Positions 1-64,000 of a DNA stretch of 64,000 nucleotides are shown here, piece after piece. The notes beneath the pieces were generated by a model that was not told the DNA's origin, did no database searches, and was given only the letters and a program-made list of their open reading frames with translations. This stretch comes from Arthrobacter sp. SLBN-83 (lineage in GTDB: Bacteria; Actinomycetota; Actinomycetes; Actinomycetales; Micrococcaceae): the NCBI RefSeq assembly GCF_006715285.1, contig NZ_VFMX01000001.1, positions 806,001-870,000 on the forward strand. The letters run 5' to 3'. Every line of letters starts with the position of its first letter. Position 1 is the first letter of the stretch. Both the position numbers and the translations under genes were made by a program.

Positions 1-705
1 AAGGTGGTTGTAGGTGGTGATGAGCCCGTCGCCGTGGTCGATCTCTATCCGGTTGCCGCCGCCCCACGGATGCCAGCCGGCGGCCCGCACAACACCCGAA
101 TCAGCTGCATAGACGGGTGTGCCGCAGCCTGCCGCATAGTCCTGGCCCAAATGGAAGTCTCCCGCTGTCCCGCTGAGCGGGCTGACCCGGAAACCGAAAG
201 GCGAACTCGGATCGAGGAACTGGAGCGGTGACATCAGGAAACCGGCCAACGGCCTGGCCGCCCCTGCCGGTCCCAAGGTCAAGGGGCCCGGACCCACTTG
301 CGCCGCGCCACCGATGGAGGTGTGCGGGAACGCCAGCGTGACCTGCGGGCTGGACAAGACGGCGGGCGGTAACGCGCCGGCCACAACGTGGTCTGATGCA
401 GGCGGAGCTGGTTGCCCTTGGGGCATTTCGCCCGGGTCTGTACCCGGAGTTTCGAACCGGACGGCAGCACCCGGAGTTACCCCGGACGGGGAAACGGATC
501 CTGCCAGTTGTCCTGGTTCTGCTGAACCGGCGGAAAGATTAACAGCGTAAACAGACGCGGCCAGCACACCTGCAGCGGCGGCGGCGCGGGCAACGGGGGA
601 AAACGTACGCTGGTCCGGCTTCCTGCTTCCGGGTACGGATTTCTTAGCCAATTGACTGACTCCACGACGTGGCCTGCCGCACGTTGTCTCGACGGTACGT
701 CCCAT
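1..705 (-). CDS. M23 family metallopeptidase (LytM-like), 3' end outside the window
   Basis: Secreted or membrane-anchored zinc peptidase expected to cut peptidoglycan cross-bridges. The ATG at 705 opens a frame that runs off the left edge, so about 235 residues are visible. Residues near 45-65 form an Ala-rich hydrophobic segment (signal or anchor), followed by a Pro/Gly-rich linker. The M23 core then begins: HLGQDYAAGCGTPVYAADSG carries the first zinc ligands in the HxGxDxAA pattern, and the last visible residues TTYNHL correspond to the strand before the second histidine motif. The catalytic C-terminal part is missing only because of the window edge. The family call is firm; the exact substrate is unknown. 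Confidence 0.85.
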   Translation of the reverse strand, partial: MGRTVETTCGRPRRGVSQLAKKSVPGSRKPDQRTFSPVARAAAAAGVLAASVYAVNLSAGSAEPGQLAGSVSPSGVTPGAAVRFETPGTDPGEMPQGQPAPPASDHVVAGALPPAVLSSPQVTLAFPHTSIGGAAQVGPGPLTLGPAGAARPLAGFLMSPLQFLDPSSPFGFRVSPLSGTAGDFHLGQDYAAGCGTPVYAADSGVVRAAGWHPWGGGNRIEIDHGDGLITTYNHL

Positions 706-838
706 GGGACCACAGGACCGCACGGGTGGAAACCCCGCGTACGGGCAATGCGGGTTTTTTATCGGGCGTTAGGGGGTGCGGGTGGTGGGCTGGAGCCGGC
801 GGCCCTGCTCTCCCGGACGGAATAGGCAACAATGGTTC

Positions 839-1774
839 ATGCGCAATGTCCTTCGAACATGGCAGGACGAGGTCAAGAAGACCTTCTCAGGCAAGGCCGA
901 CGCTCCACCGGAGTGGTCGCTGCGCCTGGCGGAAGGCGACGACGCGGGCTACCACCTGCCCGGTTCAGCGGTCTGGGCTGTCCATGGCTCCATGACGCCC
1001 GTTGTGGGAGGAATCCGCACGCTGCTCATGCAGTCGCTGCATCCGGGCGCCCTGGCGGGCGTTCACGAGCACTCCAACTTCCGCGAGGACCCCCTGCGCC
1101 GGCTGGCCAACACCATCCGCTGGATCTTCACGGTGACGTATGGATCCACGGCTGCGGCGGAGGAGGCAACACGGCGTGTCCGCCACCTGCATGGGCCCGT
1201 CCAGGGCAGCTACCAGGACAACGACGGCGGCCAGCGCACCTACAGTGCCAACGATCCGGCACTCGCCAGCTGGATCCACAACGCCTTCACGGACGGCTTC
1301 CTCGCAGCGCACAAGATCTGGGGTGGCCCCATTCCGGGCGGCGCCGACGCCTACGTCCGGGAGTGGGCCCAGGCGGGGCGGCTGATGGGGGTGGAGAACC
1401 CGCCGACGACGGAGGCGGAGATGCGGAGCCAGCTGGAACGGTGGTACGCGCAGGGCCAGCTGAGGGCAGACGGGCGGGTGAAAGAGACCGTGGAGTTCAT
1501 CCGCAAGGCTCCGCTGCATCCCCTGCTCAGGCCCGGCTACCGGATCCTGTTTGCCGGCGCCGTGTACGGCCTGGAACCCCGGTACCGCGAGATGTTGGGG
1601 CTTTCCGTGCCACGGCTGGGCCCCTTTCCCCTTCCGGTGCGGCTGGCCACGAAGGTTGTGCTCGGCGTCGTACACCTCGCCCTGGGCGGCATCGGCCGGC
1701 GCATGGGTCCGAGCGAAATCGCCGCGAGGCAGCGCCTGAAGCGGCTCGGGGAGCCTTCGGCAAACCTGGCCTGA
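839..1774 (+). CDS. Oxygenase MpaB family protein (DUF2236)
   Basis: About 311 residues resembling the MpaB/DUF2236 family, haem-binding oxygenase-like proteins related to latex-clearing protein and common in actinobacteria. Typical features seen are AVHGSMTPVVGGIRTLLMQS, LHPGALAGVHEHSNFREDP, the FTVTYGS stretch and an internal AHKIWGG histidine region that could supply haem ligands. I start at the ATG at 839, which opens MRNVLRTWQDEVKK. The same frame extends upstream to 776, but that extension is Arg/Pro-rich and unlike the family. A substrate cannot be read from the sequence. The gene stands alone, followed by a shared hairpin and a convergent tRNA gene. Confidence 0.8.
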   Translation: MRNVLRTWQDEVKKTFSGKADAPPEWSLRLAEGDDAGYHLPGSAVWAVHGSMTPVVGGIRTLLMQSLHPGALAGVHEHSNFREDPLRRLANTIRWIFTVTYGSTAAAEEATRRVRHLHGPVQGSYQDNDGGQRTYSANDPALASWIHNAFTDGFLAAHKIWGGPIPGGADAYVREWAQAGRLMGVENPPTTEAEMRSQLERWYAQGQLRADGRVKETVEFIRKAPLHPLLRPGYRILFAGAVYGLEPRYREMLGLSVPRLGPFPLPVRLATKVVLGVVHLALGGIGRRMGPSEIAARQRLKRLGEPSANLA

Positions 1775-1844
1775 GCAATCATCTGCCGGCACGGCGGGCA
1801 ACACGAAAGCCGGCGGCAACAGTGCCGGCGGCGGCGGAAAAGCA

Positions 1845-1879
1845 AGAACCCGGCCCCAGCGTTGCTGGGACCGGGTTCT
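1845..1879 (-). terminator. Stem-loop terminator of the tRNA-Ser gene, possibly bidirectional
   Basis: Near-perfect inverted repeat AGAACCCGG...CCGGGTTCT between the end of the MpaB gene (+) and the tRNA-Ser gene (-). On the minus strand the stem is followed by a T-rich run (TTGCTTTT), so it fits a terminator for the tRNA. It could also stop the plus-strand gene. Confidence 0.75.
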
Positions 1880-1886
1880 CAACCGG

Positions 1887-1971
1887 CGGAGAATGGGGGA
1901 TTTGAACCCCCGAGGGCGTTAACCCAACACGCGTTCCAGGCGTGCGCCATAGGCCGCTAGGCGAATTCTCC
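1887..1971 (-). tRNA. tRNA-Ser (anticodon GGA)
   Basis: Reading the minus strand, the acceptor stem GGAGAAT pairs with ATTCTCC, the D arm is GCC...GGC, and the anticodon stem CACGC/GCGTG encloses the loop CTGGAAC with anticodon GGA, which reads UCC. A long variable arm with a GGGTT/GCCC stem marks a class II serine tRNA, and the T arm GGGGG-TTCAAAT-CCCCC is canonical. The discriminator base is G at 1887. CCA is not encoded and must be added after transcription. Confidence 0.97.
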
Positions 1972-2300
1972 ATCTGCTTCTGAATCAAAAGCAGGTACTA
2001 GATTACCTGAACTTTTCCGCATCGCCCAATTGGCCCTTACGGAGCAGGTTTGGGGCGTCAGCGTCCGGGCATCACGGAGGCCTCTATTGGGGAGTCTTTA
2101 ATCTGAAAATGGACGCCCCCAATGCGCCCATTCCCTGGTGCACCGTTGAGCTGCCGGGTCCGGCCCGCCCAACCAGGCCACGCAGCTCACAACCTTGAGA
2201 TTGCCCCAATCGGTGTACGTTTCCATGATCGCGGCTGGGGCGGAGATAAGCAATGGAATCCGTGATGTGCCGCCCCCGGAGCATCGGGCAGGATGGGTTC

Positions 2301-2624
2301 ATGGCCGAGCTGCACGCACTGGTGGTTTATGTTCCCACGTCCCACACCCGGAAGGTTCTCGATGCCATCGGCGACGCTGGAGCCGGGCGTCTGGGCAATT
2401 ACTCCCACTGCTCTTTTGTCACCCCGGGGACCGGGAGGTTCACACCGCAGGAGGGCGCCCGCCCCTTCCTTGGGCGGCCAGGCACCCCTGAAGCAGCTGC
2501 CGAGGAACGCATTGAGTGCGTGGTGGAAGAACATGTACTGGCCGCCGTCGTGGCCGCCTTGCGGGCCGCGCACCCTTACGAGGAACCCGCCTTCATGACC
2601 TGGCGCGTGGATGGCTGGCGATGA
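2301..2624 (+). CDS. YqfO/NIF3-like PII-fold protein
   Basis: A 107-residue protein matching the small stand-alone form of the YqfO (NIF3) insertion domain, a PII/CutA-like fold of unclear role. Diagnostic stretches are LVVYVPTSHTRKVLDAIGDA, GAGRLGNYSHCSF, GTGRFTPQEGARPFLG and the C-terminal AAHPYEEPA. I chose the ATG at 2301 because the family begins right at the first beta strand (AELHALVVYVP). An upstream in-frame ATG at 2253 has a decent GGAG site and would add 16 residues. It lies just before the SRP RNA gene. No pathway can be assigned. Confidence 0.75.
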   Translation: MAELHALVVYVPTSHTRKVLDAIGDAGAGRLGNYSHCSFVTPGTGRFTPQEGARPFLGRPGTPEAAAEERIECVVEEHVLAAVVAALRAAHPYEEPAFMTWRVDGWR

Positions 2625-2659
2625 CGGGAGCCCGATTCGAGTCGGGCCACATGTTCGGG

Positions 2660-2665
2660 TAAAGT
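2660..2665 (+). promoter_or_regulatory. Likely -10 box of the SRP RNA promoter
   Basis: TAAAGT lies 7 nt upstream of the predicted 5' end of the SRP RNA, the right distance for a -10 hexamer. No good -35 hexamer is evident, so this is position-based inference. Confidence 0.5.
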
Positions 2666-2672
2666 ATCTGAC

Positions 2673-2760
2673 GGCCCCTCATGTGGCGTCATCCTGTTGA
2701 ACTCCCCCAGGACCGGAAGGTAGCAAGGGTAGACGGGCTCTGGCGGGTGCATGGGGGGTC
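2673..2760 (+). ncRNA. ffs: Signal recognition particle RNA (4.5S, small bacterial type)
   Basis: The conserved SRP helix 8 core is present as CCAGGACCGGAAGGTAGCAA, preceded by CCTGTTGAACTCCCCC as in other actinobacterial SRP RNAs. The ends GGCCCCTCATG and CATGGGGGGTC pair over 11 positions with two G-U pairs, which sets the boundaries. It should bind Ffh and guide membrane-protein insertion. A T-containing tail (TCTTTACTATT) after the closing stem may end transcription before dnaX. The SRP RNA-dnaX-recR order is common in actinobacteria. Confidence 0.95.
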
Positions 2761-2817
2761 TTTACTATTCCCCCACAGGGCGGCATGATGTCAGCCCGGA
2801 TTGGTAGGGTTTTCTCT

Positions 2818-5800
2818 GTGACAGTTACTACCGCCCTGTACCGCAGATACCGTCCCGACTCGTTCGCTGACGTTATCGGGCAGGAGCACGTCACCGAGCC
2901 GCTGATGACGGCTTTGCGGAAGAACCGGGTCAATCACGCCTACCTTTTTTCCGGCCCCAGGGGCTGCGGAAAGACCACGTCCGCCCGCATCCTGGCCCGT
3001 TGCCTCAACTGTGCCCAGGGTCCCACCGACACCCCCTGCGGAACCTGCCCCAGCTGTGTGGAACTGGCGCGGGGCGGCTCGGGATCCCTCGACGTCATCG
3101 AGATTGACGCCGCGAGCCACGGCGGCGTCGACGACGCACGCGACCTCCGCGAGCGGGCCACCTTCGCCCCCGTGCGCGACCGCTACAAAATCTTCATCAT
3201 CGACGAAGCCCACATGGTCACCTCCGCGGGTTTCAACGCCCTGCTGAAGATCGTGGAAGAGCCGCCGGAACACATCAAGTTCATCTTCGCCACCACGGAG
3301 CCGGACAAGGTCATCGGAACCATCCGTTCCCGGACCCACCACTACCCGTTCCGGCTGGTGCCGCCGGAACCGCTGATGGCCTACCTTGAGCTCCTGTGCC
3401 GCCAGGAAAACGTCCCCGTTGCCCCGGGCGTGCTGTCACTGGTCATCCGGGCCGGTGGTGGTTCCGTCCGTGACTCGCTCTCCGTCCTGGACCAGCTCAT
3501 GGCCGGTGCCGGCCCCAACGGCCTCGACTATGAACTCGCCGTCGCACTGCTGGGCTACACCCACGCCTCACTGCTGGACGACGTCGTGGAGGCCATCGCC
3601 GCCTCCGACTCCGCCACCGTCTTCCGCGCCGTGGACCGCGTCATCCAGACCGGCCACGATCCGCGCCGGTTCGTGGAGGACCTGCTGGAGCGCTTCCGCG
3701 ACCTGATCATCGTCCAGGCCATGCCCGAAAGCGCCCACGCCATCCTCCGGGGGATGCCGGCCGACCAGATCGCGCGGCTGCAGAACCAGGCCCACAACCT
3801 GGGTGCTGCGGAACTTTCCCGCGCGGCGGATGTCACCAATACTGCGCTGACCGAAATGACCGGTGCCACGTCCCCGCGGCTGCACCTGGAACTGCTGTGC
3901 GCCCGGGTCCTCCTGCCCAGCTCCGAGCAGAACGAGCGCGGCATGGCTGCCCGAATCGACCGGGTGGAGCGGCGGCTGAACTACGCGGGGAACGACGTCG
4001 GAGCTCCCGCCGCCTCAGCGCCGGCAGCCATTTCAGCTCAGGCAGGGCCAGCAGCGGCAACGCCAACAGCCCAGGCAACAGCCGCCACTGAAACTCCTGG
4101 TGCAGCTTCCGGCGAGTCGTCTGCCGGACTTGGCCCTGCCCGGGAACAGGCGAGCCCTGAAGCGAGCCGCATGCCGGAGCAGGCCAGCCCCGCGTCGCAG
4201 CCAGCCCCAGAGGCATCCACTCCATCCGCGCCCGGTGCGTCGGCCGCACCCTCGTCCGGCAGCAAGGACTCTCCTGCCACCGAGGCACCCCGGAGCCCGC
4301 TTACACCGCCACGGGTCAGCACCAGCGACTGGCCAGTTGAGGAAGCCGCCCGGCCCCGTGCACAGCACGGCCCGGAGACTGCGGGTGCAAACCGGACGGC
4401 AGCACAGGCGAACGCGGGGCCGCATCCCGGCACAGCGCCGGAGCCACAGGAACACCGGCAGGCACCCGCGCCGCAGCAGGGGGCACCCGGAAGGCCAGCA
4501 CCCGCCGGTCCCCCGGCCATGGGTGATGTGGAGGTCCTCCGCAGGGCGTGGCCGGACGTCCTGAAGGCACTGTCCAAGATCAAGCGCAGCACCTGGGCGC
4601 TTGTTGAGCCCAATGCCCAGGTAAGCGCGTTCGATGGCAGCGTCCTTACCCTGTCCTTCACCACGTCCGGACTTGCAGGCGCCTTCGGCCGCGCGGACCA
4701 CTCTGACAACCTGCGCCAGGCCATCCACAGGACCGTTGGCCTTGACTGCCAGATCAACGCCGTTGCCGGTGGCGCCAGCCAGGCGAGCTCTGAGCCAAAC
4801 CCAAAAGTGCCCGCCAGCCCGGTGGTTCCGGCCACTTCAGCTGACGTTGCCTGGGGTCTGGCTCCTGCGCCGGCCCAACCAGCTTCCCCGGCACAGGGCC
4901 CTGCCTCACCGCTCCATCAGGCACCGCCCACTCCCACCACGCCCGGGACCACCCCTGGAACTCCGGCCACCCCGGCAGCCCAGTCAGGCGGAAGTCCTGA
5001 TGGTCCCTCCGCTGCCGGTACCAACCCAAGTGGCGGAACTTCCGGGAGCACTGCTGTTGCCGGCCGCCAGGCCATGGCCGCACCGGAGGGTAGGCCTGCT
5101 GCCGCCACCACCGCTGAAACACGTCCCGCACAGGATGCGAGCGGCCGCGCCCAGCAGGACCCCGAGCCCGTACAGACGGCGGCCGGGAGCCCCGGAACCC
5201 CTCATAGCGCCTCCGGCCCTGCCGCCGGCCAGTCCCCCTACCCGTCAACCGGCGGCGACTATTCCTACTCGGATGACGACTGGGGCCCGCCCCGGGACGA
5301 GGACGCTCCCCCGCTGGACGAGGAACCCCCTATGGACTGGGAACCTTCGGGAGGTCCCGGCAACCACGGTGCCTCATCCTCCCCCGCACCTGGCGGCCGC
5401 CTGCCTGGCACCAGCCATGGGGAGGCCGGGACAAGTTCCCACGGAAGTTCGGCCGTTGCTCCGCGGGCAGACAGTGCCGCCCATCAACCTGCCCCATCCT
5501 CCGCCCAGCCTGCAGGCGCGCCCCACGATCCATGGACACGGGCGGTTGAGCAGGCCCCTGGAGTCTGGGTTGTGGGAGACAAGAGCAATGTGGGTGTCAA
5601 ACCCGTAGCCGCCTCCGGCAGCGACAACATGGGAGCGCAGGCCACCGTTCCGCACTATGCGCCGGCAACAGCCCAGGTACCGCCGTCCATTCCCGTGGCT
5701 CCGGTGCCTGCTGCCGGTGCGCCAGGGCACGGCTGGGATCCGGCGTCAATTTCCGGCAACGGTCATGCGGCCTCCGCCACCGAAAGCTACCAGGCGTCGT

Positions 5801-6216
5801 CACCGCAGCCCGCCCCGGTACCCGAATACGCCATGGCCTCCGCCGCGCCCGCCACGGGTGCGCCCGCTGCATCAGCCCTCGCCCAGGCGCCTGCAGCTAC
5901 ACCTGCCACGGTTGCCCCCGCTGCCCCGGCCAGCGCGCAGCCCTCTGCAGATGCTCCGGTGGCCGGAAGAACCGAAACACGGCAAAGCCTGTACCAGCGG
6001 CTTTCAAGCAGTCCGGAAGCTGAGGCCGGCCGGGCCAAGGCGCCTGCCAGGGCTGCTGCCGCTCCCAGCACCTATGTCCAGGACATACCAAGCGCCGATG
6101 ATGAGACCATCGAGGAATCGGGCGTGTTCGGCCGGGCGGCCGTGGAACGAATCCTGGGTGGCAAGCTGATCGAGGAACGGTCACTGGACGGCAGCCCGGT
6201 CACCCCACGCTATTGA
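2818..6216 (+). CDS. dnaX: DNA polymerase III subunits gamma and tau
   Basis: Clamp-loader ATPase of the replicative polymerase. From the GTG at 2818 (start TVTTALYRRYRP) the protein has 1132 residues. The Walker A motif GPRGCGKT lies near residues 46-53, a four-cysteine zinc module near 62-80, the Walker B region IFIIDEAHM follows, then ATTEP and the arginine-finger region. The ATPase and lid domains end near residue 390. About 650 residues of Ala/Pro/Ser/Gly-rich sequence follow, interrupted near residues 570-650 by a folded segment (DVEVLRRAWPDVLKALSKIK). The C-terminus (ESGVFGRAAVERILGGKLIE) is conserved in relatives. An upstream in-frame ATG at 2785 would add 11 unconserved residues. No programmed frameshift site was recognised. 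Confidence 0.96.
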   Translation: MTVTTALYRRYRPDSFADVIGQEHVTEPLMTALRKNRVNHAYLFSGPRGCGKTTSARILARCLNCAQGPTDTPCGTCPSCVELARGGSGSLDVIEIDAASHGGVDDARDLRERATFAPVRDRYKIFIIDEAHMVTSAGFNALLKIVEEPPEHIKFIFATTEPDKVIGTIRSRTHHYPFRLVPPEPLMAYLELLCRQENVPVAPGVLSLVIRAGGGSVRDSLSVLDQLMAGAGPNGLDYELAVALLGYTHASLLDDVVEAIAASDSATVFRAVDRVIQTGHDPRRFVEDLLERFRDLIIVQAMPESAHAILRGMPADQIARLQNQAHNLGAAELSRAADVTNTALTEMTGATSPRLHLELLCARVLLPSSEQNERGMAARIDRVERRLNYAGNDVGAPAASAPAAISAQAGPAAATPTAQATAATETPGAASGESSAGLGPAREQASPEASRMPEQASPASQPAPEASTPSAPGASAAPSSGSKDSPATEAPRSPLTPPRVSTSDWPVEEAARPRAQHGPETAGANRTAAQANAGPHPGTAPEPQEHRQAPAPQQGAPGRPAPAGPPAMGDVEVLRRAWPDVLKALSKIKRSTWALVEPNAQVSAFDGSVLTLSFTTSGLAGAFGRADHSDNLRQAIHRTVGLDCQINAVAGGASQASSEPNPKVPASPVVPATSADVAWGLAPAPAQPASPAQGPASPLHQAPPTPTTPGTTPGTPATPAAQSGGSPDGPSAAGTNPSGGTSGSTAVAGRQAMAAPEGRPAAATTAETRPAQDASGRAQQDPEPVQTAAGSPGTPHSASGPAAGQSPYPSTGGDYSYSDDDWGPPRDEDAPPLDEEPPMDWEPSGGPGNHGASSSPAPGGRLPGTSHGEAGTSSHGSSAVAPRADSAAHQPAPSSAQPAGAPHDPWTRAVEQAPGVWVVGDKSNVGVKPVAASGSDNMGAQATVPHYAPATAQVPPSIPVAPVPAAGAPGHGWDPASISGNGHAASATESYQASSPQPAPVPEYAMASAAPATGAPAASALAQAPAATPATVAPAAPASAQPSADAPVAGRTETRQSLYQRLSSSPEAEAGRAKAPARAAAAPSTYVQDIPSADDETIEESGVFGRAAVERILGGKLIEERSLDGSPVTPRY

Positions 6217-6291
6217 CAGGTGGGCAAGGCTGCCCCGCGGCCTCAACCATGACCGCTCCATCCGCATCCATACCAATTTGAAGAGGGAAAC

Positions 6292-6891
6292 GTGTACGAA
6301 GGTGCTGTCCAGGAGCTGATCGACGAGCTCGGACGCCTTCCGGGGGTGGGACCCAAGTCCGCGCAGCGGCTGGCGTTCCACATCCTTGAAGCTGATCCCC
6401 AGGACATGAAGCGGCTGGTGGAGGCCATCACCACCGTCAAGGAACGGGTCAAATTCTGCACCGTGTGCGGCAACGTCACCGAGCAGGAGCTGTGCAACAT
6501 CTGCCGCGACCCGCGCCGTGATCCTGCTGTCATCTGCGTGGTGGAGGAGTCCAAGGACGTGCTTGCGGTGGAGCGCACCCGGTCGTTCCGTGGCCGGTAC
6601 CACGTGCTGGGCGGTGCCATTAATCCCATCGCCGGTGTGGGACCGGACCAGCTGCGGATCCGCGAATTGCTCACCCGTTTGAACGACGGCCAGATCCAGG
6701 AAGTCATTATCGCCACGGACCCCAACCTCGAAGGTGAGGCAACAGCGACGTACCTGGCCCGCATGCTGAAGACGATCGGCATAGCCGTCACCCGCCTTGC
6801 CTCCGGCCTTCCCGTGGGCGGGGACCTGGAATACGCCGACGAGGTTACGTTGGGCAGGGCCTTCGAAGGCCGCCGAAACGCCCTGGGCTGA
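6292..6891 (+). CDS. recR: Recombination mediator protein RecR
   Basis: 199 residues, the usual length. It acts with RecF and RecO to load RecA at gapped DNA. Visible parts: an N-terminal helix-hairpin-helix ([20 protein letters not shown]), a four-cysteine zinc finger ([20 protein letters not shown], residues about 57-76), and a TOPRIM domain ([13 protein letters not shown] through [17 protein letters not shown]). The start is GTG at 6292 with GAAGAGGG about 7 nt upstream. It is co-directional with dnaX, 75 bp downstream, so the two are probably cotranscribed. Confidence 0.97.
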
Positions 6892-7089
6892 AGCACCCAG
6901 GCGCCTTCCGCCGTCGTACATCATCCCCGCCCTGACCTGCCGCCACCAGATGTGCCGGCGGCCGGTATGTGGTCACAATTAAACGTCCCTCCGGGCACGG
7001 CGATAAACTGTCCCAAGGAATGCTGCGCCCGCCCGGCGCCGGGCCGCCTGGCCTCCCAGAACTCCAATTGACCCAATGAAGGTACGCGC

Positions 7090-8448
7090 ATGAGTACGCC
7101 CACCACCGAAGTGCACAACGCAACAGAGCCGCAGGCAGCACCCGCCGCCGGCGCGGTGACCAAGCAGCTCATTGTGCAGAAATTCGGCGGCTCGTCCGTT
7201 GCTGACGCGGCAGGGATCAAGCGCGTGGCCGCGCGGGTGGTGGCTGCCCAGCAGGCCGGCAACGAGGTGGTGGTGGTTGTTTCGGCAATGGGCGACACCA
7301 CGGACGAACTCCTCGACCTCGCCGCCGAGGTCACCGACTCCGCGCCCGCCCGCGAAATGGACATGCTCCTTTCGGCCGGCGAACGCATCTCCATGGCGCT
7401 GTTGGCCATGGCCATCAACAAGCTGGGCGCCTCCGCCCAGTCCTTCACGGGGTCGCAGGCAGGCATGATCACCGACGGTATCCACGGCAAGGCACGGATT
7501 ATCGACGTCGACCCGCACCGCATCCGCACCGCCCTGGACAAGGGCAACATCGCCATCGTGGCCGGCTTCCAGGGCATGAGCCGCACCACCCACGAGATCA
7601 CTACCTTGGGCCGCGGCGGTTCCGACACCACGGCAGTGGCGCTGGCCGCAGCCCTTGAAGCTGATGTTTGCGAGATCTACACGGACGTGGACGGCATTTT
7701 CACCGCCGACCCCCGTGTTGTCCCGTCGGCACAGAAAATCGACACCATCTCCAGCGAAGAGATGCTGGAGCTCGCTGCCTCGGGCGCCAAGATCCTCCAC
7801 CTGCGCTGCGTCGAGTACGCCCGCCGGTTCGGTGTGCCGCTGCACGTCCGTTCCTCATTCAGCCAGCATGAAGGCACCTGGGTCATCCCCAGCGCCGACG
7901 ACAAGATCACCACTCAAGAGGGAGTTGCCTTGGAGCAGCCAATCATCTCCGGCGTTGCGCATGACCGTTCCGAAGCGAAGGTCACCGTGGTCGGCGTCCC
8001 CGACATCCCCGGCAAGGCCGCCGCAATCTTCCAGGTCATCGCCGCTGCACACTCGAACATCGACATGATCGTGCAGAACGTCTCCACCCACGGCACGGGC
8101 AAGACCGACATCTCCTTTACCCTGCCCATCATTGAAGGTGCCGACGCCCTGGCCGCCCTTCACGCCGCGCAGGACCAGATCGGCTTCGAGGCCATCGAAT
8201 ACAACGAGAAGATCGGCAAGCTCTCCCTGATCGGTGCTGGCATGCGGTCCCACCCTGGAGTCTCCGCCACCTTCTTCAAGGCGCTCTCCGACGCCGGCAT
8301 CAACATCAACATGATCTCCACGTCCGAAATCCGGATCTCCGTGGTGACCCATGCGGACCTGCTCGACGAAGCTGTGCGGGTCATCCACAAAGCGTTCGGG
8401 CTCGATACCGAAAGCGAAGCCACGGTTTACGGCGGCACCGGCCGCTAA
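7090..8448 (+). CDS. lysC: Aspartate kinase (alpha subunit; nested beta start)
   Basis: First enzyme of the aspartate family (lysine, threonine, methionine, diaminopimelate). 452 residues. The kinase domain opens with [11 protein letters not shown] and contains [20 protein letters not shown] and [13 protein letters not shown]. Two ACT domains follow ([20 protein letters not shown] and [17 protein letters not shown]), which in this family mediate feedback inhibition by lysine plus threonine. The ATG at 7090 has AAGG 7 nt upstream; the first 22 residues are low-complexity, and the GTG of [12 protein letters not shown] is an alternative. No asd gene follows here; a strong terminator does. Confidence 0.96.
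7918..7932 (+). promoter_or_regulatory. Candidate internal ribosome binding site and TTG start for the aspartate kinase beta subunit
   Basis: A purine-rich GAGGGAG lies a few nucleotides before an in-frame TTG at 7930 that would begin [19 protein letters not shown]. This is the position at which the beta subunit of alpha2-beta2 aspartate kinases starts in Corynebacterium (a protein beginning MEEPVLTGVATDKSEAKVT, from memory). The product would be a C-terminal ACT-domain protein of about 172 residues. Seen: site and codon. Inferred: use. Confidence 0.5.
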
Positions 8449-8460
8449 AACCGCGCCGAC

Positions 8461-8517
8461 AAAAGGCCGGGCTGCCTTTCCCTGGATTACCCAAGAGGAA
8501 GGGCAGCCCGGCCTTTT
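8461..8517 (+). terminator. Strong intrinsic terminator after lysC
   Basis: AAAAGGCCGGGCTGCC pairs with GGCAGCCCGGCCTTTT across a 25-nt loop and ends in a T run. It starts 12 nt after the lysC stop codon and faces the minus-strand small genes, so it may act in both directions. Confidence 0.9.
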
Positions 8518-8563
8518 TGGTGCCATGATGCTTTGTGGTTTCAGGCAGCGCGCCGGAAAGAAA

Positions 8564-8779
8564 TCAGCCTTCGCGTTCCAGGTCTTCGCGGCGCACGGCG
8601 TAGTGGTGTCCGGTTGAGTCGGTTTCAACGACGAAGTGCGTGAGTTCCTCTTCGGAGGCCTGTTCAAATTCGTCGTGCTTGTGCACCACCGGCGCATCGG
8701 TATCCAGTCGGGTGGCGGGACCGAAAACGAAACGGAGCCTGTCAGTCAGGCTCATGAAGCCGCTGAGGACATGTGCCAC
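8564..8779 (-). CDS. Small conserved protein, FGPA(T/S)R family member 1
   Basis: About 71 residues, function unknown. The start is chosen at the GTG at 8779 because GGAAGGGG sits 9 nt upstream; the GTG at 8788 is too close to that site. The sequence contains LTDRLRFVFGPATRL near the N-terminus and ETDSTGHHYAVRREDLER near the end, with an acidic middle. The next gene upstream on the same strand has the same layout (LRAIFGPASR, then RPDGSTYVVP), so the two look like tandem paralogues. No membrane segment or signal peptide is visible. Confidence 0.65.
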   Translation of the reverse strand: MAHVLSGFMSLTDRLRFVFGPATRLDTDAPVVHKHDEFEQASEEELTHFVVETDSTGHHYAVRREDLEREG

Positions 8780-8895
8780 TGTTTCCACCCCCTTCCCGAT
8801 CCTCGGGCGAAAGTGCAGCCGGCTCCGTTGGGAGCCAGTGCCCTTATTTTAAGCCCGGGCAGTGAAAAAGGAGCCGGTGTGGGGAGGCGGACTCG

Positions 8896-9138
8896 TCACC
8901 GCAGGGAGCGGTCTTCGGGGTTCTTTGGGACGACATAGGTGCTGCCGTCCGGCCTGGTGATGGTCTCCCACTGCTGGGTCTCCGCCTGGCGCTGGGCAAG
9001 CAGCCTGCGGTTCTCTTCGGTCATGTCGTGTCCCAGGGCGGTGCGGCTGGCGGGACCGAAGATGGCCCTCAACTTTCCCGTGGCGCGCATGAAGCGCTGG
9101 GAGGCGTTGCCCTTGTCCGCGGACTTGTCCCTGCCCAT
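8896..9138 (-). CDS. Small conserved protein, FGPA(T/S)R family member 2
   Basis: 80 residues from the ATG at 9138, which has GGAAGGA 8 nt upstream. It begins MGRDKSADKGNASQRFM, carries GKLRAIFGPASR, then a charged helix and a C-terminal strand-like WETITRPDGSTYVV. It resembles the downstream neighbour (LRFVFGPATR), though with low overall identity. It is divergent from the MarR gene, and its promoter must lie in or beside the palindromes at 9181-9201, so it is a natural candidate for MarR control. Function unknown. Confidence 0.65.
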   Translation of the reverse strand: MGRDKSADKGNASQRFMRATGKLRAIFGPASRTALGHDMTEENRRLLAQRQAETQQWETITRPDGSTYVVPKNPEDRSLR

Positions 9139-9180
9139 GAAGAAGTTCCTTCCACTCACCATCCAACTACACTAAATGTA

Positions 9181-9201
9181 CACTAATGATTAGTGCACTA
9201 A
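9181..9201. promoter_or_regulatory. Overlapping palindromes, probable MarR operator
   Basis: CACTAATGATTAGTG (9181-9195) is a 7-1-7 inverted repeat, and TTAGTGCACTAA (9190-9201) is a perfect 12-bp palindrome sharing its right half. A further CACTAA-like half-site lies upstream near 9170. The cluster sits between divergent starts at 9138 (-) and 9216 (+) and ends 14 bp before the marR start codon, a typical place for autorepression by a MarR dimer. Confidence 0.7.
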
Positions 9202-9215
9202 CAGTTGGAGGGGCC

Positions 9216-9701
9216 ATGACCGCCACAACGGCGACGGAAGCAAAAGCAACAGACGCGGCAGGAGCAGATGCGCAGGAGGAAGACCTGCTGCTGGAACACC
9301 AACTCTGCTTTGCCCTCACCGTGGCTGCCCGCAGCGTGGTGGGAGCCTATAAACCCGTGCTGGAAAAGCTCAACCTCACTCATCCGCAGTACCTGGTGAT
9401 GCTCTGCCTTTGGGAAGACAGCCCGCGGACGGTCCGGAACATCAGTGAGGCGCTCGCTCAGGAACCGGCCACTATTTCCCCGCTCCTCCGCCGGTTGGAG
9501 GCAGCGGACCTGATCACTCGGCAGCGGGCCGACGGGAACGAGCGCGCGCTCTCCGTTGAACTGACACCCAAGGGTGCCGCATTGAGGCAGCAGGCACTGA
9601 GGGTGCCGGGCACCATGATGGAGCGGCTGGGGCTGACCCGCGAACAGGTCGCCGAACTGCATGCCTCGATGATGGGGCTGATTGCCGCCACTTCCCAGTA
9701 A
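9216..9701 (+). CDS. MarR family transcriptional regulator (OhrR-like)
   Basis: 161 residues from the ATG at 9216, which has GGAGGGG directly upstream; the in-frame ATG at 9186 lies inside the operator palindrome and lacks a site. The MarR winged helix is clear: HPQYLVMLCLWEDSPRTVRN, ISEALAQEPATISPLLRRLE (recognition helix) and the wing RQRADGNERALSVELTPKG. Before helix 1 there is LLLEHQLCFALTVAARSVVG, whose cysteine is in the place of the reactive cysteine of OhrR peroxide sensors. No ohr gene lies next to it, so redox sensing is inference. It probably represses itself and the divergent 80-residue gene. Confidence 0.9.
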   Translation: MTATTATEAKATDAAGADAQEEDLLLEHQLCFALTVAARSVVGAYKPVLEKLNLTHPQYLVMLCLWEDSPRTVRNISEALAQEPATISPLLRRLEAADLITRQRADGNERALSVELTPKGAALRQQALRVPGTMMERLGLTREQVAELHASMMGLIAATSQ

Positions 9702-9776
9702 GTGATTGCGGCCAAACGGAAACCTGCCGCCGTACGCCAAGCGACTAGAATTACTGGACGAACGAGAGGTGGGCTG

Positions 9777-10343
9777 ATGCGCAATTTTCGGACACTCGCG
9801 GTCTTCCTGGCCGTGACCGCCGGGCTGGTCTCCGGTTGCAGTGGTACCCCCGACAACGGCACAACTGGGTCCACAGCCCCTTCCACCGAGGGCAGCTCCT
9901 CAAGCTCTCCCGCAGGCTCTGCCACCCCCTCCCCAGACACGGAAACCTCCGAAACAGCCCCTGCCCCCGCCACGTCGCGGCCCAGCGCAGGCCCGGGACA
10001 GGGGAACGCCGAACTGGCCATCACGCTGGTGCCGTCCCAGGGCGCCCCGGAAGTCAACTACACCCTGGTCTGTACCTCGGGAACACCGGCCGCAGAGAGC
10101 AGCCATCCCAATGCGGCTGCTGCCTGCACGGCAATCAAGGCAAACCCGGACATTCTGGCTCCGGTGAAGCCGGGAAGCTCCCAGGCGTGCACCCAGCAAT
10201 ACGGCGGCCCCCAAAAGGCGACCATCACGGGTGTGGTGGACGGTGTCGCTGTCGATTCATCCTTTGCCCGGACCAATGGATGTGAAATCAGCGCGTGGGA
10301 TGCCGCCAAGGACGTTTTGGGCACGGCCGGTGGAGCCTCTTAA
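9777..10343 (+). CDS. SSI-family subtilisin inhibitor-like lipoprotein
   Basis: 188 residues from the ATG at 9777 (GAGGTGGG upstream). A lipoprotein signal peptide ends in AGLVSGC (lipobox LVSG-C), followed by about 60 Ser/Thr/Pro-rich linker residues. The C-terminal 105 residues follow the Streptomyces subtilisin inhibitor pattern: TLVC and AAACTAI (first disulfide pair), then CTQQYGGPQKATITGVVDG and FARTNGCEI (second pair). By alignment the reactive-site P1 residue would be Gln in CTQQ. Expected to sit on the outer membrane face and block a subtilisin-like protease. First gene of a coupled trio; a large subtilase gene lies convergently 1.3 kb away. Inhibitory activity is inferred. Confidence 0.8.
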   Translation: MRNFRTLAVFLAVTAGLVSGCSGTPDNGTTGSTAPSTEGSSSSSPAGSATPSPDTETSETAPAPATSRPSAGPGQGNAELAITLVPSQGAPEVNYTLVCTSGTPAAESSHPNAAAACTAIKANPDILAPVKPGSSQACTQQYGGPQKATITGVVDGVAVDSSFARTNGCEISAWDAAKDVLGTAGGAS

Positions 10344-11253
10344 GCTCCTGGCGGCTGACAGTGCGCGGGACAGGGAGGAAGCCCACGTGCAGCGTGTCAG
10401 CCGCTATGCCGATCCCTACCTGGCCCGCCGGTCGGCCGGACAGAAACACCCCGTAGAGGATTTCCTCTTCACCTACTACACGCAGAAACCCGGCCAGCTG
10501 AAGCGCTGGCACCCAGGTGCCGGAACAGTCCTCACCGGCGGCCCGGCCTCCGCACGGGTTGGCTGGAAGCATTACCGGAGGCTCGACGACGGCGAGCTCG
10601 CCTCCCTGGGGCTGCCTGCGGGCAGCCCTGCGGTCACCTTCGACCGGAGCGCCTTCCTCGACGACCGCAAGGAAGCAGTGGCCTTTGCCGGCATTATCCT
10701 TCGCGGCACTGCGGCCAGGCCTGCCCAGTTTGGCTGCTTCGGCCTGCACGAGTGGGCCATGGTCTACCGGCAGGACAAGTTCGACCTCCGCCATGAGTAC
10801 CTGCAGCTCCGGCTCGGAGCGGCGGGCACCGACAAGGTGGTGGAGGACAACAGGATCCGCTGCACCCACTTCGATGCGTTCCGCTTTTACACTCCGGACG
10901 CCATCCCGCTCAATGAACATTCGCCCAGCCGGGAAACGCAGCGGCACCTGGAGCAGCCCGGCTGCCTCCACGCCAATATGGACCTGTACAAGTGGGCGTA
11001 CAAACTGCTGCCTGCACTGTCCAGCGAACTGGTCATGGACTGCTTTGAACTGTCATGGCGGATCAGGGCCATGGACATGCAGGCGTCCCCCTATGATCTG
11101 GCCGAGTGGGGCTACCCTGCCATTGCCATCGAGACGCCCCAGGGCAAAGCCGCCTACGTCGAGCACCAGCGGGCTTTTGCAGTCGAAGCGGGGACCCTGA
11201 GGGACAGGCTCGCGACGGAGCTTGCGGCCTTGGCCGAAGGCGCTTCACTGTGA
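10330..11253 (+). CDS. 3-methyladenine DNA glycosylase-like protein
   Basis: About 307 residues from the GTG at 10330, overlapping the preceding gene by 14 bp; GTG at 10387 is an alternative. It resembles an actinobacterial family annotated as 3-methyladenine DNA glycosylase: KHPVEDFLFTYYTQKPGQL, RWHPGAG, FGLHEWAMVY, and a C-terminal SWRIRAMDMQASPYDLAEWG. I see no AlkA/Mag helix-hairpin-helix with its catalytic aspartate, so the enzyme name rests on family labelling, not on visible catalytic residues. Its end overlaps the next gene by 4 bp, so all three genes of the unit should be translated together. No signal peptide: a cytoplasmic protein. Confidence 0.65.
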   Translation: MEPLKLLAADSARDREEAHVQRVSRYADPYLARRSAGQKHPVEDFLFTYYTQKPGQLKRWHPGAGTVLTGGPASARVGWKHYRRLDDGELASLGLPAGSPAVTFDRSAFLDDRKEAVAFAGIILRGTAARPAQFGCFGLHEWAMVYRQDKFDLRHEYLQLRLGAAGTDKVVEDNRIRCTHFDAFRFYTPDAIPLNEHSPSRETQRHLEQPGCLHANMDLYKWAYKLLPALSSELVMDCFELSWRIRAMDMQASPYDLAEWGYPAIAIETPQGKAAYVEHQRAFAVEAGTLRDRLATELAALAEGASL

Positions 11254-11582
11254 TCGACCTGACGATCAGCATCCGGGAAGATCCGGAAGCTCCCGAACAC
11301 GTGTTCCGCCTGCTGGCCAGCGACGGCCACCCCGATGCCGGGACCACCTTGCCGGACCCAGGGGCGGCACTGGCAGCCGTTGAGCGTTTCGGCGAGGACA
11401 TCTTCTTCCCCAAGCACGGACCGCCCAAGCTGTGCACCCAGCAGTACGGCGGGCCGCAGGTAGCCGTGGTCACCGGGACATTCCATGGGCGCACCGTGCA
11501 TTCGACCTTCACGCGCACAGACGGGTGCGAGATCGCACGCTGGAAGGCGATGGCCCCCTTGCTGGGCGGCACGGCCACCTAG
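11250..11582 (+). CDS. Short SSI-like protein without signal peptide
   Basis: 110 residues, start GTG at 11250 inside the stop of the previous gene (GTGA overlap). The second half matches the lipoprotein at 9777: CTQQYGGPQVAVVTGTFHG and FTRTDGCEIARW keep the reactive loop and second disulfide pair. The two cysteines of the first pair are both gone (LLAS in place of LVCT, ALAAV in place of ACTAI). With no signal peptide it should stay in the cytoplasm, where disulfides are disfavoured, so the paired loss makes sense. Whether it inhibits a protease is unknown. Confidence 0.75.
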   Translation: MIDLTISIREDPEAPEHVFRLLASDGHPDAGTTLPDPGAALAAVERFGEDIFFPKHGPPKLCTQQYGGPQVAVVTGTFHGRTVHSTFTRTDGCEIARWKAMAPLLGGTAT

Positions 11583-11620
11583 CTACTCCCGGGCAAGGGA
11601 AGACGCCGCAGGAACGGAAA

Positions 11621-11654
11621 AGGTCCCGGGCGGTCTGACGACCACCCGGGACCT
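11621..11654. terminator. Bidirectional stem-loop between convergent operons
   Basis: AGGTCCCGGGCGGTC pairs with GACCACCCGGGACCT (one mismatch) around a short loop. It separates the SSI-like operon (+) from the subtilase gene (-). In the minus direction it is followed by TTTTCC, so it best serves the protease gene. Confidence 0.8.
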
Positions 11655-11672
11655 CCCCCCATCTCTACCCGG

Positions 11673-14600
11673 TCAGGTGGCGGGTACCGCCTTGGCCAGG
11701 CCAAGCTGGGGAGCGCCGGCCGGGGCAGGGGCGGTGCCCGCTCCCACCTGGACGTTCACCCAGGTCTTGATGCCGTTGCTGCCAAGGCTCAGCCGTGAAA
11801 GGTAAGAGCCTTCAGCGAGCCCGGTCCAGTTCAGCGTCGCAGAGGTGGCGGTTCCGTTCGGTGCCACAATGGGATTCGGGTTCACCGTAAGGTTGCCTGC
11901 GTCACCGGCGAAGGTCACCGCCTGCACGGAGGCAGTGGCAGGCCCGTTGTCCGGCGTGGCGTACAGGTTGGCCACCACGTAGTAGGTGCCTGCCCGCGGA
12001 GACTCGATGTCCAGGAACTCACTGGCAGATGCCGTGGCCACTTGGGTGGCCGTCAGCCCGCCCGAACCGTTCGGTGCGTAGACCACCATGTCCCAGTCGA
12101 CGTCGTTCGACTGCGCCTGGATGCCCAGCCGGGCGAACGAGGCACCGGCAGGCACTTTCACCTGGAGCAGGGCGTTGTGCGCGTCATTTGTAGGCGCGTA
12201 CTCTCCGGGCGTCTTGGTGACCGCGGTCTGGCTCAGCGGTGCAAGGCCCTCGACGCCGACGGCGATGGGGCTGTCCGAGCCGGACACCAGTTCCATGGTG
12301 CCGCTCCCGGTGCCGGTGGCGGAGCTGAACGAGAACGACGGGGCAATCTGGGCGTCAACCGGGCGGACGGCGATCGGTGAAGTCACCGTCCGCGGCCCCT
12401 TCCAGGTAAGACTTCCGGTGCTGAACTTGCCCACCGGTGCACCGACGTTGCGGATGGTCACGGTCACTTCGCGGGTCTGGCCCGCCTTGGCGAAGTTCAG
12501 GGCCTTGGGTTCCACATTGACGTTGAAGCCCGGCATGTTCACCTCGGGGCGGTACATGCCCGGCACCAGCGCGGTCAGCTTGCGCTTCACCTGGACCTCG
12601 CCCACAAGGCTGCCCAGGGCAATGGAGGGCAGGTTGAGGTCGCGGGCAGCAATGGAGCCTGCCTGTGGAGCGCCGGTGTCCACACCCTGGCCGTTAAGGA
12701 AGCCGAGCCAGTCCTGGATGCCGGAGTCATACACCAGGCCGGGATCGAGGACCCGGGTTGAATCGATGTGTCCGGCACCGCCCTGGAACGGGTCGGTGTT
12801 GGGCGAGCCATCGGCGTTGACCAGCGGGTAGGCGGTGGTCATCATGGCGGACTTCACCATGGCGGGACTCCACTTGGGCTGTTTGCCCAGCACCAGGGCG
12901 CCGAAACCGGAGATGTGCGGTGCGGCCATGGACGTGCCGGACATGAACCCGAACTGGTCGCCGTGGTTGCCGATGGTGGAGACGCCGGCCAGGACGTTGA
13001 CGCCCGGGGCGGAGATGTCCGGTTTCAGCAGGTCACCGCCGGAGGCGAGGGTGGGTCCGCGCGATGAGAAGCCTGCAATCTGGGGTGCCGGAGCGGGGGG
13101 AAGGCCGGTCAGGTCGCCCTTGACCAGGCTGACGGTCAGCGCGGGGTTGGCTTCCAGCTTGGACTTCAGTTCCAGGCTCTTGGGCGCATTGACGTGGACC
13201 GTGGGGATAACGTGGTTGTCGGCGTCCTCCGAGCTGCTGGTGAGGTTCACCAGGATCATGCCCACGCCACCCTTGTCCTGGACCTCCTTGCTCTTTGCGG
13301 TCCGGTCCACCACTCCGCGGTCGCAGACGACTACCTTGCCGGCCACCTTAGTGGCGTCAAGGGTTCCTGGACCGCACAGGTTGGGATTAGCGGCGCCGGG
13401 AGCAGCGGCTGCGGCGGCGACCACAACGGGCTTGTCCGCCACTTCGGACTTCATGATCGAGGCGCCGCGGTACAGCGATCCGTCGGAGACCTTGACCGTG
13501 CCCTGCAGGTCGCTCGGGAAAGTGGAGGCGGCCACCGTGGTCAGCCACGGTGATGCGTGGTTCACGGTGGAGGCCGTGGGGCCGGAGTTTCCTGCAGAGG
13601 CCGAGACGAAGATTCCTGCGGCTGCGGCGTTCAGGAAGGCCAGCGCGACCGGATCGGTGGTGCTGTTGTTGTTGCCTGAAATGGAGTAGTTCAGGACGTC
13701 GACGCCATCCTTGATGGCTGCGTCCACAGCCTCAACGGAAGCCGAGGAGTAGCAGCCACCGGTGTCCGGGTTGGTGTCCTCCCAGCAGACCTTGTAAACG
13801 GAGACCTTGGCGGCCGGGGCCACGCCCGAGCTCTTGCCGAAGCTGGCCCCGTCGATCACCTGCTCAACATTGGCGTTGCCGGCTGCCGTGGTGGCGGTGT
13901 GCGTGCCGTGGCTGCCGACGTCCACCGGGGAGATCTGCTCTTCCGGTGCCCGGTTTCCCGGCGCGACGTACTGGAGGAAAGAGTCGGCGAAGTAGCGGGC
14001 ACCGATGACTTTCGAATTGCAGAGCGAGCCGTCAAAGCCTGCCCCGGTTCCCTCACCCTTTTGGCATTCGCCCTCGAAGGTGGTGCCGTCTGACTTCAGC
14101 ATGGCGATCTTGCCGTCAGCGGTGCGGTAGGGGACGCCCACCTGCGGGCTGCCCTGCAGCGGCTTCAGCGCTTCGCCCTGGAGGAACGGGTTGTCCGGTG
14201 CGTAGCCGGAGTCGATGACCCCCACCACCACACCCTTGCCCGCGTTGGCCTGTCCCCCGAACTGCTTGGCCCAGGAACCGTCTGGACCGGTGAGCTTGAG
14301 GAAGTCGGTGGTTGTGTAGTCCGGCTTGTTTTCGACGTCGGGTGCCACTACCAGGACCCGGCTGTCCTTGGACAGCGCCGAGGCCTGTGCGGCGGTCAGT
14401 TCCGCGGTGAACCCGTTCAGGGCAGCGGTGTATTGCTTGGCCGGCGTGACTCCCTGGGCGGCCGCAACGTCACGCTGCTGCTTGCGCAGGTGGGCGTCGT
14501 AGGCCTTGAAGTTGGGGCTTCCGGCGTCGAGCTTCCTGCCCTGCTGGGGCTTGGTTGCACCAAGCCCGGCAGCTCCCCCTTCATATGCCGCGGCAGCGGA

Positions 14601-14804
14601 TCCGGCCAGCACCACGATGTACCGGCCGTCCTTGAATTGACTGTCTTTTGCGCTGGAGGAAGCATTCCCCGCGCCCTGGCCGTCAGGGGCCGCCGAAGCG
14701 GGACCCACTGCCAGCGAGCTGAGGATAAGGGGCAACCCAACGGCCAGCGCGGCCGCCTTCCGGAGTCCCCCAGCCCGCAAGGGGCTCTTTCCAGTTGATT
14801 TCAC
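11673..14804 (-). CDS. Secreted subtilisin-like serine protease (S8 family) with PA domain
   Basis: About 1043 residues. The start is GTG at 14804 (KSTGKSPLRAGG) because AAAGGG lies 7 nt upstream; the extra five residues from 14819 are unlikely. Signal peptide ends near ASAA-P. Then an I9-type propeptide (GRYIVVLAGSAAAAYEGG through TAALNGFTAELTAAQ), the catalytic Asp in VVVGVIDSGYAPDN, the His in GSHGTHTATTAAGN, a PA insert (CDRGVVDRTAKSKEVQDKGG) and the Ser in SGTSMAAPHISGFGALV. C-terminal beta domains include an Fn3-like segment and a pre-peptidase-C-like segment (NDVDWDMVVYAPNGSG). This architecture is that of extracellular cucumisin/lactocepin-type subtilases. It lies convergent to two SSI-like inhibitor genes. 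Confidence 0.95.
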   Translation of the reverse strand: MKSTGKSPLRAGGLRKAAALAVGLPLILSSLAVGPASAAPDGQGAGNASSSAKDSQFKDGRYIVVLAGSAAAAYEGGAAGLGATKPQQGRKLDAGSPNFKAYDAHLRKQQRDVAAAQGVTPAKQYTAALNGFTAELTAAQASALSKDSRVLVVAPDVENKPDYTTTDFLKLTGPDGSWAKQFGGQANAGKGVVVGVIDSGYAPDNPFLQGEALKPLQGSPQVGVPYRTADGKIAMLKSDGTTFEGECQKGEGTGAGFDGSLCNSKVIGARYFADSFLQYVAPGNRAPEEQISPVDVGSHGTHTATTAAGNANVEQVIDGASFGKSSGVAPAAKVSVYKVCWEDTNPDTGGCYSSASVEAVDAAIKDGVDVLNYSISGNNNSTTDPVALAFLNAAAAGIFVSASAGNSGPTASTVNHASPWLTTVAASTFPSDLQGTVKVSDGSLYRGASIMKSEVADKPVVVAAAAAAPGAANPNLCGPGTLDATKVAGKVVVCDRGVVDRTAKSKEVQDKGGVGMILVNLTSSSEDADNHVIPTVHVNAPKSLELKSKLEANPALTVSLVKGDLTGLPPAPAPQIAGFSSRGPTLASGGDLLKPDISAPGVNVLAGVSTIGNHGDQFGFMSGTSMAAPHISGFGALVLGKQPKWSPAMVKSAMMTTAYPLVNADGSPNTDPFQGGAGHIDSTRVLDPGLVYDSGIQDWLGFLNGQGVDTGAPQAGSIAARDLNLPSIALGSLVGEVQVKRKLTALVPGMYRPEVNMPGFNVNVEPKALNFAKAGQTREVTVTIRNVGAPVGKFSTGSLTWKGPRTVTSPIAVRPVDAQIAPSFSFSSATGTGSGTMELVSGSDSPIAVGVEGLAPLSQTAVTKTPGEYAPTNDAHNALLQVKVPAGASFARLGIQAQSNDVDWDMVVYAPNGSGGLTATQVATASASEFLDIESPRAGTYYVVANLYATPDNGPATASVQAVTFAGDAGNLTVNPNPIVAPNGTATSATLNWTGLAEGSYLSRLSLGSNGIKTWVNVQVGAGTAPAPAGAPQLGLAKAVPAT

Positions 14805-14874
14805 GTGCAACCCTTTCACGATGTGCCGCCCAGACTTGGTGGGCGCCCCCGAACGACTGGCACTGCAGAAGGAA

Positions 14875-14891
14875 ATTACAGGTTTTGTAAT
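14875..14891. promoter_or_regulatory. Inverted repeat upstream of the S8 protease, possible operator
   Basis: ATTACAGGTTTTGTAAT is a 6-5-6 inverted repeat in an unusually AT-rich patch about 75 bp upstream of the protease start. Position and symmetry suggest an operator. No regulator can be named. Confidence 0.35.
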
Positions 14892-15008
14892 TTGCTGAGA
14901 CCAGACTGTTCACAGAGTACAGACTGAGAGCGGGATATGACATAGAGCACATTTACGAATTTTTCGCTTGTCACACCGTCATGCCCGGGCAGTTCCGGGC
15001 ATGAAAAA

Positions 15009-15028
15009 GGGCGCCCCAAAGGACGCCC
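15009..15028 (-). terminator. Short hairpin terminator of the 61-residue gene
   Basis: In the minus direction GGGCG...CGCCC is followed directly by TTTTTC, 27 nt after the stop codon of the small gene at 15055. The stem is short but the T run supports an intrinsic terminator. Confidence 0.55.
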
Positions 15029-15054
15029 CGACGATTTGCGGGCGGGAGGCTGCG

Positions 15055-15240
15055 TTAGTGGCGCGGAGTCCGCACCACGTCGCTGATCCACTGCCTGGTC
15101 TTTTCGTCCACCGGGCCGGCCACCCGCGTCTCGCGGGCCACCCGGTCTGCCTTGATCTTCTGGAAGACCATCCTGCCCAGGCCGGCGAACACCGCCGCGG
15201 CAACCATCGGCAACAACACGGACTTTGAATTCTCAGCCAT
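15055..15240 (-). CDS. Small single-pass membrane protein of unknown function
   Basis: 61 residues, start ATG at 15240. The N-terminal half SVLLPMVAAAVFAGLGRMVF is a plausible transmembrane helix; the C-terminal half is basic and then mixed-charge (DEKTRQWISDVVRTPRH). It looks conserved rather than accidental: it is flanked by its own hairpin, has a strong codon bias like its neighbours, and no larger gene overlaps it. It is divergent from purS. No function can be assigned. Confidence 0.6.
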   Translation of the reverse strand: MAENSKSVLLPMVAAAVFAGLGRMVFQKIKADRVARETRVAGPVDEKTRQWISDVVRTPRH

Positions 15241-15509
15241 CCAGCAATCCTAGTGAAGGCCTTCAGGCAACTCCAGACCACCCTTGGGACCGGAACCGGA
15301 GTGGACGTTACATGCGGCAGCCCTTGCCCCCAACCCGCCGAATACAGAGGGACGCGCCCGGGCCGGTAGAATGGGAAGGCAAGCTCGCGGAGCGCCCGAC
15401 CTCATGGTGAACCAACGCAGGTGACCACTTGTCCCCAACATCCCGGTACGGCGTGAGACGGCATCACTCCGCTGCGCCCTTACCCAAGCTCACGCACAGG
15501 AGTTACCGG

Positions 15510-15761
15510 ATGCCCCGGATCGTTGTTGACGTCATGCCCAAGCCCGAGATTCTGGACCCGCAGGGGAAGGCAATCGTTGGCGCCCTCCCCCGGCTGGGCT
15601 TCACCAGCTTCAGCTCTGTCCGCCAGGGCAAGCGCTTCGAACTGACGGTCGACGGCGAGGTGACCGAGGAGATCCTCGCCCAGGCACGTGACGCCGCGGA
15701 AACCCTCCTGTCCAACCCGGTCATCGAGGACGTCGTCAACGTCGAGGTCGTCGAGGCCTGA
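15510..15761 (+). CDS. purS: Phosphoribosylformylglycinamidine synthase subunit PurS
   Basis: 83 residues from the ATG at 15510 (GGAG 7 nt upstream); longer in-frame starts precede it but lack conservation. Motifs [20 protein letters not shown] and VRQGKRFEL are typical. PurS bridges PurL and PurQ in the multi-subunit FGAM synthase, passing ammonia from glutaminase to synthetase, in step 4 of purine synthesis. First gene of purSQL: 1 bp separates it from purQ. A TAGAAT sequence at 15367-15372 could be the -10 box of the operon promoter, which would leave a leader of about 135 nt. Confidence 0.96.
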
Positions 15762-15762
15762 G

Positions 15763-16536
15763 ATGAGTGAACTTCCCCTGATCGGCGAGGCCGTCGCCGT
15801 CGCGGCGGTGCCGCGCCTCGCTGGCGCCCGGATCGGCGTCGTTACCTTCCCCGGCACCCTGGACGACCGGGACGCTGCCCGCGCCGTGCGCCTGGCCGGT
15901 GCCACCGCCGTCGAACTCTGGCACGGCGACGCCGAACTCGGCGACGTGGACGCCGTCATCATCCCCGGCGGATTCTCCTACGGTGACTACCTCCGGGCCG
16001 GTGCCATTGCCCGCTTCGCCCCGCTGATGTCAAAGATCATCGACGCCGCCAACAGCGACGCCAAACTGCCCGTCCTCGGAATCTGCAACGGTTTCCAGAT
16101 CCTCACCGAGTCGCACCTGCTGCCCGGTTCGATGATCAAGAACGACCACCTGAAGTTCCTCTGCCGCGACCAGGTCCTGCGCGTTGAGAACAGCAACACC
16201 GCGTGGACCCTGGACTACGAGGCGGGCCAGGAAATCACCATCCCGCTGAAGAACCAGGACGGCCAGTACATCGCGGACGAGAAGACCCTGGATGCCCTGG
16301 AGGCCGAGGGCCGCGTAGTCTTCCGTTACGTGGGCTTCAACCCGAACGGGTCCCGCCGCGACATTGCCGGCATCTCCAACGCCGCCGGCAACGTGGTGGG
16401 CCTCATGCCGCACCCCGAGCACGCCGTTGAGCCGGGCTTCGGCCCCGAATCCCTCGATGGCATCGGCGGGTCCGACACCGACGGACTGGGCTTCTTCACC
16501 TCCGTACTGAACAAGATTGTGGGAGGCGACAAGTGA
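15763..16536 (+). CDS. purQ: Phosphoribosylformylglycinamidine synthase glutaminase subunit PurQ
   Basis: 257 residues from the ATG at 15763. It is a class I glutamine amidotransferase that releases ammonia for PurL. Visible are [32 protein letters not shown], the nucleophile cysteine in [12 protein letters not shown], and the C-terminal catalytic pair in MPHPEHAVE. The first 20 residues are a variable extension. It overlaps purL by 4 bp, so translation is coupled. Confidence 0.97.
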
Positions 16537-18842
16537 CCACCGAGACCACCAAGAAGTTCAATATCGACACCGTCGAGAACGCTGCCAAGACCCCGGACAC
16601 CGAGCTGCCCTGGGCCGAGTTGGGCCTGAAGCAGAACGAGTTCGACGAGATCGTCAAGGTCCTGGGCCGGCGCCCCACCGGCGCAGAGCTGGCCATGTAC
16701 TCCGTCATGTGGAGCGAGCACTGCTCCTACAAGTCCTCCAAGAACCACCTGCGCCAGTTCGGCCAGAAGGTCACCGAGGAAATGAAGAAGGACATGCTGG
16801 TGGGCATCGGCGAAAACGCCGGCGTGACCAACCTGGGGGACGGCTGGGCCGTGACCTTCAAGATCGAATCGCACAACTCGCCGTCGTTCGTTGAGCCCTA
16901 CCAGGGTGCTGCGACCGGCATCGGCGGCATTGTCCGCGACATCATCTCCATGGGCGCCCGGCCCGTGGCCGTGATGGACCCGCTGCGTTTCGGCGCCATC
17001 GACCACCCCGACACCGCGCGCGTCATGCACGGCGCAGTGGCCGGCATCGGCGGCTATGGCAACTCCCTGGGCCTGCCGAACATCGGCGGCGAGATGGTGT
17101 TCGACTCCGTCTACCAGGGCAACCCGCTGGTCAACGCACTGGCTGTTGGCGTCATGCGCCACGAGGACATCCGCCTGGCCAACGCGTCCGGCAAGGGCAA
17201 CAAGGTGGTCCTCTTCGGTGCACGCACCGGCGGCGACGGCATCGGCGGCGCCTCCGTTCTGGCCTCCGAGTCCTTCGACGACACCAAGCCGTCCAAACGC
17301 CCCGCCGTGCAGGTGGGCGACCCGTTCGCCGAGAAGGTGCTCATCGAGTGCTGCCTGGAGCTCTTCAAGGGCTCTCTGGTGGAAGGCATCCAGGACCTTG
17401 GCGCGGCGGGCATCTCCTGCGCCACGTCCGAATTGGCCTCCAACGGCGACGGCGGCATGCAGGTTGAGCTGACCTCCGTCCTGCTGCGCGACCCCACGCT
17501 GACCCCGGGCGAGATCCTGATGTCCGAGTCGCAGGAACGCATGATGGCCGTGGTCACCCCCGAGAACGTGGAAGCGTTCGAGGCCGTCATGGACAAGTGG
17601 GCCGTGGAATACTCCTGGCTGGGCGAGGTGACCGATACCGGACGCCTCATCATCACATGGGAAGGCGACGTGATTGTCGACGTCGATCCCCGCACCGTGG
17701 CGCACGACGGCCCGGTGTATGACCGCCCGTTCGCCCGCCCCGAGTGGCAGGACTCCGTCCAGGCCGACACCTTCACCGGTTCGGTCCAGGACGCCGGGCG
17801 CCCGTCTTCCCCGGCGTCGCTCGCGGCTGCCGTGACGGAACTCGTGGCATCACCGAACATGTGCTCCAAGTCCTGGATCACCAACCAGTACGACCGGTAC
17901 GTCGGCGGCAACACCTCCATGGCGTTCCCTGACGACGCCGGCGTGGTCCGCGTTGACGAGGAGACCGGCCTGGGCGTGGCCCTGGCCACCGACGCCAACG
18001 GCCGCTACACCTACCTTGACCCGTACCACGGCGCGCAGCTGGCGCTGGCCGAGGCCTACCGCAACGTGGCCACCGCCGGCGCCATCCCCATGGCCGTCAG
18101 CGACTGCCTGAACTTCGGCTCCCCCGAGGACCCGGACGTCATGTGGCAGCTGGCCGAGGCCATACGCGGCCTGTCCGACGCTTGCATGGTGCTGGGCATC
18201 CCGGTCACCGGCGGCAACGTTTCGCTGTACAACCAGACGGGCACCACGCCCATCCACCCCTCCCCCGTGGTGGCGGTGCTGGGCAAGCTCGACGACGTCG
18301 CGCGCCGCACGTCGTCCGGCTGGCGTGAAGATGGCCAGGCCATCTACCTGCTGGGCACCACTGCTGCGGAGCTGGACGGTTCCGAGTGGGCCAACATGCG
18401 CGGCCACCTGGGCGGCCAGCCGCCGAAGGTTGACCTCGAGGCCGAGCGCGCGCTGGGTGAGATCCTGATCAACGCCTCGCGTGACGGCATGATCGACGCC
18501 GCGCACGACCTCTCCGAAGGTGGCCTCGCTGCCGCCCTCGTGGAGTCCTCGCTACGCTACGGCGTGGGTGCCCGGATCGCCCTGCAGGACATCATGGACC
18601 GGGACGGCGTGGACCTGTTCACGGCGCTCTTCTCCGAGTCGCAGGGCCGCGCCGTGGTGGGCGTCCCACGTTCCGAGGAAGTCCGCTTCACGGACATGTG
18701 CACCGCCCGCGGCTTCGCCCACGCCCGCATCGGCGTGGTGGACGCAGCCAGCGGTGCCCTGGAGATCAACGGCGTGGAGAGCCTGTCCCTGGACGCCCTC
18801 CGTGAAGCCCACGAGGGGACCCTGCCGAAGTACTTCGGCTAG
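16533..18842 (+). CDS. purL: Phosphoribosylformylglycinamidine synthase subunit PurL
   Basis: 769 residues, the small PurL form that depends on PurS and PurQ. It makes formylglycinamidine ribonucleotide from FGAR, ATP and ammonia. Start GTG at 16533 overlaps the purQ stop. Motifs: [68 protein letters not shown], and the second half-site region [12 protein letters not shown] with [14 protein letters not shown]. Length and motifs look intact. A long palindrome begins 22 bp after the stop codon. Confidence 0.97.
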
Positions 18843-18864
18843 TCTTCCCCACAGCCTCCCCTAT

Positions 18865-18920
18865 CGACTGCTGCGTACTTGTCGTTTTGAACCGTCAGAA
18901 CGACAAGTACGCAGCAGTCG
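18865..18920. repeat. Long palindrome H1, left bracket of the nuclease cassette
   Basis: Perfect 22-bp arms, 18865-18886 and 18899-18920, starting CGACTGCTGCGTACTTGTCG. Counting a G-U pair, the stem extends to 26 bp with an ACCG tetraloop. It lies between purL (+) and the convergent nuclease-like gene, 3 bp beyond that gene's stop codon. It can act as a bidirectional terminator, but it is also clearly related to the palindrome at 19918-19979: 19 of 26 arm positions match, and all seven differences are compensated in the other arm. Confidence 0.9.
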
Positions 18921-18923
18921 TTC

Positions 18924-19865
18924 TTAAGAACCCCTTCGCCAACCGGCCTGGGCCAGGGCAACAAGCACTTTGGCGGCGGCAGGCTTCGCATCGTTGACCA
19001 TGTGCCGCTTGGAGATCCTGACCTCAGTCCACCCCAACGCGGCGTACCGTTCGGATCGTGTGATGTCCCTGGCAATCTGGCCTTCCCCGCCGTGGTGTTC
19101 GCCGTCGTACTCAATGCCGATCCTGTATTTGCGGTACGACAAGTCCGGCTCATGATGCCTGATGCCGTCCGCACTAATGATCGGAACGTTCAGCTCGGGT
19201 TCGGGCAGGCCTGCGCGGACGATGGCGAGCCGCAGCATTGTTTCCTGCGGTGAATCCGATCCGACCCGGATGAGTTCCAGGGCCTCCTTCGCCTTCCGGA
19301 GCCCCCGCTTTCCCCGATGCCTGTCAATCGTCCGCTGCAGATCCCACATGCTGCACAGTGGCATGTCCCGGCCTTCGAACTCGAGCCTGGGCACCCGGAC
19401 GCAGTGGTCCCCCATGGCCACGATGTCATCGACGGACAGCAGCTCAGCCATGTCCAGCCAGGTACGCGCCGGCGTCGTCAGCGGAACGCCGTCGATTCTG
19501 GTGACTTCGTCCTCATACAGCTTCATCCGGTGCACGATGACGTGGGGCCTGTCCAGGTGGGCGGCGCCCTCGGGACGGATGAGGTGGTAGACGTCCAGGG
19601 CGTTGTCCTGGCGCCGCTGCGGCAGCGAATGAAGCTCCGCGGCCGTGACATGCGAGGCAGCGCAGAGCTCATTGACCTCGATGAAAGGCCGGACCCGCGT
19701 GCCCAACGGAAGCCCCGCCGTCGGGCTATCTGCTCTGATGCCCTTACCAAGCCTGCTCAGGGAACCGTGCCTTAGCCGCTTGGCGGAAACTCCTGCCCGT
19801 GCAGCCTCAGCTGCAGTGAAAGGACGGCCCTCGAGTGCTTCTGGAAGCGGACGTGCAGTCTTCAT
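18924..19865 (-). CDS. DUF559-type endonuclease-like protein with AbiEi-like N-terminus
   Basis: 313 residues from the ATG at 19865 (GGAG upstream). The N-terminus FTAAEAARAGVSAKRLRHGS resembles the winged-helix start of AbiEi-type proteins. The middle (HVIVHRMKLYEDEVTRIDGV, PLTTPARTWLDMAEL) is also AbiEi-like. The C-terminus IGIEYDGEHHGGEGQIARD with WTEVRIS matches the DUF559/Vsr-like PD-(D/E)xK nuclease fold, with E and D in IEYDGEHH as likely metal ligands. Biological role unknown; toxin, repair or element-encoded nuclease are all possible. It is tightly bracketed by two related palindromes (18865-18920, 19918-19979). Confidence 0.75.
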   Translation of the reverse strand: MKTARPLPEALEGRPFTAAEAARAGVSAKRLRHGSLSRLGKGIRADSPTAGLPLGTRVRPFIEVNELCAASHVTAAELHSLPQRRQDNALDVYHLIRPEGAAHLDRPHVIVHRMKLYEDEVTRIDGVPLTTPARTWLDMAELLSVDDIVAMGDHCVRVPRLEFEGRDMPLCSMWDLQRTIDRHRGKRGLRKAKEALELIRVGSDSPQETMLRLAIVRAGLPEPELNVPIISADGIRHHEPDLSYRKYRIGIEYDGEHHGGEGQIARDITRSERYAALGWTEVRISKRHMVNDAKPAAAKVLVALAQAGWRRGS

Positions 19866-19917
19866 TGCTCCATCAGAGCAAATCCCAGCAAGCCCCGCAG
19901 AAGTTATCCACACCCCT

Positions 19918-19979
19918 CATCGATTGCTCCGTAAACGCCCTTTTGAGGCTCCAAAAGGGCGTTTACGGAGCAATCGATG
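19918..19979. repeat. Long palindrome H2, right bracket of the nuclease cassette
   Basis: Perfect 28-bp arms (19918-19945 and 19952-19979) with a 6-nt loop; the left arm begins CATCGATTGCTCCGTAAACG. It lies 52 bp upstream of the nuclease-like gene and 1 bp past the stop codon of the DUF503 gene on the same strand, so it would end that transcript. Sequence relation to H1 is strong (see H1), with the ends CGAYTGCTSCGTA and the TTTTGA near the loop in common. Confidence 0.9.
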
Positions 19980-19980
19980 G

Positions 19981-20274
19981 TCAGTCCTCGCTGTGGAGCT
20001 CCCTCTGGCGGACGCTGAGCAGTTCGTTTTCGGGCCGGCCAGCCACGAAGCGTTCGACGGCGGCCAGCACCTCCACGAGGTGCGCCCGGTCGGCTGCCAC
20101 GAGGCCAACGCCAAGCTGCGTGCGCCGGTACTGGCTGTGGTCGCCCACCTCGGCGACTGAGACCTCAAAGCGGCGCTTGAGCTCAGCCAGGATCGGCCGG
20201 ACCACGGAGCGTTTCTCCTTCAGGCTGTGTACGTCGCCAAGGAGGATGTCGAACTCGATCCAGCCGATCCACAT
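19981..20274 (-). CDS. DUF503 family protein (YlxP-like)
   Basis: 97 residues from the ATG at 20274. It has the usual DUF503 signatures: IGWIEFDILLGDVHSLKEKR, VVRPILAELKRRFEVSVAEV, and HSQYRRTQLGVGLVAADRA. Related proteins (YlxP) sit beside ribosome-maturation genes in other bacteria, but here it does not, and no biochemical role is known to me. The gene ends directly against palindrome H2. Confidence 0.85.
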   Translation of the reverse strand: MWIGWIEFDILLGDVHSLKEKRSVVRPILAELKRRFEVSVAEVGDHSQYRRTQLGVGLVAADRAHLVEVLAAVERFVAGRPENELLSVRQRELHSED

Positions 20275-20290
20275 GGGCCTGGGGCCTTCC

Positions 20291-20611
20291 TTACTCCATG
20301 GTGAGTTCGCCCATGAGGTCCCAGCCTTCGCCGTCGAGCTGGCGGCTGATAATCCTGGGCGTCTCGACGAGGGCCTGCGGCATGTCCGCCATGGCCTTCT
20401 TGAAGTGGTCACTGTTGACGTGGTCCCCGGCGGCGTCGTCCTTGAAGGCCTCCACCAGGACGTATTCGTTGGGGTCGTCCAGGCTGCGGGACCAGTCGAA
20501 CCAGAGGTTGCCCGGTTCCTTGCGGGTGGCTTCGGTGAAATCGGCCACGAGGTCCGGCCAGCGCTCGGACCACTCGGGCTTGACCTTGAACTTGACGACG
20601 ATAAAGATCAC
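20291..20611 (-). CDS. Antibiotic biosynthesis monooxygenase (ABM) domain protein
   Basis: 106 residues: a putative quinol monooxygenase of the YgiN/ABM ferredoxin-like fold. MIFIVVKFKVKPEWSERW, FTEATRKEPGNLWFDWSRSL and YVLVEAFKDDAAGDHVNSDH match the family, including the conserved histidine in the last segment. The start GTG at 20611 overlaps the stop of the upstream DUF1990 gene by 4 bp, so the two are translationally coupled. Substrate unknown. Confidence 0.85.
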   Translation of the reverse strand: MIFIVVKFKVKPEWSERWPDLVADFTEATRKEPGNLWFDWSRSLDDPNEYVLVEAFKDDAAGDHVNSDHFKKAMADMPQALVETPRIISRQLDGEGWDLMGELTME

Positions 20612-21162
20612 TGGGATTTTCCTTCCGCGGCGAGACTGCGTGCTCCTTCAATGTACCGGGAAGTAACGTAGCGCTGCGTCGCCCGGGTGACCGGGCCGCC
20701 GGCCGCATAGAACCAGTTGGAGGGCCTGCTGAACGCACGGATCCTCAGCCACACCTCCCCCTGGCTGTTGATCTCCACCTCGAACGATTCCTCCCCGCGG
20801 GCGGGGTGGCCAGGCAGCGTGCCGTAACCGAAGCCGGCGGATTGGGGAACGCCGTCCGGGTCCGGCTCATGCACCCACACCACTTGGCAGGGGGCGGGCA
20901 GCCGGAAAGGCCCGATGCCGAATCCGCTCACCACGTGTGCCCCGGGGACGGCCCGAGGGGAGTCGGCACGGACCCGAAGCCCTGCCCGCCGCTGCAGTTC
21001 CCAGCCCAGGATGCCGTTCGCCACGCGCCGGTAGACGTCCAGCCCGGCGCCCAGCCGCGCTTCCTCAAGGACGCGGTCATAGCCTTCGGGCGCGCTGCCT
21101 TGCTCGGTGCCGCCCACTCCCGGGTAACCGAGCTTGCCCGGAATCTGTCCCTCTTCAGTCAT
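20608..21162 (-). CDS. DUF1990 family protein
   Basis: 184 residues. The family motifs GYDRVLEEARLGAGLDVYRR, GFGIGPFRLPAPCQVVWV, FGYGTLPGHPARGEESFEVE and FSRPSNWFYAAGGPVTRATQ are all present, so length and structure look complete. Function is unknown. It overlaps both neighbours (8 bp with the MmcQ-like gene upstream and 4 bp with the ABM gene downstream), forming a three-gene transcription unit on the minus strand. Confidence 0.85.
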   Translation of the reverse strand: MTEEGQIPGKLGYPGVGGTEQGSAPEGYDRVLEEARLGAGLDVYRRVANGILGWELQRRAGLRVRADSPRAVPGAHVVSGFGIGPFRLPAPCQVVWVHEPDPDGVPQSAGFGYGTLPGHPARGEESFEVEINSQGEVWLRIRAFSRPSNWFYAAGGPVTRATQRYVTSRYIEGARSLAAEGKSQ

Positions 21163-21568
21163 TGCCGCCTGCCCTCTCGAGGCGTGCCCACCCCAGTTGC
21201 TCCTGTTGCTTCCGGCTCAAGCCTGCCACCACAAGGTCATAGGAGTCCTCCACCATGTCCCGGACCATTCCGTCCGGCAGAGACCCGTCAAGGCGGATGC
21301 CGTTCCAGTGGGTTTTGTTCATATGCCATGCGCCGGTAATCGCCGGATGCACTGCGCGCAGCTGCACGGCCAGGGCCGGTTCGCACTTAAGGTTCACGTA
21401 GAAGTCGGCCTGGTCCATGGAGGACAGCGCAAACAGCTTGGCCTCGTGGCGGGCGCCTCCAGCAATGTGCGCACGGACCTTGAACACCGAGGTTTCGGGC
21501 CCGAAGGGGAAATCCTCGTAGGTTCCCGGGAAAGACAGGCAGAGCTCCCGCAGCGCAGTTGGGTCCAT
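21155..21568 (-). CDS. MmcQ/YjbR family DNA-binding-like protein
   Basis: 137 residues from the ATG at 21568. The family pattern is clear: LRELCLSFPGTYEDFPFGPE, VFKVRAHIAGGARHEAKLFA, FYVNLKCEP and MNKTHWNGIRLDGSLPDGMV. The fold resembles CyaY and members are widespread but functionally uncharacterised. It heads the unit that includes DUF1990 and the ABM protein, and it is divergent from the 2OG oxygenase gene, leaving only 45 bp for both promoters. Confidence 0.85.
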   Translation of the reverse strand: MDPTALRELCLSFPGTYEDFPFGPETSVFKVRAHIAGGARHEAKLFALSSMDQADFYVNLKCEPALAVQLRAVHPAITGAWHMNKTHWNGIRLDGSLPDGMVRDMVEDSYDLVVAGLSRKQQEQLGWARLERAGGND

Positions 21569-21613
21569 AAAGGAAGCCTATAAAGCGGGGCTGCACGGTG
21601 CTAGTGTGCAGGG

Positions 21614-22651
21614 ATGTCACGCGACCAGGAAGCAATACCTGTTCTGGATTTGAGTTCCGCACGGCAGCCTTACGGATCTTTCCGCCCTGAGTTTATTGAG
21701 CAGCTGCGGCATGCCACCCACGATGTCGGGTTCTTCCAAATCACGGGATACGGCGGCCGGCCAGGCCAGGCCGAGGAGCTCCTGGGCCTTATCCTGCGCT
21801 TCTTCGACCTGCCGCTTGAGGAGCGGATGAAGCTGGACAACCGCCTTTCCCCGCACTTCCGCGGCTACACCCGCATGGGCACGGAGGTGACCCAGGGCCG
21901 GGCGGACGCCCGTGAGCAAATTGACTATTCACCGGAGCGGGAACCGGTCAGGGACTATCCGGACGACCAGCCCTACTGGCTGTTGCAGGGACCCAACCTG
22001 TGGCCGGGCGAGGAATTCCCCGAACTTCGGACTGCCGCCATGGAGTGGGCAGACCTGATGTCCGGGGTGGGGATGGAACTGCTACGGGCCATTGCCGTTT
22101 CCCTGCAGTTGCCGGAGGACTACTTCGACGAGCCTTTCCGCGATTCACCGGCGTGGATGGGCAAGCTGGTGCACTACGTGGGCGGCGTGGTGGAGGCCGC
22201 CGGCGACCAAGGCGTGGGCTCGCACGCAGACTACGGCTTCGTGACCCTCCTGCTGCAGGACGAGGTGGGCGGCCTGGAAGTATTGCCGCCCGGGACTACC
22301 GAGTGGCTGCTGGTGGAACCGCTTCCGGGAGCGCTGGTGGTAAACCTTGGCGAGATGCTGGAAGTGGCCACCGAGGGGTACCTGGCGGCAACCGTCCACC
22401 GCGTGCAGGCGCCGCCGCCCGGTGTTGACCGCTACTCGGTGCCGTTTTTCTGGTCACCACGGCTGGACGCGGTCATCGAACCCGTGCCGCTGGCTCCAGA
22501 GTTGAAGGCGGCTGCCAGGGGAATCACCGACGATCCCGCCAACCCGCTCCTCGCATCCTTTGGCATGAACATGCTCAAAGGCCGGATGCGGGCGCACCCC
22601 GACGTCACCGAACGGCACTACCCGGAGTTACTGAAGCACCGGGGCGCGTGA
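21614..22651 (+). CDS. 2-oxoglutarate/Fe(II)-dependent oxygenase, isopenicillin N synthase family
   Basis: 345 residues. A DIOX_N-type N-terminus (IPVLDLSS, GFFQITGYGG, RFFDLPLEERMKLDN) is followed by the jelly-roll core. The iron ligands read as HADYGFVTLLLQDEVGGLEV (HxD) and the distal His in ATVHRVQAP; the 2-oxoglutarate-binding Arg/Ser is in RYSVPFFWSP. All key residues are present, so it is likely active. Substrate cannot be told from sequence; plausible roles are amino-acid or purine oxidation. It is a single gene, convergent 4 bp away from the CoA-binding protein gene. Confidence 0.9.
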   Translation: MSRDQEAIPVLDLSSARQPYGSFRPEFIEQLRHATHDVGFFQITGYGGRPGQAEELLGLILRFFDLPLEERMKLDNRLSPHFRGYTRMGTEVTQGRADAREQIDYSPEREPVRDYPDDQPYWLLQGPNLWPGEEFPELRTAAMEWADLMSGVGMELLRAIAVSLQLPEDYFDEPFRDSPAWMGKLVHYVGGVVEAAGDQGVGSHADYGFVTLLLQDEVGGLEVLPPGTTEWLLVEPLPGALVVNLGEMLEVATEGYLAATVHRVQAPPPGVDRYSVPFFWSPRLDAVIEPVPLAPELKAAARGITDDPANPLLASFGMNMLKGRMRAHPDVTERHYPELLKHRGA

Positions 22652-22655
22652 AGTC

Positions 22656-23081
22656 CTAAAGGTTGTACTTCCAGGCCAACTGGGCAGGGCAGGCGTTCAT
22701 CACCACGTCCAGTCCCGCGGCCTTGGCGCGCTCCGCCGCCGCTTCGTCGATAACCCCCAACTGCAGCCACACAGCTGTGGCCCCCACTGCAATGGCCTGG
22801 TCCACCACGCTGCCCACCTTCTGCGAGTTCACAAAACAATCAACGACGTCGATGGGCCGCTTTTCCGCCGGAATGTCACCCAGCGTGCGGTACCCGGTTT
22901 CGCCGTGGACAGCGTCGCCGGGCAGGTTCACCGGAATAATCTCCATGCCCAACCTGTCGCGGATGAAGAGCGATACATCATAGGCGGCACGCCATTCGTT
23001 GGTGGTCAGGCCCACGATGGCCCAATGGCCCTTGGTTCGCATGAGGCGTTCAATGACTGCAGGATCGTTCGCGTGGCCCAT
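22656..23081 (-). CDS. CoA-binding protein (YccU-like), paralogue 1
   Basis: 141 residues, a Rossmann-type CoA_binding domain: HWAIVGLTTNEWRAAYDVSL, IIPVNLPGD, DVVDCFVNSQKV, AVWLQLGVIDEAAAERAKAA and the C-terminal LDVVMNACPA with the conserved cysteine. It is divergent from the SAM-riboswitch operon. A second, clearly related protein is encoded by the last gene of that operon (30784-31278). Role unknown; the family is often next to sulfur or methionine genes. Confidence 0.85.
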   Translation of the reverse strand: MGHANDPAVIERLMRTKGHWAIVGLTTNEWRAAYDVSLFIRDRLGMEIIPVNLPGDAVHGETGYRTLGDIPAEKRPIDVVDCFVNSQKVGSVVDQAIAVGATAVWLQLGVIDEAAAERAKAAGLDVVMNACPAQLAWKYNL

Positions 23082-23189
23082 GGGATCAGCCTACGCTCAA
23101 CTTGGACCAAGCAGCACGGTCGAATAAAAGAACGATCCACCCTCGCCCTTACCGCTGTGAACGAATATTACGCGGGCAAACGCGAGAGT

Positions 23190-23218
23190 TTGCTCTCGGC
23201 GATTCATTGCTGTGTAGT
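23190..23218 (+). promoter_or_regulatory. Predicted promoter of the SAM-controlled sulfur operon
   Basis: TTGCTC (23190-23195), a 17-bp spacer and TGTAGT (23213-23218) lie such that transcription would begin a few bases before the riboswitch. Sequence match is moderate; the position is convincing. Confidence 0.5.
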
Positions 23219-23228
23219 GGTGCTTGAC

Positions 23229-23392
23229 CATCCCGAGCGGCCGAGAGACCTGGATCGATGACGCCGCAGCAACCCTGGTCGCCGGACGCTCCCCAACGGC
23301 CCCGGCGATAGCAAGGATTGCAGCCGTGGGTGCCGGAACTGACCACTCCGGCGAAGGCTGCCTCCGTAGGGTGCTACTGCCAGGACCGATGG
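23229..23392 (+). promoter_or_regulatory. SAM-I (S-box) riboswitch with long P3 arm
   Basis: The core GATGACGCCGCAGCAACC and the distal GGTGCTACTGCCAGGACCG match the second riboswitch at 36481 exactly. P1 is CCATC (23229-23233) with GATGG (23388-23392). P3, between GCAACC and GGTGCTA, is about 95 nt here against about 35 nt in the second copy. The Shine-Dalgarno GGAG begins inside the 3' strand of P1, so SAM binding would hide it: translational control of the ATG at 23402. Confidence 0.9.
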
Positions 23393-23401
23393 AGTGATCC
23401 T

Positions 23402-24217
23402 ATGACCGCAGTTTTGTCGCCCCTGCCTGCCGGGGCGAACCCCGCCAACGCGCCGGCCCTCCCCGTATCCTTTCGGAACCTGCGCCGCACGTTTGGAGCC
23501 GGCACCGCAGCCCATACCGTCCTCCGCGACGTGACGTTCGACGTGGCAGCAGGAGAGGTGCTGGCCATTCTGGGACCATCCGGCTGCGGAAAGTCCACGC
23601 TCCTGCGCGCCACGGCCGGCCTTGACTTCCCGAGCGCCGGTTCCGTGGTTATCGAGGACACCCCGGTGCACGGCATCGATCCCCGCTGCGCCTTCGCTTT
23701 CCAGGAACCCCGGCTGCTGCCCTGGCACACCCTCCAGGCCAACGTGGCCATCGGGCTGCCCACCGGATGCAGCGCGAAAGAGGGCAAGGCAAAAGTCGCC
23801 CGCCTGCTGGAACTGGTGGGGCTCGAGAAGTTCGCCAAGCACCGCCCCCGGGAGGTATCCGGCGGCATGGCGCAGCGGGCGTCCCTGGCAAGGGCGCTGG
23901 CACGGAGCCCCGGCGTCCTGCTGCTCGATGAGCCCTTCGGGGCCCTGGATGCGCTCACCCGGATCAAGATGCAGGACCTGCTCCTGGACATCCACCGGGC
24001 AGAGCCCACCACCGTCCTGTTGGTCACCCATGACGTGGATGAAGCCCTGCAGCTCGCAGACCGCATCATCGTCCTCGGCCCCGACGCCGCCGGGCAGGGC
24101 GCAACCATCGTCAGGACTGTCCAGGTACCCGGCAGCCGGCCGCGCGAACGCGCCTCAGCCGAACTCGCCCTCATGCGCAGCTCGCTCCTGGAAACGCTGG
24201 GCGTCGACGGGCACTAG
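23402..24217 (+). CDS. ssuB: Sulfonate/nitrate-type ABC transporter ATP-binding protein
   Basis: 271 residues from the ATG at 23402. ABC ATPase of the taurine/sulfonate/nitrate group: Walker A GPSGCGKST, Q-loop FQEPRLLPWHT, signature VSGGMAQRASLARALA, Walker B GVLLLDEPFGALDAL, H-loop LLVTHDVDEALQLAD. The FQEPRLLPW signature is typical of SsuB. It energises the permease at 25403. First gene behind the SAM riboswitch, so import should fall when SAM is high. The substrate (alkanesulfonate or methanesulfonate) is inferred from the neighbouring sfnG. Confidence 0.88.
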   Translation: MTAVLSPLPAGANPANAPALPVSFRNLRRTFGAGTAAHTVLRDVTFDVAAGEVLAILGPSGCGKSTLLRATAGLDFPSAGSVVIEDTPVHGIDPRCAFAFQEPRLLPWHTLQANVAIGLPTGCSAKEGKAKVARLLELVGLEKFAKHRPREVSGGMAQRASLARALARSPGVLLLDEPFGALDALTRIKMQDLLLDIHRAEPTTVLLVTHDVDEALQLADRIIVLGPDAAGQGATIVRTVQVPGSRPRERASAELALMRSSLLETLGVDGH

Positions 24218-24350
24218 GCGCCCCTGACCCGCCACAATCTCCACCTGTCCCCGGTGGCCCCTGCCGCCGTCGGACTCAATCCCCTTGGCAGGCACCATAC
24301 CGGCCACGCCTTCTCCGCACCGTTCCATCACCCGCTTCCAAAGGAAACCA

Positions 24351-25403
24351 ATGCCGCACGCATCGCCCATCTCCCGCCGTTCAGTCCTTGGCGCAGCAGC
24401 CCTTGCCGTCTCCACAGTCCTGGCACTCACCGGATGCGTTGCAGGTGAAGGTTCCTCCGGCAGTGCCGCGGCGGCCGGCAGCAGCAAGGGCGGTGGAACC
24501 CTGAATATCGACTTCGCCACCTACAACCCGCTGAGCCTGGTGATCAAGAAGCAGGGGTGGCTCGAGGCCAGCCTCAAGGACCAGGGCGTCACCGTGAACT
24601 GGGTACAGTCCGCGGGGTCCAACAAAGCCAACGAGGCGCTGCGTTCCGGGGCCATCGACGTCGGATCCACCGCCGGATCCGCGGCTCTCCTGGCACGGGC
24701 CAACGGCTCGGAGATCAAGACCATCGACATCTTCTCGCAGCCGGAGTGGGCGGCCCTGGTGGCACCTGCCGGTTCGGACATCAAGTCCGTGGCAGACCTC
24801 AAGGGCAAGTCCGTTGCCGCAACCAAGGGCACCGACCCCTACTTCTTCCTGCTGCAGGCACTGGAGCAGGCCGGGCTGAAGCCTGGGGACGTAACGGTCC
24901 AGAACCTGCAGCACGCCGACGGCCGCACAGCCCTGGAAAACGGCTCGGTCCAAGCGTGGTCCGGGCTGGACCCGATCATGGCGGGGGCGGAGCAGAAGGG
25001 CGCCAAGCTCTTCTACCGCAACCTGGACTTCAACACTTACGGCTTCCTCAACGCCACCGAATCCTTCCTGAAGAACAAGCCTGAACTGGCACAGGCCGTG
25101 GTGAACGCCTATGAAAAAGCCCGTGCCTGGACAGCACAGAACCCGGACCAGACCGCCCAGATCCTGGCCGACGTAGCCGGCCTGGACCTCTCCGTGGCCA
25201 AAACCGTGGTCCTGGAGCGAAGCAACCTGGACGTCAACCCGGCACCGGGTGACGCCCAGCGCAAAGTATTGGAGAAGATCGGCCCCACTTTCGTGGAAAC
25301 CGGCGACGTCAAGACTCAGAAGCAGATTGACGACGCCGTGGCCTCCCTTCTCGACGACTCGCTGGTGAAGAAGGCTGATCCGTCAGCCATTAAGGCCTCC
25401 TGA
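24351..25403 (+). CDS. ssuA: ABC transporter substrate-binding lipoprotein (sulfonate type)
   Basis: 350 residues from the ATG at 24351 (AAGGAAACC upstream). Twin-arginine-like SRRSVLGAAALAVSTVLALT leads to a lipobox ending at Cys, so the protein is exported and lipid-anchored. The mature part is an SsuA/NMT1-type binding protein: DFATYNPLSLVIKKQGWLEA, SAGSNKANEALRSGAIDVGS, VADLKGKSVAATKGTDPYFF. It should capture the sulfur substrate for the permease, whose ATG overlaps this stop codon by 1 bp. The 133-bp gap after ssuB holds no other gene. Confidence 0.88.
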   Translation: MPHASPISRRSVLGAAALAVSTVLALTGCVAGEGSSGSAAAAGSSKGGGTLNIDFATYNPLSLVIKKQGWLEASLKDQGVTVNWVQSAGSNKANEALRSGAIDVGSTAGSAALLARANGSEIKTIDIFSQPEWAALVAPAGSDIKSVADLKGKSVAATKGTDPYFFLLQALEQAGLKPGDVTVQNLQHADGRTALENGSVQAWSGLDPIMAGAEQKGAKLFYRNLDFNTYGFLNATESFLKNKPELAQAVVNAYEKARAWTAQNPDQTAQILADVAGLDLSVAKTVVLERSNLDVNPAPGDAQRKVLEKIGPTFVETGDVKTQKQIDDAVASLLDDSLVKKADPSAIKAS

Positions 25404-26305
25404 TGAGTTACCCAGGAGAGCCTTACACCACCGGCGCAAGTGTTGCGGATGAGCGTGCTGCAGCCGCCACCGCAACCGCGGCAGACGCCGCCCAGACGGG
25501 TGCCGCCACGGCGCCCGCTCCGGCACCGGGATGGTCTCCCGCCGGAGTCCGTTCCAGGAACTGGGCGCGTCTGCCCCTTGGCCTGATCATTCCGGCAGCC
25601 CTGCTGGCAGCGTGGCAGCTCGCCTCCACCAGCGGGATGTTCACCGTGGTCCAGCTTCCCCCGCCGGCCATGGTGCTGTCCGCTGCCGGCGAGCTCGTGG
25701 ACCGTGGCGAGCTGGGAACGCACATCGCCATCTCCACCCAGCGGGTCCTCATCGGATTCCTGGTGGGCGCGGCCCTGGGCCTGGTCCTCGGCGCAACCGT
25801 GGGACTGTCCAAACTCGCCGATGCCCTGCTGGCACCCACCATCGGCGCTCTGCGCGCAGTGCCGTCCCTCGCCTGGGTGCCGCTGCTGATCCTGTGGATG
25901 AAGATTGGCGAGGACTCGAAGGTCACGTTGATCATCATCGGCGCCTTCTTCCCGGTGTTCACCACCGTCTCCCTGGCACTGCGGCACGTGGACCGCAACC
26001 TGGTGGAGGCCGCCCGCGCTTTCGGGCTCAAGGGGATCCGGCTGCTGACCACCGTGCAGCTGCCCGCCGTCGTCCCCGCCGTGTTTTCCGGCCTGCGCCT
26101 GGCCCTTGCCCAAGCCTGGCTGTTCCTGGTGGCTGCTGAACTGATCGCGTCCTCCATGGGCCTGGGCTTTCTGCTGACTGACTCGCAGAACAACGGCCGG
26201 ACGGACCGGCTGCTCCTGGCCATCGTGATGCTGGCTGTGATTGGAAAGATTACCGACGCCCTGCTGGGCCTGGCCGAAAGATGGGCGGTGAAACGATGGG
26301 CTTGA
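25403..26305 (+). CDS. ssuC: ABC transporter permease (sulfonate type)
   Basis: 300 residues, six predicted membrane helices, with a non-conserved Ala/Thr-rich cytoplasmic N-terminus of about 50 residues. The EAA loop VEAARAFGLKGIRLLTTVQL-P couples to SsuB. Helix-rich stretches LGLIIPAALLAAWQLA and FLVGAALGLVLGATVG are typical of SsuC. ATG at 25403 overlaps the ssuA stop. Its end overlaps the start of the acetate-CoA ligase gene by 10 bp, binding transport to the metabolic genes downstream. Confidence 0.88.
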   Translation: MSYPGEPYTTGASVADERAAAATATAADAAQTGAATAPAPAPGWSPAGVRSRNWARLPLGLIIPAALLAAWQLASTSGMFTVVQLPPPAMVLSAAGELVDRGELGTHIAISTQRVLIGFLVGAALGLVLGATVGLSKLADALLAPTIGALRAVPSLAWVPLLILWMKIGEDSKVTLIIIGAFFPVFTTVSLALRHVDRNLVEAARAFGLKGIRLLTTVQLPAVVPAVFSGLRLALAQAWLFLVAAELIASSMGLGFLLTDSQNNGRTDRLLLAIVMLAVIGKITDALLGLAERWAVKRWA

Positions 26306-28251
26306 GCACCACCGAAACGTTGGACCTGAACGCAGGGGTGCACCCGGACAACGTTGCTTTCTGGGAGCAGCAGGCGCTGCGCCTCGACTGGGACAGCCCC
26401 TGGCACACGGCGCATCGCTGGATCCCGGCAGATGCCGAGGCGGGCCGCGGCCCGGAAATCACCTGGTTCGAGGGTGGCAAGCTCAACGTGGCCGCCAACT
26501 GCGTGGACCGGCATGTTGCCGCGGGGCGCGGCGATAAGGTGGCCCTCCACTTCGAAGGCGAGCCCGGCGACCGCCGCTCCATCACCTACGCCGAACTCCA
26601 GCGCGAGGTGTCCAAGGCAGCCAACGCCCTCCTGGCCCTGGGCATAACAAAGGGGGACCGGGTGGTCATCTACCTCCCGGTGATCCCCGAAACCATCATC
26701 ATCACCCTCGCCGTGGCCCGCATCGGCGGCATCCACTCGCTGGTGTTCGGCGGCTTCTCGGCGGAGGCACTGAAGTTCCGGGTGGAGGACACCCGCGCCA
26801 AGCTGCTGGTGACCACGGACGGCCAGTTCCGCCGCGGCGTTGCCGTTCCCGTCAAGGACAACGCTGACGCAGCCGTATCCGGCGAGAACGCCATTGAGCA
26901 CGTCCTGGTGGTCAACCGCACCACCCCGGCCGCCGACCTGGCGGCCGTCGCCATGACCGAGGGCCGCGACGTGTGGTGGCACGACGTCGTCGAAACTGCC
27001 TCGGACGTCCACGAGCCGGAGGCGTTCGACGCCGAGACGCCACTGTTCATCATGTACACCTCCGGTACCACCGGCAAGCCCAAGGGCCTGGTGCACACCT
27101 CCGGCGGTTACCTGACGCAGGCGTCGTGGAGCTTTGAGCACTTGTTCAGCAACCCGGATCCGGCCCTGCGGGACCGGGACGTGCACTGGTGCACTGCGGA
27201 CCTGGCCTGGGTCACGGCCCACACCTACGAAATTTACGGGCCGCTGTCCAACGGCGTCACCCAGGTGATCTTCGAGGGCACGCCCAACACCCCGCATCCG
27301 GGCCGGCACTTCGAGATCATCGAACGCTACGGCGTGACGCAGTACTACACCGCGCCCACACTGGTCCGGTCCCTTATGGGCTGGTTCCCCGACGGCGTGC
27401 CGAGCACCTACAATCTCTCTTCCATCCGGCTGCTGGGCACCGTGGGCGAGGCCGTCAACCCCGAGGCCTGGCGCTGGCTGCGGGAGAACGTTGGCGGCGG
27501 CACCGCCCCCATGGTGGACACGTGGTGGCAGTCCGAGACCGGCGCCACCATCCTTTCCCCCGCCCCCACGGACACCAGCTTCAAGCCGGGCTGCGCGGCG
27601 CGCCCGCTTCCCGGCGTCAGCACCAGGATCGTGGACGACGGCGGCAATACCGTTGCGCCCGGCGTCCAGGGAAACATCGTGGTTGACTCCCCCGGGCCTG
27701 CCATCGCGCGGACCGTCTGGGGAAACCCGCGGCGCTACTTCGATTCCTACTGGAGCAAGTATGCGGACCAGGGCTGGTTCCTCGCCGGCGACGGCGCCAA
27801 GTACGATGCCGACGGCGACATCTGGATCCTGGGCCGCGTGGACGACACCCTGAATGTCTCCGGCCACCTGCTCTCCACCATCGAAATTGAGTCCGCCCTG
27901 GTCTCGCACCCGGACGTGGTGGAAGCCGGCGTCTGCCCGGTGGCGGACCCGAAGACCGGGCACGCTGTCGTCGCCTTCGTCGTGCTGAAGGCCGGGGTTT
28001 CCACAAGCTCAACCACCGACGAGCTCAGGAACCACGTGGCCAAGGAGATCGGCCCCATCGCCAAGCCGCGCGACGTCGTCGTAGTCCCTGACGTTCCCAA
28101 GACCCGCAGCGGCAAGATCATGCGCCGGCTGCTCACCCAGCTGTTCGAAGGAGCCCCCCTGGGCGACACCACCTCACTCCAGAACGAGCCGGCCATCGCC
28201 GGCATCCAGGAAGTCCTGCAGCAGCGGGCCCTACCGAAGGAAGAATCATGA
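26296..28251 (+). CDS. Acetate-CoA ligase (AMP-forming), acetyl-CoA synthetase
   Basis: About 651 residues. Adenylate-forming enzyme of the Acs clade: FWEQQALRLDWDSPWHTAHR near the start, the P-loop LFIMYTSGTTGKPKGLVHTS, HWCTADLAWVTAHTYEIYGP, DTWWQSETGATILSP with the acetate-pocket Trp, and the catalytic lysine in KTRSGKIMRRLL near the end. It overlaps ssuC by 10 bp and sfnG by 4 bp, so it is embedded in the SAM-controlled operon, an unusual place for acs. I suggest it re-activates the acetate released by MetY two genes downstream. ATG at 26281 is an alternative start. Confidence 0.9.
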   Translation: MGLSTTETLDLNAGVHPDNVAFWEQQALRLDWDSPWHTAHRWIPADAEAGRGPEITWFEGGKLNVAANCVDRHVAAGRGDKVALHFEGEPGDRRSITYAELQREVSKAANALLALGITKGDRVVIYLPVIPETIIITLAVARIGGIHSLVFGGFSAEALKFRVEDTRAKLLVTTDGQFRRGVAVPVKDNADAAVSGENAIEHVLVVNRTTPAADLAAVAMTEGRDVWWHDVVETASDVHEPEAFDAETPLFIMYTSGTTGKPKGLVHTSGGYLTQASWSFEHLFSNPDPALRDRDVHWCTADLAWVTAHTYEIYGPLSNGVTQVIFEGTPNTPHPGRHFEIIERYGVTQYYTAPTLVRSLMGWFPDGVPSTYNLSSIRLLGTVGEAVNPEAWRWLRENVGGGTAPMVDTWWQSETGATILSPAPTDTSFKPGCAARPLPGVSTRIVDDGGNTVAPGVQGNIVVDSPGPAIARTVWGNPRRYFDSYWSKYADQGWFLAGDGAKYDADGDIWILGRVDDTLNVSGHLLSTIEIESALVSHPDVVEAGVCPVADPKTGHAVVAFVVLKAGVSTSSTTDELRNHVAKEIGPIAKPRDVVVVPDVPKTRSGKIMRRLLTQLFEGAPLGDTTSLQNEPAIAGIQEVLQQRALPKEES

Positions 28252-29441
28252 CAGACATCAGCAACGTCGCACGTCTCTCCGAACCGCTCAAGTTCGCCTA
28301 CTGGGTGCCCAATGTCTCCGGCGGCCTGGTGGTATCCACCATCGAACAGCGCACCGGCTGGGACTTCGACTACAACAAGAAGCTGGCGCGCATCGCGGAG
28401 GAGTCGGGCTTCGAATACGCCCTGACCCAGACCCGCTACGCCGCCTCCTATGGGGCGGACAAGCAGCACGAGGCAACCTCGTTCAGCCTGGCCCTGCTGG
28501 TCGCAACCGAGCGGCTCAAGGTGATCGCCGCCGTCCACCCCGGCATGTGGCACCCCGGCGTGCTGGCGAAGTACATCATCACCGCGGACCACATTTCCAA
28601 CGGCCGCGCAGCCGTCAACATCGTCTCCGGCTGGCTGAAGAGTGAGTTCACCAACTTCGGCCTGGAGTGGCTGGAGCACGACGAGCGCTACGTCCGCACC
28701 GAGGAATTCATCAACGTGCTGCGAGGCCTGTGGACCGAGCAGGAATACAGCCAGTCCGGCAAGTACTACAACATCACCGACTTCACGCTGAACCCCGCCC
28801 CGGTGGACGTTCCGGGCCGCGCCCACCCCGAGATCTTCTTCGGCGGCAACTCGACCGCGGCCCAGGCCACCGCCGGCCGCGTGGCGGACTGGTACTTCTC
28901 CAACGGCAAGGACCTGGAGGGCTTCAAGGAGAACATCGCCGGCGTCGTCGCATCAGCCGGTGAGGCACGCCGTGGCACTCCAGGACAGCTGGCCGCGCCC
29001 CGGTTCGGGCTGAACGGCTTCGTCATCGCCCGCGACTCCGAGAAGGAAGCGCGGGACACCCTGCGCGAGATCGTGGAGAAGGCACACAAGCCGGCCGTCC
29101 AGGGTTTCCGGGACGCGGTCCAGGAAGCCGGTGCGTCCACCAAGGATGGCAAGGGCATGTGGGCGGACTCCACGTTCGAGGACCTGATCCAGTACAACGA
29201 CGGCTTCAAGACCCAGCTGATCGGCACTCCCGAGCAGATCGCCGAACGGATCGTTGAATACAAGAAGATCGGCGTGAACCTGTTCCTCACCTGCTACCTG
29301 CACTTCCAGGAGGAGGTGGCGGCGTTCGGCCGGGACATCCTGCCGATCGTCCGCGAACTGGAAGCAGACCTGGCCCGGAAGAACGGCACGGAACTCGATT
29401 TGTCCGGCACCCCGGTTGCTGCAGAGGCGGTGGCTGCCTGA
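28248..29441 (+). CDS. sfnG: Dimethyl sulfone monooxygenase SfnG
   Basis: 397 residues. FMNH2-dependent luciferase-like monooxygenase that turns dimethyl sulfone into methanesulfinate plus formaldehyde. The start LKFAYWVPNVSGGLVVSTIE and the segments VVSGWLKSEF (general form AVN.VSGW) and EWLEHDERYVRTEEFI follow SfnG closely. The bacterial luciferase fold is complete. It needs a flavin reductase, and none is in this operon; the one at 45230 is a possible distant partner. Overlaps of 4 bp (acs) and 1 bp (metY) indicate strict co-expression. Confidence 0.9.
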   Translation: MTDISNVARLSEPLKFAYWVPNVSGGLVVSTIEQRTGWDFDYNKKLARIAEESGFEYALTQTRYAASYGADKQHEATSFSLALLVATERLKVIAAVHPGMWHPGVLAKYIITADHISNGRAAVNIVSGWLKSEFTNFGLEWLEHDERYVRTEEFINVLRGLWTEQEYSQSGKYYNITDFTLNPAPVDVPGRAHPEIFFGGNSTAAQATAGRVADWYFSNGKDLEGFKENIAGVVASAGEARRGTPGQLAAPRFGLNGFVIARDSEKEARDTLREIVEKAHKPAVQGFRDAVQEAGASTKDGKGMWADSTFEDLIQYNDGFKTQLIGTPEQIAERIVEYKKIGVNLFLTCYLHFQEEVAAFGRDILPIVRELEADLARKNGTELDLSGTPVAAEAVAA

Positions 29442-30787
29442 TGGCTGAGCGTAGTTTCGGTTTCCGCACCCGCGCCCTGCACGCCGGCGGCACTCCCGAC
29501 GCCGAGCACGGTGCCCGCGCCGTCCCGATTTACCAGACCACGTCCTTCGTCTTCAAGGACACCAACGACGCCGCCAACCTGTTCGCACTGCAGAAGTACG
29601 GCAACATCTACTCCCGCATTGGCAATCCCACTGTTGCGGCCTTTGAGGAGCGCATCGCGTCCCTGGAAGGCGGCATCGGAGCGGTTGCGACGTCGTCGGG
29701 CATGGCCGCGGAGTTCATCACCTTCGCCGCGCTGACCCAGGCCGGCGACCACATCGTGGCCGCCTCCCAGCTGTACGGCGGCACGGTGACCCAGCTGGAC
29801 GTGACCCTCCGCCGGTTCGGCGTGGACACCACGTTCGTCCCCGGCACGGATCCCGCGGATTATGCCGCGGCTGTCCGGGACAACACCAAGGCGATCTTCG
29901 TGGAGGTGGTGGCCAACCCGTCGTCGGAGGTCCAGGACCTGGCGGGGTTGGCAAAGGTGGCGCACGACGCCGGCATCCCCCTGGTGGTCGACGCCACCTT
30001 GAGCACGCCGTACCTTGTCCGGCCCATCGAACACGGCGCCGACATCGTGATCCACTCCGCCACGAAGTTCCTGGGCGGCCACGGCACCACGCTGGGCGGC
30101 GTGGTGGTGGAAAGCGGCCGGTTCAACTGGGGCAACGGCAAGTTCCCCACCATGACCGAGCCGGTGGCTTCCTACGGCAACGTCTCCTGGTGGGGCAACT
30201 TCGGCGAGTACGGTTTCCTCACCAAGCTCCGCTCCGAACAGCTGCGGGACATCGGCCCGGCCCTTTCGCCGCAGTCGGCGTTCCAGCTGCTCCAGGGTGT
30301 TGAAACCCTGCCGCAGCGGCTCGATGAACACCTGAAGAACGCACAGGCCGTGGCCGAATGGTTGGAAAACGATGACCGGGTGGCCTACGTCAACTACTCC
30401 GGTCTGCCGTCGCACCCGCACTTCGAACGGGCACGCAAGTACCTGCCGCAGGGCCCCGGATCGGTGTTCTCCTTCGGGGTCAAGGGCGGGCGCGCTGCCG
30501 GGCAGAAGTTCATCGAGTCCCTGCAGCTGGCATCGCACCTCGCAAACGTGGGCGACTCCCGTACCCTGGTGATCCACCCCGGCTCCACCACCCACCAGCA
30601 GCTCAGCGCGGCCCAGCTCGAATCGGCGGGTGTGCCGGAGGACCTGGTCCGCATCTCAGTTGGCCTTGAGGATATTGAGGACATCCTGTGGGACCTGGAC
30701 CAGGCCCTCACCGAGGCGTCCAAAGCAGTGCCCGGAGCCGTTTCTGAAGAACCCGCAGAAGCCTGCACGATCGGAGCAAACGCATGA
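29441..30787 (+). CDS. metY: O-acetylhomoserine sulfhydrylase (aminocarboxypropyltransferase)
   Basis: 448 residues. PLP enzyme that joins O-acetylhomoserine with sulfide to give homocysteine and acetate; some also accept methanethiol. Clear MetY features: TRALHAGG, VPIYQTTSFVF, YSRIGNPTVAAFEERIA, the PLP lysine in IHSATKFLGGHGT, and VIHPGSTTHQQL. Its length (longer than MetB/MetC) and the FEYGFL-type insert fit MetY. It starts 1 bp inside sfnG and overlaps the CoA-binding gene by 4 bp. Repression by SAM through the riboswitch at 23229 is expected for methionine synthesis. Confidence 0.93.
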   Translation: MAERSFGFRTRALHAGGTPDAEHGARAVPIYQTTSFVFKDTNDAANLFALQKYGNIYSRIGNPTVAAFEERIASLEGGIGAVATSSGMAAEFITFAALTQAGDHIVAASQLYGGTVTQLDVTLRRFGVDTTFVPGTDPADYAAAVRDNTKAIFVEVVANPSSEVQDLAGLAKVAHDAGIPLVVDATLSTPYLVRPIEHGADIVIHSATKFLGGHGTTLGGVVVESGRFNWGNGKFPTMTEPVASYGNVSWWGNFGEYGFLTKLRSEQLRDIGPALSPQSAFQLLQGVETLPQRLDEHLKNAQAVAEWLENDDRVAYVNYSGLPSHPHFERARKYLPQGPGSVFSFGVKGGRAAGQKFIESLQLASHLANVGDSRTLVIHPGSTTHQQLSAAQLESAGVPEDLVRISVGLEDIEDILWDLDQALTEASKAVPGAVSEEPAEACTIGANA

Positions 30788-31278
30788 GCACCGCCGAACG
30801 TACCTGGACTGGCCCGTCCGCACCGGAGCGGCTCTCCCTTCTCCGGCAGGCGAAGTCCATTGCGATCGTTGGCGCGTCTGACAAGCCGTCCCGCGCCAGC
30901 TACTTTGTGGCCACCTACCTGCTGTCCTCCACGCGCTACAAGGTGTACTTCGTCAACCCGGTGGTCAAGGAGATCCTGGGCCAGCCCACCTACGCCTCAC
31001 TGGCGGACCTGCCGGAAAGCCCGGACATTGTTGACGTGTTCCGCAAGCACGACGACCTTCCCGGTGTCCTTGACGAGGCAGTGGCCGCGGGTGCCAAGAC
31101 GCTCTGGCTTCAGCTGGGCTCATGGCATGAAGGCGTGGCAGCAGCCGCGGAAGCCGCGGGGCTCAATGTGGTGATGGACCGCTGCGTGAAGATCGAGCAC
31201 GCGCGCTTCCATGGCGGACTTCACCTGGCCGGTTTCGATACCGGCGTGGTTTCCTCCAAGCGCCAGGTCCTGGCGTAA
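30784..31278 (+). CDS. CoA-binding protein (YccU-like), paralogue 2
   Basis: 164 residues, last gene of the SAM-controlled operon. CoA_binding Rossmann fold: SIAIVGASDKPSRASYFVAT, YFVNPVVKEILGQPTYASL, DIVDVFRKHDDLPGVLDEAV, TLWLQLGSWHE and LNVVMDRCVKIEHARF. Related to the divergent gene at 22656 but with its own N- and C-terminal extensions. Immediate coupling to metY (4-bp overlap) points to a role near homocysteine synthesis or acetyl-CoA handling; none is proven. Confidence 0.85.
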   Translation: MSTAERTWTGPSAPERLSLLRQAKSIAIVGASDKPSRASYFVATYLLSSTRYKVYFVNPVVKEILGQPTYASLADLPESPDIVDVFRKHDDLPGVLDEAVAAGAKTLWLQLGSWHEGVAAAAEAAGLNVVMDRCVKIEHARFHGGLHLAGFDTGVVSSKRQVLA

Positions 31279-31295
31279 CGCATCCCTTCGAATAG

Positions 31296-31329
31296 CGAAA
31301 GCGGGCCCGTTGGCACGGGCCCGCTTTCG
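31296..31329 (+). terminator. Terminator of the SAM-controlled operon
   Basis: CGAAAGCGGGCCCG pairs perfectly with CGGGCCCGCTTTCG around a 6-nt loop, followed by TCTTAA. It starts 17 nt after the last stop codon and faces the minus-strand anti-sigma gene, so it may work both ways. Confidence 0.85.
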
Positions 31330-31338
31330 TCTTAACGG

Positions 31339-32223
31339 CTATTTGGCCGGGGAGGCGCCCTTCTGCGCGTTGCCCGGGCTTCCGCCCTGTGTCTGGCTTT
31401 GGGGCTGACCCTGCCCCGCATTGCCCGTGGAGCCTCCCGGCTTCTGCGCGCCGGCAGCCGTTGGGCCTGGTGCCCCGGCTGGAGTGCTGGCTGCAGGGGG
31501 TTCAGCCTTCGCCGCTCCCTGCGAGCCCGGTGCTGCCGGAACTCCATCGCCGGCCGGTCCGGCGGTGTCCTTTGCGCTGCCTGACCCATTGCCCTGTGCA
31601 GGTATCCCGGGTGCACCGTTCCCCCCGCACTTCGCTGGACCGGTTTCGGCGTCGTGCCTCAGCGGGGCGGTGCATGGCGGGAAGTTTCCGGAAAGGCCTG
31701 CAGGACCCCGCAGGAGCCGGGAGGCAAGATTCGTGGGGTCGGCAGCCCCGCCGGGAGCAGCGGTCGATGCTGGCTCACCGTCCGCCGCCACTTCAGGGGC
31801 ACGGTAACCTGCACGTGTGCCCCCGGCACCTTCCCCGGCGGCGGACGCGTCCGCGGCCGGCCGGCTCCACGGCGCCCATTCCTCCAGCAGTTGCCTGATG
31901 GCGTTGCCCTCAGGGGCGGTGGTGCTGGCAGCAACCCCGCCGACGCCGAGTCCCATCCCGGCCACCAGCACCAGGCCCAGCGCCGTGGGGCGGTGGCGGC
32001 GGCGACGGCGGGCAAGTTCGTCCCGCGGCGGGACCACTGGCTGCTCCTGCGGCTCACCTGCAGTAAGCAATGCGGCCAGCTCCCCGGTGGGAGCGGGTAC
32101 GGGCAGCGATGCCATGGTGCCCAGCGAGAGCAGGGCGTCACGGAGTTCCGCGTCCTGGCCGCAGCCCGCGTCCTGGAGCATGTCGTCCACAAGGGCGGCG
32201 AGGTTATCCGAGGCGGATGTCAT
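31339..32223 (-). CDS. Membrane protein paired with ECF sigma factor, probable anti-sigma factor
   Basis: 294 residues. A short acidic cytoplasmic part (LAALVDDMLQDAGCG) is followed by a basic stop (RRRRRH), one membrane helix (TALGLVLVAGMGLGVGGVAA) and an extracytoplasmic tail of about 200 residues rich in Pro, Ala, Gly and Gln. No HxxxCxxC zinc anti-sigma motif is visible. The role as anti-sigma is inferred from the 4-bp overlap with the sigma gene and the one-helix layout. The tail has a cysteine pair (FPPCTAPLRHDAETGPAKC) that could form a disulfide outside the cell. Confidence 0.7.
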   Translation of the reverse strand: MTSASDNLAALVDDMLQDAGCGQDAELRDALLSLGTMASLPVPAPTGELAALLTAGEPQEQPVVPPRDELARRRRRHRPTALGLVLVAGMGLGVGGVAASTTAPEGNAIRQLLEEWAPWSRPAADASAAGEGAGGTRAGYRAPEVAADGEPASTAAPGGAADPTNLASRLLRGPAGLSGNFPPCTAPLRHDAETGPAKCGGNGAPGIPAQGNGSGSAKDTAGPAGDGVPAAPGSQGAAKAEPPAASTPAGAPGPTAAGAQKPGGSTGNAGQGQPQSQTQGGSPGNAQKGASPAK

Positions 32224-32771
32224 GGCGTGAGATACTCCTTCACTGCCTTAAGTTCCCGGAGTTTGAGCAAGGCGCGCCGCTGGAGTTGTTTTACCGCACC
32301 GGCGCTCTTATCCATGGCTTCCGCTGTCTGTTCTATGGAAAGGCCGCCCACCAGCCGAAGCGACAGCACTTCCCGCTGGTCCTGGGGCAGTCCGTCCAGC
32401 AGCCCAAGGACTTCCCGGGGCGAGATGCGCTGCAGGGCTTCCTTCTCCGCAGAGGTATCTTCGCGCTGGTCGAGTTCGGGCTCGAAGGACAGCTTGGCGG
32501 GAGTACGGCTCTGGCGGCGGTGGTCATCCACCATCCGGGCGTGGGCAACGGAAAAGATGAATGTCTTAAGCCCGGCTTCTCCTCCATGGACGGTGTCGAG
32601 CCTGGGCAGCACCGAAAGGAACACTTCCTGCATGGCGGCCTCCGGATCCTCGACTCCCCGGGCGGTGAGATAGCCCAGTACCTGTGATGCGTATGTCCTG
32701 TAGACGAGGCTGAAGGCAGCGGTACCGGAAACTGGTTGCTCCGGAGCCTCGTCTGTGTGTGCATCGGTCAC
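32220..32771 (-). CDS. ECF-type RNA polymerase sigma factor
   Basis: About 183 residues from a GTG at 32771 with GGAAAG upstream; a TTG at 32807 would add 12. Region 2 is FSLVYRTYASQVLGYLTARG through IFSVAHARMVDDHRRQ, region 4 is VLGLLDGLPQDQREVLSLRL with the helix-turn-helix GLSIEQTAEAMDKSAGAVKQ. It directs RNA polymerase to an unknown regulon. It is cotranscribed with the membrane protein downstream, the usual sigma/anti-sigma order. No clear autoregulated promoter was found upstream. Confidence 0.9.
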   Translation of the reverse strand: MTDAHTDEAPEQPVSGTAAFSLVYRTYASQVLGYLTARGVEDPEAAMQEVFLSVLPRLDTVHGGEAGLKTFIFSVAHARMVDDHRRQSRTPAKLSFEPELDQREDTSAEKEALQRISPREVLGLLDGLPQDQREVLSLRLVGGLSIEQTAEAMDKSAGAVKQLQRRALLKLRELKAVKEYLTP

Positions 32772-32943
32772 TGACGTAGTGCTTTCCGTCAAAGAGGGTG
32801 TTGGCAAGGCAAGCGCTCAGTACATCCGGAACGCTGGCCCCACTCTACCCTCCGGTAACCAACCTGCCGGAACGCCACGGTGCCGGGGTACGGGCCGGTG
32901 CGGAGTGAGGCCGGGGAAGCTACCCACGGGGAAAGATAAAAGA

Positions 32944-32983
32944 GCCGGCCTGGAACGTGATGGGGGACAGGTTCCAGACCGGC
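32944..32983 (-). terminator. Terminator of the YegP-like gene
   Basis: In the minus direction GCCGGTCTGGAAC pairs with GTTCCAGGCCGGC (one mismatch) and is followed by TCTTTTATC. It lies 71 nt beyond the stop codon at 33054. Confidence 0.8.
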
Positions 32984-33053
32984 ACTTCATAGGGGTAATC
33001 GCCAACGCTGCCGCAAGGGTTACGCGTTTTCAGAAAAACTTCCAAAAGTTTTT

Positions 33054-33446
33054 TCAGCGGGCTGCTGCCCTGGTCCACCGCGGGGACGTGGCCTGCCGCC
33101 GGGGCGACTTGGCCGGCGCGAATGCGTGCAGCCTGGCGGGCATGCGCTCTTCGCCGCAGACGGGTACGACGGCGGCCGGCGGCTCCGCGGCACTGGCGGC
33201 AGCTTCCGCAGCGGGCGGGGTTCCGGGACGGTTTACCGCTCCGCCGGGACGGGTCACGGCTCCAGCCGGGCACAGGTCGGTGACCAGGCCTGTGCCGGCA
33301 CATTCCCGTACCGCGGCGATCCCGGCTGCCACCGATGCTTTATCTTCGTACGGACCGGAGATCGCGACGACTGCTCCGTCAGGGGCCAGGAGCCGGAACC
33401 GAAAGAAGGAATCGGCGTCGATGAATGCTTCGAATTTTCCGGCCAT
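33054..33446 (-). CDS. YegP/DUF1508 family protein with long Ala/Pro tail
   Basis: 130 residues from the ATG at 33446 (AAGGAAGG upstream); the longer frame to 33581 has no support. The first 60 residues (GKFEAFIDADSFFRFRLLAP, DGAVVAISGPYEDKASVAAG) match one DUF1508 repeat, a small beta-alpha module that is usually duplicated in YegP. Here a single copy is followed by about 70 residues of low-complexity Ala/Pro sequence ending in a basic patch (KSPRRQATSPRW). Function unknown; single gene with own terminator. Confidence 0.7.
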   Translation of the reverse strand: MAGKFEAFIDADSFFRFRLLAPDGAVVAISGPYEDKASVAAGIAAVRECAGTGLVTDLCPAGAVTRPGGAVNRPGTPPAAEAAASAAEPPAAVVPVCGEERMPARLHAFAPAKSPRRQATSPRWTRAAAR

Positions 33447-33563
33447 GACAGTCCTTCCTTGGGCACCAGGGGGTACTACCGAGTGTGGCTGCCGCGCCAA
33501 CCGCCTCACAAGACCGGGAGCGTTAAGCCTGTGTAAATTGCTTCCACCCCAGTCCCAAAGCAA

Positions 33564-33595
33564 ACGGCAGGCCACCCGCAAGGGTGGCCTGCCGT
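33564..33595 (-). terminator. Terminator of purA
   Basis: ACGGCAGGCCACCC pairs perfectly with GGGTGGCCTGCCGT around GCAA, 28 nt after the purA stop codon; the minus-strand tail is TTGCTTTGG. Confidence 0.85.
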
Positions 33596-33623
33596 CGTCG
33601 TCATCCTGCGCTCGCCGCGCAGG

Positions 33624-34913
33624 TTAGTCGTTGATGAGGTCGTTCACCACGATGGTCTGGTCCCGGTCCGGCCCCACGCCGATGGCGGAGAAGCGGGTGC
33701 CGGAGAGCTTTTCCAGCGCCAGCACGTAGTTCCGGGCATTCTCCGGCAGGTCCGCAAGGGTGCGGGCGCCGGTGATGTCCTCGGTCCAGCCGTCGAAGTA
33801 CTCGAAGATTGGCTTGGCGTGGTGGAACTCGGTCTGCGTCATGGGCATTTCGTCGTGCCGGACACCGTCAACGTCGTAGGCCACGCACACGGGGATCTGT
33901 TCGATGCCGGTCAGTACGTCCAGTTTGGTGACGAAGTAGTCCGTGAAGCCGTTGACGCGGGAGGCATGGCGGGCCAGGACGGCGTCGTACCAGCCGCAGC
34001 GGCGCGGCCGGCCCGTGTTGACGCCGAACTCACCGCCGGTCTTCTGCAGGTACATGCCCATCTCGTCGAAGAGTTCCGTGGGGAATGGGCCGGCGCCAAC
34101 ACGGGTGGTGTAGGCCTTGATGATGCCGATGGAGCGCGAGATCCGGGTGGGGCCAATGCCAGACCCCACCGACGCGCCGCCGGCGGTGGGGTTGGAGGAG
34201 GTCACGAACGGGTAGGTGCCGTGGTCCACGTCCAGGAAGGTGGCCTGGCCGCCCTCCATCAGCACCACTTTTCCTTCGTCCAGGGCGGAGTTCAGGACCA
34301 GGGTGCTGTCGATGACCAGCGGGCGGAGCCGCTCAGCATAGGACAGGAAGTACTCCACGATCTCGTCCACCACCACGCTGCGGCGGTTGTAGACCTTGAC
34401 CAGGAGTTCGTTCTTCTGGCGCAGCGAGCCTTCCACCTTCTGGCGGAGGATGGATTCGTCAAAGACGTCCTGGACGCGGATGCCCAGCCGGGCCACCTTG
34501 TCCATGTAGGCGGGGCCGATGCCGCGGCCGGTGGTGCCGATGGCACGTTTGCCGAGGAAGCGTTCGGTCACCTTGTCCAGGACCTGGTGGTACGGGGCCA
34601 CCAGGTGTGCGTTGGCGGAGACGCGCAGTTTGGAGGTGTCGGCGCCGCGGGCCTGCAGGCCGTCGATCTCCTGGAAGAGGGCCTCGAGGTTCACTACACA
34701 GCCGTTGCCGATGATGGGAACGGCGTTTGGGCTGAGGATGCCCGCCGGCAGCAGCTTGAGTTCGTACTTTTCACCGCCCACGACGACGGTGTGCCCGGCG
34801 TTGTTGCCGCCGTTGGGCTTGACGACGTAGTCAACACGGCCACCCAGCAGGTCGGTGGCCTTGCCTTTTCCTTCGTCGCCCCACTGGGCTCCTACGATCA
34901 CAATTGCTGGCAT
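33624..34913 (-). CDS. purA: Adenylosuccinate synthetase
   Basis: 429 residues from the ATG at 34913, with GGGGAGGA upstream; the longer frame to 34970 is not conserved. It joins IMP and aspartate using GTP in the first step to AMP. Motifs: [18 protein letters not shown] (P-loop), [10 protein letters not shown] with the catalytic histidine, [29 protein letters not shown] and the C-terminal [20 protein letters not shown]. Monocistronic with its own terminator. An AGTTTA at 35066-35071 (TAAACT on the coding strand) could be its -10 box. Confidence 0.97.
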
Positions 34914-35100
34914 GGGATCCTCCCCCATTCGTTCGGGCTGCCCGGGTTTGCCACGAGGTGGCGGGCCCATGCAGCGCCGTTCATGAGAATGCCCCGAACA
35001 TACCGGCCTTCACGCGGCCGCAGCACGGCACGGCGAAAGAAGAGTCCCGGGGCTCTTACCACCCAAGTTTAGCCGATGGGGCACTTTGTCCATTGTTGGC

Positions 35101-35136
35101 CCGCCGCGGCCCCTTATGCGGGAAGGGCCGCGGCGG
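35101..35136 (-). terminator. GC-rich hairpin after the M14 peptidase gene
   Basis: CCGCCGCGGCCC and GGGCCGCGGCGG form a perfect 12-bp stem between the M14 peptidase stop (35171) and the purA promoter region. No T run follows, so it would be an intrinsic terminator of the T-poor actinobacterial kind. Confidence 0.65.
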
Positions 35137-35170
35137 CCCTGGTCAGAACCGCCGCGGCGCGCCGGTGCTG

Positions 35171-36235
35171 CTACTCGTCCTCCGCCTCCCCTGCGGGCCG
35201 GGACGTCTGCTCGGCGAGCGTGTCCCAGAAGGAGGTGTCGGCGTCGGCAATGGAACCGTCCGCAATGGCGGCGGCGGTGGACGTCAGCGTGGTGACCGTC
35301 TGCTTGATCAGGTAGCCGTTGCTGCGCTGGCCCAGCGCGTAGCCGTCCAGGTAGTGGTCGGACATGCCGCGCATCTCGAAGAGCAAGGTGGCGATGCCGT
35401 ATTCCACGGAGATGCCGTTGCGGCTGATGGTTTCGGCGCTGCCGCCCTGGTACTTGCCCAGGTGGCCCCAGCCGGTGGAGTCGACGTTATTGAAGACCAC
35501 GGCACCCAGCTGCTTCGACTTTTCGACGACGGCGGGATCTGCGTTGGGGGTGGTGGGGTACAGGATGGAGCCGGAGACCAGCTTGCCGTCACGCTCAGCA
35601 CGGGTGCCCTGGTGGTGCAGGTCAATCATGTAGTCGATCCGGTACTTGCGCATCACGTTGTTGTGCAGCGCCTGGGTTTCCGGCTGGACCTTGGCCACGT
35701 GGTCGCGGTTCAGGTCCACGCCCTCCGCGTTGTAGCGGGTGAGGTGCCGGTCCCCCTTGGCGAGGTAGTTGTCCAGGGAGAAGTTCACGTCCCCCATGGC
35801 GCCATCGGCGTTGAGCATTGGCAGCACCAGGATGTTCACGCCCTTGAGGATGTCCGCCGATTTGCCGGTACCCAGGTGCTTGATGACCTCCATGGCACCC
35901 TCGGTGGTGAGCTGCTCGTTGCCGTGCTGCTGGGTCAGGTAAAGGATGGTGGGCTTGGCCGGATCGGAAATGTACTTGACCAGGTGGATGTCGCGGCCCT
36001 TCACGGTCCGGCCGATGACTTCCAGTTCCATGGCCGGCTGCTTGGCGTCCTGGTCCTTCAGGAAGGAAACCATCTGGTCATAGGTGGCCAGTTTCGTTGT
36101 AGTGATCTGGCCATTGCCGTCATAGCCGGGTCCTTCGCCCACCGCGTTTGCCAGCGGTGCCGGTCCCGCCACGACAGCGAGCGCCAGGGCCCCGGAAAGG
36201 GCAAGGTTCCTGAAGGTTTGCAGGGATTTGTTCAC
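35171..36235 (-). CDS. Secreted M14-type zinc carboxypeptidase
   Basis: 354 residues. Signal peptide ending near ANAVG (hydrophobic ALSGALALAVVAGPAPLANA). The peptidase_M14 fold shows IGRTVKGRDIHLVKYI, the zinc ligands in TQQHGNEQL (HxxE) and the later histidine in YMIDLHHQGT, LPMLNADGAMG, and the catalytic glutamate probably in LLFEMRGMSDHY. It should cleave C-terminal residues of peptides outside the cell. Single gene; its upstream region has a promoter embedded in a 22-bp-period direct repeat. Confidence 0.88.
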   Translation of the reverse strand: MNKSLQTFRNLALSGALALAVVAGPAPLANAVGEGPGYDGNGQITTTKLATYDQMVSFLKDQDAKQPAMELEVIGRTVKGRDIHLVKYISDPAKPTILYLTQQHGNEQLTTEGAMEVIKHLGTGKSADILKGVNILVLPMLNADGAMGDVNFSLDNYLAKGDRHLTRYNAEGVDLNRDHVAKVQPETQALHNNVMRKYRIDYMIDLHHQGTRAERDGKLVSGSILYPTTPNADPAVVEKSKQLGAVVFNNVDSTGWGHLGKYQGGSAETISRNGISVEYGIATLLFEMRGMSDHYLDGYALGQRSNGYLIKQTVTTLTSTAAAIADGSIADADTSFWDTLAEQTSRPAGEAEDE

Positions 36236-36329
36236 GCTGCGGTACCTCTTCTTTGAGTGTGATGTGGTGCATGCGAGTGGGGCAGCCAGCCGTCATTTCC
36301 CTCATTTGGCTGTGACAAGAGCCAACCAA

Positions 36330-36367
36330 GCTGGACAAAGTCTGTCAATACGCTGGACGAATTCTGT
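36330..36367. promoter_or_regulatory. Tandem 16-bp direct repeats upstream of the M14 gene, possible operator
   Basis: GCTGGACAAAGTCTGT (36330-36345) and GCTGGACGAATTCTGT (36352-36367) match at 14 of 16 positions with a 22-bp period, so a protein would meet both on the same DNA face. A minus-strand TTGACA (36348-36343) lies between and within them and could be the -35 box of the peptidase gene. No regulator is known. Confidence 0.5.
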
Positions 36368-36441
36368 AAGGCACAAGGAGCCGCTCGATGGATGATTATT
36401 TTGGGCGCCAAGGGAAGCCGCCGAAATAAAGCGTGCAGGAC

Positions 36442-36470
36442 TTGCCCGGACGCGGGCTTCTCGATTTAAG
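36442..36470 (+). promoter_or_regulatory. Predicted promoter of the methionine synthase-like gene
   Basis: TTGCCC (36442-36447), 17-bp spacer, TTTAAG (36465-36470), with the riboswitch starting 10 nt later. Geometry matches the promoter of the other SAM-I unit at 23190. Confidence 0.55.
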
Positions 36471-36480
36471 TGAGAGGGAA

Positions 36481-36579
36481 CCATCCGGAGCGGCCGAGAG
36501 ACCTGGCTCGATGACGCCGCAGCAACCACGGATCAGCAGATTTGTTGCTGCCCGAAGGTGCTACTGCCAGGACCGATGG
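36481..36579 (+). promoter_or_regulatory. SAM-I (S-box) riboswitch
   Basis: P1 is CCATC (36481-36485) with GATGG (36575-36579); the conserved GATGACGCCGCAGCAACC and GGTGCTACTGCCAGGACCG are both present. A purine-rich AAAGAGAG directly after P1 is the likely ribosome binding site of the ATG at 36596, so closing P1 with SAM would probably limit ribosome access. No terminator hairpin separates it from the gene. Confidence 0.92.
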
Positions 36580-36595
36580 AAAGAGAGATTCCAGC

Positions 36596-37804
36596 ATGTC
36601 CCTGAACACTGACCACATCCGCGTAACCCACGCCGGGTCCTTGCCCCGAACCCCGGAACTCATTGCCGCCAACGCCGCCAAGGAAGCCGACGGCATCTCC
36701 CCCGAATTCCTTGAGCTCCTGGAGGCTTCGGTGGTGGACATCGTCCGGCGCCAAAAAGACCTGGGCATCGACATCCCCAACGACGGCGAATACGGCCACA
36801 CCATGTCCAGTTCCGTGGACTACGGCGCCTGGTGGAACTACTCGTTCTCCCGACTCGGCGGCCTGGAGCCGACCAATGTTGACCGCTGGGCCGACTCGCA
36901 GGTGCACCGCTCCTCGCCGGGCCACATCGTCCTGACCTCCTTCCCGGACCGGCGGGACCGGCAGGCGTTCAACGAGGCGTACAACGATCCCTCCTCGGGC
37001 ATCCTCACCCACCGCAAGAGCGTTGCCCAGCCCAAGATCGCCGGCCCCCTGACCTACACGGGCCAGGACCTGGTGGCGTCGGACATCAGGAACCTGAAGA
37101 CGGGGTTGGCTGCCGCGGGCCTCTCCGACGGTTTCGTGGCCTCGCTCTCCCCCGGCTCCTGCGCAAGGGTGGCCAACGAGTACTACAAGTCAGACGAGGA
37201 ACTGGTCTACGCCTGCGCCGACGCCATGCGGGAGGAATACAAGGCGATCATCGATGCCGGCCTCACCGTGCAGCTCGATGATCCGTCACTGGCCGAGAGC
37301 TGGGACCAGATCAACCCCGAGCCCTCCCTGGAGGACTACCTGAAGTTCATCCAGCTGCGTGTCGAAGCCACCAACTGGGCCCTCCGGGATCTTCCCCAGG
37401 AACAGATCCGGTTGCACGTCTGCTGGGGCTCCTGGCACGGCCCGCACACCACGGACATCCCGTTCGCGGACATCATCGGGTCGGTGCTGCAGGTCAATGC
37501 CGGCGCCTACTCCTTTGAGGCCGCGAACGTCCGCCACGAACACGAGTGGCGGGTCTGGGAGGACACCAAACTCCCGGAGGGCAAGGTCATCATCCCCGGG
37601 GTAGTCTCGCATGCCACGAACGTGGTGGAGCACCCGGACCTGGTGGCGGACCGCATTGTCCGCTTTGCCGACGTCGTGGGCAGGGAAAATGTTATCGCCT
37701 CCACCGACTGCGGCCTGGGCGGCAGGGTCCACCCGCAGATAGCCTTTGCCAAGCTGGAAGCACTGGGCGAGGGCGCCCGCCGCGCCACCAAGCGCCTCTG
37801 GTAA
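36596..37804 (+). CDS. Cobalamin-independent methionine synthase-like protein (MetE C-terminal domain type)
   Basis: 402 residues from the ATG at 36596, about half of full MetE (near 750), so it has only the catalytic barrel. Zinc ligands fit the MetE pattern: H and C in RLHVCWGSWHG, E in SFEAANVRHEHEW, and C in STDCGLGGR. The substrate region VTHAGSLPRTPELI opens the barrel. Expected reaction: methyl transfer to homocysteine or another thiol; the methyl donor is uncertain because the folate-binding N-terminal half of MetE is absent. Control by the SAM-I riboswitch just upstream supports a role in methionine supply. Confidence 0.85.
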   Translation: MSLNTDHIRVTHAGSLPRTPELIAANAAKEADGISPEFLELLEASVVDIVRRQKDLGIDIPNDGEYGHTMSSSVDYGAWWNYSFSRLGGLEPTNVDRWADSQVHRSSPGHIVLTSFPDRRDRQAFNEAYNDPSSGILTHRKSVAQPKIAGPLTYTGQDLVASDIRNLKTGLAAAGLSDGFVASLSPGSCARVANEYYKSDEELVYACADAMREEYKAIIDAGLTVQLDDPSLAESWDQINPEPSLEDYLKFIQLRVEATNWALRDLPQEQIRLHVCWGSWHGPHTTDIPFADIIGSVLQVNAGAYSFEAANVRHEHEWRVWEDTKLPEGKVIIPGVVSHATNVVEHPDLVADRIVRFADVVGRENVIASTDCGLGGRVHPQIAFAKLEALGEGARRATKRLW

Positions 37805-38008
37805 ACGGCCGGCCGTGCCGCCGCGCCGGCTGTTCCTTCCGTCACCGGAATGGGGCAGCCGGCGTTTCGCTTCCGGGGGCTTGCTAAACTGGAGCAGGCC
37901 GGCGAGGTCCGGCCCACCCCAACCAACCGCTGCTGATGCGTCGCGCCTCCCCGCGCCCTCATCCGGCCGCGGCAGCAACGCCAATCCCCGCAGGAGAACC
38001 AGCACTTC

Positions 38009-38641
38009 ATGACAGCCCTGGCCCCCGAAACTTTCCACGAACAGCTCATGAGCCGCCGCTACGAACCGAGCGTTGCAGCCGTCAACGAACTGTGCGATTC
38101 CCTGCAGGAGGCCAAGCCCGGAACTGTGGTCCCCTACGTCGACCCCATGCACGACGTCGAGGAATGCCGCATTATCAGCCTCTACTCCAACATCGGCGAG
38201 GCAGATCCCTCCGGTTTCATCACCGCCGGAGACCAGGACGCCGCCACCCGTATGCTGGGCATCCAGTGGAAGCTGGGACTGCGCCCCGAGTTCGTGATGC
38301 CGTGGAACGTCCACCCGTGGCACGTCCCCGGCGAAGCCAACGGCAAGTTCACCCCGGACCAGGTCCAGGCCGGCCTGAAGCCCCTGCTGAAGTTCCTGGC
38401 CCTGGTGCCGCGTGCATCGGTCATCGTGGCGCACGGCACTGAAGCCAACCGCCTGGCAAACCTGCTTTTGAAGACCGAGGTCCCCCTGCTGTGGCGCCGC
38501 GGCCTGAAGACCTACAAGGTCCGCTCGCTGAGCGGCCGCGCGTTCGCCGGTTCCCCTGCACGCCAGGAGGAGTTCCTCGAGGACATGCGCACGGCCTACG
38601 CAGACGCCATGGCCCGCACCGGCATCGCCCGGAAGGCCTAG
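38009..38641 (+). CDS. Uracil-DNA glycosylase family protein
   Basis: 210 residues. The segments EFVMPWNVHPWHV and VPRASVIVAHGTEANRLANL sit where UDG-fold proteins have their active-site and C-terminal loops, and actinobacterial relatives are labelled uracil-DNA glycosylase family. Canonical family 1 motifs (GQDPYH, HPSPLS) are absent, so activity on uracil is not assured. The ATG at 38009 follows CAGGAGAACCAGCACTTC, with GGAG 12 nt upstream. The 204 bp between the MetE-like gene and this gene hold no other gene that I can support. Confidence 0.65.
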   Translation: MTALAPETFHEQLMSRRYEPSVAAVNELCDSLQEAKPGTVVPYVDPMHDVEECRIISLYSNIGEADPSGFITAGDQDAATRMLGIQWKLGLRPEFVMPWNVHPWHVPGEANGKFTPDQVQAGLKPLLKFLALVPRASVIVAHGTEANRLANLLLKTEVPLLWRRGLKTYKVRSLSGRAFAGSPARQEEFLEDMRTAYADAMARTGIARKA

Positions 38642-38653
38642 CGGACCAACGCG

Positions 38654-38699
38654 CGACGGCGGGTGGTGACTTTCACCTGAAAGTCACCACCCGCCGTCG
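38654..38699. terminator. Perfect 22-bp palindrome between convergent genes
   Basis: Arms 38654-38675 and 38678-38699 (CGACGGCGGGTGGTGACTTT... and its complement) nearly touch, giving a hairpin with a small loop. It starts 12 nt after the UDG-like gene and ends 20 nt before the DUF3151 stop codon, as expected for a bidirectional terminator. It is not clearly related to palindromes H1 and H2. Confidence 0.8.
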
Positions 38700-38719
38700 T
38701 CATTTAAGCACGTGGCGCT

Positions 38720-39142
38720 TCACTTGCCCTCGATGGCCGCTTTCGCCTTGGGATCCGAGTCGTTGAGGAACTTCTCGATCCGTTCCGGCTCGTCCGCCTC
38801 GCCAATGGCCGAGGACGCCCGCCCCAGGGAGTAGAGCGCCCGCAGGAACCCGCGGTTGGGCGCGTGCTCCCATGGGATGGGTCCCACGCCGCGCCAGCCG
38901 TTGCGGCGCAGCGCGTCCAAGCCCCGGTGGTAGCCCACCCGTGAGTAGGCGTAGGAGTCGATGGTGCGCCCTTCCGACCATGCTTCCTCGGCCAGGATGG
39001 CCCAGAGCAATGAGGAGGTGGGGTGCTTTTCAACGAGGTCCAGTGCTTCGTGCCCGGCCTCCAGCTGTGCGTTGACCTCGGTCTCGGCGGGCAGGAGCGT
39101 GGGCTCCGGCCCCATCAGGTTCCGGCGGAACTCGTCCGACAT
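38720..39142 (-). CDS. DUF3151 family protein
   Basis: 140 residues, a conserved actinobacterial family of unknown role. Seen are LMGPEPTLLPAETEV, ALDLVEKHPTSSLLWAILAE, SYAYSRVGYHRGLDALRRNG and WEHAPNRGFLRALYSLGRAS, arranged like a TPR-type helical protein. It is encoded directly after the aldolase gene (stop and start codons abut), and this fba-DUF3151 order recurs in actinobacteria, so a link to glycolysis is possible but unproven. Confidence 0.85.
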   Translation of the reverse strand: MSDEFRRNLMGPEPTLLPAETEVNAQLEAGHEALDLVEKHPTSSLLWAILAEEAWSEGRTIDSYAYSRVGYHRGLDALRRNGWRGVGPIPWEHAPNRGFLRALYSLGRASSAIGEADEPERIEKFLNDSDPKAKAAIEGK

Positions 39143-40162
<1,020 letters not shown>

Positions 40163-40265
40163 GCTGGCTCCTCTGCTGAGTTTCGTCTGTGGGTGGAAGA
40201 CCCTCAAGTAGACCGCTTACGGCTTGGCACCATCCTAGCCATTAGCGGGCCGGGAGTGCTCTGGG

Positions 40266-40946
40266 TTACGCCCCCACGTGCTGGTTGAAGACGTGCCGGC
40301 GGATCCAGGCGTGCATGGCGATGGCCGCGGCGGAGGCGGCGTTGATGGACCGGGTGGAGCCGAACTGCTCGATGGACAGGGTGGCGACGGCGGCCTGGTG
40401 GACTTCCGGGGTCAGGCCCGGCCCCTCCTGCCCGAAGACCAGCACGCAGTCCCGCGGCAGTTCGTACGTTTCCAGCGGCACCGAGTCCGGGAAGATGTCG
40501 ATTCCGATGATCGCCAGCCCCTCCCCCTGCGCCCAGTGGACGAAGTCCTCGACGGTGGGGTGGTGGCGGACGTGCTGGTAGCGGTCGGTGACCATGGCAC
40601 CGCGCCGGTTCCACCGCCGTCGTCCGATGATGTGCACTTCCTTGGCGAGGAAGGCGTTGGCGGTGCGCACCACGGTGCCGATGTTCAGGTCGTGCTGCCA
40701 GTTCTCGATGGCCACGTGGAAGTTGTGCCGCCGCGAGTCCAGCTCGGCAACAATCGCCTCGTGCTTCCAGTACCGGTACTTGTCCAGGACGTTCCGCCGG
40801 TCGCCGTCAGCCAGCAGGTCGGGGTCCCAGTGGTCGCCTTCGGGCAGCTCGCCTTCCCAGGGCCCGACGCCGACCTCTGCCTTTGCGGGTTCGGCTTCCC
40901 CGGGCTGGTGGTCGGGTTCGTCTGTCATGCCGGGCGTTTGGTTCAC
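40266..40946 (-). CDS. TrmH/SpoU family RNA 2'-O-methyltransferase
   Basis: 226 residues; a second ATG at 40928 would give 220. SPOUT methyltransferase with the three family motifs: motif 1 NIGTVVRTANAFLAKEVHII, motif 2 CVLVFGQEGPGLTPEV, motif 3 GSTRSINAASAAAIAMHAWI. An acidic N-terminal tail of about 45 residues is not conserved. It should methylate a ribose in tRNA or rRNA; the site cannot be told. The gene lies 103 bp upstream of fbaA on the same strand and may share its transcript. Confidence 0.9.
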   Translation of the reverse strand: MNQTPGMTDEPDHQPGEAEPAKAEVGVGPWEGELPEGDHWDPDLLADGDRRNVLDKYRYWKHEAIVAELDSRRHNFHVAIENWQHDLNIGTVVRTANAFLAKEVHIIGRRRWNRRGAMVTDRYQHVRHHPTVEDFVHWAQGEGLAIIGIDIFPDSVPLETYELPRDCVLVFGQEGPGLTPEVHQAAVATLSIEQFGSTRSINAASAAAIAMHAWIRRHVFNQHVGA

Positions 40947-40998
40947 CCTTCAACACTAGACTGGGTTCTTCGGGCAACCATCACAGGCGGAGGCAGGC

Positions 40999-41835
40999 AT
41001 GGCAGAAGCAGACGAGGTAACAGGCAACCCCGCGGTTTACCGCAGCGGCCAGGAAATCGAGTGCTGGCTGACGGACATGGACGGCGTCCTGGTCCACGAA
41101 AACCAGCCCATCCCGGGGGCCGCGGAGCTGATCCAGCGCTGGGTGGATACCTCAAAGCGCTTCCTGGTGCTGACCAACAACTCCATTTTCACGCCCCGGG
41201 ACCTCGCCGCCCGCCTGCGCGCGTCGGGCCTGGAGATTCCGGAAGAGAACATCTGGACCTCCGCCCTCGCCACGGCCCAATTCCTGAAGGACCAGGTGTC
41301 CGCCGCGGGCGCTGAATCCGGCAACCGCGCCTACACCATCGGTGAGGCGGGGCTGACGACGGCGTTGCACGAGGCCGGCTTCATCCTCACCGACCAGAAC
41401 CCGGACTTCGTGGTGCTCGGCGAGACGCGCACGTACTCTTTCGAAGCGATCACCACCGCCATCCGCCTGATCCTGGCCGGTGCCCGGTTCATCGCCACCA
41501 ACCCGGATGCCACCGGCCCCTCCAAGGACGGGCCGATGCCCGCCACCGGCGCTATCGCGGCCCTGATCACCAAGGCCACCGGCAGGGAACCCTACATTGT
41601 GGGCAAACCGAATCCCATGATGTTCCGTTCGGCGATGAACCAGATCGACGCCCATTCAGAAACCACCGCCATGATCGGCGACCGGATGGATACGGACATC
41701 ATCGCCGGCATGGAGGCCGGACTGCACACGGTCCTGGTCCTGAGCGGCATCACGCACAAGGACGACATTGCCGCGTACCCGTTCCGGCCCAACCAGGTGC
41801 TGAACTCGGTGGCGGACCTGAAAAACCAGATCTAG
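40999..41835 (+). CDS. HAD-superfamily hydrolase, subfamily IIA (NagD-like)
   Basis: 278 residues. Motif I ECWLTDMDGVLVHENQPIPG has the nucleophile Asp and acid Asp; motif II is FLVLTNNSIFTPRDLAARL; the C2 cap spans roughly residues 90-190 with FIATNPDATGPSKDG; motif III/IV is VGKPNPMMF and MIGDRMDTDIIAGMEAGL. This is a phosphatase of the NagD/PGP type acting on small phosphates, substrate unknown. Start at 40999 after GGAGGCAGGC. Its stop overlaps the convergent hydrolase stop by 4 bp. Confidence 0.92.
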   Translation: MAEADEVTGNPAVYRSGQEIECWLTDMDGVLVHENQPIPGAAELIQRWVDTSKRFLVLTNNSIFTPRDLAARLRASGLEIPEENIWTSALATAQFLKDQVSAAGAESGNRAYTIGEAGLTTALHEAGFILTDQNPDFVVLGETRTYSFEAITTAIRLILAGARFIATNPDATGPSKDGPMPATGAIAALITKATGREPYIVGKPNPMMFRSAMNQIDAHSETTAMIGDRMDTDIIAGMEAGLHTVLVLSGITHKDDIAAYPFRPNQVLNSVADLKNQI

Positions 41836-42872
41836 AAGATGCTGACCCGGGAACCGCCCCGGGGCAGGGGGAAGTACTCGTCCAGCAGTTCCTTCACCAG
41901 CGGCCGGTAGATCTGCGGATTCCAGCCCGGGCTGGCGTGGGCGGGGGCAGCACCGGTGGTCTGCAGGTTGCTTGAGACCATGTTGTCCTTGAACACCACT
42001 GACCATGTCTCGGATGCGGTCTCGTAATCCACGGTCCCGTCCTTGGGATTGCCGATATAGGCCATCTTGGCTGTGCCGAGATGGCCGGCAAACTGGCTTC
42101 CCTCGAAGTGGTAGATGTAGGCGGACTCCGTCTGGACCAGGACATTGGACGGGGCAATCGGTGACAACTGCTCCAGCGTCTGGTTCAGGATCTGTCGCCA
42201 GCTCCGCTCGTCCTTATGGATGATCCGCTCCCCCAGTTCATAACCGCCGCGGAGGGTGGACGGGAACCTGACGCCGCTCTCGTAAAGGAACACCACGCCG
42301 TCGAACCAGCTCTGGTCCAGGACGTCGTGGGCACTGTAGGGGCTGGAGTCCAGGAGGATGAACTGCGCCTGGACTCCCTGCAACGCCAGCAGCCGCGCAG
42401 CCACCTGCGTTGCCAGCATGCCGCCGAAGCTGTGTCCGTAAAAGAACAGCTTGGTGATTTTCTCCGCGGCTATGTAGTCAGTGATTGCGTTAACCACCTC
42501 GGTGATGTTCAGGCCCAGGTTGGAGTACCCGACGGCGGCGAGCCGGGCCCGCTTGTTCAGGGCGCCGCGCATGGTGTTGAGGATCCACTGCGCCTCTTCC
42601 CAGCTGGTTTTGTAACCCGGGAACAGGAACCAGCTGGCGTCAGGGTAATAGGCGTCGGCGAAGTCATCGGCAACAGTCAGGATCCTGGTGCTGCGGCGCT
42701 GCGACTGGACTTCGCGGGTCACCAGCATGTCTGCAGCCAGAAGTCCGGACGCCCCGGCACCGGCCAGGAAGCTGCGCCGCGAAAAGCGCTTCAGGGCAGC
42801 CGCTTCCACCAGCAGCCGGGCGTCTGGGACCCAGCGCCGGCCCTGCGGACTTACCTCCCCCTCATACGGCAC
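41832..42872 (-). CDS. Exported alpha/beta hydrolase-like protein with Tat signal
   Basis: 346 residues. After a 28-residue leader comes the twin-arginine motif FSRRSFLAGAGASGLLAADM, so export folded through the Tat system is likely. The body has an alpha/beta hydrolase nucleophile elbow FYGHSFGGMLATQVA with Ser as probable nucleophile; LLDSSPYSAHD follows the next strand. The overall family is not one I can name. A later Asp and His to complete the triad are likely in the C-terminal half but not certain. Substrate unknown; single gene. Confidence 0.75.
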   Translation of the reverse strand: MPYEGEVSPQGRRWVPDARLLVEAAALKRFSRRSFLAGAGASGLLAADMLVTREVQSQRRSTRILTVADDFADAYYPDASWFLFPGYKTSWEEAQWILNTMRGALNKRARLAAVGYSNLGLNITEVVNAITDYIAAEKITKLFFYGHSFGGMLATQVAARLLALQGVQAQFILLDSSPYSAHDVLDQSWFDGVVFLYESGVRFPSTLRGGYELGERIIHKDERSWRQILNQTLEQLSPIAPSNVLVQTESAYIYHFEGSQFAGHLGTAKMAYIGNPKDGTVDYETASETWSVVFKDNMVSSNLQTTGAAPAHASPGWNPQIYRPLVKELLDEYFPLPRGGSRVSIF

Positions 42873-42941
42873 CCTCCTACCGTAAGCCCACCGAAAGTGG
42901 CCACTGCAACCGGTGCAGGTAACCGTTTGGTGACGGGAGGG

Positions 42942-43562
42942 TCAGCTGGCGGCCTGCCCTTCCGCGGCCGGGAACGGCGCGTGGGGTTGCTGCCGGCGGC
43001 GGAGGATTTCCAGGCCGATGTCGTTGTAGCGGCCCAGCAGGTCAGCGCCGTCGGGGGCTTCCGGGGTGTCCAGGAGCGCGAAGACCGAGTCACTTGCCTG
43101 GAGCAGTTCTTCGTCCGTGTATTCGGTCAGCGGGCGGCCGTACAGTTCCTCGATCCACATGACGGGCAACTGGGGGAACTCGCCGGCAAACTCGCCGCCG
43201 GGGAAGAGTTCACGGACGTCGTCGTCCATCAGGAGCGGCTGGCGGCTGGCGGTGTCCTCCGGGGCCCAGTCGTGGGCGGGGGGCGCGAGCTGAAGGCCCA
43301 CTGAGGCGGAAGGAACACCCAGCAGCGAGTTGGTGGCGATCGCGTTGAGATCTGTCCGCAGCCCTGCCAGCGCTGAGGATTCAATGAGCTCGGCCTGCGA
43401 AAGATCAACGCAGATGCGGCAGCGGATGCCCATTCTTCGGACACGCCGGATGATGTGGACCAGTTCAGCACGGGTGCCATGGTGAAGGGTCCCCCGGACT
43501 TCAATCCGGACGATGTCGGCAGGGACATCCAGGTTAACGAGTGCGTCTAATGCGCGGTCCAT
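42942..43562 (-). CDS. Protein with STAS-like N-terminal domain
   Basis: 206 residues. The first 90 residues (VRIEVRGTLHHGTRAELVHI, CRICVDLSQAELIESSALAG) look like a STAS/anti-sigma antagonist fold, with Ser-Ser at the place of the phosphorylatable serine. The C-terminal half (WIEELYGRPLTEYTDEELLQ, LGRYNDIGLEILRRR) is unknown. It lies directly downstream of a GAF-ANTAR gene on the same strand (82 bp), so a joint signalling role is plausible. GGAG precedes the ATG at 43562. Confidence 0.65.
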   Translation of the reverse strand: MDRALDALVNLDVPADIVRIEVRGTLHHGTRAELVHIIRRVRRMGIRCRICVDLSQAELIESSALAGLRTDLNAIATNSLLGVPSASVGLQLAPPAHDWAPEDTASRQPLLMDDDVRELFPGGEFAGEFPQLPVMWIEELYGRPLTEYTDEELLQASDSVFALLDTPEAPDGADLLGRYNDIGLEILRRRQQPHAPFPAAEGQAAS

Positions 43563-43643
43563 AGGTACTCCAAAAGAGGTCTATGGCCGACGGCTCAACC
43601 TCCGCAAGCGTAACCCCCGTGGGAGCCCCCGCACAACCTGCCC

Positions 43644-44411
43644 TTAGGCGCCGGGGCCCGACCCGACCTTCCCCGGCTCCTGATAGTAGGTGCGCGCACC
43701 GGGACCGCCCACCGAAGCAACCAGTGACTTGGCGATATCCCGCAGCTTGGTGTTGCTGTTGCTGGACGCCTCGGTGAGGATTTCGACGGCGGCCTCCTGG
43801 CTGCAGCGGTTCTGCGCCATGACGATGCCCACCGCGATGTCGATGATGGTGCGGGATTCAAGGGTGGCCTTGAGGTTGATCGCGCTGTCCGCGTGCAGCG
43901 AGAACCTGACGGCCAGGCGCAGGGCCTGTGAGATCTCCCGGGTGAAGTCCCTGGCCCTCTCCGCAGCCCGGCCATCGAACTTGTGCGGGAAATCAGAGTA
44001 GAGGTTCAGGGCTGCCCTGGCTTCGCCCTGCAGGTGGAAGGGCAGGGAAAAGACCGAGCGCAGGCCATGGGAGGCAACCGCAGCGGCATAGTCCGGGCCC
44101 CACCGGTCCTCCTCCAGCAGGTCCGGAACGTAGACTTCCCGTTCTTCCTTCGCCGCAGTCAGGCACGGACCTTGGGAAAGGGAGTACTGGATTTCGTCCA
44201 CTTCCCGGGCCGAGGGGCTGCTCCATCCAATGGTGGCCGCCTTGCGATCCCGGAGCAGTGTGATGCCGCACAGGGCGTCGTCGCCGTCCCCTGCCATCTG
44301 GTGGGCGGAGAACCGGGCGAGTTCGTTGAGGAAATCCTCGAAATCAGCGCTTTCCAGGATCAGGTTCTGCACCTGGTCGGTTGCGCTCAAGGGCTGTTCT
44401 GGGGGGAGCAA
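43644..44411 (-). CDS. GAF and ANTAR domain sensory protein
   Basis: 255 residues from a TTG at 44411, with GGAG 11 nt upstream. Residues about 20-165 form a GAF domain (CGITLLRDRKAATIGWSSPS, QGPCLTAAKEEREVYVPDLL, RSVFSLPFHLQGEARAALNL). Residues about 185-235 form an ANTAR RNA-binding domain (LKATLESRTIIDIAVGIVMA, QNRCSQEAAVEILTEASSNS). Such proteins bind dual-hexaloop RNA hairpins and stop transcription termination. No obvious ANTAR target hairpin was identified nearby. The ligand is unknown. Confidence 0.88.
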   Translation of the reverse strand: MLPPEQPLSATDQVQNLILESADFEDFLNELARFSAHQMAGDGDDALCGITLLRDRKAATIGWSSPSAREVDEIQYSLSQGPCLTAAKEEREVYVPDLLEEDRWGPDYAAAVASHGLRSVFSLPFHLQGEARAALNLYSDFPHKFDGRAAERARDFTREISQALRLAVRFSLHADSAINLKATLESRTIIDIAVGIVMAQNRCSQEAAVEILTEASSNSNTKLRDIAKSLVASVGGPGARTYYQEPGKVGSGPGA

Positions 44412-44451
44412 AATGCATGGTCTCCAAGCAACTGAAAAGTGTTAACGCACA

Positions 44452-45165
44452 TCATAAATCAGCGCGAATGGAGGCTCCAAGTGCATTGGCCAGTCCAAAG
44501 CCGGCAAGCTGCCCTGCGCCTGGTTCGGTCAGGATGACGGAGCGGGGATGCGATCCGCGCTTGAACCACCCGGACGACAGTGCGTGCTGGGTGAAAAGAT
44601 CCGGCAGCACGCCGGCGGCATGGTCAACACGTTCGGTCCAGTCCAAGCACGGCCGGACCAATGGGCGTGCCGGCTTGTGGGGCAACCGCAGGCCAATCGA
44701 TTCCGCCCAGTCAAACCCGGCCCCGCTCACCTCCCAAGCCGGGGTGATGAACCCATGGGATTGCCACAGGGCGGTCAGTTTGACCCCCATCGCCCCGGCC
44801 AAATGCTGGTAGCAGGTCCGGCCATGTTGCAACTCCTGCTTATGCCTGCCGCCGCGGTAGGTCGAGGGAACTCCTGGGCCGGGCGAAGGACTGAGCCGGA
44901 CCATGGCTTCGATCGCGTCGGCTACATCCTGGTTCTTCAACCGTACGTAACGGTGCCGCCCCTGGCGCACTTCGTCCAGCAGGCCTACATCGACGAGGTG
45001 GTTCAAATGCGTGGTGGCCGTGCCCTTGCTGATCCCCGCGCAACCGGCAAGTTCCGAGGCCGTCCAGGCGCGGGCATCCATGAGGGCGACCAGAATCCGC
45101 GCCCGCGATGCTTCTCCCATCGCCCTGGCTATCAGGGCGAGGTCCTCAGCCCAATACGATGTCAT
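44452..45165 (-). CDS. ArsR-like winged-helix transcriptional regulator
   Basis: 237 residues from the ATG at 45165 (AGGA 8 nt upstream). The N-terminal 85 residues are an ArsR-type wHTH: LIARAMGEASRARILVALMD, WTASELAGCAGISKGTATTH, LNHLVDVGLLDEVRQGRHRY. The 150-residue C-terminal part (CYQHLAGAMGVKLTALWQSH, CLDWTERVDHAAGVLPDLFT) resembles the extension seen in ArsR relatives that sense small organic ligands or oxidants. It is divergent from a flavin reductase gene and a perfect palindrome lies between them, so it most likely controls both. Confidence 0.88.
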   Translation of the reverse strand: MTSYWAEDLALIARAMGEASRARILVALMDARAWTASELAGCAGISKGTATTHLNHLVDVGLLDEVRQGRHRYVRLKNQDVADAIEAMVRLSPSPGPGVPSTYRGGRHKQELQHGRTCYQHLAGAMGVKLTALWQSHGFITPAWEVSGAGFDWAESIGLRLPHKPARPLVRPCLDWTERVDHAAGVLPDLFTQHALSSGWFKRGSHPRSVILTEPGAGQLAGFGLANALGASIRADL

Positions 45166-45180
45166 GCAGCTATCCTGCCC

Positions 45181-45199
45181 GGCGGACAGTTTGTCCGCC
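45181..45199. promoter_or_regulatory. Perfect palindrome, probable operator of the ArsR-like regulator
   Basis: GGCGGACAGTTTGTCCGCC has 8-bp arms and a 3-bp centre. It is in the 64-bp gap between the divergent starts at 45165 (-) and 45230 (+), overlapping where both promoters must lie. Confidence 0.75.
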
Positions 45200-45229
45200 C
45201 TCAAACCTTCCTCCGGGAAGGATGAACGG

Positions 45230-45859
45230 ATGTTCACAACGATTTCCCCGAGCGTGCACTACTTCGGATCCCTGGTGGCCCTGCTGACCACCAGCAACCC
45301 GGATGGAAGCACCAACATCACGCCCATTTCCTCCGCGTGGTCACTGGGAGACCACTACGTCCTGGGGCTTAGCTCCCACCATCAGGGATACCGGAACCTG
45401 ATCCGCACCGGCGAGGTGGTGCTCAATCTTCCCGAGGAATGCATGGCACCGGCCATCGAGCGGATCTCCATGACCACGGGCAGTGACCCAGTGCCGGCCG
45501 TGAAGGGCAGCAGCTACCGCACCGAGCACGACAAATGGGCCGTGGCGGGCTGGGACCCGTTGCCGGGCCTGCGGACCGCCCCCCAACGGATTGCGCAATG
45601 TCCCATCCATATCGAGGCGACCCTGGACAATTCGTGGCCCTTGGAAGCCGGCCTGCATGCAATCCATGTGCGCGTCCAGCAGGTGCATGTCCGCGATGAC
45701 CTGGCGCTAGATTCTTCCCATGTGGACGTGCGAACCTGGCGGCCCATGTTCTATACATTCCGCCACTACTTTGGGAAAGGAAGCCATCTTGGCCAAAACG
45801 TAAGGGCGGAGCAGCGGCTCACCGCTCAACCCAGCGGCCCGTCCGGCCGCGGGACCTAG
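45230..45859 (+). CDS. Flavin reductase-like FMN-binding protein
   Basis: 209 residues from the ATG at 45230 (GGAAGGA, 7-nt spacing). Fold of the flavin reductase/FMN-binding split barrel: FGSLVALLTTSNPDGSTNIT, PISSAWSLGDHYVLGLSSHH, GYRNLIRTGEVVLNLPEECM, TAPQRIAQCPIHIEATL. It could supply reduced FMN to a monooxygenase such as SfnG or bind flavin for another redox reaction. Control by the divergent ArsR-like regulator is expected. Its stop codon overlaps that of the convergent pyrE frame by 4 bp. Confidence 0.85.
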   Translation: MFTTISPSVHYFGSLVALLTTSNPDGSTNITPISSAWSLGDHYVLGLSSHHQGYRNLIRTGEVVLNLPEECMAPAIERISMTTGSDPVPAVKGSSYRTEHDKWAVAGWDPLPGLRTAPQRIAQCPIHIEATLDNSWPLEAGLHAIHVRVQQVHVRDDLALDSSHVDVRTWRPMFYTFRHYFGKGSHLGQNVRAEQRLTAQPSGPSGRGT

Positions 45860-46440
45860 TCCAGCCCCAGTTCGTCCTTGCCGAACGCGAACAGGTACGG
45901 CACGCCGGTTTCGGCTTCGATCTTTTCCTTGGCACCGGTGTCGCGGTCCACGATCACGGCCACTGCCACCACGTTACCGCCGGCCTTCCGGACGCCTTCG
46001 ACTGCCGTCAGCGCGGAACCGCCCGTGGTGGACGTGTCCTCCAGGACCAGCACCTTGCGGCCCTCTACGGAGGGGCCCTCCACCTGGCGTCCCATGCCGT
46101 AGGACTTCTGCGCCTTGCGGACCACGAACGCGTCAACGGTGCGGCCGGCGTCAGCGGCGGCGTGCATCACGGCGGTACCCACGGGGTCGGCACCCATGGT
46201 TAGCCCGCCGGCGCACTCAAAATCGATGCCGGCGTCGTCCGCGAGCGCCAGCATGACCTGGCCCACCAGCTTGGACGCTTCGTGGTGCAGCGTGATGCGG
46301 CGGAGGTCGATGTAGTAGTCGGCCTCCGCTCCACTGGAAAGGATCACCTTGCCGCGGACCACGGCGAGTTCCTTGATCAGTTCGAGCAGTCGGGCGCGGG
46401 CAGCCGCGGTGTCTACCGCAGTGTCAGTGGGCGAAGTCAT
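45856..46440 (-). CDS. pyrE: Orotate phosphoribosyltransferase (nested, own start in the fused frame)
   Basis: 194 residues from the ATG at 46440, full family length. It makes OMP from orotate and PRPP in pyrimidine synthesis. Features: LAVVRGKVILSSGAEADYYI, GGLTMGADPVGTAVMHAA, AFVVRKAQKSYGMGRQVEG (catalytic loop with Lys), and the PRPP motif VLVLEDTSTTGGSALTAVEG. A -10-like TAAACT lies exactly 7 nt before this ATG and only a weak GAAG precedes it, which would suit a leaderless mRNA. Thus separate expression is likely even though the frame is open upstream. Confidence 0.9.
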   Translation of the reverse strand: MTSPTDTAVDTAAARARLLELIKELAVVRGKVILSSGAEADYYIDLRRITLHHEASKLVGQVMLALADDAGIDFECAGGLTMGADPVGTAVMHAAADAGRTVDAFVVRKAQKSYGMGRQVEGPSVEGRKVLVLEDTSTTGGSALTAVEGVRKAGGNVVAVAVIVDRDTGAKEKIEAETGVPYLFAFGKDELGLD

Positions 46441-47739
46441 GGCTTCAAGTTTAGTGGGTGGGCGGACCGTGAGCGGGCGCGCAAACCCCGGCGCATGCTC
46501 CGGGCGCGGTCCCAGCGCGATGACGCGCGGGAGGACGCGCTTTACCACGGGGTTGTGGCGCAGGATGAAAAAGATGGCACGCTGTATCGCAAACCTGCCA
46601 CCTACCCCCTTGCCTGACAGCGTGTCACTGGACAGCCTCCCCTCGAAGAGCGGAACGAACACCACCCGGTGCATGATGCGCTGCACGGTCTGCACCACCA
46701 CCGTGGGCATGCGGCGGCGGCGCTGGATCGCGGCAAGGGTCTTGGTGCGCACGAATCCCCGGCGAAGGTCCGGAGCCAGCCGTTCCGCGGCCGCCACTGC
46801 GTCCTGGATGGCAAGGTTGATCCCCACTCCCCCGGCGGGAGACATCGCATGCGCCGCGTCCCCAATGCACAGGAAGCCGTCCACGTACCAGCGGCGCAGG
46901 CGGTTTAGTTTGACGTCCAGCCAGTGCAGGTCCTCCACGCTGCGGATGGAATCGACGCGGTCCGCGAGGTCCGGGCGGAGAGCCGCCACCCGCTGCCGGA
47001 ACCGGTCCACACCGTTGGCCCGAATCCCGGCGTCGGAGCCCTTCGGCGCGAGGTATCCCATCTGGTAGTACTTGGTGCGGTTGAGCGCGATCATGGCATC
47101 CCGGTGCCCCAGCGCGGGCACCACCCCAGCCACCTCGCCCTTCTCCGAGGCGCGGCGCGGAAGCCTGAACCACCAAACGTCGAAAGGCACGGGATACTCC
47201 TTGGTCCGCATCCCGGCCGCCTGGCGCAGCACCGAATGCCGTCCATCTGCGGCCACCACCACGTCGGCGTGCAGCACCTGCTCACCGGTGGCTCCGGCCC
47301 TGCGGCAGCGCACTCCGGTGACCCGCCCGCCGTCGAACTCCAAACCCGTTGCTTCGGTCTCCAGGAGCAGCGTGAACGTTGGTTCCTCCGCGGCCGCGGA
47401 CGCGAGGAAATCCAGGAAGTCCCACTGGGGCATCATGGCCACGTAGTTGTACGGCGGTTTCAGGGAATCGAAGGCGGCAAGGGTGACCAGGCCGGCGCCC
47501 GGGACCGGGACGGCGACATTGCTTAGGCGGCTTTGCGGCAGGGCGCGGAACCCTGCCCCCAAACCCAGTTCGTCGATCAGCCGGACGGTTGAGGCATGCA
47601 CCGTGTCACCGCGGAAGTCACGCAGGAAATCGCGGTGCTTTTCCAGGACCGTTACGTGCACCCCGGCCCGGGCCAGCAGCAGGCCCAGCATCATCCCCGC
47701 CGGGCCCCCGCCCACCACGGCACACCCCGTCCGCTTCAT
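45856..47739 (-). CDS. FAD-dependent monooxygenase-like protein running in frame into orotate phosphoribosyltransferase
   Basis: One uninterrupted 627-codon frame. Residues 1 to about 415 are a PHBH-type FAD oxidoreductase: the dinucleotide motif CAVVGGGPAGMMLGLLLARA, the DG motif DVVVAADGRHSVLRQAAG, and the GD motif CIGDAAHAMSPAGGVGINLA. Residues 434-627 are complete PyrE. Relatives of the oxidoreductase end shortly after the RPEHAPGF-type segment near residue 415; here about 18 codons (RPLTVRPPTKLEA) continue into the pyrE start. Either a stop codon has been lost and a fusion is made, or pyrE is started separately (see nested entry). Substrate of the oxidase part unknown. Confidence 0.75.
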   Translation of the reverse strand: MKRTGCAVVGGGPAGMMLGLLLARAGVHVTVLEKHRDFLRDFRGDTVHASTVRLIDELGLGAGFRALPQSRLSNVAVPVPGAGLVTLAAFDSLKPPYNYVAMMPQWDFLDFLASAAAEEPTFTLLLETEATGLEFDGGRVTGVRCRRAGATGEQVLHADVVVAADGRHSVLRQAAGMRTKEYPVPFDVWWFRLPRRASEKGEVAGVVPALGHRDAMIALNRTKYYQMGYLAPKGSDAGIRANGVDRFRQRVAALRPDLADRVDSIRSVEDLHWLDVKLNRLRRWYVDGFLCIGDAAHAMSPAGGVGINLAIQDAVAAAERLAPDLRRGFVRTKTLAAIQRRRRMPTVVVQTVQRIMHRVVFVPLFEGRLSSDTLSGKGVGGRFAIQRAIFFILRHNPVVKRVLPRVIALGPRPEHAPGFARPLTVRPPTKLEAMTSPTDTAVDTAAARARLLELIKELAVVRGKVILSSGAEADYYIDLRRITLHHEASKLVGQVMLALADDAGIDFECAGGLTMGADPVGTAVMHAAADAGRTVDAFVVRKAQKSYGMGRQVEGPSVEGRKVLVLEDTSTTGGSALTAVEGVRKAGGNVVAVAVIVDRDTGAKEKIEAETGVPYLFAFGKDELGLD

Positions 47740-47814
47740 GGCATTACGCTACGCCCCACAGAACCCTCGTGGAACAGTTGAGGGTTGTTGACAGCGCTGG
47801 CTAGGCTGGACCAC

Positions 47815-48669
47815 ATGCGCGAACTCCAGGCCAAGATCATTGAAGAAATGGGCGTTCAGCCCCGGATCGATCCCGCAGGGGAGGTGCGCAAACGCGTTAC
47901 GTTCCTGAAGGAATACCTGAAGGCCACCGGCACCAAGGGCTTTGTCCTGGGCATCTCGGGTGGGCTGGATTCATCCCTCGCGGGAAAGCTTGCCCAGCTG
48001 GCAGTCGATGAGCTTGAGGCCGAGGGCGTCGAAGCCAATTTCGTCGCCGTCCGCCTGCCCTACGGCGTGCAGCACGACGAGGAAGACGCCCAGGCGGCCC
48101 TGGACTTCATCAAGGCCAAGACCGAATGGACCTTCAACATCTCCGCGGCCGTGGACGGTTTCGAGGAAGAGTTCGAAAAGACCGTGGGCTCGGAGATCTC
48201 CGACTTCCACAAGGGCAACACCAAGGCCCGCACCCGCATGACGGCCCAGTATGCGCTGGCCGGCGAGTTCAATTACCTGGTGCTCGGCACGGACCACGGC
48301 GCCGAATCCGTCACGGGGTTCTTCACCAAATACGGCGACGGCGGCGCGGACATCCTGCCCCTGTTCGGCCTCAACAAGCGGCAGAACCGGGCCCTGCTGG
48401 CCGAACTGGGAGCGCCGGCGCGCGTTTGGGAGAAGGTCCCCACCGCCGACCTGCTCGACGACCGGCCGGGCCGCACCGACGAGGACGAACTGGGCATCAG
48501 CTACGACCAGATCGACGACTACCTCGAAGGCCGCGAGGTTCCGGGCGCTGTGGCCGAGTCGATCGAGCAGAAGTACCTGCGGACCCGCCACAAGCGCACC
48601 GTGCCGGTGACCATCTTCGACACCTGGTGGAAGGAAGAAGGCCCGGAGGAGCCCCGCGCGGGCCTGTAG
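47815..48669 (+). CDS. nadE: Ammonia-dependent NAD+ synthetase
   Basis: 284 residues from the ATG at 47815. Final step of NAD synthesis, amidating deamido-NAD with ammonia and ATP. The PP-loop is [20 protein letters not shown]; other motifs are [57 protein letters not shown] and [20 protein letters not shown]. There is no glutaminase domain, so free ammonia is used. No good ribosome binding site precedes the ATG, but TAGGCT sits 7 nt upstream (with TTGAGG 18 bp before it), which suggests a leaderless transcript. Confidence 0.95.
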
Positions 48670-48706
48670 CCTTTGCTTCTGCTGATTTTCCCCACCATTG
48701 GGGAGT

Positions 48707-48747
48707 ACGACGGCGGGCCGTGCCGAAAAAGCGCGGCCCGCCGTCGT
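48707..48747 (+). terminator. Terminator between nadE and the IclR gene
   Basis: ACGACGGCGGGCCG pairs with CGGCCCGCCGTCGT (14 bp) around 13 nt, 38 nt after nadE and 26 nt before the IclR stop. The distal side ends CGTCGTCGTT with few T residues. Confidence 0.75.
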
Positions 48748-48772
48748 CGTTCCAGGCCAAAGCCGGGGAGAC

Positions 48773-49570
48773 TCAGCGGGGGCGCCGCCCGCCGTCGCCT
48801 CCCCCGCCCAGCTGCTGGGTAATCCGGTGCGCTTCCGCCATCAGCAGGCCGCCCAGTTCCTCCTGCCGCTCGGGCTTGAAGCGCGGCTCGATGCCGGTCA
48901 GGGACAGCGCCCAGGCAGGCTTCCCGGAACGGTCAAACACGGCGGCACCCATCCCCCAGCTTCCCTCCAGGACCAGCCCGGGGTTCACCGAGTAGCCGGC
49001 CAGCCTGGTGCGGGCCAGGTTCTCCCGCACCAGCTGCGGAGTGTGGTTCGCGGCGAAGGCTCCGGCGTGTTCGTTCCAGTGGCCCAGCAGTTCCTCCTGC
49101 TCGCTCTTCGGCAGGAACGCCAGGATGGCGGTTCCGGCCGATGCCACTCCCAGCGGGAACCGGACGCCCTCGTGCAGGACGAAGGAGCGGACCGGGAAGC
49201 TGCCTTCCTCACGCAGCAGGCAGACCGTCTCCGCCCCGCGGCGGATCGAGAAAAAAGCGCTCTCGCCCGTGGCCTGTGCCAGCCGGCGCAGGCTGGGCCG
49301 GGCGATGTCCTCCATGGGAAACCGGGCCGAAGCAACCGACCCCATCAACAGGACTTCCGGGCCCAGCACCCAGTTGCCCGTCACCGGGTCGTGGTCCAGA
49401 AGGCCTTCCGCCGCCAGTGAGGCCAGGAGCCGGTGGACCGTGGGCCGGGTGAGGCCAGATTCCCGGACCAAGCCGGCAAGCGGCATTCCTTCGGCGCTAC
49501 GCCCCACCAGCCGCAGCAGCCCGGCTATCCTCGCCACAACCTGGGCACCCTGAACCGGCGCGGCTGCCAT
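48773..49570 (-). CDS. IclR family transcriptional regulator
   Basis: 265 residues from the ATG at 49570, with GGGAGG 4 nt upstream. N-terminal wHTH: RIAGLLRLVGRSAEGMPLAG, LVRESGLTRPTVHRLLASLA, LDHDPVTGNWVLGPEVLLMG. C-terminal effector domain: ETVCLLREEGSFPVRSFVLH, GVRFPLGVASAGTAILAFLP, GYSVNPGLVLEGSWGMGAAV. It is divergent from the CoA-transferase operon, so it most likely regulates it, with the acid or its CoA ester as ligand. Candidate sites lie between 49584 and 49710. Confidence 0.92.
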   Translation of the reverse strand: MAAAPVQGAQVVARIAGLLRLVGRSAEGMPLAGLVRESGLTRPTVHRLLASLAAEGLLDHDPVTGNWVLGPEVLLMGSVASARFPMEDIARPSLRRLAQATGESAFFSIRRGAETVCLLREEGSFPVRSFVLHEGVRFPLGVASAGTAILAFLPKSEQEELLGHWNEHAGAFAANHTPQLVRENLARTRLAGYSVNPGLVLEGSWGMGAAVFDRSGKPAWALSLTGIEPRFKPERQEELGGLLMAEAHRITQQLGGGGDGGRRPR

Positions 49571-49583
49571 AAAACCTCCCAAT

Positions 49584-49710
49584 GTCCACAATATGGATGC
49601 TTTCGATCCTACTGTCCATACTGTAAGGCCTGCCACAGTGATTCTTGACACTCTCGGCAAGGCACCCGTAGTCTCCAAACTCAGATCCAGGCGTCCACTT
49701 GGTGGACGCC
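49584..49710 (+). promoter_or_regulatory. Promoter and probable IclR sites of the CoA-transferase operon
   Basis: TTGACA (49645-49650), 18-bp spacer and TAGTCT (49669-49674) make a good promoter. Around it lie TCCACAATATGGA (49585-49597), a single GTCCA half-site (49614-49618) and the palindrome GGCGTCCACTTGGTGGACGC-C (9-bp arms, 49690-49710), all sharing TCCA/TGGA halves. The last is downstream of the start point, in roadblock position. Assignment to IclR is inference. Confidence 0.6.
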
Positions 49711-49733
49711 GTCGCTCTCAACGAGGAGACGTC

Positions 49734-50450
49734 ATGAAGAAACTCCAGGCTTCAGCCGCTGCCGCCCTGGAAGGGGCCCTGCAGGACGGCATCACCTTCG
49801 CCGTCGGCGGGTTTGGCCTGAGCGGCATCCCAGCCGACCTGATCGAAGCCGTCCGGGACTCCGGTGTCCGGGACCTCACGGTCGTATCCAACAACATGGG
49901 TGTGGACGGCAAGGGCCTGGGCATCCTGATTGAGGCGGGCCAGGTCCGCAAGGTGATTGCCTCCTACGTGGGCGAAAACAAGCTGTTCGCCGAGCAGTAC
50001 CTCGCCGGCAAGCTCGAGGTGGAATTCACCCCGCAGGGCACCCTCGCCGAACGGCTCCGCGCCGGCGGCGCCGGCATCCCGGCCTTCTACACCAAAACCG
50101 GCGTGGGCACCCTGGTTGCCGAAGGCAAGCCGCACGAGGTGTTCGACGGCGAAACGTACGTCCAGGAGCGCGCCATCCTGGCCGACGTCGCACTGGTCCA
50201 CGCCCACACCGCGGACACAGACGGCAACCTGGTCTACCGCTACACCGCCAGGAACTTCAACCCCGTGGTGGCAACGGCAGGGATCCTCACGGTCGCCGAG
50301 GCGGAAGTGGTCGTGGAGCCCGGCCAGCTGGACCCCAACCACATCGTCACCCCCGGCGTCTTTGTCCAGCGGCTGGTCCAGGCAACGGACCGGGTCAAGG
50401 ACATCGAGCAGCGGACCGTCCGGCAGCGCGCCGGACTTGTCCCGGCCTGA
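49734..50450 (+). CDS. scoA: 3-oxoacid CoA-transferase subunit A
   Basis: 238 residues from the ATG at 49734 (GAGGAG upstream). Class I CoA-transferase alpha subunit: ITFAVGGFGLSGIPADLIEA, LTVVSNNMGVDGKGLGILIE, VEFTPQGTLAERLRAGGAGI, PAFYTKTGVGTLVAEGK. With subunit B it moves CoA from succinyl-CoA to acetoacetate or a similar acid. The B subunit, with the catalytic glutamate, is two genes down (51994), separated by a transporter gene, which is unusual. Confidence 0.93.
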   Translation: MKKLQASAAAALEGALQDGITFAVGGFGLSGIPADLIEAVRDSGVRDLTVVSNNMGVDGKGLGILIEAGQVRKVIASYVGENKLFAEQYLAGKLEVEFTPQGTLAERLRAGGAGIPAFYTKTGVGTLVAEGKPHEVFDGETYVQERAILADVALVHAHTADTDGNLVYRYTARNFNPVVATAGILTVAEAEVVVEPGQLDPNHIVTPGVFVQRLVQATDRVKDIEQRTVRQRAGLVPA

Positions 50451-50525
50451 CCGCCACCGCCCCAGACCCCCGCCGTCCAAAGGGCGCCGCGCCCCAAGCC
50501 ACTACTCAATGGAGAGCTATACCCC

Positions 50526-51965
50526 ATGACCACCATGCAGTTGAACCAGCAGGATGTCCGCCAGAAAGGCTTGGCCCGGATGGCTGAAAAGCTGGCAGGG
50601 TGGACGCAGAAGTGGTTCCCGGATGCCTATATCTTTGCCTTGGCGGGCGTACTGCTGGTGGCAATCGCGGCGCTGGCCATAGGCGCCTCACCCAAAGCCG
50701 TGGTGGATTCCTTCGGTAACGGGTTCTGGGACCTCACCGCGTTCACCCTGCAGATGGCCATGGTGGTCCTGACCGGTTACGTCGTGGCGACATCCCCGCC
50801 GGTGGCCCGGCTGATCGACCGCCTGGCGCAGGTTCCCGGCTCCGCCCGATCCGCCGTCAGCTTCGTAGCCGTCATGTCCATGTCGGTGTCATTCGTCAAC
50901 TGGGGATTGAGCCTGATCTTCGGCGGTCTCCTGGCGCGTGCGGTTGCCCGGCGCGCCGACCTCCGCGTCGATTACCGGGCCCTCGGCGCGGCGGCCTTCA
51001 TGGGCCTTGGCGCAGTCTGGGCCCTCGGCATGTCCTCCTCCGCCGCCCAACTGCAGGCGACCAAGGCGTCCATCCCGCCGGCACTGCTGAAGATCACCGG
51101 CGTCCTGGACTTTGGAACCACCATCTTCACTTGGCAGTCCCTGCTGACACTGGCCATCCTGATGCTCCTGACCACCGTCATCGCGCACTTCTCGGCCCCG
51201 ACGGGAGCCGGCGTCAAAACGGCAGCCGACCTCGGCGTCGACCTCGATGACCAGCCTGAACCGCCGGCCGCACAGTCCCGGCCCGGCGAATGGCTTGAAT
51301 ACAGCAGGGTCCTGCCCATCCTGGCCGGGGTCCTGACCCTGGGCTGGCTGGTGTCCCAACTGCTCACCCTGCCCATCCTGAGCGTTGTCAGCTCGCTCAA
51401 CGGCTACCTGCTGGTGTTCCTGATGCTGGGGCTGGTGCTGCACGGAACGCCGCGCAAGTTCCTCCAGTCAGTCACCAAAGCCGTCCCTGCCACGGCAGGA
51501 ATCCTGGTGCAGTTCCCGCTCTACGCCGCCATGGCCGCCATCCTGACCAAGGCCACCGGCGCCGGCGGCCTCTCAGTATCGGAGCATCTGGCCCACTTCT
51601 TCACCAGTATCGGCGGAAACGGCGGGTTCGCCGTGATCATCGCCATCTATACGGCCCTACTGGGCATGTTCGTCCCCTCCGGCGGCGGAAAGTGGCTGGT
51701 GGAAGCACCGTATGTCATGCAGTCCGCCACGGACGTGAACATGAACCTCGGCTGGACCGTGCAGATCTATAACATGGCCGAAGCCCTGCCCAACCTCGTC
51801 AACCCGTTCTTCATGCTGCCGCTGCTGGCGGTCCTGGGCCTGCGCGCCCGGGACCTGGTGGGCTTCACCTTCCAGCAGTTCCTGTTCCACCTGCCGGTGG
51901 TCCTGCTGCTGGCCTGGCTGCTGGGGATGACGTTCGAGTTCGTGCCGCCGGTAATACCCAACTGA
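50526..51965 (+). CDS. Short-chain fatty acid transporter, AtoE family
   Basis: 479 residues with about 12 membrane segments. Family features: [100 protein letters not shown]. Related AtoE transporters bring in acetoacetate, butyrate and similar acids. It stands between the two CoA-transferase subunit genes, pointing to import followed directly by CoA activation. The 75 bp before it hold a GGAG ribosome site and nothing else. Confidence 0.92.
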
Positions 51966-51993
51966 GTCAGCTAAGAGATTAAGGAGAAACCCC

Positions 51994-52665
51994 ATGGGAT
52001 GGACCAGGGATGAAATGGCCGCCATCGCGGCCGAGGAACTGAACGACGGCGACTACGTGAACCTGGGGATCGGCATCCCCACGCTGGTGGCCAACAACCT
52101 GCCCGAGGGCGTGCGGGTGGTGCTGCAGAGCGAGAACGGCCTGCTGGGCATGGGACCGTTCCCGTACGAAGGCGACGAGGACGCGGACCTGATCAACGCC
52201 GGCAAGCAGACCGTCACGGTGCTGCCCGGCGGGAGTATCTTCGATTCCGCCACCTCCTTCGGCATGATCCGCGGCGGGCACGTCAAAGTGGCCATCCTGG
52301 GTGCCATGCAGGTCTCCGGCAACGGCGACCTGGCCAACTGGACCATCCCGGGCAAGATGGTCAAGGGCATGGGCGGCGCCATGGACCTGGTCGCCGGGAC
52401 CCCGCGCGTGGTGGTCCTCACCGAGCACAACGCCAAGGACGGCACGGCCAAGATCGTGCGCGAATGCAGCCTGCCATTGACCGGACTCAGCTGCGTGGAC
52501 AGGATCGTCAGCGACCTCGCCGTCTTTGACCTGCACAAGACGGACGACGGCGTGCGGCAGCTCACGCTCACCCGCCTGGCTCCGGGGGTCACGGTGGAGG
52601 AGATCCGGGAGAAGACCGAAGCCGACTTTGAGGTCCGGCTCGAGAATGAGGAAGTGGCGGCATGA
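51994..52665 (+). CDS. scoB: 3-oxoacid CoA-transferase subunit B
   Basis: 223 residues. It holds the catalytic glutamate in [14 protein letters not shown] (consensus SENG) and [84 protein letters not shown] lies 10 nt before the ATG at 51994. It overlaps the thiolase gene by 4 bp, and the pair turns the acid into acyl-CoA and then acetyl-CoA units. Confidence 0.93.
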
Positions 52666-53846
52666 GCCTGAAGGAACAGTTCGGCAAGGACATACTGCTA
52701 ACCGGCTGGGGCCACAGCCGGTTCGGCAAACTCGCTGAGGAAACCCTCGAGTCCCTGATCGTGCAGGTGTCCAGCGAGGCCATCGGCAACGCCGGGATCG
52801 AGCCAGGCCAGGTCGACGAGGTCTACGTGGGCCAGTTCAACTCCGGCATGATGCCGCTGGCGTTCCCGTCCTCACTGGCGCTGCAGGTTTCACCGGACCT
52901 GGCCAACGTCCCCTCCACCCGCGTGGAGAACGCCTGCGCCTCGGGCTCGGCCGCGTTCCAGCAGGGCACCAAGTCGCTGCTGGCCGGGACCGCGAAGACT
53001 GTGCTGGTCATTGGTGCCGAGAAGATGACCCACGCCGGCGCCGACGTGGTGGGCTCGGCCCTGTTGGGGGCCGACTACGACATGGCCGGCAAGCCTTCCA
53101 CCACGGGCTTCACCGGCCTCTTCGCCGAGGTGGCCAAGCACTACGAGAAGCGTTACGGCCCGGTGTCCGACGTGCTAGGCACCATCGCGGCGAAGAACCA
53201 CCGCAACGGCGTCGACAACCCCTACGCCCAGCTGCGGAAGGACCTTGGCGAGGAGTTCTGCCAGACCGTCTCGGACAAGAACCCGATGGTGGCAGATCCC
53301 CTGCGCCGCACGGACTGCTCCCCGGTCTCCGACGGCGCTGCCGCCGTGGTGCTCAGCGTGGCGCCCACGGGTGGTGCCACCGCACCGGTGCGGCTCGCCG
53401 GCTTCGGCCAGGCCAACGATTTCTTCCCCACCGACCGCAGGGACCCCACCGCCTTCGCCGCTACCCGTGCCTCCTGGCAGCGCGCCCTGGGCATGGCCGG
53501 CGTTGGACTGGAGGACCTGGACTTCGCGGAGGTGCACGACTGCTTCACCATCGCCGAACTGCTGATGTACGAGGCCATCGGCCTGGCCGAACCCGGCCAG
53601 GGCGCCCGCGCGGTGAAGGAAGGCTGGGTCTTCAAGGACGGCAAGCTTCCCATCAACGTCTCAGGCGGCCTTAAAGCCAAGGGCCACCCTGTGGGGGCCA
53701 CCGGAGTCTCACAGCACGTCATCAGTGCAATGCAGCTCACCGGTACCGCCGGCGACATGCAGTTGGCCGCTCCCCGGAGGGCAGCCGTGCAGAACATGGG
53801 CGGCGTGGGCATCGCGAACTATGTCAGCGTGCTTGAAGCCGTCTGA
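52662..53846 (+). CDS. Thiolase family protein (acetyl-CoA acetyltransferase)
   Basis: 394 residues. SCP2/acetoacetyl-CoA-type thiolase: the nucleophile Cys is in [20 protein letters not shown], the histidines in [20 protein letters not shown] and [20 protein letters not shown]. The C-terminal Cys-x-Gly of biosynthetic thiolases is replaced by MGGVGIANY, typical of the SCP-x-like group. It probably cleaves acetoacetyl-CoA made by the CoA-transferase. Last gene of the IclR-linked operon. Confidence 0.92.
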
Positions 53847-53939
53847 AAGCCTGCCCCCGGAGCTGGTTCGGGTTACAAACTGGCTTGGGCTGGCGGCCGG
53901 CGTACCCGTGGTGGTGCGCCGGCCCGGTTGTTTCCCGGC

Positions 53940-54134
53940 CGGCGGGTGCCTCAGGCACGACTGGCCGGACTCCGCGGCGAAAGCGCGCCGGAGACGTCGC
54001 AGATTGTGGACACCGTGGTTGCTCCGGTGATTTATCGGATCCTTTTCAACCATGAATCTGCGGCGGATTTGATGGTCCAGGACCGGATTGGCCGGTTGCG
54101 GGGCGAAGGGCCGGCACACCCCGTACAGCCGTAG
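53940..54134 (+). pseudogene. Remnant of a TetR-family regulator (C-terminal fragment)
   Basis: In the 455-bp stretch between the thiolase and cold-shock genes, one frame reads RLAGLRGESAPETSQIVDTV, then VAPVIYRILFNHESAADLMV and QDRIGRLRGEGPAH before a TAG. This matches the last helices of TetR-type regulators (the VAPxxYRxLF-HES pattern). No N-terminal helix-turn-helix or suitable start is found upstream in any frame, so the gene is a decayed remnant. The rest of the stretch is a GC-rich hairpin-prone region (53890-53950) and the cold-shock gene leader. Confidence 0.6.
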
Positions 54135-54301
54135 AGTCAGTCAAAGGCCCTGTTGAGAGCACTTTAGACAACGCTTTATGGCATATACCCTTGCACCGCG
54201 GCCCTGCGCCCCGTACGTTTGGGGACAGTGGGGGATTACCTCCCGCGCACTCCGGGACGATCCCCGGGGAGAGAATCAGAGTCACATGAAGGAATGCAGC
54301 C

Positions 54302-54505
54302 ATGGCAACAGGCACAGTTAAATGGTTCAACGCCGAAAAGGGTTTTGGCTTCATTGCCCCCGATGACGGGTCCGCTGACGTTTTCGCCCACTACTCGGCA
54401 ATCGCCACCAGCGGTTACCGCTCCCTGGACGAGAACCAGAAGGTCGAATTCGATGTGACCCAGGGCCCCAAGGGCCCGCAGGCTGAGAACATCCGCCCGC
54501 TCTAA
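54302..54505 (+). CDS. Cold-shock protein, CspA family
   Basis: 67 residues, the standard length. The RNP motifs [10 protein letters not shown] and DVFAHYSAI are present in a single OB-fold that binds single-stranded RNA and DNA. GAAGGAATGCAGCC precedes the ATG at 54302. The AT-richer patch at 54150-54195 is the likely promoter, implying a leader of about 100 nt, as is common for csp genes. A strong terminator follows. Confidence 0.95.
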
Positions 54506-54542
54506 GTCTTCGGCGGCCTCCGGCAACTGCCGGGACCCCATC

Positions 54543-54582
54543 CAGCGGCCCCTTCACCCACGGTGGAGGGGCCGCTGTTTTC
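54543..54582 (+). terminator. Terminator of the cold-shock gene
   Basis: CAGCGGCCCCT pairs with AGGGGCCGCTG around 13 nt and is followed by TTTTC, 38 nt after the stop codon. Confidence 0.88.
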
Positions 54583-54635
54583 ATGCCCAGGCTGTTGGGC
54601 GCCCCTTCGCTTCTACAGTTTGGGATAATTAAGGC

Positions 54636-54971
54636 ATGAGCGCTCAGCACCAGGACAGGGATCCGTGGGAGGAGTTCGACTCCCTCGGGCCTGCCGCGCC
54701 GGACCGCGTTCCCGGCCAGCCCGGCGGGGAGCCGCACGGGTTTGGGTTCCGGACCGGCGTCCGCAGCGCCCGGGTGGCGCTCGGCTTCGCCGTTTACGCA
54801 CTGGCCCTGGGCACCATCCTGGCCTTGACCGGGTGCATCGTCTTTATCACCCGGCAGCAGTGGCTGCTGATGGGCCTCATGCTGCTGTTCGAGGCGATCT
54901 TTATTTTTGCGTTTACGCGGCTGGTTGCCCAGGTCAGGCACCGCACGCCCCGCGACCGCCACGCCAGGTAA
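54636..54971 (+). CDS. Small two-helix membrane protein, unknown function
   Basis: 111 residues. A 45-residue acidic/Pro-rich cytoplasmic N-terminus (QDRDPWEEFDSLGPAAP) is followed by two membrane helices (VALGFAVYALALGTILALTG and LLMGLMLLFEAIFIFAFTRL) and a basic tail. No ribosome binding site is visible; GATAAT lies 6 nt before the ATG at 54636, which would suit a leaderless transcript. It is single, between the csp terminator and the TipA-type regulator gene. No function can be assigned. Confidence 0.65.
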   Translation: MSAQHQDRDPWEEFDSLGPAAPDRVPGQPGGEPHGFGFRTGVRSARVALGFAVYALALGTILALTGCIVFITRQQWLLMGLMLLFEAIFIFAFTRLVAQVRHRTPRDRHAR

Positions 54972-55001
54972 CCCGGCTGAACGCCTGCCGGCCATCCGGC
55001 G

Positions 55002-55032
55002 TTGACCTTGACGCAGCGTCAAACCTTAGGCT
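55002..55032 (+). promoter_or_regulatory. MerR-type promoter with dyad in a 19-bp spacer
   Basis: TTGACC (55002-55007) and TAGGCT (55027-55032) are separated by 19 bp, the stretched spacing used by MerR activators. The dyad TTGACGCAGCGTCAA (55008-55022) fills the spacer. The start codon of the TipA-type gene is 7 nt after the -10 box, so the regulator probably activates its own leaderless mRNA. Confidence 0.85.
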
Positions 55033-55038
55033 CGAACC

Positions 55039-55821
55039 ATGGAAGAAACGGCAGGTCGCGGGGGACGGGACTGGTCCATCCAGGAGGTGGCCAGGATCGC
55101 AGGCACCACCAGCCGCACCCTGCGGCACTACGACGACATCGGCCTGCTGAAGCCCAGCCGGGTGGGCAGCAACGGTTACCGCTACTACGACGGCGGCGCC
55201 CTCCTCCAGTTGCAGCGCATCCTTTTGCTGCGGGAGCTGGGCCTGGGGCTGCCGGCCATTGCGGAGGTCTTCCACCGGCAGGCCGGTCCCGTTGCGGCGC
55301 TCACCCGGCATCTCGAGTGGCTGGACCAGGAGCAGCAGCGGTTGGCCCGGCAGGCGGAGTCCGTGCGGCAAACCATCGAAACAGTGAGGGCAGGAGGCCA
55401 GCTGATGGCAGAGGACATGTTTGAAGGCTTCGACCACACCCGGTACAAGGATGAGGTCGAGGAGCGTTGGGGCAAGGACGCTTATGCCACGTCCGATGCC
55501 TGGTGGCGCGGCATGGCTGCTGCGGAAAAGCAGGAGTGGAAGTCGAAGGCGGAAGAGCTCAGCAGTGACTGGAGCGCGGCAGCGGCCGCCGGAGCCGCGC
55601 CGGACGGGCAGGAGGCCCAGGACCTGGCACGGCGGCACGTGGCCTGGCTGCAGTCCATCCCCGGAACCCCCGCCGCCGGCAACGGAGACCTTCGCGGGTA
55701 CGTCCTCGGCCTGGCGGACATGTACGTCGCGGATCCGCGGTTCGCTGTGAATTACGGCGGGATGGAGGGCGCGGGCTTCGTCCGGGCAGCGCTGCGCAGC
55801 TTCGCCGACGAGTCCCTGTAG
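55039..55821 (+). CDS. MerR family regulator with TipAS antibiotic-recognition domain
   Basis: 260 residues. The N-terminal MerR wHTH (SIQEVARIAGTTSRTLRHYD, DIGLLKPSRVGSNGYRYYDG) is followed by a coiled coil (LEWLDQEQQRLARQAESVRQ) and a C-terminal TipAS domain (MFEGFDHTRYKDEVEERWGK, YVLGLADMYVADPRFAVNYG). TipAL of Streptomyces senses thiopeptides; the globin-like TipAS domain also binds other drugs. The ATG at 55039 sits 6 nt past its own -10 box. Targets other than itself are unknown. Confidence 0.93.
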   Translation: MEETAGRGGRDWSIQEVARIAGTTSRTLRHYDDIGLLKPSRVGSNGYRYYDGGALLQLQRILLLRELGLGLPAIAEVFHRQAGPVAALTRHLEWLDQEQQRLARQAESVRQTIETVRAGGQLMAEDMFEGFDHTRYKDEVEERWGKDAYATSDAWWRGMAAAEKQEWKSKAEELSSDWSAAAAAGAAPDGQEAQDLARRHVAWLQSIPGTPAAGNGDLRGYVLGLADMYVADPRFAVNYGGMEGAGFVRAALRSFADESL

Positions 55822-55824
55822 CGG

Positions 55825-56817
55825 TCAGGCTGCGGGGTGCCTCGGCTGCTTACGGCTCCAAAGCACGACGGCGGCCCCCGCCAGAGTGCCTGCGGCCACC
55901 ATCCTGCGCCGCGCCGTCCGCCGCCTCCCCTGCCAGCCGCCGCTGACGGAAGCCTTGCGGCTGTGGCCCGACGGCTCGTAGAGGGTTCCGGTGGAGGCCG
56001 CTGCCGGCTTCTTCCGGGACAGGTGCGTCTTGTCCACGTGCGCGGCCATGGCGGCTTCCACCTTGGCCGGCATCACCTTGTGCTGGAGCACCAGCACACG
56101 GCCGGCAGGACCAACCACGGCTTCACGCCGCGGCCTGGATGCCAAGCTGACGATGGTTCCTGCCACGCGTTCCGGGGTGTAGACCGGCGGCAGGGCCAGA
56201 ACCTTCCGTCCGGTGTAGTTGGCGGCATGCTGGAAGAAGGGCGTGTCGATGGCCGCAGGCAGGACAGTGCACACCTTTACCTTTCGGATCCCGTCCAGCC
56301 TCAACTCCGAGCGGATGCTCACACTGAGGGCACCCACCGCAGCCTTTGACATCGAGTACGCCGCGGCGTAGGGCTGGGATACTTCACCGACGATGGATCC
56401 CACATTGATAAGCACCCCCGCGCCTTGGGTCCGAAACCGCGGCAGAGCTGCCCGTGCTCCGTTGACGTATCCGCCGATGTTGACGTCCAGCACGCGCCTG
56501 ATGTCGGCCAGGGGTATGTCGGCGACGCGCCCGTAGACACCCACCGCGGCGTTGTTCACCCACACATCCAGCCGGCCGAACTCCTTTTCGGCGCGGGCCG
56601 CGAGTGCTTCCACGCTGCCGGCGTCCGTGACATCGGTCGGGACTGCAATGGCCCTGCCGCCCCGTCTTTTCACCTCGTGCGCCAGGCTTTCCAGGGCTGC
56701 GGCACTCCGCGCTGCGAGGACCAGCCGGGCGCCCTTGTCCGCGAATGCCAGCGCTGTTGCGCGGCCGATGCCACTTGAGGCTCCGGTGATAACCACAACT
56801 GCCTTTTTGACCCGCAT
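55825..56817 (-). CDS. SDR-family oxidoreductase with C-terminal membrane anchor
   Basis: 330 residues from the ATG at 56817 (GGAGGCGGG upstream). Classical short-chain dehydrogenase: the cofactor motif VVITGASSGIGRATALAFAD, the NNAAVG strand, catalytic Ser in NVGSIVGEVSQP and the YxxxK in YAAAYSMSKAAVGA. After the SDR core (about 250 residues) comes a basic stretch (SGGWQGRRRTARRR) and a hydrophobic helix (MVAAGTLAGAAVVLW), so it may be tail-anchored. Substrate unknown. Convergent with the TipA-type gene. Confidence 0.92.
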   Translation of the reverse strand: MRVKKAVVVITGASSGIGRATALAFADKGARLVLAARSAAALESLAHEVKRRGGRAIAVPTDVTDAGSVEALAARAEKEFGRLDVWVNNAAVGVYGRVADIPLADIRRVLDVNIGGYVNGARAALPRFRTQGAGVLINVGSIVGEVSQPYAAAYSMSKAAVGALSVSIRSELRLDGIRKVKVCTVLPAAIDTPFFQHAANYTGRKVLALPPVYTPERVAGTIVSLASRPRREAVVGPAGRVLVLQHKVMPAKVEAAMAAHVDKTHLSRKKPAAASTGTLYEPSGHSRKASVSGGWQGRRRTARRRMVAAGTLAGAAVVLWSRKQPRHPAA

Positions 56818-56927
56818 CCCGCCTCCGTCCCGCACCCCTGCGGGCACGGCCATCAAAACTAAGTATGCTTACCAATGTGATGGTATCGAGAGGCTCCGGG
56901 GCCTGACAACCTCTCCGGCGCCAGTTG

Positions 56928-57611
56928 TCAGCGCTTGTTCTCAGCCCGCTCGTCCGGCGCCCGCTTGGCCTTGGCGCGTTTGGTCCGCCGGATGACGAGC
57001 AGGACCACGGCAACGGCGAGCGCGGCGTAGACGGCGTAGTTCAGGTAGTGCGAGTACTCCTCAATGAGCCGGTACTGGGTGCCCAACAGGTAGCCCAGGC
57101 CAATGAGGGCGCCGTTCCAGAGGCCACTGCCCGCGAGGGTAAAGAGGCTGAAGGTTCCCACGGGCATGGCCGCTGCTCCCGCCGGCAGGGAAATGAGGCT
57201 GCGCACCCCAGGCAGCAGGCGGCCAAAGAAAATGGAGGACCTCCCGTGGCGCCGGAACCAGCCTGCCGCGTGCTCAAAGTCTTCCCGGTCCACCAGCGGC
57301 AGCTTGGCCAGCCACCGGATGGACCGGTCCAGGCCCAGTTTGGCCCCAAGCCAGTAGAGCAACAATGCGCCGAGGTACGCGCCAAGGGTGCTGGTGCCGA
57401 AGACGAGGAAGAGGTTCAGGGAGCCCTGCTTGGCAAGGTAGCCCGCCAGCGGGAGTATCACCTCGCTGGGGATGGGTGGCAGCACCGTCTCGGCGAGCGT
57501 GAAGGCGCCAACACCCCCCTCGCCCAGGGCATCAATCGCCCTCGCCGCAAAGCCCACGATTCCCGTGAGCCCCTCGGTGGGGCTGGCTGCACCGGTCATG
57601 ATTGTCCACAT
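56928..57611 (-). CDS. DedA family membrane protein
   Basis: 227 residues with four to six membrane segments. DedA/VTT features: ETVLPPIPSEVILPLAGYLA, GTSTLGAYLGALLLYWLGAK, GRSSIFFGRLLPGVRSLISL, PAGAAAMPVGTFSLFTLAGS. The E of the first motif and the R in FFGRLLPGVR are the conserved functional residues. Members act in lipid flipping or undecaprenyl-phosphate recycling, and proton-coupled transport is likely. The basic C-terminus (RRTKRAKAKRA) is cytoplasmic. Single gene; 110 bp after the enoyl-CoA hydratase gene's start-side neighbour on the same strand. Confidence 0.92.
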   Translation of the reverse strand: MWTIMTGAASPTEGLTGIVGFAARAIDALGEGGVGAFTLAETVLPPIPSEVILPLAGYLAKQGSLNLFLVFGTSTLGAYLGALLLYWLGAKLGLDRSIRWLAKLPLVDREDFEHAAGWFRRHGRSSIFFGRLLPGVRSLISLPAGAAAMPVGTFSLFTLAGSGLWNGALIGLGYLLGTQYRLIEEYSHYLNYAVYAALAVAVVLLVIRRTKRAKAKRAPDERAENKR

Positions 57612-57721
57612 ACGCCTGTCCCGTTCCGCTGCATGCCATGGCCGCGTGCTGACCCGTCATGCCTACCTTACGGGGGCTTCCCGTCGTCGCACGCTTTATC
57701 CGGGCAGGCGGGACAACCGCG

Positions 57722-58498
57722 TCACCGGTGCTTGAACTCCGGCTGGCGCTTCTCAGTGAACGCCGCCATGCCTTCCTTTTGGTCCTCGGTGGCGAACAGG
57801 GAATGGAAGAGGCGCCGTTCGAACTGGACGCCCTGGGCCAGGCCGGTTTCGAAGGCCGCGTTGACCGCCTCCACAGCGGCCATCGCAGCTGGCTTGGATT
57901 TGCCGGCTATCACCTCCGCCGCCGCGAGCGCCTCGGACACCACGTCCGCTGCCGGAACCACGCGCGACACCAGCCCGCACCGGTCCGCTTCGTCCGCGTC
58001 AATGAACCTGCCGGTGAGGATCATGTCCATCGCCTTGGCCTTGCCTACGGCCCGGGTAAGTCGCTGCGACCCGCCCATGCCAGGGAGGACGCCAAGGTTG
58101 ATTTCCGGCTGGCCGAACTTCGCATTGTCGCCGGCGATGATGAGGTCGCACATCATGGCAAGTTCGCAGCCGCCGCCCAGGGCAAAGCCGGACACTGCTG
58201 CGACGGTGGGGATCCGCAGCCGGGCGAAGTCCTCCCAGCCCCGGAACCAGTCCGCCAGGTACATGTCCATGTAGCCCTGGTCCGCCATCTCCTTGATGTC
58301 GGCTCCCGCGGCGAATGCCTTGCCCGAGCCTGTGATCACCACCGCCCCCACGCCGGGATCGGAATCCATGACGGTGACGGCTGCCACCAACTCTTCCATG
58401 GTGGCCTTGTTCAGCGCGTTCAACGCGGAGGGCCTGTTCAGCGTCACCAGCCCGACCCTGCCCTGCTGCTCCACCAGGATGTTGGCGTACTCCGTCAT
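57722..58498 (-). CDS. Enoyl-CoA hydratase
   Basis: 258 residues. Crotonase fold: oxyanion hole in [20 protein letters not shown] and [20 protein letters not shown], catalytic glutamates in GGCELAMM and [13 protein letters not shown]. It hydrates 2-enoyl-CoA, in this setting probably methacrylyl-CoA from valine. Its ATG overlaps the stop of the 3-hydroxyisobutyrate dehydrogenase gene by 4 bp. It is the last gene of the operon on the minus strand. Confidence 0.93.
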
Positions 58499-59499
58499 TC
58501 GGGACTCCCGTCGTCGTGTGCTGTTGTACTGTGCTTGCCGGGCGACTCCCCGCGGGGAGGCTCCCCACTTGCCGCGTCCCAGGCAGGCTTGCCGGACGCC
58601 CGGCGGATCTCCGTGATGATGGCGGAGAAGTCACGGCCTGCGCCGCCCTCCGCCGCAAACCTATCGTAGATATGGGCGGCCAGAGCTCCCATCTCCCCCG
58701 CCACCCCCGTGCCGTTGAGGGCGTTGACCGCGAGGTTCAGGTCCTTTGCCATCAGCGCTGATGCAAACCCCGGTTGGAAGTCCCGGTTGGCAGGGCTGGT
58801 GGGAACCGGTCCCGGCACCGGGCAGTTGGTGGTCAGCGCCCAGCACTGGCCGGACGCGGCGGAGGCGACGTCGAACAGCGCCTGATGGGTCAGGCCCAGC
58901 TTTTCGCCCAGGACGAAGGCCTCACTCACCGCAATCATGGAGACGCCCAGGATCAGGTTGTTGCAGATCTTGGCAGCCTGGCCGGCGCCGTGTCCGCCGC
59001 AGTGCACCGCCCGCTTGCCCATGACCTCCAGGAGCGGCCGCACGGCCTCGAAGTCCGCGTCGTCTCCGCCCGCCATGAAGGTCAGGGTGCCCGCCTCGGC
59101 ACCCACCACGCCGCCGGAAACGGGGGCGTCAACGGACCGGTGGCCTGCCTCGATGGCCAGGCGGGCAGCTTCACGGGCCTCTTCGACGTTGATGGTGGAG
59201 CAGTCCAGGAACATGGTTCCCGGACGGGCTGTTGCCAGCAGGCCAGGTTCGCCACCGGCGCCCGTGTAGGCGTCCAGGACATGCCTGCCGCTGGGGAACA
59301 TCGTCAACACCACGTCGGCGCCGGCCAGGGCGTCAACGGCGGAACCTGCCACGGCGATTCCCTGGGCCTCCGCGGCCTCCAATGCGGCCTGCACGACGTC
59401 GAAACCCGTCACCTGGTACCCGGCCCTGGCCAGGTTCACCGCCATCGGGCCGCCCATGTGCCCCAGGCCCAGGAAGGCAACGCGGATTGTGTCAGGCAC
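58495..59499 (-). CDS. mmsB: 3-hydroxyisobutyrate dehydrogenase
   Basis: 334 residues, with about 30 more at the C-terminus than usual. NAD-dependent beta-hydroxyacid dehydrogenase: [53 protein letters not shown] and the catalytic lysine in [15 protein letters not shown]. It oxidises 3-hydroxyisobutyrate to methylmalonate semialdehyde in valine breakdown. It overlaps the hydrolase gene by 8 bp and the hydratase gene by 4 bp. mmsA and the acyl-CoA dehydrogenase are not in this window. Confidence 0.93.
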
Positions 59500-60598
59500 G
59501 GCCGGCCTCCTTCACCTGAAGGTCCAGTTCCCCGCCGTCCAGCGGCTGGAAGAACCGGTCCACATCCTGCGGCAGAACCTCGGCAAGGGTTGCCGGTTTC
59601 CACTGCGGGTTCCTGTCCTTGTCCACCACCTGCGCGCGGATTCCCTCACGGAAATCCGGCCCCTGCAGGAAGCGGAGTCCTGCCCGGTACTCCTGGGCCA
59701 GCGCTTCATCCAGGGTCAGGTTTGAAGCGCGGCGCAGGGATGCCAGGGTGACTTTCACCGATGTCGGCGATTTGGCTTCGATGGTGTCTGCAGCCGCCAC
59801 CGCATCGGCCTGCCCGGGCCCGGTCCAGGCGCGAAGGCGGGCCACAATTTCCCCCGCATCGTCGGAGTCATAGCAGGCATCAATCCACTCCCGCTGCCCT
59901 GCCAGCACCGAGGCAGGGGCCTGCTCAGCGTAACGGGCGACGGCGTCTTCCGGGCTTTCGGTTTCCAGCGCCGCCGCCAGGCGGGGCAGCGCGGAGGACG
60001 GAACATAATGGTCTGCAAGGCCCAGGAACAGGGCATCCCCGGCGCCCAGGTGTGCGCCCGTAAGGGCGGCGTGGGTTCCCGTTTCGCCTGGTGCACGCGA
60101 GAGCAGGAAGGTCCCGCCGACGTCGGGCGCAAACCCAATGGTGGTCTCCGGCATCCCCATCCTGGTCCGCTCGGTGACCACGCGGACGTTCCCGTGCGCC
60201 GAAACGCCCACCCCGCCGCCAAGCACCAGTCCGTCCATCAGCGCAACGTACGGTTTGGGGTACTTGGAGATCAGCGAGTTCAGGCGGTACTCGGTTTGCC
60301 AGAAACCGGCCGTCGCGCTTCCGCCGTGCAGCATGTCCTGGTAGATGGCCACGATGTCTCCGCCCGCGCACAGGCCCCGCTCTCCGGCGCCCTGCACCAG
60401 GACGGCGGCCACGCCGTCGTCTTCTGCCCAAGTGGTGAGCTGGCTCAGCAGCAGGTCCACCATGTCCGCCGTGAGCGCGTTGACCGCGCGGGGGCGGTTG
60501 AGGGTGGCCACCCCCAGCCTGCCCCGGTGCTCAAAAAGTACGTCCGCACCCCCGCTGCCTGTCGTGCTGTCCGTCGTGTTCCCCGTGGCTGCGGTCAT
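59492..60598 (-). CDS. 3-hydroxyisobutyryl-CoA hydrolase (enoyl-CoA hydratase/isomerase family)
   Basis: 368 residues from the ATG at 60598 (AAGGAG upstream); the frame is open to 60646. Crotonase-type HIBCH: LGVATLNRPRAVNALTADMV, GERGLCAGGDIVAIYQDM, MDGLVLGGGVGVSAHGNVRV and RTRMGMPETTIGFAPDVGGT, with the conserved glutamate in MPET. The C-terminal half (DRFFQPLDGGELDLQVKE) is longer than in plain hydratases, as expected. It frees 3-hydroxyisobutyrate for MmsB, the next gene. First gene of the valine-degradation trio. Confidence 0.93.
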   Translation of the reverse strand: MTAATGNTTDSTTGSGGADVLFEHRGRLGVATLNRPRAVNALTADMVDLLLSQLTTWAEDDGVAAVLVQGAGERGLCAGGDIVAIYQDMLHGGSATAGFWQTEYRLNSLISKYPKPYVALMDGLVLGGGVGVSAHGNVRVVTERTRMGMPETTIGFAPDVGGTFLLSRAPGETGTHAALTGAHLGAGDALFLGLADHYVPSSALPRLAAALETESPEDAVARYAEQAPASVLAGQREWIDACYDSDDAGEIVARLRAWTGPGQADAVAAADTIEAKSPTSVKVTLASLRRASNLTLDEALAQEYRAGLRFLQGPDFREGIRAQVVDKDRNPQWKPATLAEVLPQDVDRFFQPLDGGELDLQVKEAGRA

Positions 60599-60760
60599 CG
60601 GCTGGGTGCTCCTTCGCATGGTGGCCGGATGAGTGATCCAGGTCATTCTGCTTGCGAATATACCCGCCCCTTCCGGTCCCTAACCAACCGTAGGTGCACC
60701 ACGGGAAGGGGTTGGCGGTGCCTTTACCCGGCATGCGGCCGCCAAGGTAAGTTAGGAACC

Positions 60761-61567
60761 GTGAAGATAGCTACCTGGAATGTGAACTCGCTCCGTGCCC
60801 GCGCCGACCGCGTTGAAGCATGGCTGCAGCGCAGCGACTGCGACGTCCTGGCCATCCAGGAGACCAAATGCAAGGACGACAACTTTCCCTGGGAACTCTT
60901 TGAGCGGATGGGTTACGAGGTGGCCCACTTCGGGGTGAACCAGTGGAACGGCGTGGCCATCGCCTCCCGGGTTGGGCTTGAAGACGTCGAGCGGACGTTC
61001 ATGGACCAGCCCTCGTTCGGCAAGGCCGGCAAGGATCCCGTCCAGGAAGCCCGGGCCATAGCAGCCACCTGCGCAGGCATGCGCATCTGGAGCCTTTACG
61101 TCCCCAACGGCCGCTCCCTCGACGATGAGCACATGCCGTACAAGCTGAAGTGGCTGGAAAGCCTCAAGACCCATGCCCAGGCCCTGGTGACGGACAACCC
61201 CCAGGCGCAGGTGGCGTTGATGGGTGACTGGAACATCGCGCCCTTCGACGATGATGTCTGGGACATCGACCTCTTCATCGCAAACCGCTCCACGCACGTC
61301 AGCCCTGCCGAGCGGGAGGCATTCCACGCGTTCGAAACCGTCGGCTACACGGACGTCGTACGCCCCTACACGCCCGGCCCCGGCGTCTACACCTACTGGG
61401 ACTACACCCAGCTGCGGTTCCCCAAGAAGGAAGGCATGCGGATCGACTTCGTCCTGGCCTCCCCCGCCCTGGCCGCGCGCGTCACCGGCGCCTCGATTGA
61501 CCGCGAGGAACGCAAGGGCAAGGGCGCTTCCGACCACGCGCCCGTGCTGGTGGAACTGGCGGACTGA
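60761..61567 (+). CDS. xthA: Exodeoxyribonuclease III
   Basis: 268 residues from the GTG at 60761. AP endonuclease/3' exonuclease of base excision repair. Motifs: VKIATWNVNSLRARADRVEA, LAIQETKCKDDNFP (metal-binding Glu), WNGVAIASR, SLYVPNGRSLDDEHM, LMGDWNIAPFDDDVW, and the C-terminal RIDFVLASPAL with GASDHAPVLVEL (catalytic Asp-His). TAAGTT lies 7 nt before the GTG; a short AGGA overlaps the same spot, so leaderless or SD-led translation are both possible. A longer open frame upstream is antisense to the HIBCH gene and not coding. Confidence 0.96.
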   Translation: MKIATWNVNSLRARADRVEAWLQRSDCDVLAIQETKCKDDNFPWELFERMGYEVAHFGVNQWNGVAIASRVGLEDVERTFMDQPSFGKAGKDPVQEARAIAATCAGMRIWSLYVPNGRSLDDEHMPYKLKWLESLKTHAQALVTDNPQAQVALMGDWNIAPFDDDVWDIDLFIANRSTHVSPAEREAFHAFETVGYTDVVRPYTPGPGVYTYWDYTQLRFPKKEGMRIDFVLASPALAARVTGASIDREERKGKGASDHAPVLVELAD

Positions 61568-61601
61568 CGACCATGGCCTGGACCCATGCAAGGAGACCGC
61601 A

Positions 61602-62492
61602 ATGACGGGAAACCTCTACCGGGGCCAGGCAGGCCTGCCTTTCTCCTCCACCCTGCGCGTCTACGAACCCCTGGAAGCCTTTCCGGAGGAACAGCGCCCG
61701 GCCATCAAGGCGGCCGGAGCGCAGGCAGTCTCCCGCGCCGCCGTCGAAAACGCTGAACTGCTGGCCTCGCTGGGACGCATCACCCGCTCCGGCGGCGACC
61801 CCTTCCCCACCGGACGCACCGACCTTGTGCGCGTCACCACAGCGCCGGCACCCGAAAGCGGAACGGCCGACGACGGTGCCGGCGCCGGCTCCGAGCCCGC
61901 CCTGCTGTATTGCCCCAGCCAGTTGGTCCTGCGCGCCGGATTGGCAGCCAACGCCTTGATGGAAGGCATTCACGGCCCGCTGGCGGAGCTGCTGATTCCG
62001 GAGGAGCAGCGGGACCGTCACCAGGAGCGGATCGACCTGGTGAAAGCCAGGGATGGTTCCGTCCGGGTGCACACGCGGGCTTCCACGTGGGGCATCCCGT
62101 TCAGCTGGTTCTCGCTGTTCGCCGAATCCGACCGCAAGGACGTGGTGGAAGCCGGTGGCCGGATCCTCACCGTGCGCGTCTGGGCGTCCATTACCGATGC
62201 CCTGGAGCGGGCCCGCTATGCCGTGGCCAACCTGGCCCTCGCCGCCCCCGACCTGGACATGCTTGACGACCTGGCGCAGCTCACGGAATGGTTGGAGCTG
62301 TTCCACGTGAACTCCATGGTGGAGCTGGACTACGGCGCCGTGGCGGACAAGGTTTACCCCGACGAGTCCCCGATGGATATCAGGCTGGGCATCGAGTGCC
62401 TGGCGGAGGGTGACATGACCGGTGCTGCAGCAGCCTACCGGCGGCTTGCCTCGCGCTGGATTCCCATCCGGCAGCTGGCCCGCGCCTCGTAA
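61602..62492 (+). CDS. Conserved actinobacterial protein of unknown function
   Basis: 296 residues from the ATG at 61602, with AAGGAG 8 nt upstream. No catalytic motif is recognised. It looks globular and soluble: STLRVYEPLEAFPEEQRPAI at the start, LLYCPSQLVLRAGLAANALM mid-way, WGIPFSWFSLFAESDRKDVV, and an all-helical C-terminal third. It follows xthA by 34 bp and is probably on the same transcript; a repair role is no more than a guess. Confidence 0.75.
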   Translation: MTGNLYRGQAGLPFSSTLRVYEPLEAFPEEQRPAIKAAGAQAVSRAAVENAELLASLGRITRSGGDPFPTGRTDLVRVTTAPAPESGTADDGAGAGSEPALLYCPSQLVLRAGLAANALMEGIHGPLAELLIPEEQRDRHQERIDLVKARDGSVRVHTRASTWGIPFSWFSLFAESDRKDVVEAGGRILTVRVWASITDALERARYAVANLALAAPDLDMLDDLAQLTEWLELFHVNSMVELDYGAVADKVYPDESPMDIRLGIECLAEGDMTGAAAAYRRLASRWIPIRQLARAS

Positions 62493-62523
62493 CGCTTTCC
62501 TGGCTGTTCGAGGTTTTGGGCTT

Positions 62524-63579
62524 TTAGAAGTTCTTTGGCGGCGCCGTGGTGCGCCGGACGATCAGTTCATGGGGTGCGACGGCGGAGCGGACAGCTCCTG
62601 CCTGGCCATCCAGTTCGTCCAGAAGCATCTTGGTGGCAAGTTCGGCCTGCTCGTCCGGCCGCTGCCCCACCGTAGTGAGGCCCATGGGTTCAGCAAAGTC
62701 GTGGTTGTCGATGCCCACCACGGAGAGTTCCTCCGGAACCCTGATCCCAAGGCGGTTGGCTTCGAAAATGACGCCCATGGCCATCTCGTCAGAAGCACAA
62801 AAAATGGCGGTCGGCTTTTCCCCCTCCCGCGACCAAAGCCGGCGCAGGGCTTCCTGGCCGCTGCGTACGGTGAAGTCGCCCCATTCGTCCCATTCCCGGC
62901 GCGTGGGCAGACCGGCTCCCGCCATGACGTCCTTGAACGCCAGAATGCGAACCCGGGGAACGTCGAAGTTAAGGTCGGTCTCGTCATCGCCGTGAAGCAG
63001 GGCGATCTTTTTGTGGCCGAGGTCGATCAGGTGCCGCACCGCAGTTGATGCCGCTGCGTAGTCGTCGATGCCGATGTACGAGCACTCCTCGACGTGGCCG
63101 CCGACGACGATGAGGGGAATGTCGATTTTCTGGAGATGGTCCAGTTCGTCATGGCTGAGCGCCATACAGAGGACCAGGAGGGCGTCGATCTGTTTGTAGA
63201 CCATGGTCTTGCTGAAAAGCCGCTCCCGATTACTGCCGTGGCCACCGAGGTTGAAAAGGGACAGGTTGTAATTGCGGGCATGCAGTTCGCGGTCTGCACC
63301 CTCAATGGCTTTCGAGAAGAACCAGCGGCTCACGAACGGTGCCAACACTCCGATGGTCCTGGTCCGCCCGGTGGCAAGGCCGGAAGCCGATGAGGATGCA
63401 ACGTAGCCCAGGTTCCCGGCCACCTCAAGAATCTTCTCGCGGGTGGCCGGCGAAACCCTGGGCAACCCGCGGACTGCGCGGGACACAGTGGCTGTGGAGA
63501 CTCCGGCGGCCGCCGCCACGTCCTCGATGCTGACGCCGTTATGGCCGCCCCGCTGGGACCGTTCCGTTGTCCGTGCCAC
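62524..63579 (-). CDS. LacI family transcriptional regulator
   Basis: 351 residues from the GTG at 63579 with AGAGGGG upstream. The LacI HTH is SIEDVAAAAGVSTATVSRAV with the hinge helix ASGLATGRTRTIGVLAP. The periplasmic-binding-like core shows FFSKAIEGADRELHARNYNL, IDALLVLCMALSHDEL, RHLIDLGHKKIALLHGD, FCASDEMAMGVIFEANRLGI and GIDNHDFAEPMGLTTVGQ. It should bind a sugar or related effector. No sugar genes adjoin it in the window, so its regulon is unknown. Confidence 0.93.
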   Translation of the reverse strand: MARTTERSQRGGHNGVSIEDVAAAAGVSTATVSRAVRGLPRVSPATREKILEVAGNLGYVASSSASGLATGRTRTIGVLAPFVSRWFFSKAIEGADRELHARNYNLSLFNLGGHGSNRERLFSKTMVYKQIDALLVLCMALSHDELDHLQKIDIPLIVVGGHVEECSYIGIDDYAAASTAVRHLIDLGHKKIALLHGDDETDLNFDVPRVRILAFKDVMAGAGLPTRREWDEWGDFTVRSGQEALRRLWSREGEKPTAIFCASDEMAMGVIFEANRLGIRVPEELSVVGIDNHDFAEPMGLTTVGQRPDEQAELATKMLLDELDGQAGAVRSAVAPHELIVRRTTAPPKNF

Positions 63580-63733
63580 CGTGTCCCCTCTTTAACTCCT
63601 TTGCGGCGTAGGGCCGCCCGGCCCTGCGTCTACCCCCGGCCCTGTATTTTTCCATTCCGGGGCAGGCAGTGAAAATCCAGACAGCGCGAACCCACGCATT
63701 TGCCGCGAAGGCGGCGGGCGTGCGCATCAGCGC

Positions 63734-63982
63734 CTACCTGCGTGCCGGCAGCTTCCTGCGCAGCCGCACCATGCCGTACAGCGCCAGCAGTGTTGCCAGC
63801 AAGCCCAGCGCCCACCCAAGGGCCGGCTGGGCAGTAACTTCCATCCACACGGTGACCACCAGCAGGACCAGCGCCCAGAACCCGAGGAAACCGATGATGA
63901 TGTCGAAGTCCTCACCGGAGCGGACCAACCGGCTGCGGTTTCCCGCCCCCGGAGTGCGGGGACGGGAACCGTTGTTCGTCAC
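63734..63982 (-). CDS. Small two-helix membrane protein, unknown function
   Basis: 82 residues from a GTG at 63982. A basic N-terminus (GAGNRSRLVRSGEDFD) is followed by two hydrophobic helices (IIIGFLGFWALVLLVVTVWM and ALGWALGLLATLLALYGMVR) and a basic end. It is codirectional with the LacI gene but 155 bp upstream of it. The gap between them shows no further gene. Length and codon use are like neighbouring genes; function unknown. Confidence 0.6.
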   Translation of the reverse strand: MTNNGSRPRTPGAGNRSRLVRSGEDFDIIIGFLGFWALVLLVVTVWMEVTAQPALGWALGLLATLLALYGMVRLRRKLPARR

Positions 63983-64000
63983 TTGACTGCACCTGCCGTG

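Follow-up and report, generated by a model that had tools for sequence, protein, structure and literature searches.

SSI proteins (Pfam PF00720, which we take to be MEROPS family I16) are known as secreted inhibitors whose target in their own producer is often unclear. The SSI of Streptomyces inhibits proteases, own or foreign. We know of no SSI gene adjacent to S8 proteases of the cucumisin/7eox type. In the open-licence literature of PubMed Central, titles and abstracts yielded nothing on SSI proteins of Arthrobacter or its relatives, and in the excerpts of PMC4255298 SSI figures solely in the title of a reference. SSI-like proteins have been reported from a fungus; according to excerpts of that study, four cysteines are conserved in all 19 aligned sequences, six of eight bacterial SSI-like proteins were predicted to be extracellular and one fungal protein to be cytosolic (PMC5238444). 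A non-exported SSI-like protein has therefore been predicted before, as far as these excerpts go. A likeness in logic is provided by the staphostatins A and B of Staphylococcus, of which excerpted sources state that the gene accompanies that of a staphylococcal protease which the cells secrete, and that the inhibitor shields the bacteria against this enzyme (PMC2873492, PMC8443034), and the title of a 2005 staphostatin knockout paper places this control in the cytoplasm (PMC1064019). According to the same excerpts, the C10 protease of Bacteroides and the staphostatin-like Bfi inhibitors are also encoded by adjacent genes, and the Bfi proteins are predicted to be periplasmic or membrane-bound (PMC2873492).

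Here we describe a locus of Arthrobacter sp. SLBN-83 in which two SSI-type genes lie next to the gene of a large S8 protease, and consider how far the second inhibitor could represent an SSI protein that works inside the cell. The window, i.e. the whole stretch of DNA that was analysed, is 64,000 nucleotides long, and its relevant features are as follows.

9186 to 9701, plus strand: OhrR/MarR-type regulator of 171 aa, putative first gene of the operon (Pfam MarR and NCBIfam OhrR scores)
9777 to 10343, plus strand: SSI1, predicted lipoprotein with an SSI domain (Pfam SSI, alignment to 6i0i and 4hwx, lipobox by eye)
10387 to 11253, plus strand: MID, conserved protein of 288 aa matching no Pfam or NCBIfam family
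11250 to 11582, plus strand: SSI2, SSI-fold protein of 110 aa that lacks a signal peptide (profile, AlphaFold2 and Foldseek, hydropathy)
11433 to 11459, plus strand: reactive-loop codons of SSI2 (CTQQYGGPQ), the loop being invariant in 43 of 43 copies
11621 to 11654, no strand assigned: strong hairpin between the convergent genes (fold of 11583 to 11672, z = -3.15; limits taken from the fold)
11673 to 14804, minus strand: S8 protease of 1043 aa (Pfam domains, sequence matches to solved structures)

The plus-strand genes follow in the order OhrR-like gene, SSI1, MID and SSI2. The first three are separated by 75 and 43 bases, whereas the GTG start of SSI2 overlaps the stop of MID by 4 bases. The S8 gene converges on SSI2 across 90 bases, and the hairpin in this gap may be a shared terminator for both convergent transcripts. 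An SSI-like gene, a second one and a convergent gene for a 1043-residue S8 protease had been proposed by the initial annotation, and all three lie at the positions it gave. Its picture of a two-inhibitor operon is right in that both genes are present, but it had mentioned neither MID, which sits in the middle, nor the OhrR-like gene ahead of them.

The close relatives consist of 42 public loci that were fetched by similarity to SSI2 and are thus chosen by their SSI2; they were assigned to the genus of the window (g1) from names and synteny, with one of them (L083) named Micrococcaceae bacterium. Counting the window, SSI2 was extracted in 43 of 43 loci and SSI1 in 39, and the alignments took 35 of the 43 SSI2, 23 MID and 25 SSI1 sequences. 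Two loci with broken operon frames (L076 and L080) were excluded from alignments, hydropathy and pN/pS. The simple lipobox pattern mislabelled the SSI2 of L056 and L088 as lipoproteins, since it read MID sequence ahead of their start, and overlooked true lipoboxes in the SSI1 of L056 and in L209; the loop pattern failed on some rows and caught the wrong Cys in L142 and L257.

SSI1 is the sole SSI reported by a genome-wide Pfam search (25.2 bits, above the cut-off of 23.9). It carries a signal with a VSGC lipobox (Cys21, read by eye), a low-complexity linker rich in Ser, Pro and Thr, and an SSI domain with four cysteines, which agrees with the earlier description of an SSI-like lipoprotein. The most hydrophobic stretch before the domain reaches a hydropathy of at least 1.92 in 36 of 36 copies. 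The protein aligns to the solved Streptomyces inhibitors 6i0i (E 6.8e-4) and 4hwx, and the cysteines of its two pairs (C24, C42, C63 and C94) are invariant in 25 of 25 aligned copies. Judged by its sequence, SSI1 is a lipid-anchored member of the known SSI family and a predicted surface lipoprotein. Both proteins of the window resemble Streptomyces SSI in the fold (as modelled for SSI2 and, from the sequence alignment, presumably for SSI1), in the position of the loop after a conserved Cys and in the second cysteine pair. They differ from it in that SSI1 is lipid-anchored, carries a long linker, has Gln, Glu or Met at P1 and a loop longer by one residue (CTQQYGGPQ), whereas SSI2 lacks the export signal and the first cysteine pair.

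Alignment to 6i0i and 4hwx brings the Gln of the SSI1 loop to the presumed P1 position of those inhibitors. The initial annotation had proposed that both inhibitors share CTQQYGGPQ with Gln at P1; the loop is indeed common to SSI1 and SSI2, but its Gln is fixed only in SSI2, as the P1 of SSI1 in close relatives is Gln in 23, Glu in 14 and Met in 2 of 39 copies. Where SSI1 stands beside S8 in other genera, P1 is D, E, M or Q. Genomes without S8 commonly have Met, yet this residue also occurs beside the divergent S8 of g241, and by eye the changes of P1 track neither the type nor the lineage of S8. The idea that a Gln at P1 marks adaptation to S8 was rejected, as stated, on these grounds.

SSI2 scores 14.4 bits against PF00720, below the cut-off, and has no Pfam membership; the SSI1 profile nevertheless detects it at E 6.6e-23. 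Its AlphaFold2 model has a mean pLDDT of 80 (just 56 for loop residues 61–70), and the 14 best Foldseek matches of this model are all SSI-family chains (probability 1.00, TM 0.53–0.58 on the query, E 1.1e-3 to 1.7e-2, none reaching E 0.001), followed by a next match by E with probability 0.08 and by later listed ones with at most 0.66. As modelled, SSI2 has the SSI fold, at modest TM and E, and the second SSI-like gene is thus recovered by profile and fold despite its Pfam score. The first SSI cysteine pair is absent and the second kept, with just C62 and C93 conserved. A hydrophobic N-terminus was found in none of 41 copies, the best 15-residue stretch of the first 45 averaging at most 1.15. 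Since it lacks both a signal peptide and one cysteine pair, SSI2 should be cytoplasmic, and apparently is; the idea that both inhibitors face the exported protease would then not fit SSI2, which has no export signal. Its loop is invariant in all 43 copies despite synonymous codon variation and forms the longest run of invariant columns in the SSI2 alignment. The median pN/pS of 0.36 (0.38 for SSI1) places both genes under purifying selection, and the fixed loop with synonymous variation, together with this ratio, marks SSI2 as a selected gene and not a relic. It fails the Pfam score, the two cysteine pairs and export but keeps the fold and the loop, and we therefore file it as a derived variant.

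The S8 gene matches PF00082 with 159 bits and also I9, PA and fn3_6. The protein is laid out as a signal-like N-terminus, an I9 propeptide, a cucumisin-like S8 domain with a PA insert, fn3_6 and a sub-threshold PPC, and the gene has an alternative GTG start at 14819. HGTH and GTSMAAPH, which we take to be S8 catalytic motifs, are both present. The closest solved structures by sequence are 7eox (296 bits) and cucumisin 3vta (245 bits), and the likeness extends over the S8 domain to the fn3-like part. The genome harbors five S8 genes in 4.4 Mb, so the chance of finding one within 5 kb of a random point is roughly 1–2%. The propeptide junction, which we placed by presumed homology to cucumisin, reads where the pattern matched nearly always PDY followed, across the junction, by S or T; Tyr, and not Gln or Glu, would therefore be the own P1 of S8. 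A match of the inhibitor P1 to this junction was looked for and not found, the pattern failing in g240 and g241 and in almost every sequence of g246. A tree of 81 of 102 S8 rows, with close relatives thinned, has several lineages among these relatives. Two starred groups unite the window type with g222 and another type with g234 and g239, so that g239 falls with g234 and part of g1; the g241 protein is a very divergent lineage encoded 1–2 kb from SSI.

S8 follows SSI2 on the opposite strand in 41 of the 42 Arthrobacter/Pseudarthrobacter-type loci, L089 being the one that lacks it. Four of these loci (L084-L087) possess an additional S8 gene at the opposite end, ahead of SSI1, and these upstream copies form a third group of the S8 tree (support 92, no star). 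Across the 245 genomes of the family, 135 from 19 of 32 genera have SSI and 85 from 12 of 32 genera have window-type S8 (E <= 1e-100), where only the window type and no other S8 protease was counted. When the full sets of positives are compared, both occur in 67 genomes, SSI only in 68, S8 only in 18 (8 in g219 and 10 in g229) and neither in 92, as counts uncorrected for shared ancestry. The distance between S8 and SSI was measured in 63 of the 67 genomes and is at most 5 kb in 61, 7.7 kb in one and 16.6 kb in one. The other four are G383, where S8 is unlinked and more distant (43% identity), G400, whose SSI position was not listed, and G545 and G567, where the two genes are on separate contigs with the matches at contig ends. 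The place of S8 varies by genus: it lies downstream of SSI2 in g1 and g234, of MID in g222 and of SSI in g241, and upstream on the other strand in g223, g240, g242 and g246, while all 12 loci read from g219 and g229 have it between lysC and MID and contain no SSI. The suggested pairing of SSI with S8 is thus partly supported. The 41 of 42 close loci, the 67 of 85 S8 genomes that have SSI, the 61 of 63 measured pairs and the g239 pair at a new locus described below speak for it; the 68 SSI genomes lacking window-type S8 (68/135), the 18 S8 genomes lacking SSI and the SSI-free S8 loci of g219 and g229 speak against it and correspond in part to what the initial annotation had named as refuting the pair.

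The arrangement in g239 deserves separate description. Here, in 8 of 8 loci that have both genes, a lipoprotein of the SSI2 clade, bearing a lipoprotein-type signal, is encoded 106–184 bp from S8, the two genes again converging. The site differs from that between lysC and purS: a glycosyltransferase gene, presumably mshA, adjoins S8 in seven of these loci, the eighth stretch being too short to show it, and genes that we read from their proteins as alr- and tsaD-like follow in the three longer stretches. In the four g239 genomes read, MID is still accompanied by the OhrR-like gene and by lysC or purS, and two genomes of this genus that lack S8 carry an ordinary SSI with four cysteines next to MID. 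The arrangement seems to go back to a single event, in which neighbouring genes may have been carried along as passengers. Much of the linkage of S8 and SSI is explained by a common ancestral locus, and g239 is the main evidence beyond it.

The OhrR-like gene scores 43.8 bits with Pfam MarR and 127.7 bits with the NCBIfam OhrR model, below its cut-off of 200. MID has no match in Pfam or NCBIfam, none of note in PDB by sequence (best E 1) and none in a fold search, for which the AlphaFold2 model was poor (pLDDT 69, shallow alignment); a homologue with 48% identity is found on a Tsukamurella plasmid, where one of five plasmid records annotates it as 3-methyladenine DNA glycosylase. MID is present in 239 of 245 family genomes and 32 of 32 genera. 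Elsewhere in the family, 21 SSI loci representing 18 other genera were fetched, and the stretch contains MID in 18 and S8 in 6, which makes MID the commoner neighbour of SSI. The 15 MID loci of other families (L034-L048, the MID match being weak in L047 and L048) have no SSI within 1.5 kb flanks, so the coupling of MID and SSI looks limited to Micrococcaceae as sampled.

The SSI tree (151 rows, 111 columns, close relatives thinned to 15 genus loci including the window) is poorly resolved. It contains an SSI2 clade of 31 rows with support 90/96, below the starred level, which comprises the signal-less copies of g1, g233, g234 and g243 and nine g239 lipoproteins, five genera only. In all 120 rows outside the clade the four cysteines are present, as is a lipobox, which the pattern recognised in 118 and inspection by eye in two; the simplest reading is that the signal peptide was lost within the SSI2 line. 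The g234 copies have lost all cysteines in 4 of 4, and the loop too; the former fits a cytoplasmic protein, and together with the latter it also fits decay. In two g243 genomes SSI2 comes directly after SSI1, with MID elsewhere and no S8 of the window type, and one g233 genome likewise has SSI2 without such an S8.

Several explanations can be offered for this locus. The one that we prefer, tentatively and as somewhat short of probable, is that SSI1 guards the surface and SSI2 acts as a cytoplasmic guard against premature S8 activity. A strong competitor, which we regard as quite possible though rather to be doubted than accepted, is that the neighbourhood merely preserves an old gene order and reflects no functional tie: lysC, S8, MID, SSI and purS would have stood together in the family ancestor, while SSI1 inhibits other proteases, own or foreign. 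Such inheritance accords with the 68 of 135 SSI genomes that have no window-type S8, with S8 standing beside MID and no SSI in g219 and g229, with the presence of MID in every genus and its clear lead over S8 as a neighbour of SSI (18/21 vs 6/21), and with the other Micrococcales families, where neither MID nor S8 was seen in 17 of 17 SSI loci (16 genomes, stretches of 4.8–19.5 kb). It does not readily account for g239, where an SSI2-type gene and S8 are together and away from MID, for S8 switching side and lineage yet remaining near SSI, or for the very divergent S8 of g241 still lying 1–2 kb from SSI.

Two further explanations concern SSI2 itself. It may be a partner or regulator of MID, perhaps translationally coupled, with an SSI fold that no longer serves protease inhibition, which we think improbable. 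That SSI2 overlaps MID by 4 bases in 38 of 43 copies (starts being chosen by rule near the MID stop) would suit this, as would the fact that both proteins lack a recognisable signal peptide and are well conserved; yet MID occurs almost throughout the family and the SSI2 clade in five genera only, g239 and two g243 genomes have the SSI2-type gene away from MID and beside S8 or SSI1, and the loop is the very part of SSI2 with the longest invariant run. That SSI2 is a decaying duplicate devoid of function appears highly improbable: the signal peptide and one cysteine pair are gone, and in g234 the loop and all cysteines as well, but against this stand a loop that stays the same in 43 of 43 copies despite synonymous changes, and a pN/pS close to that of SSI1 (0.36 vs 0.38).

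To return to the two guards, SSI1 would block S8, perhaps with other proteases, at the cell surface, where its anchoring would resemble that of the Bfi inhibitors, although the proteins are unrelated. SSI2 would descend from an exported inhibitor whose signal peptide was then lost, and would bind any S8 that folds or becomes active prematurely, while still in the cytoplasm; the g239 lipoprotein next to S8 would be its exported counterpart. In favour of this reading are the linkage of S8 and SSI in close relatives and across the family, the g239 pair, and the missing signal, fixed loop and low pN/pS of SSI2. What the sequences establish is the fold (as a model), the predicted compartment, the selection and the linkage; inhibition, localisation and protection belong to the proposal. 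That the SSI fold moved inside in this manner, by loss of the signal and the first cysteine pair, so as to form a two-compartment guard with its lipoprotein sister, we consider unlikely on balance. Folding of the S8 precursor may never take place in the cytoplasm, which would count against such a guard. Also against the guard are the SSI genomes lacking S8, the SSI2 genes of g233 and g243 lacking it and the S8 genes of g219 and g229 lacking SSI, as well as the putative Tyr at the S8 junction P1, the P1 of SSI1 that does not appear to follow S8 type and the unstarred support of the SSI2 clade. The logic would be that of the staphostatins, where the inhibitor acts in the cytoplasm and the protease encoded beside it is secreted, and not their descent: theirs is a lipocalin-like fold (according to the excerpts cited above), a cysteine-protease target and a common operon, here an SSI fold and a convergent pair. 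SSI2 shares with them an inhibitor-like protein, the lack of an export signal and a place beside an exported protease, and does not share their fold.

What the locus offers is a linked protease with intact active-site motifs and a sister copy of the inhibitor that apparently stays inside the cell, i.e. a concrete set of protease and inhibitors in an easily grown soil genus. If true, a cytoplasmic SSI would show the adaptation of an extracellular disulfide protein to the cytoplasm, and it would add a second, unrelated case of the guarding of an exported protease from inside the cell.

The gene lying between the two subtilisin inhibitor-like genes SSI1 and SSI2, here called MID, was found in 239 of the 245 Micrococcaceae genomes, and in a phylum-wide genome sample it was found in only 16 of 296, one of these 16 being weak. 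The two features concerned in the window are:

10387-11253, forward strand: MID, strongly conserved, 288 aa
9186-9701: OhrR-like regulator gene, upstream of SSI1

The MID protein matched no Pfam or NCBIfam family, and one plasmid record gives its homologue the putative label of 3-methyladenine DNA glycosylase. Visual inspection of the ORFs lying between lysC and the OhrR-like gene in the window revealed none whose product resembles Ohr.

SSI2 has kept its place between MID and the exported subtilase gene S8 at four loci of the genus g234 (L144, L211, L212, and L236), where all cysteines of its product are gone and the reactive loop can no longer be recognised. At L084-L087, L280, and L281, the SSI1-MID-SSI2 operon is located between two S8 genes, one on each side, and the paired genes belong to different lineages. 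In genus g223, 8 of the 10 genomes have an S8 match that continues through a single in-frame stop, as do some genomes elsewhere; this is possibly an alignment extending beyond the natural stop.

Outside the family, at a locus from another family of Micrococcales (L169), an SSI gene adjoins lysC, recR, and dnaX, with MID and S8 absent there, which hints that the position of SSI near lysC may be older than the Micrococcaceae.
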